Assembly (NCBI GenBank): GCA_948567375.1
Contig: OX419755.1
Span: forward strand, 2,795,001-2,859,000
Reading direction: 5' to 3'
From: Lunularia cruciata
Taxonomy: Eukaryota > Streptophyta > Marchantiopsida > Lunulariales > Lunulariaceae
DNA length: 64,000 nt
Of this stretch, positions 1 through 64,000 are shown in pieces (position 1 is the stretch's first letter; every line of letters starts with the position of its first letter). A model generated the notes under the pieces. It was not told where the DNA came from. It was given only the letters and a program-made list of their open reading frames with translations, and did no database searches. The translations under genes and the position numbers were made by a program.

Positions 1-59
1 TTTCTCCTACTCTGAAAATAAAGCTTTTTTTTATATTTTGCCTTTGAGTCATAATTTCT

Positions 60-1470
60 CCATCTTGGCCACCTTTTGAGCTTCTATCTCCACCAATTTG
101 CATCTCTCCTTGGCCTTTCAAAACTTGCTCCTAAACTTGGACATATCAAAAAGATCTTGGGAAAAGGTGAAAACCATTGTAGATATAGGGGCCTCTAAAG
201 TTGGTGTCTTTGTGCTAGTTGATGCAAATGGCATCTTTATGGAAGAGGAAGGCATCTTGCCTCTAGAGACCTTTATTTGCTTCACAAATCTTGTCTCTTG
301 TTCTCTTTTCTCTCAGTCCCTATCACCTTCATGGTCTTCCTCTTTGATGGCTTCCCTTGTAAGTGGTTCCTCATCTTCAAAGGTAATTGGTGGACATGGA
401 AAGTAACCAAAATCCAATTTTGATCATCTCTCATCCTCTTGCTCCTTTGATCTTCTTGTGTGCTTTTTCCCCTAAACATAATACTCCTCAAAATTTTGAG
501 ACATAATGGTACATAAGGAAATGACTAGGAATTGAAAACCCCTCCATGCTTGGACAAAAAAACCTCTATGTAGGTGATTCATCATCACAATCCTCATGTT
601 GAAATTGAAATGTAATGCTAGATCCCATATCCTCTTCTATGACTATCTCCTCCAAAATTCCATTTTCAACCCCTAAGGATACTAGGCTTACTCAGCCTAA
701 CATGGTTCAATGTTAGCTCTTGAACCAAACTAAGATCCATTCTTCAATAGTGTGGATATTGATGATTTAGTTTATCATCAATGGTTTTCTATCCACATTT
801 GATTTCTTTCTTGATGAGTCCTTCTCGTTTGCATTTGTCTTTCAATGTGGGAAGATTTATAACAAGCCATGTATTGAGCACATTTCTTTTGCAATCTATC
901 TCCCATCATAGATTCTAGAAAAACTGTCCCAAACTTCACAAGATAAGTGGTCATATAACTAAATGAGGGACTCTTATGTACAATTTTCTTATTATTCCTT
1001 TTGTATATTTTCTTGAAATGGTCAGGGCCTTCTAGATAATCCAAGATTTGACTATAATGGTGAGATATCATTCTAAACCTTTTGTCTCCACTCCCCTTGG
1101 ATTTGACACCTAATGCTTTTGACTTCACGCCCTTAGAAGAAAGGCCAAACAAGGACCAAAGGAACCATGGCAAGAAGAGCTTGAAATTTCAATATGGGAG
1201 AATGCAAGGTATGACTAGACTTGTTGAGAAAATTTGGAGGATTCAAATCTACAAGATTGGAAATAACTACCATAGAATGCTCAATATTAGATATACCTAG
1301 AGGAGGTGGATGATTCAACAATTCAACCAAAAGGGAAGTTGCTAATAGAAATGAAACTCTCATGTCAAGCGGTTGGATTTGAATGCATTCAATATCCCTT
1401 GATCTCAAATCTTGAATTACAGTTCCTAGTCTAGCACACTTACTTCTTCTCTCCACTCCCACACATGAAT
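60..1470 (-). pseudogene. Decayed repeat-borne protein, 'HHYSQILDYLE' family, copy 1
   Basis: I do not recognise this protein family. On the minus strand the longest open stretch (1173 to 778) contains FRMISHHYSQILDYLEGPDH, followed by a lysine-rich segment. Nearly the same block (FRMAYHHYSQILDYLEDPKH) occurs in a second minus-strand copy at about 62.07-61.74 kb. Both copies are followed on the minus strand by many short charged, Lys/Glu-rich pieces broken by stops, so a longer acidic or coiled region probably existed. The second copy also keeps a possible helix, TNKDLKQGWRKIKDKLN, that resembles SANT/trihelix-type DNA-binding domains of plant transposon-linked genes; this is a weak inference. 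Stops and frameshifts show that both copies are dead. Being dispersed at both edges of the window, the family is probably carried by a mobile element. Confidence 0.35.
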
Positions 1471-2619
1471 GCTCTTCTTAAACTTGCCAAACACTCACAA
1501 AATTTTAACATTTTAATTGAAACTTTCAATCTTTAAGAGATAAAATCTAGCAAACCTACCTCTTGATATTAGAGCAATCTCCTCTACATTGCTTGTGGAA
1601 GTGAGATTTTGGATGGAGTATGATCTTATTGCTCATATCACAAGGTTTTGGAGGGATTAATCAAGTGAGAGTTGAGGAAGTGCATAAAAACATCAAATTT
1701 CACACCAATTTGAATCAAAGTAGAGTAGGGTTTACAATTCAAAATCTGCATAAACACTTGTGCAATTGCCACATCACTTTTACCCCAAAATCCATGTTTT
1801 ATGAGTCCTTGACCCTTATCATATTTATTACTAGATATTAATATTCATTCAAAAACTACCTGACCTTCCTAATCTCTTGGTCCCATAACCACCTTGTACT
1901 GTCACTAGATACTAAGAAAATGAAATGATCCATAAAAAATATTTCATGTAAAATATTTTACCTCCATTCTATTGTTGGGGTAAAAAATTGTTATGGGTTG
2001 TCATCAAAATTGGTACAGGTTCCTCCCTACCCCTATAAATATCCCATGGAAAAGGTTATATGAAACTCCCTTTGCTGCTTGATGTCTAAGTGAGGTATTT
2101 GAATTTTATGGGAGGCATTCTTGTAGGTTTGTAAATGTTAATAGATTATGTATTTCCATGAACCATAAGTATTTCCAAGTTATGGGAGGTCTGGTACTCC
2201 ATAATGACAAAAAAGCCAGGCCAAATTTGAAACAAAGAAATAGAATTCAAACCTTTAATTTTATGGGACCTATCCAAAATCCTACATGTTGGCTTATGAG
2301 ATCAACTACCTCCTATAATTTCCAAAAGTGAAACCTCCTAAGGTGAATAGTTGTTTGAAGTGTGCTTAGGAGTAAGGATCAAATCCACTTTGATATCAAC
2401 AGAATTAGAAGTCCAAAGAATATTTAGACTGAGAATATATAGTAAATTTCAATTCTCCTCAAGTCTTGAATCTCGTTGCTCTATAATATTTTGAGATTCT
2501 GAAGCCGCTGGTGTACTCCATCTCAATGTTCAACATTGTTGAGCATGACTCTTTTTGGGTTGAACTTACTAACTTCAACTCTTGACTTTACTTATTTACA
2601 TAAACTCATTTTGGGTTCT
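1471..2619. other. Gene-free repeat-like sequence
   Basis: AT-rich sequence with many stops in all frames. I see no recognisable protein, RNA gene or clear terminal repeat. It forms the left flank of the copia element that starts at 2620. Confidence 0.5.
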
Positions 2620-2837
2620 TGTTGAAAACTTTCATAAATATTGATGCATATCTGCACAACATGTACAAAATACAAGGAGCAAAAAAGGTATAGAAAGCAA
2701 CTTCCGGTTATCGCAAATCTAGTTGCATGAAGTGAAGCATGGAATACCTATGGGCTAGTGTGCATGTCCCAAGATATGAAAAACTTGGTTATGTTGCCTA
2801 GCCTTGCTTCTCCAGATTGCTGCTCACATGTCATGTT
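2620..2837 (-). repeat. Copia 3' LTR, distal half
   Basis: Matches the left part of the LTR copies at 12855 and 45510 (for example ATCTGCACAAC and ACAAAATACAAG blocks). It is interrupted at 2837 by the gypsy insertion and resumes at 8643. Confidence 0.8.
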
Positions 2838-3363
2838 TGTCTCAATATGGAGTTTACCAACAAGTTAGTCAAGACTAATGAAGTAGAAAATAGACCAAGA
2901 ATTAAACCAAGAATTATAAGAAAATTCTAGAAGTATCTAAGTAGCTTCTTGGTACCCTCCAAGTATTAGGTAGTGTGCATGCCAAGTATTGACTTCTAGG
3001 AGGAAGCTTCTCGGCTATTTTAGCTTGCACGTTAAGCAAGTGGTTTTTAGAAGAAAGTTTTTTGGGAAGCTTCAAAACTAGCATAACCTGCATGCCAAGG
3101 AGATGGTTTCTAAAAGGAAGCTTCTTGTATGCCAAGCTAACCACAAAGCTTCTTGAGAAGCTTCTTAGTTAGCTTGGATTGCACTTTAAGAAATTGGCTT
3201 TTAGGAAATTTCTTCAATAACGTCTCAAGAGCCTTGTATGCTTCCCTATAAATACAAAAGCCCAAGCTTATACTAGGCATTTGGAGTTTCACTCATTCAA
3301 GAGTCCTAATGTGATCTTTCACTCTAATCTTGTATTCTCTTATTTATTTCCATGGTCTTTACT
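2838..3363 (+). repeat. 5' LTR of the chromovirus
   Basis: Homologous over its length to 8071-8642 and to a solo copy at 48390-48812. It holds several GAAGCTTC palindromes. The end reads TTTACT where the other copies have TTTACA, consistent with decay of the terminal CA. Confidence 0.8.
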
Positions 3364-3364
3364 T

Positions 3365-3376
3365 TGGCATCAAAGC
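3365..3376 (+). promoter_or_regulatory. Primer-binding site (tRNA-Met type)
   Basis: TGGCATCAAAGC one base after the LTR is two transitions away from TGGTATCAGAGC, the usual plant initiator-tRNA-Met primer site. This also fixes the LTR end and the element's orientation. Confidence 0.8.
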
Positions 3377-3629
3377 AAGAATTAGATGGATGGAATTTAT
3401 GGACCAAAAAATCTATTTTTACCATACCATTGGGATTTTTGTGTCCATGTACTACCCAAGCTTCATTTCATGTAGTTTATCAACTCACACTTTTGGCATA
3501 ATTTTTTGAACACAATCATCTTGTTTGATGAACCCTTGGTACTTCCAATTGTAACTTATTGAGAACGGTGGATGTCTTGCATCTATGTGTTAACTTAGAT
3601 AAATTGTAGGTTCTATGATAGAGTAATAG

Positions 3630-4475
3630 CTATGGCAGCAATGCCCAAAGTTATCATTACCATGCAGAAACAAATCAAGCACGATTGTTGGAAGAACAAG
3701 ATCATCAATGATAAGAGCATGTAGCGAGAGCACTATTTCGAGAAGAAGAAGAGAAAATCCTATTTCCAAAGCCAAAGTTAATAGAAGGCAAGAACTTCTC
3801 GGGTGTAGTGAAAAAATTTGTTTTTGATTGTGAATGATATTTTGGAGCTACAAATCTTCAAGATGAATAGAGATACATTTCTCTTGGCTTCAAGCTAGTT
3901 GGATGGAGTAGCAAAACTATGGTTGCAATTTTGAGTGGAATGAGTTGAATGGTAATTTGTTGCACCAATCTCAATATGAGAAGAATTTAATAGTACAATA
4001 ATTGGGCAAATTCAAGCTATAAATACCTTATAAGTTGTGCAAGATAGGTTGGATGTATTGCAATAGATTGGTTCTGTAAGAAACTACATCACCCAATTCC
4101 ATAACACAATAATGAAAATTCTGAATATACTAGAAATTGAAGCTCTGGATTTATTTATGAAGTCACACACAAAGTTGGAAGTGACCATGTGGGAGCCCAA
4201 AGACTTGGAGGAAGCCATGGCTAAGTGCTTTGATTCCTTGGTTGCGACAACTTGGCCTTGACCTTGATATTCACGTTACCTACCCACACACCATGCAGGT
4301 GGAGGAGCCAGCACCCATGGACATTACTGCCATCCAATAGAATTCATGGGGCCCTACAAATAGAGAAAGATTGTGATAAAATGATGGTTTTTTTTATTAT
4401 CACCAAATTGGATATAGTATTGTTGAATTTTGCTCAAGAATGGACAACCTTGACAAATAACCCAAATAGAGTTTG
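3630..4475 (+). pseudogene. Decayed gag of the chromovirus
   Basis: Fragments in the plus frames resemble retrotransposon gag: a segment reading RNYITQFHNTIMKILN, then LDLFMKSHTKLEVTMWEPKD, then LEEAMAKCFDSL, which matches the C-terminal part of plant gypsy gag proteins (the usual '...PKDLEEAIAIAERFD' region). Several TAG and TAA stops interrupt it. No zinc knuckle is visible; the region where one would lie is short or has been displaced by the solo LTR insertion at 4522. It would have formed the virus-like particle core. The assignment rests on position between primer site and pol as well as on the fragments. Confidence 0.55.
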
Positions 4476-4521
4476 TGGAGCATGACTATCAAGGAAAAGG
4501 GAATCTTATTAAGTCACCTAT

Positions 4522-5267
4522 TGTAATACTTGGAGGACAAGAGAAGAGAGAAAACACAGATTGCACACTCAAACAATCGATGCCCCAAGGGAGCACCTTC
4601 TCTTTATTATATAGACAAAGAGGATCTCCTCCAAGGAAGCTCCACCCTATGATTAGGGACACATATAGGTGACATGTCATCAAGCTCCACCCTTGGATTA
4701 CTTATTTGGATGGGTGACATGTCTAGTCTAGGTCCTATCTGGTTGGTCAAACAAGCTTTGACTAGAGGGAACCTTTTAGAGAATCTTCTTGTAGGAATCT
4801 CTGAATCACGTGAGTAAGGTACCATTGGAAATCTCTCAACGAGACAAAGCAGGGGGGGAGGGAAGGCCAGCCTTTCCTCTATTGGGGGGGGGGGGGCAAT
4901 CGGGAAATTTTTGAGACCTAATTCATCCGTTGAGGTCTCCGAAATTGCCTTCAAAGATTTCAGGCATATTTCGGTTCCTACTCTATTTGTAGAAGTCCCC
5001 TTTTGGTGATACCTCTTTCTGATCTGTTTAGTCCATCATGTGTAACATCCTTCCAGATGTTACCAAACCAATTCTCACCTTTAAATCATATGTCTAGCTA
5101 TTGGTTCTAAGGTTCTCAAGTTTATTTTGGTTTCTTCCCTATTAGTAGAAATACTCTTTTGGTGATACTTCTATCTGATCTATTTTGACCATCATGTATA
5201 ACATCATTCTAGATGTTACCAAACCAAATTTCACATCAAGATCATATGGCTAGCTCTTGGTATTACA
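4522..5267. repeat. Solo LTR of a second chromovirus family, perfect target duplication
   Basis: Starts TGTAATAC and ends GTATTACA, an 8-base terminal inverted repeat. It is flanked on both sides by CCTAT (4517-4521 and 5268-5272). No internal region is present, so recombination between two LTRs left this copy. A second LTR of this family lies at 46572-46706 plus 57014-57645, where adjoining internal sequence on the right gives the orientation as minus strand. Contains a G-run near 4886-4894. Confidence 0.9.
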
Positions 5268-5859
5268 CCTATTGGAAACTTGATTTGTTTTAATGGGATT
5301 GAAGGCTTGGTCTTTACAAGTTTGCTTCACTTGCAAAATATATATTCCGATCATGGTTGAAGGATTTTCATTGATTTTGGGAGTCCAAAATATTACATGT
5401 TTATGCAATTAGCAAAGGAATGAAGTATTCCTATCAAGCCGGTAATTGAAAGTAGATTGATGATAATAGATGGTAGAAACTATTCTGCATTTTGTACCTC
5501 ACATCTTATTAAATTTAAGATTGGGAATGATTTTTTGGAGTGTATGAGTTTTGTAGTAGAACACTCTACACTATGATATCATTTTAGGTTTATATTGGCT
5601 TGGATGTCATAAGGTTCAATTTGATTCGACCTGACAAAAAATTCAAGTACAACATCAAGGTAAGAAACATTGATTAGGTTATCTAGCACTTTTCAGTAAG
5701 ATATCTAAGAATAGTCAATCCCAAAATAAAAAATTTGTCAGTAAAGCAACCATATAACAAGTTTTAGAGGAGATAAGCCTATTTTTGTAGTGTGGATCAA
5801 GCCAATTGTGTAGGGAGAATTTGATGTGAGCCAAAAGCCTCATCAAGCAATGGTTGATT

Positions 5860-6540
5860 AAACAGTTAAGGAGTTTGTAGATGTACTTTCAAATGATGTG
5901 CCAAAGGGATAACCCTTTGATTGTGGTATAGATTGTCAAGATTGAACTAGGAAATACTCCAGTGAGTGGACCAATCTATCGGCTCTCACTACAAAAATAC
6001 AAGCATTTAATAGATTGGCAAGTTTTTATTGATAATTCATCCACTATTATGCTCATTTGGCCAGACCATTGACCAATCTCTTGGGGAAAACCTCAAGCTT
6101 TTAGTGGACCATTAAGCTTAAAGAAGCATTCTAGAAGCTAAAACATATGGTGTCTTCAAGACCCATTTTTCAACCATTTATTTGGTTGAATTTGATATTT
6201 CTAACTTTGCTATTGGAGCTATGTTGCAACAAGAATTTCTAGATAGGTTACATCTCCTTGCCTTTGTGTCTTGCCGATTACAACCACAGAAATCATTTTC
6301 TTTGCTCAATATCAAGAACAACTAGAAATGGTATATGCCAGCAAGGTATGGAAACATTTATCTCTTGGGAAAAATGATCATGTGAATTAATCACAAACCC
6401 TTGTTGCATACATTACATCTAAAGCACATGAAGTGACAACATCATTGATGGGAAGAACAACTACACTTGTTTGACATCAATCTTGAATACAAACTAGGTA
6501 GGTTCCAAGTCATCTCCAATGCCCTATCATGAAAACCTGA
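5860..6540 (+). pseudogene. Truncated pol: RT start joined to RNase H
   Basis: At about 5876-5990 the reading resembles the entry to gypsy RT: a VDVLSNDVPKG-like segment, then IELGNTPVSGPIYRLS, matching the family block before the first RT motif. From about 6010 the sequence jumps to the RT connection region (a F-Y-R-x-F-I-like block, then ARPLTNLLGK), followed by RNase H (WTIKLKEAF, then FDISNFAIGAMLQQEF). The central RT block, including the YxDD active site, is absent, so about 400-500 bases have been lost compared with the usual layout. Stops and frame changes also break what remains. Confidence 0.7.
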
Positions 6541-6769
6541 TTTGAAGTCTCTTCCTCTCATCATGATGGTAATTAGTATAGTGTCTGTTGATTCAAAAGT
6601 CCAAATCAAGTTTAGGACTGCCTTTAACAAGACTCCTTATTTCAGATGATATAAGGTTTTCTTGCAACACGTTATAGGGAATATAACACCTTCTCCTTTA
6701 AGGAAGGCCTTTTATATGTTAGAACCAAATTCATGTTCTAGCAAAGAGTGATCTATAACTGGTGCGCCT

Positions 6770-7640
6770 TAAAAAAACCCATGACTTACCAATTGCTGGT
6801 CATATGGATGTGGACAAGACAATGGGTAACCTACAATACAAATGGTGGTGGCCCAACATAGCACAAGATGTTTAAGAGTTTATCCAATCTTGTTAGAGTT
6901 GCTTATGCAACAAGGCCTACAACCAAAAACCAAGTGGTCTCTTTCAACCACTTCCCATCCCATCTACTTGATGAGAACACTTGAGCTTAGATCTCGTCAC
7001 CTCCTTGGCCAAGACAAAGCAAGGTCTCATAACAATCATGGTGTTTGTGAATAAGCTTTGTAAGCAAATGCATTTGGCACCAACCTTTGATACAATAAAT
7101 GCTCTAACATTGGCCCAGATCTACTTTGAAAATATCTTCAAGCATCATGGAATACCTTGTGTACTCATCTCCTATTATGATCCTTGATTCATTGGAAAAT
7201 TTTGGCTGACAATCTTCGAGATACTCGGCACCAAGCTTGCTTTGTCCATGGTCTATCATCCTCAAATTGATGGAAAAACCAAATGTGTAATCACACCTTA
7301 CAAGATATTCTTTGTTCCTTCATCAACCTTCACCATACCAATTGGGATGAATGTCTTGCAACTGCTAAGTTTACCTACAATTCCAAACAAGCAAACATTG
7401 GATTTTCTAACTTCTTCCTTAATTTTGGCCAAGACACATTTGGCCCAGATTCCCTTCTTGCTTCTCCTCCATCTCATGTCCCTCAAATTTCCACCTTCCT
7501 GACCAAAATATCCCAATCCCTACAACAAGCTAAATCTAATCTCCTTGTGGCTCAAAATTATCAAAAACAATATGTGGACTAACATCATAATGATCTCACA
7601 TTTCAACTCATGATAAGGTCGTGATTCCTTCTAGTAACCT
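6770..7640 (+). pseudogene. Decayed integrase of the chromovirus
   Basis: Short frames in order resemble Ty3/gypsy integrase. Around 7010-7190 is a catalytic-core segment (FENIFKHHGIPCVLIS, followed by a Y-D-P segment at the second catalytic aspartate region), then LALSMVYHPQIDGKT at about 7225-7280, which is the conserved 'AYHPQTDGQTE' block. There the Glu after the second Gln region is replaced by Lys. Fragments around 7310-7580 match the integrase C-terminal half. Frameshifts and TAG/TGA stops make it inactive. Confidence 0.75.
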
Positions 7641-7679
7641 ACCCCTCACACTTGATACCCTATCCATAAACTTGCTCCT

Positions 7680-8035
7680 AGGTCCATTTGATGTTACCCA
7701 AATCATTGTTTCTCTAGTTGCTTATTTACTTGCATTGCCTTATCATATATGAATCCACCCCATCTTTCATATTTCCAAGTTGAAACCTTTCTTTTCTAAT
7801 CCATTTTCATTTTCTTCTCATATCCAACCTCCTCTTCTTCTCATCCCTATCAATGATCATGAGGATTATGAAGTTGATTATATCTTTGCACGTTGCCACA
7901 TTCAACATAACTGCCAATAACATACTAAGTACAAAGTCCTTTGGAAAGTATATCCTCTTCATAATACCACATCTGAACCTCTTTCTCATCTCCAAAATGC
8001 ATAAATGGCCATCTTGGAGTTTGAACCTACCATGA
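7680..8035 (+). pseudogene. Integrase tail and chromodomain
   Basis: The stretch reading IHPIFHISKLKPF-like residues at about 7750-7800 is the conserved 'HPVFHVSxLKP' block of chromoviruses. At 7857-8020 follows a chromodomain: EDYEVDYIFARC, then KYKVLWKVYP and SEPLSHLQNA, matching the pattern EYEVExIL...YLVKWKGY...WEPxxNL. The second aromatic-cage Trp position (WEP) reads SEP. This domain would target integration to marked chromatin. It contains in-frame TAA/TAG stops. Confidence 0.75.
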
Positions 8036-8055
8036 TGCCAAGGACACCATCAACT

Positions 8056-8070
8056 AGCGGTGGAAGGATA
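8056..8070 (+). promoter_or_regulatory. Polypurine tract
   Basis: AGCGGTGGAAGGATA lies immediately before the TGTAACA start of the 3' LTR, the expected position for plus-strand priming. Confidence 0.7.
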
Positions 8071-8642
8071 TGTAACAATATGGAATTTACTGATGAATTA
8101 GTCAAGACTAATGAAGTAACAAATAGGCCAAATTAATCAAGAATTACAAGAATATTTTAGAAGTATCTTGGAAGCTAGTTTGTACCTTCCAAGTATTGGG
8201 TAGTCTACGTGCCAACTGGTGACTTCTTAGGAAGCTTCTTGGCTAGCTTAGCTTGCACACTAAGCAAGTGGTTTCTAGAAGGAAACTTCTTGGAAAGCTT
8301 CCCAACTAGCTTAGCTTACATACCAAGTAGGCGGCGTCTAAAAGGAAGCTTCTTTTAGAAGGGTTAGCCTTCTAGAAGTAATTTCTATCTAGAAGGAAGA
8401 TTCTAGAAAGAAACTTTTGAAAAGAAGCTTCTAGAAAGAAGCTTCCTAGTTAACTTGACTTTTACTCTAAGAAAATGGCTTTTAGGAAACTTCTTGAGTA
8501 GCTTTTAAACCTTGTATACTTCACTATGAATACCAAAGCCCAAGCTCATGCTAGGTATTTAGATTTTCACTCATTCAAGAGTCCCAATATGATCTTTCAC
8601 TCTGATCTTCCATTCTTTTATTTCTCTCCTTGGTCTTTTACA
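8071..8642 (+). repeat. 3' LTR of the chromovirus
   Basis: Starts TGTAACA and ends TTTTACA. It is longer than the other copies because the GAAGCTTC-rich middle is expanded (8380-8445). Confidence 0.85.
8396..8445 (+). promoter_or_regulatory. Heat-shock-element-like array in LTR
   Basis: GAAgaTTCtaGAA at 8396-8408, GAAgcTTCtaGAA at 8424-8436 and GAAgcTTC at 8438-8445 fit the nGAAnnTTCnnGAAn rule for heat-shock-factor binding. The function is inferred from the pattern only. Confidence 0.5.
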
Positions 8643-8866
8643 ACGTTGCTCAAGTTTCTTCACTATGCTGTCAATGTCTTTGATGGATGACTTGAATGAC
8701 TTGCTCTATCAAAAGTAAGACCTAATTACTCTTATACTTATTGATGTTGTTTCTAGGTGCTAGGTGTTATGTACAAAAACTTATACCTAGAGGATATGCA
8801 CATGCTATATCAATGCCACATGTAAGTACTACCATCTAAATGGTAGTACTTACATATAATAATCTC
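8643..8866 (-). repeat. Copia 3' LTR, proximal half
   Basis: Continues the LTR broken at 2837 (block CAATGTCTTTGATGG, then GTGCTAGGTGTTATGTACAA). It contains an extra palindrome at 8821-8854 (15-base arms TGTAAGTACTACCAT and their complement, 4-base loop) that the other two LTR copies lack. Confidence 0.75.
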
Positions 8867-9236
8867 ACTCATTGAAGAAATGGTAATACTCCAACCAAAT
8901 TTCTAAACTTATGAAACTTATCTTCTAATGAAGCTTTCATAAAAATATCTAAAATTTGATTGTTGGTGTTGATGTAGCTGAAATATATTTTTGTTTCTCT
9001 TACTACTCCCTCATGTAATGATACTAGATCTCTATGTGATGGGTTCTCTTATGGAATTGTGGTCATACAACACCTTGATAAAACTCTTATTATCATTGTA
9101 CGTACATCTAAGTTGGACCATCTTGTCCAAATTGTAGTTCCTTGAGTGACATGCAAAGCCATACTACTTCATTGCAAATTGAACATGTTACTATGTACTC
9201 TACTTTTGTGGTAAAAGAGATAATGCATTGTTGTCC

Positions 9237-10710
9237 CTAGTTGCTCCAAGCTAGTGTTCTACCATTGATCATGAATATGAAACTAGTACATGACTTTTTA
9301 TTGTTTAATTCACCCACAAAATTGATATCACAATATACAACTAGTGTATTAGCAATACCAAAACCTTGACTAAATTCTAATTCATAATTGAGAGTACCTT
9401 TGAGGTACTTGGAAAGTCTCTTCATTGCTTCCTAGTGTTTAGATGAAGGATTAAAATTGAACTTGGCTACTATTCTAATAATGTAAGCTATGTTAGGTCT
9501 TGAACCTATCATAACATACAGTAGACATCCTAATACTTCTTGGTAGGGTGCTCTAATAGATTTTCTATCTTCTACTTATAATTGAACATTTGGAGTAGCA
9601 ATTAGATATGGATCTCCAAGATTGAAGTTTTTAATAATTGATTCTACATTTTTCTTGAGTCAATCTAATTTTGAGATTTTCTCCATCATGAAAAAATCAA
9701 AGTTTTATATAGCACTATGCTTCTCCATGTGTAACTTCAAACTCTCTACCAAGGTGATCTAACATGGTAGCAATGTGTGATTTGTCTTTCCCAAAAATCA
9801 GTCCATCATCTACAAAGATATAGTGAGGACTAATTCATATCCATAGTACACACAAGGATAAGTGATGCATGCATCTTGTACCTCACTAGGAACTCATCAA
9901 ACTTCTAGTTCCAGTTCCTTGAGGCTTGCTTCAAGCCATAAAGAATCTTGATCAATATGCAAACACTCTTCTCCTTTCTAGCTTCTATTTTGCCTTGTGG
10001 TTGCTCATTTAAATTTCCTTATGCAAAGCTCCATTAAGAAAAGTTATCTTGATGTCAAATTGAGCTTTCTCCATGTGTTTTGCTGCAACTAGTGAAAGAA
10101 CAAATCTGATGGAATCAAACTTGACTAGTGGAGCAAAGGTCTCCTCATAGTCTATTCTTGCAAGTTGTGAATATACCCTGGCTATAAGTCTAGCCTTATG
10201 CTTTGAGATATTATCCGTAGCATCAAAATTGGTTCTATAAACCCACTTACATTTGATTGATTTTCTCACTTTAGGCAATGTTGTTAGCTTCCAAGTCATG
10301 TTCTACTTCAATGGCTTGAAATCTTCATCCACAAGTAAATGCATTGCACTACATCAATGCATCTACATCTTCTCCTTCAATCTTAGTTGCAACAATGCAA
10401 TCATAAGATGTCTTACTATAATCCCACTCACCAAGTCTTTGTTGTGGTCTTCTTGTTCTCCAACATCTATGAATTTCTCCATCTTGAGCGGTTGAATTAT
10501 GACTGATTTGCAAATCAGTACTTGATTGCACTTTCTACTTCAAGTGGAAAAATGCTGGTCTCACTTGTAGATTCTTCTATAGCTTGCTCTCTAGACTCCT
10601 TAGAAGCTTGTGGAAACTCTCCATCAACTTCTATCTCATCAATAATGCTCATTCTAACATTGGCTTTCTCTTTATCTGCCTCATGAGAACAATCTATATC
10701 TAAGTTCAAT
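9237..10710 (-). pseudogene. Copia reverse transcriptase and RNase H, decayed
   Basis: On the minus strand, 10299-10009 reads a clear copia RT entry: CKWVYRTNFDATDNISKHKA, then ARIDYEETFAPLVKFDSIRF and FDIKITFLNGAL. This matches the 'KWVFKxK...YKARLVAKG...DYxETFAPV...QMDVKTAFLNG' blocks. Near 9960-9890 is YGLKQASRNWN, the conserved 'LYGLKQSPRxW'. At 9425-9237 is the start of RNase H (RLSKYLKGTLNYELEF, then a CDINFVGELNNKKS block, where the catalytic Asp is recognisable). Several stops and shifts occur between blocks. The enzyme would copy element RNA into DNA; this copy cannot. Confidence 0.85.
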
Positions 10711-10718
10711 GTTTATAG

Positions 10719-11387
10719 TTAACAATGATTAGGTTGCTCTTCTTTGAATTGGACATCCCTAATTTCACATATCTTATTCTTCTTTTGATACCACAATCTG
10801 AAGGCTTTAGATTTTGAATAATATCCAACAAAAGACATCTCTTGTCCCTTTGGATCAAACTTCTTCCTCTGGCTTTTTGGTGTGTGCACAAAGATTGAGC
10901 AATTGAAACTTCTCAAGTATGCTACTGTTGGTTTAGTTCCACACCAAAGGTCATAAGGAGTTTTCTCTAAAACTCTACTATAAACTCTATATAGAACATG
11001 TGTAGTAGCTTCCACTACTTTTTCCCATAAGTCTATATTGAGCTTGATAGAAAGCAACATGCTTCTTGTTGCTTCAACCTTGTTCTATAATCTTTCTCTA
11101 GAACATCATTTTGCTCTCAAGTGTTAGATGCTATGAGTTCATGGACTGATCCAACAGTCTACACAAAAGTAGTACTCTCCCTTTCCAGTGTATTTACCTC
11201 CTCTACCAAATCTTAGTTTCTTTTTGTTTGCTCCACACCAAGTCTCTACATATATGTGAAGTTTTTTGAAGCAAGAGAGTTTTTGACTTCTCTTTGAAGA
11301 AAAATACACATTTGAAAGTTGGAAACCACTAGTATCATCCTTAAGAAAGAGATAAGATCTTGATCCTCCTTTTAAGGTTATGCTCAT
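10719..11387 (-). pseudogene. Copia integrase region, decayed
   Basis: Minus strand 11060-10719 reads LWEKVVEATTHVLYRVYSRV, then KTPYDLWCGTKPTVAYLRSF and FDPKGQEMSFVGYYSKSKAF. These are the C-terminal integrase blocks of copia elements ('W.EA...A.Y..NR.P......TPYE.W.G.KP...HLR.FG...FVGY...K.YR'). The preceding segment (11387-11139) includes a SSKRSQKLSCFKKLHIYVET-like stretch corresponding to the integrase core start. The catalytic D-D-E triad is not intact in the frames I can follow. Confidence 0.75.
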
Positions 11388-12760
11388 TGGACCATAAATG
11401 CCTTTGTGAAAGAATTATTCAAATTTTTATTTGCCTCTACTCTCATTGGACTTTGCAAAATATAATCTATAAAACTTTCCTAAAGTGCATCCATCATAGT
11501 GGAATGAATTTTGACAACCAGGTTCTTTTGCTTTTAAATTGAGATCCTATACCAATACTTCTTTGTCCATCTTCCTAATGTGAGCAAGATTGAGATGACA
11601 AAGAGATTGCTTGCAACAATAGTGTTAGCTTGTTATCTATTTTGGTAACTCAAATCTGAAGTGTGTAGAGCTTTGAGTCACATACACTCTCCATCATCAT
11701 TGCTCCATCTTTCTCCATTTAGTAGCCTTGTTGTGTAGGTGGTTTGGATGCCTTTGTTTGCTGCTTGACCAATACTGAACACTTGTGCTTCAACTCCATA
11801 ACATAGAGAAATCCTTTGTCTAGCAATCATGTGCCTTGAAGCCCCTCCATCAACATATCAAATATCATTATTTAGATGTTTGTCAATACTTGTAGCAATG
11901 CTAGAGCAAGAAACAAATGAAATACTCTATGTTGTTAGAGCATTGGCTTGAATTCTAGTGCTACTTGCTTTGTGGTGCTCTCTTCTTGGGAATTTTTGCT
12001 CACCTCTCCATTCTATTGCCCAATGCTCCTTCTTTTTTCATTTTTTGCATCTAGTTCTCTTCTTCAATTAAGAGATGTCGGGCTTCTCACCATTGTTGCT
12101 ACTTCTAACGCTTCTTCTATTGGTGGCAAGAAATGCTCTTTCCCCTTAACTCTCTTCTTTCTCCTCTCTACATCTGTTTAAGGTTTCTTCCTTGAGAAAT
12201 CTTGTAATGAGTCTCTCAAGTTTTTGCTACTCCTCAGGTACATTATCTCATGTGGCTATTATATGGTGATAAGTCTATGTTAAAATACAAATAATCTTGG
12301 TGATGATTGAGGAATAGTCTATTTTAACACCAAGGTTACTCAATTAACTAGCAATAGTATCTACTTGTCTAGAAAACCTTACTTTGTCTTCTCTTGGTTT
12401 TAGTTTAACAAAACTTATCTTTGTTGGAGAACATGCTTGTTCTCTTAAGCACATTGCTCACATTCTAGTTCTACAATAGATCATCCTCCATGAATACTTC
12501 TCTTCTATGGCTATACAGATGGACATTTTTGCAACATTTTTCTTGCTCTACCAATTGGTCTCGTTCTCATTTGCTAGACTTCTTCTGTTGTCTATGTCCC
12601 ATTAACGATCCTTGTAAGTCTCTTTGATTTGAAGATGATCAACATCTGGAATTTCCAAACCAATAAAATTTCCCCATGGAATCAACTGATGTGTTCTATG
12701 TCTATCAAGTTATTCCTTGTTCTAGTTTTGAGCAGCAGCTTGTAAACTATGTAAAAAATA
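11388..12760 (-). pseudogene. Copia gag/protease region, heavily decayed
   Basis: By position this is the gag-protease part. The only block I can match is at about 12230-12180 on the minus strand (KLERLITRFLKEE, resembling the end of the copia gag UBN2-type domain), then a basic stretch to about 12060. No CCHC zinc knuckle or protease DSGA motif is visible. Assignment is mostly by order. Confidence 0.45.
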
Positions 12761-12854
12761 ATATTTATTATTTGAACCATAACCAGCCATAAGAAGTACA
12801 AGAGTTGTGTCCCATTCTACTCTCAGATCTGAAAGATTGGTGCACTGGTAAACC

Positions 12855-13291
12855 TATTGAAACGGTCATAAATACTAATACAAATCTGCACAACATTTAC
12901 AAAATACAAGGAATGCAAAAAAGTATACAAAATACTTCTGCACCCTTCCTCTTTTTGCAAATTTAGTTGCATGAGGTGAGAAATGGAATACCTGCAAACT
13001 AGTATGCATGTTCTAAGTTAAATGAAAAACTTGGTCATGTGGATTGGCCTTGCTTCTTCCTTGTGTCTGCTGCTCGGACGTCCACTGCTCAAGCTTCCTG
13101 ACTATGCCACCAACATCTTGATGGAATGAACAACTTGCTCTCTCAAAAATAAGACCGAAATACTTCAACACTGAATGGCATTGCTAGAGTGTAATAGGTG
13201 CCATGGACAAACCCTAACACCTATAGTATAAAGTATAAGTACATGCTATATCAATATCCCATGTACTACCATCTGAAATATACTTTCAACA
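12855..13291 (-). repeat. Copia 5' LTR
   Basis: Matches the split LTR (2620-2837 + 8643-8866) and 45510-45929. The minus-strand start is at about 13291 (TG, seen as CA on the plus strand). The sequence just inside (GCACTGGTAAACC at about 12841-12853) may be a decayed complement of the tRNA-Met primer site. Confidence 0.75.
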
Positions 13292-14766
13292 GCTTTTCCA
13301 ATTGTTCCACCGTGGGCATGCTTTTGTATGGCACTACTAAATGTGACAGTCCAACACAATTCCCACAAAGATGTTCAAAGTCTTAAAAAAAGCCGACTGT
13401 TCACAATTTAGCTCGTCCGATGTCCGCAAAAGTACGCTCAAAAGTTGAATATTCAACTGTAATATACTTAATTCCTCATTTGTTTCGACTCCAACGAGGG
13501 AAATAAAAAGGTGAACTAATCTCAATCAGCCTGCACGAAGTTGAGAATGTGCTGTCGACTGGATAAATTTGAAGGACATCTACGCATCGCTTCATGTGAT
13601 TCGAAAAGAATAAACATCTCAGCAGATCTGAGATGTTTTAGCAGATGCTGATATAAATGGTGTGGTGTCGGTGGGTTCAAATTGTGATTGGGATTGTAAA
13701 GTGCGGTGACTCGAACCACACTACCACAGAGCAAAAGGGAATATGTGCTTTTGTGATATTCGGTATTCATCCGAGTATCTAAACAGATGTTCCCTCTACA
13801 TCAATAAGCACAATCATATCCATGAGACTTAATTCTTACAATAACGTGCCAACCCTCCATCCATTTGGTCATAACCTCCGTGGCAGGTCCGAATTTCCAA
13901 GAATATGGATGTTGTGCTTGCAACTATACGCTGATGAAAGTAGGTACGGAGAAAGCACTTGGATATACTTTCCCCCATCCTTTTGACTGCTGTAGTTTGG
14001 TGGCTGAATATTCTTCCATAAAGAAATCATTCATATCTCGTTCCAATGCAGATTTGGATCCCTTTATTAATAGATCGCTTCGTTTATCTTCAGATTATTC
14101 TGAACAGATAACCTAAGTAGCACTGCAAAATATATTGTCATTTGATATGAATTCAGTAGTATGATTCTTTGGTTTCCAGACTATCCCGGGTTATTTTCGG
14201 TGCTACAAAGTTTTTATGCTTTAACTCTACATATTCTAGGGCCTATCTGAATTTCAGATACTCATGCCATCAATAATAAAATAATAATCAAATAGTACTA
14301 CCATTCGTGTAAAATGTTCACTATTGCTACTTGAAATGTTTCTTGAGACGACGAGCCAATATTAGTCGTCAGAATCGTGCGCCGGATTAGGCTCTCCCTT
14401 TCGTTCAGTGGGTGGATATATAGAGTTGAAATCCATAGACGGGTAGTGCGGAGCACGGAAGTCTTTTCAACTCCTCGAAGGAGAGAGCCGAGCCTGGCAA
14501 GACTGCGTACACGGCAATTCCCTGAGGAATTGCGCTACTCTACTACCCTCCATTTTAGTCAACTGACCCGCCAACGAGTCTTGGCCTTACCTTCAAATGT
14601 TCCACGTGTCTTGACGCGGGCTCCCTGTAAATGTCGCAGGAACTTGTTTTGTATGCTCTCCACCTCGCCGCTTGCTGTCGCCGCGCAGTGAGACAACCCC
14701 CCTCAGATGTTACCTTTCCCCGGGTTACCCAGTTTTTGTGTTCATGCGTCGCATACATCAACGTTG

Positions 14767-14776
14767 GCCACGTGGC
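14767..14776. promoter_or_regulatory. Palindromic G-box
   Basis: GCCACGTGGC is a perfect plant G-box palindrome, with another CACGTG at 14603-14608 and an ACGTGGC at about 15109. Such sites bind bZIP and bHLH factors, but no gene is recognised nearby, so the role is unknown. Confidence 0.35.
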
Positions 14777-15670
14777 ACCTGTTTACGCAGTCTACTTTAA
14801 CTACGTAACTCGATTCCGGAACTTCGAAAGCCAATGATGCTCCTATTCTTAAAATACTCTTTCCAACCATCCGCAATCTAAGGCATATTTGACTAGGATT
14901 TTTATTCTTCGAGTGATCGACCTATACATGTCATGATCTAAATGCCTTTTTAAATCTGGATATTCTTGAGGTTTAGCAAGGATAGAAGGTCTAAAAGTCG
15001 GATACATGTACAGTTTCAAGTCTTTATTCAGCCTAAACAGATGAGTAGAAACTTATGGGGACCTGTTAAACGCGAGGTTTACATACGTAGACGTTGGAAT
15101 TGAACAACGTGGCACAAGATCTAGTCAAAAGACAGACTGTATTGAACTTGGTGAGACTGCGCCACCATGCTGCCCATGTGGCAGATAGTAAGAGCAGAAA
15201 GGCTAACACTCGGGCCATTACTCTCATGTAGATCTTCCCGGCGAACCGACGAGCGGTCGCGCAACAAAGCCGGCTGTTGAGGGCTGCGCATAACGTACGC
15301 GATTCATGAGTCGTGTATGGTTGACAAATTCGGCCTGCCCGACCATCCCATGGCATGCATCCCTTTCAGTCGCATATGCCGTTGTTTCCCCACATGGTAC
15401 GCACGGTTGCGATCGATAATCTCCCAATATCGATGATTACGTTTAGGATAAAACATTCTATCTCTAATTAAGAATGGCGTTCGAAATACAGGTTCTTTCG
15501 CCCAATATCTCCGATTCTGAATTAAGCGTGTCCCCAGCGCATCGATATTTATATAATAGACTAGCGAGGGATGTGTCAAACATGCAAACCTTGCCGTATA
15601 ATCCAAATGATACAATTAAAACTTCAGAAGAGCGTACGTCTCATGTATGATAATTGAGCATCGACTCTTG

Positions 15671-15721
15671 AAAGTAGTGTGAATTTGTTCTTCGAGTGGT
15701 CGAACAAATTCACTCTACTTT
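15671..15721. other. Inverted repeat with 20-base arms
   Basis: Arms 15671-15690 and 15702-15721 are complementary with one mismatch around an 11-base spacer. A short hairpin could form in DNA or RNA. No transposon ends or direct repeats were recognised beside it. Confidence 0.6.
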
Positions 15722-17527
15722 TCCCCAAACTTTTCTACATTATCTGTAAGATAGACAATTCTAGTCAGGTCACCAGAAAAACATCAACTGTAGTATGGAT
15801 GGCCAGTTGTCATTCTTAATCTCGATCACCCAAATTAAGTTCGTCGAAGATGTGTCCACAAAATACACCTATCTACATTATGAGCCAATTTACCAACCTT
15901 GCAACAACTAGCCTACTTCTAGGATGTATGTTAATTTGGCGTAGATTCACCGAAGGACAATGAATTGTCCAGTCATCGGTCTTTCCATGTTTCAAGCTTC
16001 TTATTCTTTGGCAGCGATTAGCTGCCAGGTGAAGATCCGAAGACAAACTCTTGCATCAGATCAACATTGTTGTACGCTATGTTCTGAGTGGACTTGAGTT
16101 AAATGACCGAGATCAGCTTCGGTCACGGAAAGCCCATCTAATAAAACTAAATTGTTAACATAGCCAGCCTTCCAACAGCCATACTTCTAACACGTATGGT
16201 AATTCAATGCAGATTCAGGTAAGCAAGATGTTTACTCCTCCAACTAACCTTTTCCTATTTCAAGTTTCTTATGTTGAATCGCTGTCAGGTTAAGTTCGAA
16301 ATTCACCGCTTGTATGACGACAGGGGTTTGAAATCTTATCTTTCATGTTTCCCATTTTCCCAAACTTGAACAAAAGAATACAAAGCTTCAAACGAATGCG
16401 ACGCACATAGGATAACAGCAAGGAGGGGAAAACTTCAAATAGATTAGTGCGTGAAGGATACAGAATACAATTGTTAAAGATTCATGCTTCAGGAATGTAA
16501 GCTCTGGTGAACGTGGACCGGCACAAAAGATGCTTACACCCAAATTACCCGTCTGAATCCTCTAATAAGTAACACAAAACTGGAAGTTGATGGGGGACGG
16601 GAAGATCCGGTTCACATTCCATCAGAAACCGTTGCGGGACATCGTTCTCCATCCATACCTTCCAGTCTTGAAGTAGGTCGGGCTGCCGCGTGCAGATGCG
16701 GAATGCACGTGACTTATCTATACCCAACAATATCCACTCTCTTCCCGCATTTGTATATACTATATCTCAGATAGGGGTAACCAGGTACATATGGTGACCA
16801 TTCTCCAGTCTCTTCTTTACATGCTGACGATGGCCATTTGCTGCCGTGGAGCAGGCAAACGTTGTTCAGTTCAGGCCGGAATAACATGCGCCGGGGATCG
16901 CAGCCGGTCGCACCAATCACGGACCCGATTAATAGGCTACTCACTACTTTGTGTAGCCTATCTCGCGCAACGGTTACCGGCAGAGAGAGTTCTGGTGTTG
17001 GGTTGAGATACTGCTCTAGGCGATTCCGGGCGTCAGGAACAAGGTGGTTCTCTACCAAGATCCGCATTCCCCGGATTTCCGAGATCGAATCAATCCAAAG
17101 CAGACCCCTTAACCTGCCTATTAACCTTGGTTTGGTAGTTGGGTATCACCTTGATTTAAACCTCGCAACGATTACCCTTGTCCGAGGTGAGGGTGTGTGG
17201 GATATACCGGTTGATCAATACAGGGTGACATACCCTATCTGTATACGGTATGGATCTGGAGGGGTATCGGACAGTACAAAAAGGGCGACCGCCGACAATA
17301 CTAAACTGGAGGTTTATTGGACAATACTAAACTGTAGCTCATAAATAAAAGAGCTTGAAAATTTTCAAACAAGGATTACCTATGAGATATGAGACGCTTG
17401 TGGAATTGTTCGTTGAAAGTTTGGAATATCAGTACTCCTGGACCTTTAAACCTGGTGCAGAAAAAGGCAGGCATTTATGGCTTTAAGTTCGATGTATTAC
17501 ATACCCTTTACATGCTCTTTGTTTTAC

Positions 17528-17646
17528 ACGTCGCAATCGTTCCGAGGTAGAGGGGTGGTCCTTCATTAGTCTTCCCGTTTGGTAAGTTTAAGTGATTAAT
17601 GCAAATGATGACTTGAAAGATGGAAAATCATGGGATCACTATGCAG
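17528..17646 (+). repeat. Diverged duplicate block A (partner at 18697-18821)
   Basis: Shares GGGTGGTCCTTCAT, then GGTAA.TTTAA, ATGCA and GGCATCACTATG-like blocks in the same order with the sequence at 18697-18821. The two blocks are diverged by base changes and small gaps, so the duplication is old. Confidence 0.55.
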
Positions 17647-18402
17647 TTTGAACTGCGCTCCCCCTTTACAGTAAATTCATCTTTTCGAAACAACTAAGCT
17701 TATAAACTTTGAATAAAGTGGTCAGGCTTATGTACGTATACGTATCTTGATGATAGTACCTTTCTTTGCCCACTTATTCTACTATAATTCATCCTGCATA
17801 GTCAGGAAGTATCGGATTCGGATTCGGAATACAAAATAGATATAATAATATAACATCTTATTCGAGGCGGTTGTAAGTAAAGATTGACTTCATACAGCGA
17901 TTCATACTTCTTGGTTTGCGTAAACCAGACGCTGCTTATTTTGGTCGGCAAATATATGTTCCATCAACTTGACAATGCAGATCAAGTTAACCCTTAACCA
18001 TGGTTGACAAATGCAAACTCTCACGTCCCATGAGTGCCAAGGACTGTAGGGGAGTTGGAGGGGGCAAGACACTTTTACTGAGGTACAATGGCTTGTCACC
18101 TGTGCTTTTGACTTCACTCCCTTGCTTTTGTCACGACGGTTCATGGAAAGAAAAGAATTGCTCATGCAGTTCTACTGTTCGGGATTTAGATCGCGGTGAC
18201 GAATGGAGCCAACACAAGTGGATCTCCTCGAGGCATTTAAAAACAAACTTTTGATGAAGATGTGCTGTGCTACTGTTTCCATTTTAGTTTCCTACTTGGG
18301 CAAGTCACTTTATAAGTTGAAGCTTGAAACTAAGTAAAGCAATGGCTATGACGAAATGAGAGCTGAAGCCGTTCGAAGAATGTGGGATCAGGAACTCAGG
18401 GA

Positions 18403-18543
18403 TAGTTTAAAAGTCGTAGGACTTGAATCGAGTTATAAGAAGGGAAAGTCTCCATGTTTTGATAATTGGCAATGGATAGTTAAAAAGTCGTAGGACCTGA
18501 GTCGAGTTATAAGAAGGGAATATCTCCATGTTTTGATAGTTAG
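18403..18543 (+). repeat. Tandem duplication, 74-base unit
   Basis: Two nearly identical units starting at 18403 and 18477 (AAAAGTCGTAGGAC, GAGTTATAAGAAGGGAA and CTCCATGTTTTGATA in both). Only a few substitutions separate them, so this is a recent local duplication. Confidence 0.85.
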
Positions 18544-20043
18544 CACTTCTCTTAGGAATTCAAATTCTGCTTAACACGTAACAAACTAAACCTATTGGAG
18601 ACCCAGTAACCCAGCAAGGCAAATAAGAAGGCTAACAAGTTTTAATTACGTTGCTTTCCTATTATATGGTAGACTCCGTATATACAAATTAGCTCATCAC
18701 GTTTCGCAATCTTTTCAAGTTAGAAGGGTGGTCCTTCATCATTCTATTATGTGGTAAATTTAATTCATAAATGCATTTGAAGTCATGAAGAAGGCGAAAA
18801 TTATGGCATCACTATGTCAACAGTGCTCCTTTTTTCTTACAAAGCACCCTAACACACACCCTTAGGCACCCGTGACACCTCCAGAAAAGAATAATTTCAC
18901 CAATAACAAGAAATAGATATTTGCTTGTTGAAGTCGAAGAGGACCACTGCTCCAAGTGACTGTACAGTGTAAGTAGAGTCAATGATTGCCATGTTATGTA
19001 GTCAATCCGTGGGGTTACGTAGTCAAAGCGTGGAGAATGTACTGTGGTGGAGCGGTCAATGATCACGAGCGTATTATATGCCAATATTACATGCTTGCAT
19101 TATCTGGAGTTTGCGTATATGCTCTGATCCTTGGAAAGGGTGACTACATAGTGGAGTCATAAATGTCTGGCAACTTTTTGTTTGTTGAGAAAAGTGAATT
19201 CGACCACCGTCAGGACGCACCGAATATATGTATCCTCGAGATACACTACCGAATCTCTGGATTCATGCCGGGATCTAATCAAAATTTAGAAAATATGCAC
19301 TGTTGAGAATTCATGTATAAAGAACGACTAAGGTTGTGTAGTGCTGGTCTTGTGCAAGTGTCGAGGACTTTTCCTTCAAGTCAGATATGGTGGACTTGAC
19401 CGTTTCTTTATATGGTGTACTCATCGATATCTGAACTATACAATAACCTTCTAGCATAGACTATACAGTAGTGATATATGGACGTGATAGTGGATCTTTT
19501 ACACGAATGGTCTCAAGTTTCTGATTATTTTTATTCATGAAAAACAAGTATACAATATCAGTCACTTTAAGTAAGCAGGAAGCTCTTTTAGCTTCTAAAC
19601 TAGCTGAATTAAGCAGGAACGAACACTTGGGGGTTGGGGCTCATGTGTTCTGCTCCAACCTAAACTTCACCTTTTAGGATACTCATGTGATACGGTCGGC
19701 ATCAGAATATTCAGCCTTTTTGGGCAAAAGTTTTCAAATAATAGATTTCGTAAGTCGAATTGTCATATAATGCCACAAAGTTATGCAGACGCTTAAAAGA
19801 CCAGAAGTGCAGGGTTCTAAATAGCAATAAATATATTTACTGAGGACTGACCATAGCACTCCGCTGTCAGACACGGTTGATAACAAAGTAAGAATAGAAG
19901 GATGGATCAGAATTGATTGAACTTAAATTTGCATTTGTCACCATATTTCTTGGAAATATATTATGCTAAGCATATACACTACTTCATAGCTAAAATAAAA
20001 TCTATAGGCCGGCCCTAAATGTCCAGGTACGACACGGCGCTGA

Positions 20044-20340
20044 ATGATCACCTCCATTTATTATAATGCGGAACTTATGGGGATAGGTTACACGCTGAAA
20101 GTTCATATAAGGAAGGAGACACTGTTGTTTTACCGTACAATTAATAGAGAAGGATTTGAGGATAAGATCCTTTTACCTCTAAACAAACTTGGCAAAAGAA
20201 CAAACCAAATCAGAACGTGCTCATATTTAACACGAGCGATGGTTTATAATCTTATCAGAAGTGGAATCTATGAAAAGGGAATCTTTCCCCGATATTTTCT
20301 AAACTCATTTAAATCTATCAATGATCCATTAGGGGCTTAG
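20044..20340 (+). other. Unrecognised 98-codon open frame
   Basis: An uninterrupted plus frame, with a good mix of residues (…LTRAMVYNLIRSGIYEKGIF… then PRYFLNSFKSINDPLGA and stop). I do not recognise the family. Its stop lies at the start of a block (20335-20450) that recurs downstream of the LINE-like remnant at 45.1 kb, so the frame may be the C-terminal remnant of a mobile-element protein. Chance cannot be excluded. Confidence 0.25.
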
Positions 20341-20450
20341 TCCCATTTTACCTATGTTGTCTCACCGTTGTACGGGTTCATGGGGTCTTTCCATCCTTCG
20401 TGTTTTATAAGCGGTCGCCCTTTCACACATTTAAAACTTTCAATGATCTA
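20335..20450 (+). repeat. Dispersed repeat block shared with 45.1 kb
   Basis: Contains ATTTTACCTAT, TTGTACGG, GGTCTTTCCATCCTTCGTG and GGTCGCCCTTT. The same blocks occur in the same order at 45104-45185. Confidence 0.65.
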
Positions 20451-20620
20451 TTATTTAACGGGGTTTATTTCTTACCTTTAACGAAAATTTACCAGAATCA
20501 CCGAGGGAAGCTTCACACAATCTGCTGTCTTGCAACACGATCATTATATGGACTTCAATTTTAGAATCCAAAAGAGATGAATGGGAGAGCAAGCCTATGC
20601 ATTTATTTTGCACGACATAT

Positions 20621-20957
20621 CTAGTACAAAGAGGTTTTAATACAGTAGAGATAGAAGTTTTTTCACAAGTCACAAGAAAACTTTTCTAGTACATAAACCA
20701 AAGAGGTCTAATACAGCAAAGATAGAAATTTGTTCACGAGATATTCAACCATGTTGAACAACAACAACAACATAAGAGACACACATGCAAGAGCTTATTT
20801 GGAAGCAAAAAGAGAAACATTTCTAGTACCCATACCATATAGGTCTAGTACGGCAGAGATAGAAGTTTTTTACGAGATATTCAGCCACGTTGAGCAACAA
20901 AAACGGCAGATAAGAGATACACCGACAAGCTTATTTGAAACAAAAAGAAAAAGAGAT
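20621..20957 (+). repeat. Tandem repeat, about 136-base unit, 2.5 copies
   Basis: Copies begin at CTAGTAC at 20621 (partial), 20686 and 20823. Each carries AAAGATAGAA or AGAGATAGAAGTTTTTT, CGAGATATTCA.CCA.GTTGA and AGCTTATTTG. The two full copies are about 135-137 bases long and moderately diverged. Confidence 0.8.
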
Positions 20958-23900
20958 CACCCTTAGTGTGCAGGGTAGCTAGTGTACTTGCGGTGTGCAA
21001 GAGGTGGCAGAAGAAGGGGCCACATGGGGCCATGGGCTCGTCGAAAAGCCTTGTTTGCAGCTCATTGTCTCGGTGAAACCCAACAATTTACATCTACCCA
21101 CATTCTTTCTTTCAAGACGCAACAAAGGGAGGAGTAAGGGGAGGAAGAGGAAGAAGAATCAGTCTTCCTCTTACTTTTCAGCAATAAAAGCAAATCCTAC
21201 CTTCCAGGAGCGCCACTAGTAATCCCAGCATCACAAACCCCTTGTCAACCTATTTGATCATCGAGATATCAAGTACGTGTTAGTGAGGGTTAGATGTACG
21301 CTAGAAGTCACCATAGCCAAGGTTTGACATGCAAAATTTATAAGTATACTATTAAATATGTAAATATATTGCATAATTGAATTTAGCTGCTTATGTTTTC
21401 CTCTTGGTCCCAATATCATAGTGAGTATCAATCGGCCTTAATAAGATCAAGTCCTCTAGAAGAATCCTCATGAAGGACATGGTTATAATTGCAACTGTTT
21501 TGTTTAAACACTTCTGAACTCCTGCCGAATGAATCCTGAGGTCAATATAATAATTGTTGTGCACCTTCTGGTTTTGATGATTAAAGGATCAACCTAGTAT
21601 TTGGAGTTTTCTTCCATAAAGATTTGGTAACAAAGCCTGACTTTGTTACCTTTCCTGATCCAGATTTCGTGTGTGTTTACATGAAAATATATAGATTATG
21701 TGCACTTTTACATCAGATCAAAGTAGTGTATATGTTCACCTGACTATGAATCATTTATTCAACTCTCAATCAGGAAACGTGGCCAATGCGATGTCAAAAA
21801 GAAACTACCTTACTTGTTTATCATGACTACTGGATCGGTTTGTCCGGCATTCAATTGTCAATATTCGCTTGAGAAGTTTGCCTTAAGTAAAAGGTCGAGA
21901 GATAGACCTATATGAGAGATTCATAGCATAGCACTGGTAAAAACTACATGTGCTTTAGAATGGAATGTTCTATACTCACGCTCCAGATTGAGGATAAGCA
22001 ACTTGTCATTAGTTTATGTAAATAGCATGTCGGACTCTTGGTTTCAGACCTAGCAACTATTTGTAAATCTTTGAAGGTTGGACTGAAGATATCCTTCTTG
22101 CTGTACTTACCTGTAAATGCAGAGCCTTATCTTCACGAATCAATCATGTAACCTATGCGCTGCAGTTTCATGCCTTACAATTCGTGTTTCATTTTCTTTC
22201 TTGTCAACTTTGGAGTTCTACGTGGTTGAACCTCGTAAGGTATTGCGATCTAGGTGGATTGAAATGACTTTTCTTCAAAAGTTATAACAGCACTAGTTGA
22301 TATCTGAAGCAACGTCCACAACCATATTCATAAAACGGAGAGAAGAACTGCTGTGGCATGAGGAGAGATGGTCCTAAGTCAAAATGACAATAGTGAAAAT
22401 ATAGTGGAAGGTCCCATCATGATTATTGCTTGAACCTGGCCCTCAATTGGGCAGAGTGGGGGCAGTGGCAACACCTCCACTGCATGAAGTAGCGTATGAT
22501 ACATTTATGAGAGCCTTCCTCTTAGATGTGTCAGTTGGCCGTTGAAGATGCCGTATTATAGACTACAAGATACTGTACACCGTCAATATAGCCACCCTAA
22601 CGGTAGTGAAGTTAATTGTAGTGGAGTTAACTTGGCCTATTTAAGCAAGTTGTTAAACTGTACGGTACGCCTGTAATTTCAAATTAGGAATGAATAATAA
22701 TCTCTCTGTTATCTTTCTTGCTGATTTGTATTTTCACTAGAGACATTCTTAGGAAACAATTCCAAAAGGAAGGCATGCCAGGCCGAACGCAGAGATCAGA
22801 AAAATAAGATAAAAAGGTCTTTTTAGTTTTAAAAAAATGAATGAAATCGTGAATAATTACTGAAGAATTGCTTGGGGTTTAGAGAAAACAGGAAGTTGAA
22901 CATCTGAAGACTGGAAAAGCTTATAAGACTTTAGGATGCACATGTTTATAGTATCAACTCATACTCAGAAAATATTCATACCTCCACGAACTGACGTGGC
23001 ATCCAATCGGACGAAGAATGATGCTAGAGGACGTCCACGTGCCATGCGTAAAAAGTAAAATTCTAACCACGCCTGAATTCACTGCTTGCGGATTTCATTC
23101 AGGTTTCCCCTGTACGCGTATAGGTCACGAGCAAAGAATGTACCTTTCCGATCACAACTAAATGTAGCTTTCCACATCACTTCAATGAAATACGGTGTAC
23201 TGCCAACCTATCCAAAAGAGAGGCGACCTTCTGTTCAGTACTATAACTATACGGATTCATTCACATTCCACTACTCACCCTACATGTCGAACAAGAGCTA
23301 ATGTCAAGTATGAAATACGGTATGTTTTAGCATATATCAAATGCAGCTAAGTCAAGTCTCCATCATACTTAGCAGCAGAACCGTGAGTAGAAAAGACATT
23401 GAGAAATAATAATCCGAGCAACTTTCATGTTATCATATAGTTGAACAAAGAATATAATTGTGATTTTCATAATGCTTTTTTTAGTGATTCTGGTATATAT
23501 GAGTAGAAATCAAAATCTGCGTGAGTGTTAATCTCCAGAGCTCCTAGCTGGAAAAGAAAAGAAATGAAGAGATCGCTATTAGAATAACCAATTAAACCAT
23601 ATCCACTGTATATGTAAATGACCTCAATATTGTATACTTATGTAACATTCCCATCTATTTGTATCTAGGCGTGGTGGGAATTTTTCTTAATATATTTTAA
23701 GTCATTGTTTCTAGAACGGGCAGGATTCGAGATCCTCAAGGCGACATTGAATGAGTGATAGATGGTTCGCATGACTGAGGAGACAGATGTTAGTACAGCA
23801 TTATGGATTTTGAGCCACATGCTGGATGATGTCAGCATGTATTCAATTGGAGGATATAACTGTTAATGAGAACCATTACTATGGGCTCGCCGATGACCAT

Positions 23901-24369
23901 TCAAGTGACATACACAGTGTGGTCTTGCATCTATGCACATTACACATTTTATCCATTGACAGAAGCTAAAGCCATATCCATTGACAGAAGCTAAAGCCAA
24001 AAGAAAAACGAGTGTAAAGTATGTGAATAAAGAATATAACTTACTACGGTTTCTGCGCAATATAGTCCGTGAAAAGACACATACATGAGAAAATCACCAT
24101 ATCAACTATGGATGTGACATTTGGAAAGGTACGGAATATGTATATATCCACCTACACGGAGTCGGGTGAGGAATGGGGGTGCAGTAGGATGACCGTTATC
24201 AGGAAGCGCTCCAAGCTTCCTCCCAGCAGGAACTAAACCAGGGTTGGATGCGTCACGAACTTATGCTGATTCTAACTAACCGTAGTTCAAACAATGATGA
24301 TCATCTCGCAGGAACTTGTTGGCCCCCAGTATAGTGAATTCATCCAACTGTCCGGCGCGAGACACGTGT
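20958..24369. other. Gene-free part of the gene island
   Basis: I see no recognisable coding frame. A G-box (CACGTG at 23036-23041) and a TGACGTGGC at 22992-23000 lie within 50 bases of each other, as in some regulated plant promoters. The short frame at 23086-23301 that follows has no family resemblance. A direct repeat CCATTGACAGAAGCTAAAGC occurs twice at about 23954-23996. Confidence 0.4.
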
Positions 24370-26657
24370 TAAAAGATGGGGCTAAATCAGATCAGGACAA
24401 CGTACGAAATCTGCCGTAAGGACCATACCCGCGAATATGCTCCCGTTTACCGTGAAATGAGGAGTCACGGAGGCGTGAACATTGAGAGCCCCCACTCCGT
24501 GAGAACCGGGCAGACCAGGAACGGACCGGGAACGGGTCGATTCATTCTTTGACCGGGGTATCGGTACGACCGGTCTCGGTGGAGAGAGGGGAGTGCCGGG
24601 ACCCGCCGTGGTGGATAAAAGCCTAGGTGTCCCGTTACGTGGTTTCTTCACGAATATGAATAGGTTTCTGGGACCATCCCGGGTCCGGTTTCTCACATCC
24701 GGTGCCTGCCTGCCTTCGACGAGGTCGTGGTAGCTCTGAGCCTGGGAAGGACTTACCGTCGTCGCCAGTCACCGGGACCGTCAGGTGAAGACAAGAGTCG
24801 TCCCGTCCCTCCTCCTCGCAAGTTCTTGAATTCACGGGAAGACAAAGGACAACAATCATCCCCAGGAGGAACCGACTCCAGAGAATTCTGGATCCACCAC
24901 CACCACCTCCAATCCCAAGGACTCCTCCTTTTCCCTGGGCCCGAGCAAGTCACGGAGTTCTCCAACAATCCGCAGAGTTCAGTTTGAGCCAATTTCCCCA
25001 AGAATGGTAAATAGATTTCAGGAAAGTAACATCCGAGTTGGATATGTTTAACATTACCACAAATTCAATCGGATCTGCTGATAATTTGTGTGTATGAAAA
25101 CATTTCCTCTGTTTCCTAGATAGAAAACAATTTAAACGATACATTTTCTGCGACTGAGACTGTTTTGCTACCGGAAGTTTTGTACGAACGAGGAACGACT
25201 GCCGGAAAGCCCAGAAAAGAGGCATGAGATCCTTGCTGGAGTCCTAGGCAAGGACCAGAGAGCGCATGGAGGGGAGGTAGCTGGAGGAGAGATCCTGGGA
25301 GGACTCGATCTGCTTCGCACCGTAACACAGACAGAGCTTTTGAGGGACTGGGAGAGGCTGAGCGAGTTTCGAGCGCAGAGAGAGGTGTGACTGGTCTGGT
25401 CTTGTCCGGTCTGGTGGTCTATTGTGGTCTCTGTGTACGCGAGGAGAAAGAAAGAAAGGAAGGAAGAAAGGAAGAGCAAGCACCAGCAGCAAGCTGCGTA
25501 GGCCTTGCCTTGCCTTTGCCTTGTCTTGCCTCTTGGGAAGAAGGTGAACAGAGAAGAAGGGAGGAACTCAGGGAAGGGGGGAAAAGCAAGGGAAGAAACC
25601 ATCCACACCCACAACACAACACCCACACACAGCAGACAAGGAGGGTGATGAAGTTCCATGAATGATCGGTGAGAAGACGAGTTTTTGTGGAGGAGACAGA
25701 ACTGGAATTGAGTTTGAAGGTTGGTGGTGGCGTTGGGCATGGTGTGAACAGAGAGCAACCGGGAGGTAGTAGGACAGACAACAGCAGGAGGGAGATTGGA
25801 GAGATAGAGACGAGAAAAGTGAGACACAAAGGAGTATTTTGGTGCTGTGGAGTGCTGTTGGTTGCAGGTTCGAGCCCAGGAAGCACGACGTCTATCGGAT
25901 GAGTCTTTCTCGAGAGAGAAAGAAGAGGAGGAAAGTTTGAAGGAAGAACTACACCGGACAACGACAGACGAAATTGTCCGTTGTAAGTCGTGGAGGGAAA
26001 GTAGAAGATTGCCAACGAAGGAGGACGAAGATCAAAGTCCCGTTGCGCTACGAGAGCGTGGATTCACCCGAGGATTGGAGGCGAAAATTCGGGAGGGGAG
26101 CTTGGACGAGAATCAAGAAGTGGGGAGCTGAAATAATCTGACCGCAGTACTCAATTTTGGAAAATTAAAGCTGCGAAGATCGGCCGCCGCTGAGAGCGGA
26201 GGGGGAAAGAAAATTTGTTCTAGAATCGGATTGCAAACACAGGGGCGCGCTCTCGAAGAGGTGGATTGCTCTGTAAATGTGATGGGGAGGTAGGTACGTG
26301 GAAAATCAGAGTGTGGAAGATGCCATAAAGCTCTGGAGCACGTCTGCAGTCCCTCAATTCTTCTACTTGACAGTGTGCGTCTGAGTCCTGGAGAGATTGG
26401 TGCACGACACTGCAGGCAGGGCCTCCTGGGTGTAATAGTGAGTCTCGAGAGATTGGACCAACCTTGCAGCAGGGAGGGCTTGTGGGTGTAGTAGTAGTAG
26501 TTCTCGAGAGATTGGAAGCAAAAAGTTGTGGGTGTGTAGCTGCAGCCAGCCTAGGCTGAAGGAGGACATAGGCGAAGGGTGGTGGTGAGGTTAGAAGAAG
26601 TAGTGGTGCATCGGTCGATCATCGGCTGGTGGATTGTGGCGACAGGAAGAGGGGTGG
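24370..26657 (+). promoter_or_regulatory. GC/GA-rich upstream region and probable long leader of MED26
   Basis: Composition changes sharply to GC-rich at about 24.4 kb. From about 25.38 to 25.83 kb the plus strand is strongly purine-rich, with GAAAGAAAGAAAGGAAGGAA-type repeats that fit GAGA-factor (BBR/BPC) sites of plant promoters and leaders. Many upstream ATGs with short frames occur. Three copies of GAGAGATTGG at 26391, 26447 and 26506 head imperfect repeats 56-59 bases apart. Minus-strand open frames here (up to about 220 codons) are Pro/Ser/Leu-rich images of this purine-rich composition and look like no known protein. Where transcription starts, and whether the leader holds an intron, cannot be read from the sequence. 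Confidence 0.5.
26391..26520 (+). repeat. Short imperfect repeats in the MED26 leader
   Basis: GAGAGATTGG occurs three times (26391, 26447, 26506). The last two are preceded by TCTC, and the copies are spaced by TGCAG/GGGCCT- and GGGTGTAGTAG-like segments. Confidence 0.65.
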
Positions 26658-29652
26658 ATGCACCACGAGACAGGGTCTTCGGTGTGGTCTGAGAAACACA
26701 CCATGAACCACTGGCGAAGAATTTTTGGGAATACAGGGTACGACATTTGGACGTTGATTGATAGAGCAATATGTGTGGCTGCTGCGGATTTTACTCAAGA
26801 TTTTCGATTGCGGAGAGATGCTTTGACAGAGAGGATATACACGGCCCATCTTGGCTTGGACCAGCAGGACGATGATGTTCATCCTCGTGGATCCGACAAG
26901 ACGAATGCCACCAGTGGAGTGTATGCTGGGGATGAGCAACAGGAAGAGGAAAACCAGGCTGAGCCCCAGCAGATTCTCTGCAGGGAAATTCAGGACGACG
27001 CAGCTAGAGAGATGGTCCGTGACGGTCCTCGGCACGACGAGAGGGACTTGGAGGAAGCGTTGGATGAATGGGCCAATGAGGGTTTGCAAATCAAGGAAGC
27101 TATGGACATCTTGGACAACCTGCAAGACCGCGACCAGGTCCACCATCTGCTCCCACTCGAACTTTTCCATTCCGAATGCTGGCTACGATAGACAATTTTG
27201 TCAATCCCTGAATCGGTCTGAGCCTTGCACATTGGTCACAGTTGGTTAGCAGTTTTGTCTCTGAAGTTGACGGCAGCGAGAGCGGTCACAAAGTTCCACT
27301 GCTGTATCTGGTCAAACTTGATGAGATATAGCAGTCCAAATCGCAGTCGAAATTATGCTAACTTCGCCGTGTGGTAAATTGCGATCAATGCAGCCAGAGG
27401 CAGAAGTGCTGACACAGCTCTACAGACTGCAGGCTTTGGACATGTCAATCGAGTTACTTCAGGTACAATTGAGATCGACACTCGGTTCTGCATGTGGCTT
27501 GTTGTCTCAGGTTCAGCTATTTCCCTGTGTGGCTGGGTTACCGTTATCTCCAAAGATTCTGACGATGAAAGTATTTGAGTCTAAACTCCCGTCGTACATC
27601 GCATCGTGTGCAGAAGACGTCGATTGGTGTTGTGACGAATAGCTTCCGGAAGCACCCATCGCAGCGAGTTAAAACCTTCGTGAAGGGGCTTGTCAGGTTG
27701 TTTCCTTTCCTTCTGGAATAGACACATCTTCAGTCAAAGTTTTCATTTTACACAATTACATCCTTTTGACTTAATTGTGATTCTAGTTTGGGCTGCGTTT
27801 GCCTTCTCGCTAACTCTTAAGACTCTACTCTTGCGCAGCCAGTGGAAGGGTCTTGTGGACGACTACAAGGCTCTGGTTGCTTCCACTGAACACGCAATGA
27901 AGGAAGACGAAGAACAAGAAGCTCTCGCCTTGACAAATGGTATACAAAGGCTGGCCGATAATTGAACCTCTGCTCAGTCAAGAAGTAGGTTCTGTAGGTT
28001 TGGAAGTCATTAAAGACGGAAACATTGGACCGGAAGACAGAAGTTCATTCTTGAGTTTCTCTCTTTTTCAGGAGATTACGACCCGGAAATGGTAGATCAA
28101 GAGGAGGGCTTGTGCCCTCCTCCCCTCGACGAAGGTGCCCTGCTAGCTGTACGAACGGCCTCTATTGAGATGTCTCAGGTACCAATCTTTACAGTATTGT
28201 AATTATTGGCAGATAAGTCGAGTCGTTATTATTTTATTTCTCCCGTGGCCGTGAACTGATCATGTGGCGGATATGTGCTGTGTGCTGCAGTTTTTCGACC
28301 TCATGGATGACGAACTTTGTAAGTGACCTACCATCAAGCATCACTCACATTCGCTTCTAACCAGTGTTCATGAAATTGGAAACTTGGCTGTTTATTGCTA
28401 GGGTTTGTCGAACTTGGGTGATTCAAACTTGTAGACTGATGTCTGCGTTTCTTGACAATACAGCTGCAGGATCTGGGCCAAGTCCACCAACCTCAAACAA
28501 CCTGCAAGATGATTTTGGCCGCCTTCCCAACATGAGGGCGAACAATGACGCTTCAGACCGTCGTTATCATGACGGAAGCAGTCCTGTACAAGATAATGAT
28601 TCCCGAGCATTGAAGGGTGGTGCAAAGGTCCGCAAGATTGAGAAACGCACTCCCGTCCACGATGATGATTTCCGAGCACTGAAAGGTGGTGCAAGGGTTC
28701 AAAAAGTTCACAAACGCAGTCCTGCCGAGGAGAAACGCAGTCCTGTCCAAGACAAGGACTCTCGACCATGGAAGAGCGGTGTAAAGACTCAAAAGGTCCA
28801 GAATCGTAGTCCTGTCCAAGATAATGATTCCCGAGCATACAAAAGTGATGCAAAGGTTCAAAAACCCAGTACTTTCCAAGAGAAACGCAGCCCTGTCCGC
28901 AAGCCATCAGGAAGTTCAATTACGACGGTTTCTACTGCAAAGCCAATGAATGGCAGGCCCGCCAATGGTTACTCACAACAGAAGCCCTCCAACGACTTCG
29001 TGAGGAAATCGGATGCAAGGCCTGCTGGCTTCTTGCCCATGAATTCTAGATCCAGTGGGGAAAACGGAGAACGGATGAGTTTAAGCGTATGTATTTAATC
29101 TCTTGTCTGGACTTCGAAAGGCTACATTTGGATTTCGGAGTTGTAAACCTTGACGTGACATTGTTGCCTTAGTCATAGTAATTAGCGATTGAAGGGCAAC
29201 CAAATTTTGTTTGACTTTAACCTGGGAACATTCGATGTGATTTGTTCAGAGACCAAGATCTCAAGAAGAGATCGATGTTGAGACGAAATTTGCAGTGGCT
29301 AAGAGGAAGTTACAAGAGGGATATCAGCAAGTCAATGAAGGTTAGTCTGTGACATCATAGGAGCGAAGAACGGACTCTGCATGTTGGTGCAATTTTTGAA
29401 TCGGATGACTTCGCTCGAGCTGAAAGTACTTGTTTATTTGCGTCTCGTTTTGTGTTTGACAACGAAAACGGAGCCCATCGTTTCCTCATCCACTCGTCTC
29501 TGTTTTCTTGTTTGGCAGCCAAGAAGCAGCGCACTGTTCAAGCTCTCGAATTGACAGACCTTCCAAAGGGTGGTCCGAAGTCACAAAAATTTCCACAACC
29601 TCACGGGAAACCTGGACAAAATCGTGGTGGGTGGACGAATGGTCGGAGGTAG
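26658..29652 (+). CDS. MED26: Mediator of RNA polymerase II transcription subunit 26 (plant type)
   Basis: Nine exons fit GT/AG rules and keep one frame: 26658-27137, 27394-27462, 27614-27696, 27839-27939, 28072-28178, 28291-28318, 28464-29086, 29250-29340, 29519-29652, giving 571 residues. The first in-frame ATG after the upstream stop is 26658; 26703 (MNHWRRIFG) would give 556 and starts closer to the family's usual N-terminus. Visible features: the plant MED26 start (HWRRIF...DIWTLIDRAICVAA), the TFIIS N-terminal (LW) domain over about residues 130-230 (LYRLQALDMSIELLQ, then SFRKHPSQRVKTFVKGLV, SQWKGLVDDY), the PPPLDEGALL...EMSQFFDLMDD block, a basic repeat-rich exon 7 and the C-terminal KKQRTVQALEL...WTNGRR end. 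MED26 is a nuclear Mediator subunit whose LW domain contacts elongation factors in animals. The first donor (CAG|GTCCAC) is weak; the other junctions are good. Confidence 0.93.
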
Positions 29653-32600
29653 AGAGACATCGAGAACTACCTTGTGTGACCCAAGCATTGGGTTGTGCTT
29701 AAAGTTCATAGATGCTACCCGTCAGGATTTATTCACGCAAGCAGTGTGAGTGTACAGTTAGGCGGAAAGTACATTACTGGTGCATGTGTAACACATTCAC
29801 TTGAGTGAAACTGAGTGTCACTAGTAATGACTTGAGTTTTCTCAAAAAATTTATTGCTCAGCTGAGGGCAACGTTTGTGCTCTGGAAGGAAGTTTGCTGA
29901 GGCTGAGCTATGTAGATACAACAGATTTTGCCTGAGACCTCTCATTACTAGAATAATTTTTGCAACACTGCTTGTCAGTTCGGACCAATATGTGCGGAAG
30001 CTCTAGTCAGGTCTGACTGCTCCCTAAGTTTTCGTCAGATTTCACTTCGGTACTCCAATTCAATCACTAATTGATATTGCCCCAATTTTTAACTGCCTGA
30101 ATATGTGGAAATCGCCAGTATGCCTATTGTGTACGTCAATGTATACTAAGAAACGGTATTGCAGGTTTCACGTCTCACCGGTCCTTTAGGTTGGCCAGCT
30201 TTAAGATGCAGAGATTACGTTTCAAGTAAGAAAACACTGATGCATCTGCCGAACACTAAAGGAAAAGCTGTGATAATATCGGGAAAGAATTCAAGTCCAA
30301 GTTCTGCCTAGAGACCTTTTAGCACTAGATCAGCTGATCCCGTATGGCAATTCCCAAGGGTGGTAAAGTGCAAAGGAAGAAGTATACGGCGAGCTTGTAG
30401 TCCTTTAAACCCAGCGTAAACCTACCAAAGTCTATTTCGGGCAAATGTGGTGACGCCTTGTGCACAAGTTTTTCCTGTCTTCTTAAACCGTTGTAACGAT
30501 CATCTATACTCTGGAGGCCTTACGATTAGAAGGGAGAGCCAAGGAATGATGTAAGCTTGCGTGGACTAACTAGGGCTTCATCAGACATCGGTTAGCAGCT
30601 TCCTACTGTATTTCGCAACAAAATCTGCGTTTATGTAAGACGGTTTGGTTTCTCTCATCGAGACTGATAGGAAGTAGTTCGAACTTTTATGGTCACAGGG
30701 ATTCAGTATCCAGACGCTATCAGGATTGGTCATTTCTGCAGGTACCAAGTCCCCTTCGAAACACCGAAGGACGGTTCGCCCGTGTGTACCGTGCAGAAGA
30801 CTTACCATGGAGTTCCTCGAGGATAGATAGAAACTGAGATACGTTTATCCTAGGGATCATCAGGCGTACGTAGTCGTCAGTGATGTAAGAGCAGGCGAGA
30901 ATCCTTTAACATTCCTGGTGTCTGGAAGGGCTCGATGTTGATGGTTTTCCAGGAGGATTCATCCTGGAGTGTAAGGGGAATAAAAACCTGACGTCCAGGA
31001 TGGAACTGCATGACCTGAATGTATTCGGCCCGGGGACCAAGACGCGAGAACGGTGAGGTGGGATGCCGACTACTAGAGAAGAAGACAAAGTGTGGTGGTC
31101 CCCAATTGCGTTCCGGACGTCATAGGACTGACTGTTACATTTTGAAGCTTGTACAACCATCGCACTGCAAGGTCGGCTACAGCGAAGAAGGTGCAGAGTG
31201 ACTGTAGCTTAGGTTTGAGGAAGGGACGGTCTGAGACGAACTTTATCTAGAATGATTCTTGTTGGTGTTTCTTTTGATTAGGACCCATGAAACAAAATTG
31301 AACTTCGACAACCACAAATGGTAATGACCAGCTAGCTGCACGATGATTCAACGAGGACATTCTGTACACTTAGCACCCAAGAGTCAAACTTTCAAAGGGC
31401 AGCATCTGTTCCTTGCAAGATGGGTGGCCCATCCACAAGACAATATTTCTCAGCCGGTGACACATAATGTTCGAGCGTACAACAGTCCCGGGCAACCAGG
31501 ACTGAAAGAGGAGACGGAGGGCTGACTTATATGGTAACAATAGTGAGCGCAGTTTCAATACCAAACCGTGTGTCCACACACCGAGCACTTAAATTCTCAA
31601 CTTGGAGAAGGTTCGACCGGTTTACAGTGAGTGAAATTATTCAAAGAAGCGTTGCACAGCAGGTCAAATGTGCGGATAAGTTCATGTCCTCAAACAACAG
31701 CAGTTGACATACCATCTTTGAACGTGTACCAACGACTTACCGCAACAGTACTCTAGATGCACAAAAAGATGAACGTTGAATACCTTCAAGTTTTAGCTGG
31801 CTCCGTAGTCGTGTCAACAGTCGCTCGGTAAATTTCCTGCTTGTGCACTCACTGTTTGTGGTTATGAAAGGTGTAGGATACTGTAGTCATACAGTATCAT
31901 CAGATCGGTTGTAACATCGGAGAAAATGCATTAAAGAATACAGAAAGTCCGGAAACTCGAGTTCCACGGAATTGCCGACAATCTGCGCCATGCACAGTAT
32001 CCATGTCATTCGACCGAACAGTAGTGAGATTGGTCAGGTGAGACAGCTGAATGCAGAAATGTTCGGGGTCCTTGCCTCCTGCATTCCCTCCTCCCCTGCT
32101 CGGAGCTCCCACGCGACAGTTCCGCAACTTCCGTCCCCTCTGTTTGGGCGTTGGGCGTCTGCCGGTTCTGTTCCACAGCGTGATCATTAACATGAGTTTA
32201 TCATCTGTTCAATCTGGCAACAGGGAAACTTAACTGCAGTGAATTATTATGGATATCCGTGCTCTTTTGCATCGGCTGAGCAGCAACTAGGTAGCACCTA
32301 AACATTGCATCTGGACGAAACATCAGAACTACGTTGTGTATTGGGACGGTAAATCTGGAATGTTCTATCTTCTCTTCAGGATCACGTTCACTAGATTGAA
32401 TAAATACTGGTCTTAGCGACGTATGCTCACAAAAGAACCGTTGAATTCCGGTCGTGAATCCAGTGTAAATTCCTGACAGTGAAAGTTGCATATAGTTTTG
32501 TCAAGTGATCACGTAGGGAATTTCGATGTGAACTGTTTTTCCTGTGAGCAAGCTAACAATCAGAGTTTCTTGGGGTTCGACGGAGAGATAAGAGTCGTGT

Positions 32601-35195
32601 CATCGATGGCCTGCATCTGTGTCGAATGCTACGTCAATCCAGTACGATGCTCAATTGTCTCCACACGATTGTTCCTCAGAGTGACCTAGCAGGCATAGAC
32701 CATAGTCCATTGACATTGCCATTTATCAAGCTATTCTGCACTTCACCTCAGCTTCGTTTAGCAGAACAAAGAACTGAAGGGAAGAGATCCTTCTCAAAAC
32801 ATGAGAAAGGCAAATGATGGAAGAATTCACGCTTCGTTTGACAAATGCTAATAATTGATGTAAGTTAATATTTCACAATGAATCACGGATGTTCTAGCCA
32901 GAAGGCGCACTTCTCATAAGTCCTTTTCGCATTAATTGGACCTTTGGACCTCATGCCCGAAAACTATGCAGATCACGATACCTTCAGAATATCCGACGTC
33001 TAAAGAATACTACAATCATACTAGAATCTCCGCAGGCATAGCCAGTGACTGAATTTCAATCCGTTCGCGCTATGTTGAACAGGCGAACTTAGTTCAGGAA
33101 TATGAAGGGTAAAGATATTATCACATGTATGATGTTACGAAAAGGCGACGAGATAACCACTGCTTAGGAAACACCAAATGCTTAAAACTATCTACATTCA
33201 TCCTAAAAGTTATTCAAGCTATTCAGTGACGCAGTCTTGACTACGTTGTAGTGCCCCAGTTAGACGTAAGAGAATTAGATCTATCTTCATAGATTCAAAT
33301 TGCGGGCATGTTATAGCCTCCAATTCTCAAACATGGAGCGTAAGAAACCTCCCAAAACTTCCCACAGAATGTGAAAATCGGTCATTTTCTTAGTTTTCCC
33401 ATCTGTTCCCCTGTATAAATTCGGTGCCCTTTCTTTAGGGACAGACCTCCCCCGGGGGTATGCTACTGCATGTAAGTACGGGGGTGGGGAAATGTCCCAG
33501 ATTTCCTGGCTGCGTCACCAGAATGTCGCGAGCTTCAGCCTAGAACAACGGGACGCACAACAGGCTTCAACACCCGCACTACTAACGCTTGGGACGAAAT
33601 GAAATCTCATCATGAGCCCAATTTATCATGATTAGAGCCACTGTGGACGTTATCTCAGGTAAGTGGGAGTGCCCAGAACTTTGCGCTAATAAATACGACA
33701 GCAGTTCAAGGACTTTTCGAGACTAATTTTTCGAAATGGATCAAAACAAGTACGGGTGAAGAGTCAAGCCAGCACAAATGAATGATAGTTTACATGTTGG
33801 ATCAGAGAACAACTGAGGATTTAATCAGAAATCTATTAATTTATAAAACAAATGTGATGTGGCGTGTAAAAATCGTGATCAGTAGAACACTGCAAGAAGT
33901 CACTGACAACTTAATTAGGCTTAAAGAGGCTGGGATCATGGGTCCAAAGTAAGGTTGTAAACTTAAGTAATCTGACATATTGTAATATACTTTGAATATC
34001 TGTCCTCAGAAGGTCCTCAAGAGGAAATGAACAAAATTAGAAATGTATTACAGGGCCGGCTAGGATTTAGAACAGATGACCAGATGGCTTTGAAGCCAAG
34101 ATATGCATATACACAATTGACTTTAAACTCGACAATCCATGCCAATTCTTTCAGATTAGAACATCTTTTTTCCATGTAGAATAGGATGCATTTGTAAGAG
34201 TTTGTTACAAGAGGATACATGAACAGAAGAAGTTATGAAGGCAAATTCTTTGACTAAGAGTGCCGATAAAATGTAGAAACAATACTGAACTCTATGGCGC
34301 GGAATCAAACTTACAGCGGTCCCCTTATCAATGATGTAATCAACCTCAAATTGAACATTACCTGATTGATCTCGGCTGAAGTACAAACATTCTCGAAGTC
34401 TGGAGTGACAGGGGTCCTGGCATCCCAAGACAACCAAAACATACCAGCAAAGAAATCCGAGGTATACTCGTACTTGCAGATTGAGTCAGTTACACCACAC
34501 AGATGGAAAGATGATATTCATGTAGCGAAACGTAACCGTAGGTTGTGTATCATGAGGTCGATCTTGCCGTAACCTCTCTATCGCACGAGTTTTATCTACA
34601 GTGTACGTACAGGACACTGCTGATCCGTGGATGCTGTCTGCCAGAATTCCCATTTTCTTGAGTATATTTGCCTTGCAATGTGCAAATCTTCGCGTCGCAT
34701 ACTCACGTGTTGCTGAAAATCAATAATGTCAACGAATTCATAACAACGTCCTCAACAGTGGTTCACCTCAAGAAACGGTTTAGAGGTAGAAAAGTCAGTG
34801 CGAGATCTAACGCTTCAAACACAACTGAAGGAGAGCAATATATATATTCTACGGAATAGTGCTTCTTAAATTAAGATTGGCGTCGTTCGGGACAGAAATT
34901 GATCTGTCAATCGTCGTGTGGCAGAGCACAGTTTTTCATAGTTTCTCGGAGAAGGATTCGATTGAGAGTCTAGTAATCGATTTTAATGATCACACACATT
35001 GTTCTAACTGTAGTTTGCTTGCATTATACTTCAAGCACGTCTTTTAGAATAGTTTCATATCACCTTAAGATCCGATTAATGACTTCTCTAGGGACCTTAT
35101 CAAGATATTGTGGTGCTGGAGACAGGTTAGGAGTGAAAGCAATCGTAGCCAAGGAGCCGAAATTATGCATATATAGGAGAGCGGGAGAGGATGGG

Positions 35196-35231
35196 CACCT
35201 CTACAGTGTTCCGTAAAACACTGTAGAGGTG
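35196..35231. other. Perfect 15-base hairpin
   Basis: CACCTCTACAGTGTT (35196-35210) and its exact complement (35217-35231) around a 6-base loop. It is followed by no T-run. It could be a DNA cruciform, a small RNA hairpin or a replication-slippage scar. Confidence 0.7.
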
Positions 35232-36127
35232 TGAACTGGAATGAACACAAAATCTTCGTACTTTTGCTCAGTATATAGATATCGTAACAACTTGTTCGTG
35301 TTCCTCCTCATTTCTTTTCTTGTTTGATAATGGTTTCGAGAATTAAAGCAAGTGAAGCTGATAGTTGCGAAGGAAGGAGAGAAAAAGACGGGAGCGGGCA
35401 CAATAATACTGATTGGGACATTTCGGGAAGAACCTGATGGTGCACTCGAATCACCATCTCCGTTCTTATTGAGACAATTCTTAAAATACCTCAATTCTAT
35501 TGGGTACAAAGCATGAGCAAAGTCAGGCGCGCCGGTGCAATGGGTACTTAATGGCAATGAACTATGCCTTAACCCTTGAATTCTTTTTGGAGCAGTGTAA
35601 GATATTTACCACTCTGAAGAAATATATATGGTGGAAAAGAACAGAAGTTTGTTACTTTGGAGGTTGCTGTACGTCAAAACACTCAAATGGAAACCCGCTA
35701 TAAGCAAGTGGCATCACTTCTGGTTGCTCTCATACAGGTCACATATACCTTACGTGCTTTAATGATATTGCTGCATAGAGATGATAGTAGCTGGCCCGTT
35801 TCCTGCACATAATCAAGGCTGTCGATGTGGTGCACACATGAGAATAGCAATGTTTTAGGGATGAGAATATCACAAGTACAGACTCCAGAAGTTCATGTGC
35901 TCTAGTTTACGCGACAAGAAGCAGTAATCGAGGAAGTTGATTCTCGTGTTCCAGTGAAACAAATCCATGGCTCACACAAGCAGGCCATCCATAAAACCAT
36001 CTATAAAATGTGACATCATTGGTACCCGAAGCACAAAATGGTGCTGGAGAGTTAAACTATAGTATTCTCCGCTCTGGATCTTAAACTATGCAACAGTTGA
36101 GACAGAAAGTAAGTGCACAGATTATTT

Positions 36128-36288
36128 GTCGGGGAGTGCTGTACTGTTTATTCAACAATTGGACCTGGTACGAGCACGTCCACCGCTTTCATGCCGATAT
36201 TCGTAACTCTGACTGCCAATCACGTACTGTGTGACAAGGTGGAAAGCTCACCCATACAGTCCAATGGCTGCTAAACGTACTCCCCGAC
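36128..36288. repeat. Separated inverted repeat
   Basis: GTCGGGGAGT at 36128-36137 and ACTCCCCGAC at 36279-36288 enclose about 140 bases. This is the shape of a tiny MITE, but no target duplication was found. Confidence 0.3.
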
Positions 36289-36820
36289 GAGCGAAAACCT
36301 CCCAATCGGATTCTGTTTCCTGCACTTCAGCAAACTCCGTGGCACCATTTTCTACGTTGCCGGGGGCTGGAGGAAAGAGGTAAGGGTCAAGTTATTGATC
36401 GGTCCACCCATGGACCCGGGTTCGCTCGGCCAGGATCATCTCCACTGACACTGTATCATAGAATTCATGGCAGCAAATCATAGTGATTCCCCCGTCTGAA
36501 TCCTACTTGGTTCTCAGCTTTCGCCCTAGCAGCGAGTGTTATTTTCGGGCTGGGCTCGAAAATTGCGCGCTGAACCCCCAACGGAAATTCTGCACCTCCA
36601 TCGGCATCCTATCAGAGGATCAAAAAGGAAGCCCTGGGAACAAATCACCGCCAAATAAAATATCCGCATTAAGCTAAGCTAGGGGAAGAAATAATGTGGC
36701 TGAGATGACAGGGGATTCTGCCAAGCCGCTAAATTTAGAATTCACACTAGCGGAAGGGCTCTTTTGGAGATAGTTTGGTTGGGGAAAGGGGAGCTGCCTG
36801 GCTGCCCAGGTCGGGGGATA

Positions 36821-36838
36821 AAACCCTAACCCTAAACC
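36821..36838 (+). promoter_or_regulatory. Telo-box of the helicase promoter
   Basis: AAACCCTAACCCTAAACC lies about 300 bases upstream of the start codon. Telo-boxes (AAACCCTA) are common in plant promoters and leaders of translation and RNA-processing genes, which suits an RNA helicase. It is too short to be an interstitial telomere. Confidence 0.65.
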
Positions 36839-37135
36839 ATACCAAAGTTTGTCCGGTGGAGAGCCTAGCTGTCATAGAGACAGAAGCGCAGGAGTGGTGC
36901 ATTTGGTGGGGTAGTGCCAGGGAAAAAAGATTTGCACTTTTTCGGGACTTTTTCGATCGAAGAAACCCTGGAAACCCTCGGCTGGAGATGCAGAGCATTG
37001 GTGCTCTGCTGCCTCCCACACATGAATGGATCACTGCTTCTGATCCATACTCCTCCTCTGTCCCTCCTCCACTCGCAATCTGCTTTAGAGGTTTTTGAGA
37101 TTTAAGATTGCAACAGAGCAGCGGGCATAAGGAGA

Positions 37136-41076
<3,941 letters not shown>

Positions 41077-42535
41077 AGTTAGAAGTAGGGTTACTTTCAA
41101 ACTGAAACGTAGAGTAGTTTAACACAAAATACACTGGCGATTTAAGATGCTTTTCGCAAGGACAGGTCTAAAAAGAAAATGTGACAGTCAGAGGGATAAG
41201 CTGTCGTGGCATACCGAAATCGCGTGTCCTTAATGCTGGGTAGAGACCCTGGCTACATTCTACAAGTAGCCAGTTGTGGTAGAGATGGCCAACTTTGAGA
41301 TACTCTGAAGCGAGGAACCGGCTTTGTTTTGGTCATGGCCATCGTGTGCGGGAAGTTATAGGAACCAAATTTTGATCTGAACCGTTAACTCAGGGTGTTT
41401 CAAGTCAAAATGTTCTAGTAGTGTACTTGTATAGTGGGGATAGGCTTGGCACCCCAGGCTGTTATCAGTGGAACATCCGTTAAGAGCATGAGAACCATAT
41501 AACTATTAATTCAACTGACAGGAGTACATGTACCACACTTGGGTTACACTCAGGAAGGAGTAGACGTGACAGAAAGTTACAGGGCCTTCCATGTAAAGCA
41601 TTCAATCAATACATTATTATGATAATAGTAGAGCATTCGGTGACAGACCGTCCTGCTCACCGGGTTCTAAGAGAGCCTGTGTTCTCTCGTCTAATATTTA
41701 AGTGATATTGTTCGAGGTTGGCACCGTTATTGGCCAAGGGTTTCTGGGGAAGTAACCAGGTGTTTGAATGGTTCTCCGGCATGGGTTCAGTAGGATACAT
41801 CCAATCTTTCACTTTCTGTAGGTCTTCCTGAAGCCTTTGCCCAAGCCTCAGGTTTCTAGGAGGAGGTCCACGACTTGTGTTGTTTTCCTCTCAGGATGAT
41901 GGGGTTGGGATCGACTCACTCAGCTTAAAGTTCCTTCGCCTAGCAGGTGCAGGTCAGGCAGGCTTTTGCATTCTTTGGTGGTCAACCCCCTTTGCAGCCA
42001 CTATTTTGTCTCTTCCTCTGCCTCAATCACTTCGGCAGACATGTCTGCTGGTTTGTTTGTCGATGAGAAAAGTCCGAAGCAATGAGTAACCACAAACTGG
42101 AGTATTTGCAAACACCGATACCCAAATCATGAGTTGCCCTAGATACCCCACCGCACGTGAGGTCTCTCAATTCATTCTGATGGGAAAACAACTAAATCTG
42201 TGAAAGGCAAAAAAGGCAAAATCTCAAACGTAATACTTATCTGCGTCCTTGGTCTTCCTTCAGTTACGCCTTCCACCACGATCTAAACGAAGAGCTGGTT
42301 ATCCGGAGACATAGAAGTCCTTCAGCCTCCTTAGGCCACAGCCTCGGACCTTGCAACATCGACTTCGCATCTCGAGCATCGGAGACCATGCTTGCTTCTC
42401 TTCCGGGTTGCACCTTCGTAAGCCGCAAGAGTCTGTCGCTCTCCTTTCCAACGCCATCGGATCTTGTGACATAAGTTACCTTCGGGATTTATGTAGATAT
42501 TGTCTTCCGTTCCGGACGTAGGTCCATCGGATCTT
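41077..42535. other. Helicase 3' flank
   Basis: Probably the helicase 3' untranslated region followed by intergenic sequence. No coding frame is recognised. Sequence becomes repeat-like at about 42.5 kb. Confidence 0.45.
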
Positions 42536-43020
42536 ATCAATTTTTTCCATATTTATTCGTTATATTCGCAACTTTTATTTCAAAATTCGACATTTTAAAT
42601 TTAATTTAAGTATAATAATTTTAAGAATTATTATACAAAATATTGATTGTATTATAATATAATTTAATACATTGTAGATTAAAAAATATAACAAGAATAT
42701 TTTAAAATGTTCTTTTCTATTCCGGTTGTGTATTGGATCATATTAATTATTTTTATATTTATAAATTATATATTTGTGATATTTTAATTCAGAATTATAA
42801 TTTTTATTTAATTTAAACATATTAATATTATAGATACATATTTAATAAAAATAATTTAAAAATAAACATATTTTTGCTTAAACGATAAAAATAATAATTT
42901 AATTTATCTAAAATTTAAAAAATTTGGAAAAATATAATATTACTTTTTAATAAAATATTGACTTTTTTATATTTCATATTTTATTTCAAAATAATTAAAT
43001 TTCCAATTCCATCCAAAACT
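42536..43020. repeat. Extremely AT-rich stretch
   Basis: About 480 bases of almost pure A/T with only scattered G or C, bounded abruptly on the left by CGGATCTTATCAATTTTTT. It marks the border between the gene island and the repeat block. Confidence 0.8.
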
Positions 43021-43489
43021 AATATTTTCTAAAAATTAAAATTTGTTGAAGACAATTTATAGAACTCAACTCTATATGAAATTGATTTGTGTAAAATCAA
43101 CTGTGCACGATATGCGAGTATCATATAGAGAATCCGGGGGAGGTAATTATAGATAATCCATAGGTATGTTCTCGTGCTAGTTTCAAGGCCTACTCTAAGA
43201 TTCATGCACGGCTTTACCAAGAAACCAACGCATATTGAAAAAGCAAAACATCAAGAACATACGAAGACGTATAGTGATTTATTGTAGATTCCAGGAATGT
43301 TTAGAACCCAGTGTTGGTGTTAGTTGACAAATACCAGTTTTGGTTACTCCTAGTTACAACATACGGATATCCCAATTTTGGTTTAGTCCTTAGTTATCCT
43401 TAGCTCTCTCATCTATCATGTTGGCCATACAGGTTGTATATTTCACTCCTTGGCAAATGATATACACATTGTGGTCCTTGTATATCAGA

Positions 43490-45078
43490 TTAGGCAGACC
43501 TTTGAGCACCTGACTACCAAGTTACATTTAGTAAATTTGAAAGTCAAGGTGTCAAAGTACAGATAATGGTCCCCTTTAGGTATTTTTTCACACCTTGAGC
43601 TTCTAGAAAGGTGTATCACATCTACATATGGACTAACTGTTCTTTGAGTACAAATATGATCTAAGGATTTTGTCACATGCTTCTTAGATGTTGCCCTTAT
43701 GGAGTATATTTTCCATGTGTATGACCTTCCTTTACTATGAGATCTCTAAGTGGCATTTTGTATACTCTCCTCTAGTATTGCTCATTGATCGCCTTATCTC
43801 CTTCACACAGTTCCTCTCTCCTTGACCTTCCTATCACGTTTAAGAGCCTTTGATAGGAGGATTATGTGAGTCTTTGGTAATATTCTTGGATCAAGGACAT
43901 TTGAGTGTGTGATAGGGAATTCGGCACATAGATAGACATCTTTATCGATTTTGTGTGGAGGGGTTAGCTTGCTATCTATGGAAGAGATGACACCTATAGC
44001 ATTTTTGGGTAGTTGGGCTCTTTTGGCACCCCTAATTTCCTCTCATTTTGTGGTTGTTGATAGGTCGGTTTTGGAGACTTCTATGATAGAGGTGGAAGAG
44101 GGATCCTTTCTATCTAGATGTTATTGCAACATACAAGAGATAGTCTATCCTCATGAGCACACGAGGACCTTCCATCTTTTGTTTCATTATAGTCAGATTA
44201 GATTAGAGGTTTACAACCTTCCTTGATGAAGCGACAATGTTAGCATATGCTACATTCTCTCTTGGTTGACTCGTCCATTCTTCAAGCTACTTGAGCACAT
44301 TTTTGCTTTTGCTCCAGCAAGGGTGCATACTCTTGGATCCTAGCTTGACTATGCATTAGGGCAACTCACACCAACTACTTTCTCTACAATGATGAGGTTT
44401 CACCTAGGTTTGGTCAACCCATCTGCATCTTCATTACTCACTTGTGAGTATGGTTCTACACTAGATGTAGCATCAGTCTATATGACATGGTGTCCTTTTG
44501 GTAGGCAGAGGATAGCTACCCATGATGCTATTAGGGACATAGTGTTTGTTATGGCACGAGAGAGTGGACACTTGGCTTAGAGGGAGCATCTGTATGCTTT
44601 GCAAACAACACATGTCAGGGTAGAATCATACTTGGTTCAAGATGATCAAGTGATAGTAGCAAATGTCGTGGTTATGGACCCTATGCATGATACAATTTTG
44701 GAGGAAGTGATTACCCATCTTCCTAGATGGGCGGCAAGTGCAACAACTACTCGTAAGGTCTCCAAGTATAGAAGTACTTAGCAAGGTCACCTCTTTGTTC
44801 CTCTAGCCTTTGAATTATATGGAGCGATGGACACTGCATTTGACACATTTGTCAAGGAGTGCATGAGAGCTTATCATGTTAGGCGTCAAGGGGCACCACT
44901 CTCACTCTCATAATTTTCATATTTTAGACAACATGTGTACATTGCTCTACAAAGGGTAGTGGCTGATGCAATCCATAAGAGAGCAATTACACTAGATGAT
45001 GCTTCTTTGGATGTTCCAGTTGTTTCTAGACCATACAACTTTCATAGCTCAAATATCTTAAGTGCAGTAGGACGGATT
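43490..45078 (+). pseudogene. RLE-type LINE remnant: RT end, zinc finger, nuclease-like domain
   Basis: Plus-strand frames in order match the C-terminal half of a reverse transcriptase family with a restriction-like nuclease. At 43500-43930 is LVNLKVKVSKYR-WSP, then VAFCILSS...PYLLHTVPLS and a 'FDRRIM-VFGNILG' block. At 43945-44060 is CGGVSLLSMEEMTPIAFLGS (the 'GGLGL.S...APAAFLGSWA' block). At 44390-44580 is a Cys/His motif with FGRQRIATHDAIRDI, then VVANVVVMDP at about 44657-44687, which resembles the catalytic 'DVVVADP' strand with the Asp changed to Asn. FVPLAFELYGAMDTAFDTF and FRQHVYIALQRVVADAIHKR complete it. Several TAG/TAA stops break it. The upstream RT core and N-terminus are missing. 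The family assignment comes from remembered resemblance to R2-like/RLE elements. Confidence 0.6.
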
Positions 45079-45103
45079 TCTCATATAAACTATATTGGAG
45101 CTT

Positions 45104-45350
45104 AGCATATTTTACCTATTTTGTCCCACCCTTGTACGGCTTGATGTGGTCTTCCCATCCTTCATGTTTTCTATGTGGTCGCCCTTTTCTCTCTTTACAA
45201 CATATGAAATTCTAGGGATCTGGACCTTGCAAGGATCAATATTTTTTCATCAAATGATCCTTATAGCGCCATCAATCCTTATTACAATAGGAAGAGTTGT
45301 ATAGCAAGGATTGGGATGATCAAAGACCTGAATCATTGTAACTTTCATTT
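45104..45350 (+). repeat. 3' region of the LINE-like remnant, dispersed
   Basis: The first 80 bases match 20345-20430. The part from about 45195 (ACATATGAAATTCTAGGGAT onward) matches 63113-63260. It probably represents the 3' untranslated end of the RT element family. Confidence 0.6.
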
Positions 45351-45509
45351 GTAAATACAGACATTCTAATCTTCATGTTAACCAATGTAGCAATGTCTAA
45401 CATCACCCTTGCTCATAGCCTTTGGTGTAGGTTGTAGGTATCATATCTGAGCATTCCCTTTTGTCCATAGACTTTGAAGGTACAATTGATTTTGTGAAGA
45501 ATATCTAAT

Positions 45510-46571
45510 CTATTAAAAATGGTCATAAATATTGATGCAAATCTGCACAACCTTTACAAAATACAAAGAATGCAACAAGGTTTAGAAAGCACTTTTAAAA
45601 ATTTTGTTTTATTGAAAATCTAGTTGTATGAAGAGAAAATAGAATACTTGAAGATTAGTATGTAGGCTCTAAGCTAATGAAGTTGTGTTACTTGGCCTTG
45701 CTTCTCCATACTATTTCTCATACCTCCCATTGCTCAAATTTCTTTAACTATGCTGTTGGCATTGTGATGGAATGAACTACCTACTCTCTCAAAGGTAAGA
45801 CCTAAATACTCTAACACTTATTGACATTGCCGCCAAGTGCTAGGTGCTATGTACAAACACTAACACCTATAGCATGGTACATGCTATATCAATACCACAT
45901 GTACTACCATTTGAAATGTATTTTTGACACTCCCACTCATTGAAGAAAGGCTAGTACTCCAATCAAATTGCTAAATTTACTAAACTTATCTCCTAGTAAA
46001 GCTATTGTAGAAATATTCATAATCTAATTGTTGGTGTTGATGTAATTGAAATAAATTTCATGTTTCTCTTGCTGCTCACTCACATAGTGATATTGGATAT
46101 GTGGTTGGTTCTCTTGTGGAACAATAGGTTATACACTAGCTTGATAGCACTCTGATTAACATTGTATATAAGAGTTAGACCATCTTGTCCAAATTGTAAT
46201 TCCTTGAGTGACTTGCCATACTACTTCTTTGGCAGTTGAACATGTTGCTATGTGGTAGACGTGACAATGCATTGTTTTCATTAGCTCACTTGCATGTAAT
46301 CAAGCTTTTGGTTTCAATTCCTTGAGGCTTGCTTCAAGCCATAAAGACTCTTAAGCAATATGCAAACAATTTTCTCCTTTTCAACTTTATGTATCCTTGT
46401 GGTTGCTCCATGAAACTTTCCTCATGCAAATCTCCATTAAGAAACATGGCTAAATGTCAAACTGAGGTGACTCCATGTCTTCCGCTACAAGTAGTGAAAA
46501 ATAGATGTGATGGAATCAAACTTGACTACTGGAGCCTCATAGTCTATTCTTGCAAGTTATGAATATCTCTT
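45510..46571 (-). mobile_element. Truncated Ty1/copia copy
   Basis: An LTR (45510-45929, ending TTTTTGACA) is followed by sequence matching 8868-9230 and then 9910-10170 of the first copia element. About 650 bases of RT/RNase H are missing at about 46300. The copy stops at 46571, where a chromovirus LTR begins. Same orientation (minus) as the first element. Confidence 0.8.
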
Positions 46572-46706
46572 TATAATACTCCAAGGACAAGAGAACTCTT
46601 CAAGAGAGATACAAGAGAGAAAACAAAAATTTCACACTCAATCCTCCGATGCCCCAAAGGAGCACCTTCTCTTTATTATATAGCCAAGGAGGATCTCCTC
46701 CAAGGA

Positions 46707-47152
46707 TATCATGCCATTTGTAGTGTTGCATCTAGATGCTTAGACATTAGAGTTCCAGTGATAGTAGTTAGAGTTATTTCAACAGTTTCTCAGAGACTAC
46801 TTTCTGACGGTCAGGTTTTGTGTTTGGGGTACTGACTTCACGGTGGGGCCCACCATCACTTTGCACTGTTTGCACCATCAAGTGTGCCGCCAGCGGGACC
46901 GTTAGGGTTCAGACCTAGCTCAAGTCCAAGGGTAATAATTTTGAAGTGCAGCTCCAGAGAGCTCACTTCTCTATGTTGAGCCTTCGAGTTCCTGGCTATG
47001 GTGGACAGAGACCGGCAAGTGTCACCTAGATTCTCTTAGCTAGAGTGGGTGTGGCTTGACTGTAATCAGTGCCCAATTGTTGGCAATTTATAGAGTGATA
47101 GATCAAGTACTGATCTGAGTTGAGTTGAGTTGAGAGTGACAATCTAATTACA
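46707..47152 (+). repeat. 5' LTR, 3' four-fifths only
   Basis: Starts TATCATGCC and ends CTAATTACA. It matches 56462-56910. The first 107 bases of the LTR (TGTGGCACTTT...) are missing here but appear as an extra piece at the element's right end. No convincing tRNA primer site follows. Confidence 0.8.
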
Positions 47153-48389
47153 TCAAAGAAGTGAAATCAAGTGTAGAAACTTTTAGTGTTGGTGGTATCT
47201 CCAAGCTCAGTGGATCATTGGTAGCTCGATTGAAGTTTAGTTTTTCCTTGGTGTGCAAAAACTCGTTGCTCGATGGAGATTTGGCAGTAAGGCAGATGGT
47301 GTGCAGAAGCGTTGGCCAATTTTTGAGCACAAAAGGAGCAAATTTTGAGCAGTGGCTATGATTTTGAGCTCAAGAGATGAAGGCAAGACCAATTTGTTGC
47401 AAGTTGGGTTCAAAAAGTAAAATTGAAAGTGGAGTTGGGAAGCTATTTTAGTGAATTTGTGATTTGGAGAAACCCATATTTTCAATTTGGCTCAAGTGAA
47501 GAGTTAGTGGAGGATTTGGCGGTCAGCCAACTTTAGGGTTTATGTCAGATTTTACATCAGATTTTGGCTGGATTTTATGTCAAATTTTGGCTAGATTTGG
47601 AGAAATTTTGCTAGTTTGGAGGACTTTCACAAGTTTGGATGAGTTTTGCCAAATTTTGGAGGAGGTTCAAAGTGGCAAGAAGAAAAGCCTCATTTGGCTG
47701 GCTGAATTTTGGCGTTTAGAGGCTTTGAGGCATAGGGTTGTGGGCTATGAGAGGCCTAGAAGGGCCAAAAGAGCCAACAAGCCAACTTGTTGGCATGAGG
47801 CTAGCTAGTTTAGAGTAGATCTTGGTCATTGGTTGGCAAACTCTGCCTTTCCTGCTAGATTGTGCGCAACAAGGTTTGATCCCTAGATCTCTTGTTCCTA
47901 GAATGGTGCCCTAGCCAATTGGTCCACCCTCACTTGTTGTCCTAGCGACTGTGCCACTATTATCTATACACTTGTAGCTTTGGCTAGGAGAAGCAGTTTG
48001 ATCCCATTCTTGGTGATCCTGGTAGCTCAGGACTTAGATACAAACTTCTCTTATGTCAAATGCCAAATGGTGGTAGAGTTAGTTCCATGTTGTTTTATGA
48101 GATGGAGAGTTTTCATTTAGATTTCTTGTGATTGGACCCCCTCCATTCTCTACTTCATGTTTGTGCACCACGTTTGTGTGAGTGCCCTGACTTTAGAGCG
48201 TTGGTACTCGGGTGTGCTCTCGGTTGTGAGGCTGGAGTGATGACCAATCAGACTATCTTTGTTTCTCTCCGGTGAGGTAGAAAGTGATGATCTGCATACT
48301 GTGAGAGTGCATGTTGTGATGGCAAGTTACAGGTTTCCCTTTCCCCTAGCGTAGTTATCTTGGTTAGAGTAAATTAGTGGGTGGTGCTT
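47153..48389 (+). other. Leader region of the methyltransferase-gypsy element
   Basis: Lies between LTR and gag. No protein block is recognised. One open frame (47542-47808) is low in complexity (repeated FGxILxxF) and probably meaningless. Holds the tRNA-like sequence listed next. Confidence 0.5.
47861..47933 (-). other. Degenerate tRNA-like sequence
   Basis: On the minus strand, TGGACCAATTGGCTAGGGC looks like an internal A box and GGGATCAAACCTTG like a B box (usual GGTTCGAAxCC), with tRNA-like spacing between them. It could be a captured tRNA or the head of a SINE. The 3' end and acceptor stem do not pair well, so it is not a working tRNA gene. Confidence 0.4.
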
Positions 48390-48812
48390 TGTAACAATAT
48401 AGAGTTTAGTGACGAAGTTAGTCGGGCTTACAAAGTAGAGAATAAGACAAAATAGCCTAGAATATTCTAGAAGCATCTAAGAAGCTTCTTGGGAAGCTTC
48501 TCAACTAGTTAACTTGCGCCTTAAGCAGGTAGCTTCTAGAAGGAAGCTTCTAGAAGCTTCTAACTAGCTTAGCTTGCACGCCAAGTAGGCGGCTTCTAGA
48601 AGGAAGCTTCTTGAGAAGCTTCCTAGTTAACTTGGCTTGCACTCCAAGAGAGCGGCTCAAGGAAGCTTCTTGAGAAGCTTCAAGGGTCTTGTATGCTACC
48701 TATAAATACCAAGGCCGAAGCTCATGCTAGGCATTTGGAGTTTTCCCTCATTCAAGTGTCTCAATGTGAGTTTCCATTCTCCTATTTTTCTCCTCGGATT
48801 TGGTCTTTTACA
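48390..48812 (+). repeat. Solo LTR of the GAAGCTTC chromovirus family
   Basis: Starts TGTAACAATAT and ends TTTTACA, like 8071-8642. It is flanked on both sides by TGCTT (48385-48389 and 48813-48817), a perfect 5-base target duplication. It inserted into the leader of the methyltransferase-gypsy element after that element arrived or in its ancestor. Confidence 0.9.
48534..48560 (+). promoter_or_regulatory. Heat-shock-element-like array in the solo LTR
   Basis: GAAgcTTCtaGAAgcTTC at 48543-48560 is four perfect alternating nGAAn units; TTCtaGAA lies just upstream at 48534-48541. This meets the heat-shock-factor binding rule. Activity is not shown. Confidence 0.55.
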
Positions 48813-48844
48813 TGCTTAGTTGGTGTTGGCACTTGGAAGGGTAC

Positions 48845-48932
48845 TTGCGGTTGCAGTTTGTAGTTTTGGTTTGCTATTGCAGTTTGCGGTTGCAGTTTGT
48901 GGTTTTGGCTTGCTGTTGCAGTTTGCGATTGC
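48845..48932 (+). repeat. Short tandem repeat before gag
   Basis: Two copies of a 39-base unit (GCGGTTGCAGTTTGT, then GTTTTGG and TTGCAGTTT) with a partial third, immediately upstream of the gag start. Confidence 0.8.
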
Positions 48933-48944
48933 GGCTACTTTGTC

Positions 48945-50480
48945 ATGATGGAGTTCTTTGGGGATTCTAGAGGAATTAGCCCTATAGTACGCAATGGGTT
49001 TACTTGGAGTGGTGCTTGGTATCAACCTGTATCTCAGGTCCCAATGAGGGAGGAGATTGACTCTGAGTTGGAGTTTGACATAGGAGCTAATTTAGTTGAG
49101 AGTGCACTTGGTGTGTCCGCATCATTGTTGTGGGACATGGACAAGATTTATGGGGCCTCTAAAGGCCCTAGGCGTTACATTGGTATAGTGGGTACCATTG
49201 AGTTGGATGACTTCATCCAAGAGTTTGATAGTTGGTGTGATCTGCAGCAGATGCGGAACCCGACTTTGTTTACACCTTTCATAGCATGGAAGGGGTTGTT
49301 TCAGCACTTGGAGGGTCCGCCAATGGATGAATACCATGAGTTTAGGAGAGCTCATTTGGAGGAGATCAAGTTATGGAGATAGTATTGGTCTCCAAACTAT
49401 GTCTCTATCACTTCAAGTTTAGTGGCCAAGAGTAGATTGGCTGTACCTACAAGTTCTAGCTCGAGTAGTGTTAGTGGAGGTGCACTAGCTGGAGATAGTG
49501 CTACTACGAGTGGAGCTACCGCTACAAGAGGTGGTGTGATATTGGGGGTTAACCCCATGGTGGAGTTCTTCCTATGTTTGAGTCAGAACTACCAAGGAGT
49601 GCGGACTGACAAGTTGAGGAGCTTGCAGGAGTTCCAGCGGAAGGCTAGAGAGAGCCTACACGAGGCATACACTCGCATGAGGTGGTTGATCAATTTCACT
49701 CAAGGAGTTACTAAGGCCTTGGCAGTCCAATTTTGGTATGAGATATTGGATAATGAGTTACAACGTAGAGTTCATGATGCTACATTGTTGTAGGCTACTT
49801 CACCTACTTTGGCAATGGTCTTTGGTTTGGCTAAGCGTATTGAGCTCAACATGGTGGAGGAGAGAGTGGTAACATTTGGATTTGGTAGGGAGACCTTATC
49901 CACAACTATGACTTCTTCTAGAGTGCAGCAAAATGTACCACGCCCAGTTGTTTTTTGAGTACAGGGTAGACAACCCAAATCCTATGGAGCGAATGGAGGG
50001 CCTAGTGGAGTTAGACCCTTACCTTCATTTTTGGGTCAGCAACAGCTAGTGAGTGGTGGTGTTGCTTGTTGGACTTGTGGTGGACTTCACCATCAGAGAG
50101 AGTGTACTCAGGGTAGTGGACCTGATACTTCTGGTGCATCACAGTTAGCACATAGGCAGTGTGAGCATTGCCATAGATTTGGTCACATTAATGACCGGTG
50201 TTTTGACCTACACTCGGAGTTACGGAGTGGTAGGGCTGCTATGACAGGTAGTATAGGAGCTCTAGTTCATGGAGGACAAGGTGGTAGAGGATCTGTACCT
50301 AGTAGGGGTGCAATACCTGCCCTTACTTCTGATACAACTATGGCTACTCGGATTGAGCAATTGGAGCAAAGATTGGCTAGTATGGCTATTGCTCAGAGGA
50401 GACCAAATTTGGGTGCTGAGGCTTCCACCTCATATGTTGGTGACAGAGATACTTTGGACTTCATGTGTGGAGCAGCATAG
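48945..50480 (+). pseudogene. gag with zinc knuckles, broken by in-frame stops
   Basis: One frame runs from the ATG at 48945 to 50480, with stops at 49380-49382 (TAG), 49791-49793 (TAG), 49957-49959 (TGA) and 50478-50480 (TAG). It holds a capsid-like segment (FIAWKGLFQHLEGPPMDEYH) and a gag domain at about 49550-49790 (LRSLQEFQRKARESLHEAYT, then RMRWLINFTQGV). At 50065-50200 are two knuckles, CWTCGGLHHQREC (CX2CX3HX4C, slightly short) and CEHCHRFGHINDRC (canonical CX2CX4HX4C). Gag packages element RNA. Two of the TAGs fall where Gln fits (WR*YWSP, LL*ATSP). Apart from the stops the frame is intact, so the damage is mostly point mutation. Confidence 0.8.
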
Positions 50481-50964
50481 GTGGATGCATCAGCAACAAT
50501 GATTAGGAGTGCAGTACGTGCTCCAGAGCCTAGAGGAGCATCAATGGAGTTGGACCCTTAGAGAGGAGAGGTTGGGAGACAGGTCAGACTTCCCTAGTTT
50601 TTCACACTTCTGAGGTATTGCAAACGACATCCATGGTTCCTAGACATCCTGGTGCAGGTGTGGTAGGTGGTGATGGAGTACATGATGGACTACCTACTAG
50701 TCAACCACCTACTACTACTAAAACTGAGTCTAACATGATGTTAGATGCGGCTTAGTTGATTATGCGGCATCCTTTGTTATCGACCACCAGTGATATGTTT
50801 ACATTGGGAGTTGACCCTGTCCAAGTGTTCCGGTTGGTTGCCACTCTGTGTGAGAGTAGGGATGATGTGGTTCCTACTACTAGAGTAGAGGTGGTTGGTA
50901 GTGGAGCTGACTTGGTTGAGGAGCATGGGATACGTTCAACGACTAGTGGTTTGCAGGCAAGCAG

Positions 50965-51420
50965 TTGCTAGCTAGACTGGAGGAGTTGCCAACTAGACCG
51001 GCCTTTGAGAGAGCACGGTTCACACCTGGTGTTGTCCTATTGGATAACCAAAGGGGGATTTTCTATTTGGTGGGACCTTCAGGGAAGGTCTATACACCAC
51101 AGAGAGTCTTGTTAAACTTTGGTGCGCAACCCTTTATGTTGGGGAAGGCGGTAGTGGTTGGTCTGGAGTTACGAAAGACCGATGTGGAGAGGTGTCCATT
51201 TCAGATCCAAACATCTCTAGGTGGTGGTTTGACATAGTACATCACACGTGGGGAGCTTGTTGTCTAGGTTCAGCTTGGTCATCCGACTAATAGCTCGGTG
51301 GTGAGAGCTCAGGCTATTGCAACAATAACTTAGTCATATGATGTGCTAGTTGGGGAAGCAATGTTATACCCCATGGGTTTAAGCATTGACTATTGGGAGG
51401 AGACAACTTCTTGTAGACCT
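50965..51420 (+). pseudogene. Aspartic protease, catalytic Asp lost
   Basis: The frame at 50965-51237 reads VLLNFGAQPFMLGKAVVVGL, then CPFQIQTSLGGG. This is the retropepsin region of gypsy elements, where LLDSGA is expected; here Asp-Ser is replaced by Asn-Phe, so the active site is gone. The continuation reads YITRGEL and YDVLVGEAMLYPMGLSIDYW after two stops, which is the second half of the fold (usual '...YDVLVG..VLYP.G...DYW'). It would cut the Gag-Pol polyprotein. Follows gag after about 480 bases of broken linker. Confidence 0.75.
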
Positions 51421-51819
51421 GATTGGCAGTCCGGTGAGGGACGGATATGTTGCCTACCAGTATGTTTTAGTAGTGGTAGTCTTGGCTCACTACAGTCAAG
51501 GACTATAGTAGCAATTGTTTTAGCTTTCAGTGGTGCAGTTACTTGGCCTGGTGACTTGTTGGAGTGGAACACCCATGCAGAGGATACTCTAGTACTAGAG
51601 GAGATCACTTGGATTTGGAGTACAAGTGGGATTGTTCTATCCACCTTGGATGTTCCATTGTGGAGTTCAGAGGAGGCATTGCAGCAGCATGCATATCGAT
51701 TGATGCAGCAGGCTTGGAGTAGAGCCTTTGTACCATCAAGGGATGAGTGTGAGGATGAGCTTCTAGAGTTGATTGCTTTGACACCTCTAGATACCACACT
51801 CATTTCTTGGCAGTATCCA

Positions 51820-52790
51820 ATAGAGGGGATATGTCTATTGGAATTGTTTGGTGGGATTAGCATCGGACTAGCTGTGGTATTACAGGCGGGTATACGAGTA
51901 CATAGGTACTTGTATGTAGAGAGAGATGAGATTACTATGTGAGTCTCTCTACATCATATGGAACACTTGGCCTATTGATATCCAGAGTTATTATTGATGT
52001 CAGCAGTTAGAGGTTACCAGAAGGCCCTACCAGTAGACATTTCCTTACTGGGAGTGCATGATCTGGAGAGACATGGGCCTATTCATTTGGTGATTTTTGG
52101 ATGGCCATGTGAGGGGCATACACATGCTAGTAGAGGCTGGGTCTTCAAGATCCTTGTTCTGGTGTGTTTTGGGAGATGTTACAGATACTACTACATCTCC
52201 AAGTTCATCAGTCCGTTTCTACAACTCACCTTTGGAGAACGTGCCTTTGATGGGTGATCCTGGCACTAGAGTGGTGGTGAGTACACATCAAGTCCATTCT
52301 TGGATGGGACTTGCTGTATTGTTAGATGCAGCCAGAGTGGGATCACGGGCTCATCGTCTTTTTCTTTGGTGGATGAACCTCTTACCCAGAGAGGTTCTAT
52401 AGCATGCTTATGATGGGATTCAGCGACTTGACCACATCCTTGTTGATGATATCTTGGATGTTGGGCGTCAGTCTAAGACAATGGTAGTGGCTGATAGGTC
52501 ACATATGGCAATGGCTAACCTAGTTGGACAACCTAGAGCCGCATTTCCCACACTCATGAGTTTCCTAGGCTCTCATGCTTTTTGAGAGGGAGGACTTGGA
52601 CTGGTTTGGGACTCACAATTATAGTAGTTGGTGGAGCCCAACATTGATGAGAGAGAGTGGGCAATGGGTGTTTTTGCATTGGTTTTACTGCTATTCCAGC
52701 AATGTTAGAGGCATCAAGGCGTCAGGTGTTAGGTAAGGCTATGGACCTGAACTATTTGACCTGGATTGTGAGCCTTGGCTTGGCAGAGTA
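51820..52790 (+). pseudogene. Cytosine-5 DNA methyltransferase domain inside gypsy pol
   Basis: Blocks appear in order. Motif I is at about 51832-51870 (CLLELFGGISIGLAVVLQAG), with an acidic motif II at about 51905-51935 (YVERDE). Motif IV with catalytic cysteine is at 52090-52125 (VIFGWPCEGHTHA, Cys codon 52108-52110). Then SLFWCVLGDV, and motif VI at 52235-52243 (ENV in LENVPLMGD). A motif VIII-like ARVGSRAHRLFLWWMNLLP is at about 52330-52390. Motif IX/X-like blocks (RAAFPTLMSFLGS, then EREWAMG and a LGKAMDLN-like end) run to about 52780. There are stops at 51943 and 51976, a frameshift between motifs IV and VI at about 52135-52150, and more stops after 52400. The protein would transfer methyl groups from S-adenosylmethionine to DNA cytosines. 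It lies between protease and RT, where gypsy elements normally have nothing. Confidence 0.8.
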
Positions 52791-52830
52791 GTGTAGGATG
52801 CGCTTGATAAGCGTCACCACTTGAACACTT

Positions 52831-53168
52831 GTGAGCCCTGTGCCTATCGAGACAATTCAAGCACATGTTGGGGGTGATGGACCGAGTGGACATGGTATTC
52901 TTGGGACACAGCCAGTAGATACTAGGGAGAACAATCTATTTGGAGTCCATCTAGGTGAGCATGGGCTACTTGGATTACACCCTTGGTCCACTTGGGATGC
53001 AACTAGAGGACGTGTGGAGCTTGCAGCCATGGTGGAGGGAGTTTTTCACACAAAGGTTGGGACCTCTAGTGGTCGGGAGCATGACACTATTGCTCCCAAG
53101 GGTCCAGTGTAGTAGCCAGTCAATACGTCTTCCACTCCTACTACAGTTATAGAGGATACTTGGGAGCC
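52831..53168 (+). other. Linker between methyltransferase and RT
   Basis: An open frame (52831-53112) rich in Gly, His and Thr without recognised motifs. It ends at a TAG and probably belonged to the polyprotein. Confidence 0.4.
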
Positions 53169-54235
53169 AGATCTTGGACCCAAGCTTACTAGAGAGGAAA
53201 GACGGAGGGTTTGGAGGTTCTTGAGGAGCCACACGAGTTGTTTTGCCTTTAGTATGAAGGATTTGGGTGCTCTAAAGGGACTTGGTATATGGATTGAGCT
53301 GACTAGCGATACACCAGTTTTCCGACGTCCTTATCGATATAGTGAGATGGAGAGGACATTGATTCAGAGCCGGAGTAGTGACCTTTTTGAGGTTGGTTTG
53401 GTGGAGATTTCACATGGAGAGTATACATCAATGATAGTGATGCCAGCCAAAAAGGATATGCATGGCAACTACACAGATAGGCAGATGTGTGGAGATTACC
53501 ATCCTATCAACCGACAGACTAGGGCTGATGGGTATGCCATGGCTACACCAGAGGAGACTTTTGATGCGATTAGGCATGCAAAGGTCTTTAGTACTTTGGA
53601 TCTTTGAGAGGGATATCATTAGTTGCCGATCAAGGAGGAGGATAAATCCAAGACAACATTATGGGCTATTGATCCTCACGGCAAGGATGTGTTACATCAG
53701 TGGAGGTCCTTACCATTTGGGTTAAAGAATGCTCTTGCTGAGTTCTAGAGGGTCATGGATAGGATCCTAGTTGGATTGGATTTTGCTCGGTGCTATATTG
53801 ATGACATTTTGGTCTATAGTACTATTGTGGAGGAGCATGAGAGATAGTTGTTGGAGGTGTTTGAGAGGTTGAGATCTCATGGACTCAAATTACATCCTAG
53901 GAAGTGTAGGTTCTTCCATAAGTAGGTTGAGTATTTGGGTCACACTATCTACTCTGGAGGACTTGGTGTTCAGTTGACCAAGGTGGAAGCTATTGCATGT
54001 ATTCCTCGGCCTACAGATGTGAACAGAGTGCGAGCATTCCTTGGGTTGGCAAACTTCTATCACCACTATGTTAGAGGATTTAGTGCCATTGCCAAGGCCT
54101 TGACAAAGCTGAACAAGCTCACACAAGAGTGGTGTTGGGGAGATGAGCAAGAGAGCTTTTGTAGAGCCCAAGGAGAGGTTGACATCTGCTCCTATTTTGA
54201 GGAGACCAATAAGAGGACGACCATTTTAGGTTCAT
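53169..54235 (+). pseudogene. Gypsy reverse transcriptase, many TAG stops
   Basis: The frame from about 53180 reads LTREERRRVWRFLRSHTSCF, then RPYRYSEMERTLI and the RT blocks: SMIVMPAKKD, CGDYHPINRQT, FSTLDL, LPFGLKNALAEF, CYIDDILVYS (YxDD at about 53793-53804), LKLHPRKCRFF and YLGH. RNase H connection blocks FLGLANFYHHYVRGFSAIAK follow. Stops in this frame: TGA 53605, TAG 53620, TAG 53746, TAG 53845, TAG 53923. Each TAG sits where the family has Gln (GYH*LP, AEF*RV, ER*LL, HK*VEYLG); the TGA sits where Arg (CGA) is usual. The catalytic aspartates remain. A frameshift at about 54140-54230 separates it from RNase H. Confidence 0.9.
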
Positions 54236-54640
54236 ACTGATTGGAGTATGTTGGGGCTTGGAGCGGTGCTCACCCAACATGATGATGAGGAGAAGGAGTT
54301 TGTGGTGGCCTATGCTAGTCACTCCAACAATTCAGTGGAGGCAAAGTATAGTTCATATGAGGGAGATTGCTTGGCAGCAGTTTGGGCAGTAGCACATTTC
54401 CGATATTACCTATTTGTCAACCCCTTCACTCTCATCATTGATCATTAGCCACTGAAGTAGTTGATGGAGTCAAACAAGCTTTCAAGGAAGCTTGCACAAT
54501 GGGCTCTGATTTTAGAGGAGTATGATTTCACGGTTGTTCATAGACTTGGAGTGGTGAACCATGATGCAAATGGGTTGAGTAGAAACCCATGTCCCAGCCA
54601 GCAGGATCAGACCGGAACACATGGCATGGTGAGACAAATG
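54236..54640 (+). pseudogene. RNase H domain
   Basis: DWSMLGLGAVLTQHD at 54238-54282 begins the gypsy RNase H (first catalytic Asp present; 'DAS..G.GAVL.Q'). Then EFVVAYASHSNNSVEAKYSS and EGDCLAAVWAVAHFRYYLF (Glu present), TLIIDH followed by TAG at 54446 and 54458 (both expected Gln in 'TDHQPLKQLM'), then RKLAQWALILEEYDFTVVHR and NHDANGLSRNP. It would remove the RNA template strand. Only two stops break it. Confidence 0.9.
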
Positions 54641-54894
54641 AGGAGATGGTGCTAGGTTGGCATGCATTGGCCTTTCTGTATATATTTTCAAAGGCTTTGG
54701 TGGTATCTCTCTTAGCATATTCAGGAGGAGTTATTGAGGTCATAGATCCAGAGAGTAAAGATATTGGTACAGTTCAACAAGACATTCATGATGATGTCTT
54801 AGTGATGGACTATCTTTGCATTGGTGTTGTGGGTGGCACAGTTGGGGCCAAGGAGAGAGACCGAGTTCTTCAGCGAGCTTGACGGTTCAGATTG

Positions 54895-56050
54895 GAGGGC
54901 GGACACCTTTTGCGTGTATGGGAGGATGGTAGAGTGCGAGTAGTACCACTTCTATTTAGAGACCACAGTTGGTCCGTCAGGTTCATGAGGAGCTAGGACA
55001 TTTTGGAGTAAAGCATACATATAGCTTACTCCAGAGTCATTATTGGTGGCGCGGTATGCAGACCGAGGTACAATAGTTTGTTGCTAGGTGTGTGGTTTGT
55101 GACCAAGTTAGAGCATCATTCAATGCTCCTATGCCACAGTTAAACCCATTACCTATCATGGGATTGGGTTACCGTTGGAGTTTGGACTTCATTGGACCTT
55201 TATCGCTGACTATGAGACATCATCGGTATGTTTTGGTGATGGTGGAGCACTTCTCCAAGTGGATTGAGTTGGTGGTACTTCCTAACAAGTCTAGTGAAGG
55301 GACAACTTACTTGTTCCTGGATCAAGGTCTTAGTCATTTTGGTGCACCAGCCAAGGTTTTGACTGATCAAGGTATAGAGTTCTTGGGGGAGTTTCAGGTC
55401 TTGTGTGACAAGGCTTTGATTGATCACCGTACTACCTCCCGAGCTCACCCTGAGGCAAATGGCTTAGTAGAGAGAGTGGTTTAGACGGTGAAGAGAGGAT
55501 TGCAAAAGTATGGTTTGCAAAGAGGCCACTTGGGAGATTGGGATCTCCAATTACCTTGGTTGGCCATGGGCTATCGTTTCAGCTGGCAAGCCTCTTTAGC
55601 ATCCTTCTCTTTGTACTTTCTACTCTATGGATGAGATCTAGATTTACCTACAGCCATTTGTCAAGATGCTTCTGTAGTTTTGGACTTGGATGACCCCGAT
55701 GTATGGATGAGTGCATGTTCTCAATGGGCAGAGATCCTTTGGAGAGTGATGCCGATGGCCTTTGAGAACTTGGCGATTGCTCAGCATAGAGATACTTTAT
55801 GCTATGCTACCATTTGAGGAGGAGGTTATAGACCCTCAATCCGTCAATTTCATTCAAGAGACTATGTATATTTACAGCAGACAACACCGACGATACTTGA
55901 TGTTTTGACAGTCCGCACTATCTTGAGAGTGCGTGAGGTTTTGCCATCTGGAGTCCTTGTGTTAGAAGGACATGATGGTGTTGTTTGGAAAGATCATGTG
56001 CGCAATTGTGCGCCATGCCACCTCCCAAACATTGATGGTACTATGGACCC
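54895..56050 (+). pseudogene. Gypsy integrase with intact D-D-E residues
   Basis: The HHCC zinc finger is at about 54980-55110 (HEELGHFGVKHTYSLL...CVVCDQ; a TAG at 55074 replaces Gln). The catalytic core is at 55160-55484: SLDFIGPL (Asp), VLTDQGIEFLGEF (Asp) and AHPEANGLVERVV (Glu), ending at a TAG (55482) where Gln is expected in N-Q-T. A C-terminal SH3-like segment follows at 55905-56035 (TILRVREVLPSGVLVLEGHD, then DHVRNCAPCHLPN). The middle (55485-55900) is split by stops but still reads as integrase (LPWLAMGYRFSWQASLASFS). It joins element DNA to the chromosome. Confidence 0.9.
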
Positions 56051-56078
56051 AAGCTTGGCACTTGTATGTGCAGGCTTG

Positions 56079-56175
56079 AGGTGTATGTTATGTGGCTCTT
56101 TTGGTGGAGCTGTTACTATGTTAGTGTGTGATAGCTATTTGAGAGGATGGCATAAGGTATGTATGACTCCTCCTA
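56079..56175 (+). pseudogene. PHD-finger-like zinc motif after integrase
   Basis: In frame with the integrase tail, residues CMLCGSFGGAVTMLVCDSYL then RGWHKVCMTPP fit the PHD pattern C-x2-C-x(n)-C-D-x-C-x4-G-W-H-x2-C-x-x-P. The fourth zinc ligand is Tyr (TAT) instead of Cys (TGT), a single G-to-A change. PHD fingers bind histone H3 tails, so the domain could have guided integration or read chromatin. It lies where other gypsy elements carry a chromodomain. The final Cys pair (W-x-C-x2-C) is not visible: the frame ends at a TGA 30 bases later. Confidence 0.65.
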
Positions 56176-56342
56176 GATGTACTTGACCTATAGCTAGTTC
56201 ATTCTTTATATGGTATAGATTGCAGACAGGCAACTAACAATGGGGCTCCATAGCACCGGCCTCCTGATCTTTGCCCATTATAGGGTATACCATATACTTA
56301 GAGTAGATGGCTATCTAGAGTTAGAGCAACCTAACCGCCAGC

Positions 56343-56354
56343 TAGGGGGGCGAT
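56343..56354 (+). promoter_or_regulatory. Polypurine tract
   Basis: TAGGGGGGCGAT immediately precedes TGTGGCACTTT and so marks the true LTR start at 56355. Confidence 0.7.
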
Positions 56355-56910
56355 TGTGGCACTTTAGAATCTATGTATGCCTTATGTGTGAGTTGTGCTT
56401 CTATAGTGTATGATGTTGATAGTGATGTATGTTTTGTAGCAATGTATATACACATGACATCTATCATGCCATTTGTATTGTTGCATCTAGATGCTCAAAC
56501 ACTGGAGTTCCAAAGATAGTAGTTAGAGTTATTTTAGCAGTTTCTCAAAGACTACTTTCTGATGGTCAGATTTTGTGTTTGGGGTACTGACTTCATGATG
56601 GGGCCCACCGTCACTTTGCACCGTTTGCACCATCGAGTGTGCCATCATTAGGACCGTTAGGGTTCAGACCTAGCTCAAGTCCAGGGGGTATAATTTTGAA
56701 GTGCAGCTCCAGAGAGCTCACTTCTCTGATGTTGAGCCTTCGAGTTCTTGGCTATGGTGGACAGAGGTCGGCAAGTGTCACCTGGATTTTCTTAGCTAGA
56801 GTGGATGTGGCTTGACTGTAATCGGTGCCTAGTTGTTGGCAGTTTATAGAGTGACAAATCAAGTATTGATCTGAGTTGAGTTGAGTTGAGAGTGGTAAAA
56901 ATCTGATTAT
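56355..56910 (+). repeat. Complete 3' LTR
   Basis: Starts TGTGGCACTTT after the polypurine tract. The end, ATCTGATTAT, aligns with ATCTAATTACA of the 5' copy. The last two-thirds match 46707-47152. Confidence 0.8.
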
Positions 56911-57013
56911 TGTGGCACTTTAGAGTCTATGTATGACTTATGTGTGAGTTGTGCTTCTATAGTGTATGATGTTGACAACAATATATGTTGTGTAGCAATG
57001 TATATACGCACGA
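56911..57013 (+). repeat. Extra partial LTR (first ~103 bases)
   Basis: TGTGGCACTTTAGAGTCTAT begins a second LTR directly after the complete one; it stops at TATATACGCACGA where the target duplication starts. It matches 56355-56461. Confidence 0.85.
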
Positions 57014-57645
57014 CAAGGAAGCTCCACCATAGGATTAGGTACATGGATAGGTGACATGTCTGCAAGCTCCACCCTTAGATTACTTGCTTGGATGGGTGAC
57101 ATATCGGTCCTGGTCCCATCTGGTTGGTCAAATAGGCTTTGACCGGAAGGAATCATTTAGGGAATCTTCTTATAGGAATCTCAAAATCATGTGGGTGAGA
57201 TACCATTGGAAAGCTTTCAAAGAGAAAAAGCAGGGAGAGGGAAGGACAACCTATCCTCTCTAGGGAGGGAGGGGGAATCCACACATTTTTCAGGCCTAAT
57301 CTATCCGTTTAGGCCTTCAAAATTGCCTCTAAAGTTTTTAGGCCTATTTTGGCTTTTGCCCTATTAGTATAAGTGCTATTTTGGTGAAAACTCTTTCTGG
57401 TCTATGTTCTCCATCATGTGTAACATTCTTCTAGATGTCACCACCCCAAGTTTCACCTCTAGATCATATGCCTAGCTATTGATTCTAAAGTTTCCAAGCA
57501 CGTTTCAATTTCTGGCCTATTAGTAGAAGTACTCTTTTGGTGATACCTCTAGCTTATCTACTTAGTCCCTCGTGTATAACATTCTTACAAATGTTACCAA
57601 ACCAAATTTCATCTCTAGATCATCTATCTAGCTATGGGTATTACA

Positions 57646-57990
57646 AACCTCCTCCCTTTTAAGATGCAATGTCCTCGTCGCAAAATTATTGATCAAAAGA
57701 TTTCACTAACATTGGTGCGGGAGTCAAGTTGGCTGCTGGCTCCCATCTTGCCTCATACAAGGCATACCCTTTCCAATGTACTTGGTATTCCACATGTGGA
57801 TGGCAAGTACTTTGGATGCGCTTTTGGAAAATGCGTTCAACTTTATACTCCTATATGTCATCAACCATGGAGAGTGGACTTCTTGGAGAGGATGAGATTG
57901 TATATAACATTGGAGGTGTAAAGAAGGAGGTTTATATCCATGAGAGGGAAAAACAAGGAGAGCTTGCACATGATGTGTAACCTGGTGCAT
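57646..57990 (-). pseudogene. Chromovirus chromodomain and polypurine tract, minus strand
   Basis: Just right of the interrupted LTR, the minus strand reads a purine tract and, upstream of it at about 57870-57720, EYKVERIFQKRI...VEYQVHWKGYALYEARWEPA-type residues. This is a well-preserved chromodomain with cage residues Y/W/W. It is preceded by a TAG (DDI*EYKV). A DEDIA-like tail at about 57670 completes the usual end of a chromovirus polyprotein. The remainder of the element is not recognisable beyond about 57990. Confidence 0.8.
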
Positions 57991-58505
57991 GAGAGTTTAG
58001 TTTTAGTTAAGTGCACCTTTGAGTATATGTTAGGTAACCCTATGCACATATTTGTCAATTTTGAGATTTATATACATTGTTTTGTTATTGCAAACTCCTA
58101 GATAACTCTTCTTTGTATTCATGGTATTGTTTGTTGGATTGATATGGTGTGACAAATTGTGTATAGGTGCATCTCATGATGTTAGACAGTCTAGTCTACA
58201 TGCGCACCTTGATGATCATACTCCTCAAAGATAGCAAGGAGAGAGCGAAAGGATATAGAGTTCAAGAGATATGGTTTATGAGAGAGTTTTCCATTACTAT
58301 AGGACTATTGGAGAAGACTAGGAGGGAAGTACATGAGGCGATTGCTCAGCTAGATCCTCTCAGGGTAGCATATGAGGATGTTTGCCAATAGGCTAAAGAG
58401 TGGTTAGAGGAAAATATTTTACATTATCCTTGGAGGTTTCTCCTAAAGGAGGTAAGGACTCAATAAGATCATGATGTTGACCTCTATGGTGTGATGGGGG
58501 CTTAG

Positions 58506-58650
58506 AGAAATGCTAGTTTAGTTGATTTGGGAGCTCAGACCCAGATCAAGGCTTTGTTTACATATACAAGGGCTCAAAAAAATGCTAGTTTAGTTTACAT
58601 GGGGGTTTAGACCCAAAGCAAGGCTTTGTTTACATATATAGGGACTTAGA
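58506..58650 (+). repeat. Tandem duplication, about 72-base unit
   Basis: Two units share AAATGCTAGTTTAGTT, AGACCCA, CAAGGCTTTGTTTACATATA and GGGCT/GGGACT. Confidence 0.8.
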
Positions 58651-58700
58651 CCCATTTAGAGAGTCCATTTAGAGATCCTACCATAGATAGAGACTCCCTT

Positions 58701-58792
58701 ACACCACCACCACCACCACCACCACACATCATGGTGTGTGTGGTGGTGTAGGGGGGGGGGCTCCCCTACACCCCTACACCACCACATATTGT
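58701..58792. repeat. CAC tract with inverted partner and G-run
   Basis: (CAC)n at about 58703-58725 is followed at once by TGTGTGTGGTGGTGTAG, which can fold back on it, then a G10 run and a second CTACACCACCACA. Such sequence can form hairpins or G-rich structures. Confidence 0.75.
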
Positions 58793-60559
58793 AGGTTCTT
58801 CATCCGGAGTGCATCATAACGGATCAAGCAAACAGAGTTGGGTTTTAAGCAACAGGAACAAGGTTGAAATCTAGAGACTACTACTCCATCATATGGGAAA
58901 GATCTTCTTTGCAAGCTACTTGATCCAATTTGACCTGGTTCACTTTGGTAGGTGGCCCAAGAGAGGTTCCGTATTTGAATTTGAGAGAGGATATTGTATC
59001 ATAGAGACCTCACATCAAGGATGATATTGCATTCCCTATAAGTTTTTTGGGTACTTACCACAAGTGCTTGTGGCTTCAAGAGCAAAAGGCATTTTTGAGC
59101 AATGAGGACTCACTCATTTGAGAGAGAAGATAAGTTTATCTAGATCATTCATTCCTTATATCATTTTCCATACAAATTTGAGGAAGAAGATTCTAGTGTT
59201 AGATTTGAGTTATATAGCAATTGTGAGAGATCCTAATAGATCTCATTTCTTGGAGTGGTGTTTTAAGACAATGAGGAGAGGATGACAATATTTTTCCACA
59301 AGTAGTTCTTTATGGTATATTCTACAGCCTAGCATTAGAGAGTTTATGGAGTATTTATGTCTCACTTTGAGGTGATTATATGGACTAGTGGTCCAAAGTG
59401 CAATGTGGAGACCCTATTGCATTCTATGTGGGAACTTGTTCACCTACCAACAAGAATTTGCACTGGTTTACATGTGATGGCATGCCTCACCAAGACGGAT
59501 GGATGTTTTGATGAGTTTAGAGGTTTTATGGTTAGACCATATAGTACTTTTACCTCATTAGGTTTATCTATCCAAGATATATTATTTGTGGATGGAGTAG
59601 CTCTTCTTTATTGTAGGAACCATCTTCATGGAGCTATACATCCTCCACCTTTTTCATCGATGGATATAGTAATTTGTGCAATTCATTATTTCAGCTCCTT
59701 GTCTTGCCTCTAGATATATTCAAGGCTTCCACAACTCCAGCCATTAGTTTCCTAGAGTAGGAATGGACAAGTGGTAGATTGAGGGAGAGCATTTAGTGAG
59801 CCTCCAATGTGTGCTTGAGAGAAGTGATAGATGAGTTGCTATAGTCCTTTTTTTATTAAACCTACTTTATATTGGATTTTACATGATGCATTTAGAGATA
59901 TGCACACTAGACCTTAGGCATGGTCTTGAGTGCCTTGATATTTTGTAGACCTTTTCTTGTTGCATATACTTTTATATATTGGGCATACAAACTTGCAATA
60001 TTGATGGACACTATTTATGTTAACATGTTTAAAGCGTTGTATTGTATCAACTTGACAATGGAGAGTGTAGAGTATATTCACATGTACATGTTTGGTTGAA
60101 CTCATGCAGTCCATGCAAACCACCATATGTTTGCACGGTCTGCATGGGTTGAACCAAACAAATTTATTTTGCTCTATGCCAACAAAGTGTTTGGATATGG
60201 ATAGTGGGGCTCCCACAATGACAAGATTTAAACATTTGTCAAACCTTGAGTGTGAGAGTGTTGTGTGCTTTGGTAGTTTGTAGTTTTGTAGCTTTGAAGT
60301 TGTCATATTCAGTCTTTTCTTATGTAGTTCTACTATCATAATCTATTATGGGTGAACTCTAGAGAGAATTCTACAACTATCATAATTTATTATGGGCAAA
60401 TTATACAGCTCAATGATTTACATGGAAACATTGAACTAATCATTGCCAAAAAAAGAATAAATATGCATTGTATTGGATACCTATAACAACTTGGTAAACT
60501 TTATATATAACATAAGTTTACATTGAGAATACTAGAGCTCTAAATTATCACACTCTTGC

Positions 60560-61273
60560 CTATTTACTCACTCTCATTCCAACTACCACAAGGAACTAAA
60601 TTTGGATTATATTTGGGTACATGGAACGTGGGGTCCACATTGTAATTGGTACTACAACCACCATAATTATTTGAATCTATATGGAATAACATGATAATAA
60701 TGCATTTAATCTCCTTTGGAGATTTTCTTGCACAAGCTAGTTCAAGTGTCATGGCATAAAAACATTTTGATTTGGAACTCTTCTGCTTTGGACCTGATTT
60801 TCTCTGCCTCTATGATCTTCTCTAACTCTACTTCTCAAGATTTACCATTTGCAATCCATGCTATTTTACATCTCTCCTTGGATTCTATTGATTCAATTCT
60901 TAGTTTGGTGTGAGATGTTAGATCTTGTGACAATGAAGCCAAACCAAGTGTGAGTGTAAGGGCCATCTTGGAAGCTTTCAAGTTCCTTCTCCTCTTTCAA
61001 GAATCAACTTCCTCCTTATTGGATGTTTCTTCAGGATTATCCCGCTCCTCTTTCTCCTTGCATGCATCTCTAGTTGACTCCTCCGTATGGAATTCTTGAC
61101 TCTCTTCCTCTCTTTGATTCTCCTCTTCTCTTGGTGCTCCATTCCCTCTTGAGTGATTCCCTGTTACTTGTGAAGTATGGGGTAATTGCTCGGCTTTGTC
61201 TCTTGTCAAACAAGGACTGTCATCCTTATCTAAAACCCCTTGTCCAGAACTCACAATGACATACATTCACAAC

Positions 61274-61369
<96 letters not shown>

Positions 61370-62279
61370 GCAATCCAAGTGCCATTGGGTGTTTGGGATG
61401 CTAATAGGAATTGATTCTTCAAGAGGATTTTCTCTCATTTTTTCATTTGCCTCCTCTAGTGATGTGATTACAAGGCATGTTCCATCCATGAACCCTACTT
61501 CCTCCTCCATACCACCAATACTAACTGATGCAAGAGGAGATATATTGGCTCTACCTCCAAATTAAATCCATTCTTTGAAAAAATTACAATTATGATTGAG
61601 TTTATCCTTGATTTTTCTCCATCCTTGCTTCAAGTCCTTGTTGGTGAGACCCTCCCTAGTGCAATTCCTTTTTCATTCTTGAGTATCTTTGTATGATTTC
61701 ACGTATAAAGCCTATTTGCCCATTTTTTTTGTAAAGCTTATCACCATTTATGGAGGATGGAAATCCTCACCCGTGCCAAACCCAGTAAGTGGCCATGTAG
61801 CTGAATGCTGTGTTTTTTTATAGCGTTTTTACTATTTCCTCCATGGATCTGACTAAAATGCTTAGGATCCTCTAAATAATCAAGTATTTGAGAGTAGTGG
61901 TGATAAGCCATCCTAAATTGGTCATCTTCACCCTTAATTATTTTTGCCCAAACTGCTACTTGGTGGGTGGACAATAACCCATGACCCTCGCCATGTGCTT
62001 GCCCATACACACCCTTTGATCCTTTGCTTGTTGCATTCAAACGTAGAAGTGGGACTGAAGCAACCATCTTCTCAAGTAATTCTTGGAATCAAACAGGCAT
62101 AGGAGGGATGGGAGCAAATTCAGTTTGCAAAGTAGAGTGAATAGGAGATTCATCCATGTTTCTAAAGTATAAGAAGTAAATCTAGATTTTGATTTCAATT
62201 TGCCCGCATGTACTCTATTACTATATTTTGTTGGGATGGTCGGGCAATAGGCGGTGTGTTTACTCACCAATTCCAACAC
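60560..62279 (-). pseudogene. Decayed repeat-borne protein, 'HHYSQILDYLE' family, copy 2
   Basis: Minus strand 62067-61741 carries DDQFRMAYHHYSQILDYLED followed by PKHFSQIHGGNSKNAIKKH, matching the copy at 1173-778. Further along the minus strand are a possible TNKDLKQGWRKIKDKLNHNC helix (about 61650-61580), a Glu/Lys-rich stretch (REEENQREEESQEF at about 61160-61080) and an AEKIRSKAEEFQIKMF-like coil at about 60810-60760. A TA microsatellite (61279-61366) splits it. The product is unknown. The layout (small DNA-binding-like domain followed by charged coil) recalls plant transposon-associated proteins, but I cannot name it. Confidence 0.35.
61279..61366. repeat. (TA)44 microsatellite
   Basis: About 88 bases of uninterrupted TA dinucleotide. 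Open frames through it (IYIYIY) are artefacts. Confidence 0.95.
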
Positions 62280-62999
62280 CTTTGAACAAGAATAACAAAA
62301 TGTTCTAATGGTGTACCACTAGGAACTATTCTAACATGTCTGACATGTCAATCTGCTGGAGGGGTATGATGAGATGCAAGCCCAAGGAGAGGAGACTATG
62401 ATTTCAACATAGTAGAAGGATGCAAGAGGATTTGCAAACCAGATTTAACACGGGGTTTTCCATTACATTCTCTCATAATCCGTCTCTCACTTACATCTGG
62501 CTTAATCCGGGTGGTTAGTGTAACATGGGTGGTTAGAATTAGTTCCAAAGTGCATTGGTAATTAGGTCCCGCATCTTCACAATAAACTAGCCGTAAAATG
62601 TAAAACCAAAACCTCCATTGGTGTTGACCTACTTTTTGGTACCCATAAAAATCTATACTAGACCATTCATTATTGGGACCACTAACTTTTATGAACACTT
62701 GTATAATATTTTATGGAGTTCAAAGCTCTACCCATATAATTTCAAAATTTTGGAATTTGAAACCCTTATTGTTGAAACATCCAGTACAAAAAGTCTTGAA
62801 TTGGAAGTAGGATCTTGTCAAACATGCTCAAGACTTACTATTATGTTATGCATATAAAATCTGGAAGACGAGGGATTGAATCCCTGAATTTTGTCACATT
62901 TAAGGGCCTTAATATCCGAAGAGACTGGGTTTTCCAGATGCAGCGTGATCTTTCTAATATAAAACGTGTCTGGCCAAATTAATGATTCGTATTAGATAT
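62280..62999. other. Gene-free repeat-like sequence
   Basis: No protein or RNA gene recognised. GAGGGATTGAATCCCTGA at about 62869 forms a tiny hairpin. Confidence 0.4.
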
Positions 63000-63376
63000 A
63001 TGTTATTAAAGGAGCATAAAAAACATAGAAAGATACATAATGATTTATTGTCGATTTCAGGAATGTTTCTAGCGACGCAGTGTTAGTAGTGTTGATCTTT
63101 ATCCCTATTGACGACATATGAAATCCCATGGATTTGGATCTTGCAGGGATCAAATTTTTGTTCGTCGAATGACCCACTCAGTGCCATCGGGCAATATTAC
63201 ACTAGGAAAAGTGGTATTACAATGTTTGAGATGATCGAAGAGCAGAATCATTGGGGGTTTTCAGCAATAAGAATGACAAAAACTTGCAGTAATACTACGA
63301 AAAGTGGTATTGCAAAGATTGAGATGATCGAAGAGCAGAATCATTGGGGAGTTTCAGCAATAAGAATGACGGATTT
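63000..63376 (+). repeat. Short form of the 43.2-45.3 kb repeat, with a 93-base tandem duplication
   Basis: 63020-63095 matches 43255-43318 (TGATTTATTGT..ATT.CAGGAATGTTT) and 63113-63260 matches 45195-45350, without the 1.9 kb of RT-like sequence between. AAAAGTGGTATT begins two units at 63207 and 63300; both contain GAGATGATCGAAGAGCAGAA and AGCAATAAGAATGAC. Confidence 0.65.
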
Positions 63377-64000
63377 TTACGGGTAGAATACTGACATTCG
63401 TAAATCTTGTTACGGGTGTAAAAAGAAAAGGTGTCCTCCGTAAATGATTTACGGGTGGTGGTTGTTCAAAGAGCATCCAGTTATAAAAATCAATGAAGGA
63501 ACTAAAGGTATATTAGCTGAATAACTCCCCAAATTTTCATTTAATTCCACATGTTGAGAGGGAAGGTGGAGGAAAGAGAATATGTGACATGGAAATTTAA
63601 ACATGTGACATGAAAAATTGAAAATTTTCTGAACAGTCACGTAGACTTATTCAACTTCATATGGACTGAAATTTGTCTTCAAAATTCTCGCATGGATCCA
63701 AAAGGTCAAGAGTAATAGAAGCCAAATAAATCCAAAAGAAAATTAATTTTACACGTGAATTTGGGAATTCCAGATATCCATTACTTCGTTCCTATCCAGC
63801 CGAAAGAGAAAATAATATTTGCTACGGTATGCGTTTCTATATGCCAATATGTATGGTGTGGGGTATGTTGAGGGTTGAGGATGCAAGTGAAAACAGAATA
63901 ATACAGTACATGAACCAAAGAAAATCAAGTGCTTCAACCTAGATTGGAAGTTATGAAGACATCGACCTGTGCCTCACGTGTTCAGTCTGTTTGACCTGAA
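63377..64000. other. Gene-free sequence at the right edge
   Basis: No coding frame recognised. CCGTAAATGATTTACGG at 63439-63455 is a palindrome with one central base. Confidence 0.4.

What the first reader, a model, noticed from the sequence alone, without database searches (positions are those of the whole stretch)
51820..52790. A Ty3/gypsy retrotransposon that carries a cytosine-5 DNA methyltransferase between protease and RT
Seen: motif I (LELFGGIS), acidic motif II, catalytic Pro-Cys (GWPCEGH, Cys codon 52108-52110), ENV (52235-52243), a motif VIII-like SRAHR and a terminal block, all in order between the protease and RT of one element. Known: C5 methyltransferases share these motifs; ordinary gypsy elements have none. 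I recall reports of methyltransferases captured by retrotransposons in dinoflagellates and a charophyte alga, but cannot check them. Inference: an element lineage in this plant used its own methyltransferase, perhaps to mimic host silencing marks, to escape restriction or to mark its DNA copy.
Basis: partly seen in the sequence, partly recalled or inferred. Interest (0 to 1): 0.93.

Follow-up and report, generated by a model that had tools for sequence, protein, structure and literature searches.

The report
Retrotransposon family carrying a DNA methyltransferase
A decayed jumping gene in this plant genome belongs to a many-copy family that carries its own DNA-methylating enzyme and a histone-reading finger; related elements occur in liverworts, a moss and green algae, so parasites of plant genomes appear to have kept a piece of the silencing machinery for a very long time.

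The parts
46703..46706 (+). left target-site duplication AGGA
   Evidence: equals 57016-57019; L011 shows TAGC on both sides
46707..47142 (+). repeat A1, left end of the element (TATCATGCC.., TGTCACGCC.. in younger copies); no B beside it
   Evidence: 90.8% identical to A2
48864..50480 (+). Gag region in broken frames, zinc knuckle CWTCGGLHHQREC near 50060
   Evidence: by motif; the Gag part of L010 gave Retrotrans_gag only below its cut-off (E 0.015)
50947..51480 (+). aspartic protease region (LLNFGAQPFMLG here, LLDSGAQPLMLG in L010)
   Evidence: by motif; no Pfam hit for this piece in L010; Closterium relative P0045 gives gag-asp_proteas E 7.1e-6, 27.0 bits against a cut-off of 28.2
51826..52789 (+). 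C5-cytosine methyltransferase domain, DNMT3-like, broken by stops and a change of frame in this copy
52108..52110 (+). codon of the catalytic cysteine (GWPCEGH here, GWPCQGH in L010)
   Evidence: Cys in 153 of 154 retro-MTase rows with a letter there
53110..53118 (+). junction stop and next six bases: TAG TAGCCA here, TAG CAGCCA in 23 of 26 copies (STOP-CAR-YYA)
   Evidence: rule from PMC2754532 (passage)
53290..54102 (+). reverse transcriptase (YIDD), broken frames
   Evidence: RVT_1 E 3.9e-32 in L014
54130..54612 (+). RNase H
   Evidence: 94.2% DNA identity to L010; RT_RNaseH E 9.3e-36 in L014
54910..55640 (+). integrase (zinc-binding part and rve core)
   Evidence: rve E 1.1e-12 in window piece 55077-55484; Integrase_H2C2 1.6e-18 in L014
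56082..56186 (+). remnant of a C-terminal PHD finger, shortened and with a zinc ligand lost
   Evidence: window ORF 55818-56186 against L010; intact in L014, PF00628 E 3.2e-11
56342..56354 (+). polypurine-tract-like CTAGGGGGGCGAT directly before B1
   Evidence: exact in 18 of 25 copies reaching it, one or two changes in the other 7
56355..56459 (+). repeat B1 (TGTGGCAC..GACA)
56462..56906 (+). repeat A2, joined to B1 by two bases (GACA-GC-TGTC in younger copies)
56911..57015 (+). repeat B2, right end of the element (..CACGACA)
57016..57019 (+). right target-site duplication AGGA

Best explanation
Shown: the window holds a dead copy of a multi-copy gypsy-type family. By domain hits and motifs its ORF1 is Gag-protease-methyltransferase and its ORF2 RT-RNase H-integrase-PHD, in one frame across a conserved UAG. 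Inferred: ribosomes mostly stop at the UAG, so Gag-PR-MTase is the main product and enters particles in structural amounts, while a small share reads through to give RT and integrase. Inside the particle or pre-integration complex the DNMT3-like enzyme methylates the fresh double-stranded cDNA (probably at CG), so that the new copy arrives already carrying the host's mark; the PHD finger behind the integrase, of a type I recall as reading H3 unmethylated at K4, leads insertion towards quiet chromatin. The copy is then neither met as naked foreign DNA nor placed where it kills the host. Host enzymes later keep CG and CHG methylation on old copies, whose decay shows it. The repeat layout further suggests a circular intermediate opened by the integrase at the GACAGCTGTC palindrome inside an LTR. 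Identity of domain and family: about 0.95. The confidence given is for the self-methylation mechanism.
For: Family and domain order. Catalytic constraint over 163 rows of 157 proteins (rows with a letter there): Cys 153 of 154, motif VI Glu 156 of 156, motif VIII Arg 153 of 156 and 155 of 155. Against 7 of the 15 Marchantia proteins the median identity is MTase 69% (7), PR 55% (7), linker 49% (6), Gag core 63% (5), rest of Gag 48% (5), RT 74% (2), RNase H 78% (2). Closest to DNMT3A/3B by sequence (8.5e-12) and by fold. UAG in 26 of 26 copies, CAGCCA after it in 23 of 26; elsewhere in the PR, MT, RT, RH and INT segments no stop is shared by more than 9 of 25 copies. CAR YYA 3' of UAG is essential for TMV readthrough (PMC2754532, passage). 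PHD: PF00628 3.2e-11; PDB neighbours include CHD4, KDM5B, PHF21A, ATXR5 and AIRE. Window decay: C to T at CG 38 of 169, CHG 71 of 320, CHH 33 of 1074 sites. Precedent: two SymbioDIRS-Dnmt3 domains methylated CG in yeast (PMC5890265).
Against: No activity, expression or methylome data here. The one gypsy-borne enzyme tested before, KnitGypsy-Dnmt3, gave no methylation in yeast, which its authors call inconclusive (PMC5890265). Within the family the amino-acid/silent ratio of shared variants is 0.54 for the MTase, above RT (0.34), PR (0.37) and RNase H (0.32), below INT (0.61) and below private MTase variants (0.73); counts are small. Readthrough is inferred from sequence; two Marchantia proteins, P0006 and P0014, run on from MTase into RT, which may be gene-model effects. 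The PHD was seen intact in this genome's copies and in second-layout relatives, not in the Marchantia, Sphagnum or Closterium proteins in hand, which end before it. Ordinary gypsy elements do without an MTase (recalled).
Confidence: 0.45

Rival explanations
1. The enzyme acts on chromatin, not on cDNA: carried by the particle to the insertion site, or made in trans, it seeds silencing of new and old copies, so the element restrains itself and spares its host.
For: Reader plus writer in one element resembles the ADD-plus-MTase logic of animal DNMT3; a place on the Gag side would mean much enzyme. PMC5890265 names slowed transposition as one possibility.
Against: Selection for self-restraint is weak in multi-copy parasites; host CG and CHG methylation is enough to explain the decay seen.
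Confidence: 0.2
2. The enzyme methylates RNA (the element's own RNA or a primer tRNA), as DNMT2 does.
For: PMC5890265 raises this for the LINE-borne enzymes; the domain lies beside Gag.
Against: Sequence and fold are closest to DNMT3A/3B, with DNMT2 far behind (1g55 E 0.047 against 8.5e-12).
Confidence: 0.08
3. The domain has become a structural, non-catalytic part of ORF1.
For: The motif IV Pro is lost in many relatives (Glu in 80, Pro in 61 of 154 rows with a letter).
Against: Catalytic Cys, motif VI Glu and motif VIII Arg are all but invariant; L010 keeps Pro-Cys-Gln.
Confidence: 0.07
4. Evolution: streptophyte and chlorophyte elements captured their enzymes separately, rather than descending from one ancient capture (the 2018 paper speaks of an independent acquisition in the K. 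nitens lineage).
For: Two layouts exist (MTase before RT; MTase between RNase H and integrase). The K. nitens protein was not in hand, and where the retro-MTases join the DNMT tree is not resolved.
Against: 27 sampled retro-MTases are one clade against 27 other enzymes (100/100); an RT-RNase H tree of 21 rows splits the two layouts the same way (100/99); this family and the second layout share integrase and PHD.
Confidence: 0.25
5. A host gene fragment or chance insertion lies in this one copy.
For: Gypsy elements normally have no MTase (recalled).
Against: Present in all 25 other copies read and in frame with the Gag-protease region in L010 and L011; found in other genera.
Confidence: 0.01

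Closest known systems
KnitGypsy-Dnmt3 of Klebsormidium nitens (PMC5890265; parts 1-4 of 7 of the text and search passages read)
   Same: Gypsy domain composition, DNMT3-like enzyme inside the polyprotein, repeats described as laid out like those of DIRS (Fig. 4 legend)
   Different: Described for one alga and as inside Pol. The terms PHD and readthrough do not occur in its main text. Its sequence was not in hand, so direct kinship is untested.
SymbioDIRS-Dnmt3 and SymbioLINE-Dnmt of Symbiodinium (PMC5890265)
   Same: retrotransposons carrying C5 methyltransferases; the DIRS ones show de novo CG methylation in yeast
   Different: other retrotransposon classes (tyrosine recombinase or LINE endonuclease), other hosts
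Plant chromoviruses (recalled; two papers seen as listings)
   Same: gypsy-type elements with a chromatin-reading module behind the integrase
   Different: PHD finger in that place; no chromodomain hit in the pieces scanned
DNMT3A / DNMT3B catalytic domain
   Different: about 25% identical; Pro-Cys-Gln where DNMT3A has Pro-Cys-Asn; no ADD or PWWP in the pieces scanned
Gypsy-type elements with a gag/pol stop, e.g. rice RIRE2 (cited as readthrough candidate in PMC2754532, passage)
   Same: stop codon between two reading frames
   Different: here protease and MTase lie before the stop; RIRE2 itself was not compared

Membership tests
Ty3/gypsy (by domain order) | order RT - RNase H - rve integrase | tested here: met
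   Pfam on pieces of L014; rve in the window piece
Ty3/gypsy (by domain order) | RT groups with Ty3/gypsy RTs in a tree | not tested
   no MTase-free gypsy RT was in hand; the RT tree holds relatives only
ordinary LTR retrotransposon | identical terminal repeats at both ends | tested here: not met
   A alone in 5 of 5 left ends, B-A-B in 4 of 4 right ends in hand; so it is called gypsy-type by its domains, not filed as an ordinary LTR element
ordinary LTR retrotransposon | short target-site duplication | tested here: met
   4 bp in 2 of 2 copies with both ends in hand
ordinary LTR retrotransposon | tRNA primer-binding site after the left repeat | tested here: inconclusive
   sequence after A1 is CATCAGAGAAGTG..; no plain TGG-type site seen by eye
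KnitGypsy-Dnmt3 | DNMT3-like domain inside a Gypsy polyprotein, several copies | tested here: met
KnitGypsy-Dnmt3 | DIRS-like A-coding-B-A-B repeats | tested here: met
   definition from PMC5890265, legends of Fig. 1 and 4
KnitGypsy-Dnmt3 | sequence kinship with the K. nitens protein | not tested
   no protein named Klebsormidium in the lists (48 shown; 120 of 233 shown)
DIRS | tyrosine recombinase | tested here: not met
   pieces scanned give rve/H2C2 integrase and no phage-type integrase
DNMT3 | closest solved enzymes by sequence and fold are DNMT3 | tested here: met
DNMT3 | branches within eukaryotic DNMT3 in a tree | tested here: inconclusive
   retro clade on a long branch; only one sure host DNMT3 row
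DNMT3 | de novo methyltransferase activity | not testable with these tools
   needs an assay
TMV-type leaky stop | UAG followed by CARYYA with an open frame on both sides | tested here: met
   UAG 26 of 26, CAGCCA 23 of 26; in 19 of 25 copies a frame of 100 aa or more opens right after it in phase
TMV-type leaky stop | measured readthrough | not testable with these tools
   needs a reporter

The most novel reading that the evidence does not exclude
A gypsy-type clade of the whole green lineage has carried a working DNMT3-class methyltransferase plus a PHD histone reader since before chlorophytes and streptophytes parted. In bryophytes it makes the enzyme at Gag level by a leaky UAG, methylates its own cDNA, and integrates from a circle opened at a palindrome inside the LTR. 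It would be a parasite version of the host's reader-writer silencing machine, and its integrated form a circular permutation of its cDNA.
Probability: 0.22. Interest if true: 0.88.

Novelty: new variant of a known kind. Interest (0 to 1): 0.64.

Why it matters
Methylation is what hosts use to silence such elements, so keeping a methylating enzyme needs an explanation. The 2018 report had one gypsy case in one alga. The data here suggest an old, widespread lineage in which the enzyme is kept between hosts nearly as well as the polymerase, sits on the Gag side of a leaky stop, and travels (in this family) with a chromatin reader. Marchantia polymorpha, a standard laboratory liverwort, carries close relatives of the enzyme (69% median identity), so the question of what an element gains from methylating DNA becomes directly testable. 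The permuted repeats also raise the question whether a retroviral-type integrase can use a circle.

Tried and rejected
Pfam on broken window pieces gave no MTase hit; I went to other copies instead of mending this one. One IMG/VR scan with alignment A1 (two peptide patterns): 42 stretches matched, 13 loci confirmed, all with partial matches, the best-scoring 38% over 140 residues; their gene content was not examined. No viral home was found in that scan. Within-family amino-acid/silent counts are too weak to stand alone. A simple random choice between the two palindromes of a 2-LTR circle is disfavoured: 25 of 26 copies show B-xx-A at the right and none the mirror form A-B-A-coding-B; in L009/L016 neither was found in the stretch held. 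Why only one would be cut is unexplained. Host name: 566 Mb in 74 contigs; the eight contigs with matches are 60-85 Mb each and hold 558 Mb, and the copies are close to Marchantia ones, so a liverwort is likely; Lunularia cruciata (Ty3/Gypsy bursts, 580-Mb assembly as I read the passages of PMC9985172) is a guess. Total copy number: the 123 scored PF00145 matches are a lower bound and include host genes (L001, L002); L003 and L004 were not examined. Primer-binding site: not resolved. The tree's free-standing rows came from a search with the host DNMT3, so other MTase families are missing, and 27 of 157 retro proteins were used. ORF1 end in relatives: of the 14 first-layout proteins that have the ERERAMGF block near their end, ten stop 121-173 residues behind it, P0005 108, P0008 61, P0009 205, P0004 206; P0006 and P0014 run into RT; so the conserved stop is shown for this genome only. 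Literature: all ten searches. No title or abstract start listed reports MTase-bearing gypsy elements in bryophytes or chlorophytes, or a PHD finger or leaky stop in them; PMC12344493 (section 5 and passages read) names only the cases of 2018. Passages only were read of PMC9985172, PMC9033089, PMC9516144, PMC12730594, PMC9998398, PMC9246332, PMC6453930 and PMC2754532. Subscription papers, bioRxiv, Repbase and supplementary files were not searchable.

Full report
WHAT IS THERE. The window is base 2795001-2859000 of contig C1 of a 566-Mb plant assembly. From 46707 to 57015 lies one retrotransposon, flanked by the 4-bp duplication AGGA. Its frames are broken. In order: repeat A1, a Gag region with a CWTCG zinc knuckle, a protease region, the methyltransferase (51826-52789), UAG (53110-53112), RT, RNase H, integrase, a PHD remnant, a polypurine-like tract, then repeats B1-A2-B2.

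IS IT REAL. The three broken window pieces over the domain give no PF00145 hit, so I looked at other copies. A PF00145 search of the same genome scored 123 matches among 2161 candidates, most over profile positions 48-120 and many inside long open frames. I read 25 further copies (L010-L034; L016 is the copy also held as L006 and L009). All carry the domain ahead of RT; 24 of them are 94-98% identical to the reference L010 in the MTase, the window copy 88.8%; the protease segment was found upstream in 24 of the 26, not in L022 and L027. L010 and L011 have one uninterrupted ORF1 of 1428 aa; the MTase part of L010 hits PF00145 at E 2.5e-8, over the curated cut-off. Neither a chance insertion nor a host gene fragment fits.

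THE STOP. In all 26 copies, window included (23 by pattern; L011, L015 and L023), ORF1 ends at TAG right after the MTase tail. The next six bases are CAGCCA in 23 of 26 (L022 CAGCAA, L024 CAGCTT, window TAGCCA). In 19 of the 25 other copies a frame of 100 aa or more opens directly behind it in the same phase. Other in-frame stops in the PR, MT, RT, RH and INT segments are scattered, no position being shared by more than 9 of 25 copies, and most come from CAG or CGA by C-to-T. CAR YYA after UAG is the motif essential for readthrough in TMV (PMC2754532, passage). So the MTase should belong to the abundant Gag-PR product and the polymerase to the readthrough product. This is inference from sequence. 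In relatives the picture is mixed: ten of 14 first-layout proteins end 121-173 residues behind the ERERAMGF block, four at other distances, and P0006 and P0014 of Marchantia run on into RT.

THE PHD FINGER. ORF2 ends in a PHD finger (PF00628 E 3.2e-11 in L014). Nearest solved PHDs include CHD4, KMT2D, PHF12, KDM5B, DPF3, PHF21A, ATXR5, AIRE and UHRF1. I recall that several of these read histone H3 unmethylated at K4. The window keeps a shortened remnant. The finger stands where chromoviruses have a chromodomain (recalled), so I take it for a targeting module. It also occurs in second-layout relatives; the Marchantia, Sphagnum and Closterium proteins in hand end before it.

THE REPEATS. The left end is A alone (5 of 5 left ends in hand: L009, L010, L011, L013, window). 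The right side is B1, two bases, A2 in 25 of 26 copies (in L009/L016 neither was found), and B2 follows in 4 of 4 right ends in hand (L011, L012, L014, window). The B1-A2 join reads ACAGCTGTCA in 14 of 25 and differs by one or two bases in the other 11; GACAGCTGTC is a perfect palindrome. B1 is preceded by CTAGGGGGGCGAT (exact in 18 of 25), where an LTR would start. If the LTR is B-GC-A, reverse transcription should give B-A-coding-B-A; the integrated A-coding-B-A-B is its circular permutation. A circle cut at the palindrome by the integrase would give this and the 4-bp duplications (2 of 2). Against the simplest form of the model: the mirror cut was never seen. The 2018 paper describes a DIRS-like repeat layout for the Klebsormidium gypsy element too.

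HOW WIDE. A search with the MTase part of L010 gave 48 proteins (8000 candidates scored): 15 named Marchantia polymorpha, 1 Sphagnum fallax, 1 Closterium, 31 without a species name. A search with P0027 gave 233, of which 120 are listed; five of the 120 carry names I can assign to chlorophytes (three Haematococcus lacustris, one Monoraphidium neglectum, one Chrzof1, which I take to be Chromochloris). Two main layouts exist: MTase before RT (this family, Marchantia, Sphagnum, Closterium, and P0048) and MTase between RNase H and integrase (P0024, P0027, P0043, the chlorophyte P0118 and others). In a tree of 27 chosen retro-MTases with one host DNMT3, 19 free-standing enzymes and 7 from the viral collection, the retro rows are one clade (100/100) and the second layout a group within it (97/93). 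An RT-RNase H tree of 21 rows splits the layouts the same way (100/99). One capture and one move of the domain is the simplest reading; K. nitens itself could not be placed.

SELECTION AND DECAY. Against 7 of the 15 Marchantia proteins the MTase is better kept (median 69%) than protease (55%), linker (49%), Gag core (63%, five proteins) or the rest of Gag (48%, five), and a little less than RT (74%, two) and RNase H (78%, two). Within the family the signal is weak: the shared-variant ratio of the MTase (0.54) lies above RT (0.34), PR (0.37) and RNase H (0.32) and below INT (0.61). The window copy has lost C at 22% of CG and 22% of CHG sites but 3% of CHH sites, judged against L010 at positions where at least 80% of the other copies agree with it. 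That is the print expected of host CG and CHG methylation; in the moss P. patens MET and CMT make these marks (PMC6453930, passages). A1 and A2 of the window are 90.8% identical, against 98-99% in the parts that can be compared in L010, L013 and L014, so the window copy is old and others are young.

VERDICT. A real, decayed member of a known kind, retrotransposons with captured DNMTs, in a variant whose parts (DNMT3-like enzyme on the Gag side of a leaky UAG, PHD finger) and whose spread over green plants I did not find described in the ten searches listed; the repeat layout was described for the 2018 case. What the enzyme does for the element is open; self-methylation of the new cDNA is my best guess at 0.45.

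Noticed in passing
P0060, P0118, P0045 and others (80 of 154 rows with a letter): Motif IV of many relatives reads Glu-Cys-Gln instead of Pro-Cys (P0060 and P0118 of the second layout, P0045 of Closterium); also Asp 6, Ser 5, Ala 2. The Pro is otherwise a hallmark of C5 methyltransferases (recalled), yet Cys, motif VI Glu and motif VIII Arg stay.
   Followed up: partly
C-termini of P0027 (1651-1880), P0050, P0052, P0053, P0055, P0129: Behind the PHD finger some second-layout polyproteins carry another conserved domain (DPWAGTGT..NDLN..SPWF; pattern in 8 of 157 proteins) that looks like a second SAM-dependent methyltransferase. AlphaFold pLDDT 82, pTM 0.85; Foldseek matches are weak, METTL5 first at E 6.7e-4. 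Not in the window's family.
   Followed up: partly
L001 and L002: The same genome has what look like a host DNMT3 gene (exons at L001) and a DRM-like gene (L002); named by eye from the motifs.
   Followed up: partly
window 26604-27191 and 28361-29098: Two long plus-strand open frames that look like host coding sequence; not identified.
   Followed up: no
window 48493-48612 and 58498-58641: Two short tandem duplications (60-nt and 72-nt units), one inside the element, one outside it.
   Followed up: no
L023 5765-5885: This copy has a B1 repeat with an internal duplication.
   Followed up: no
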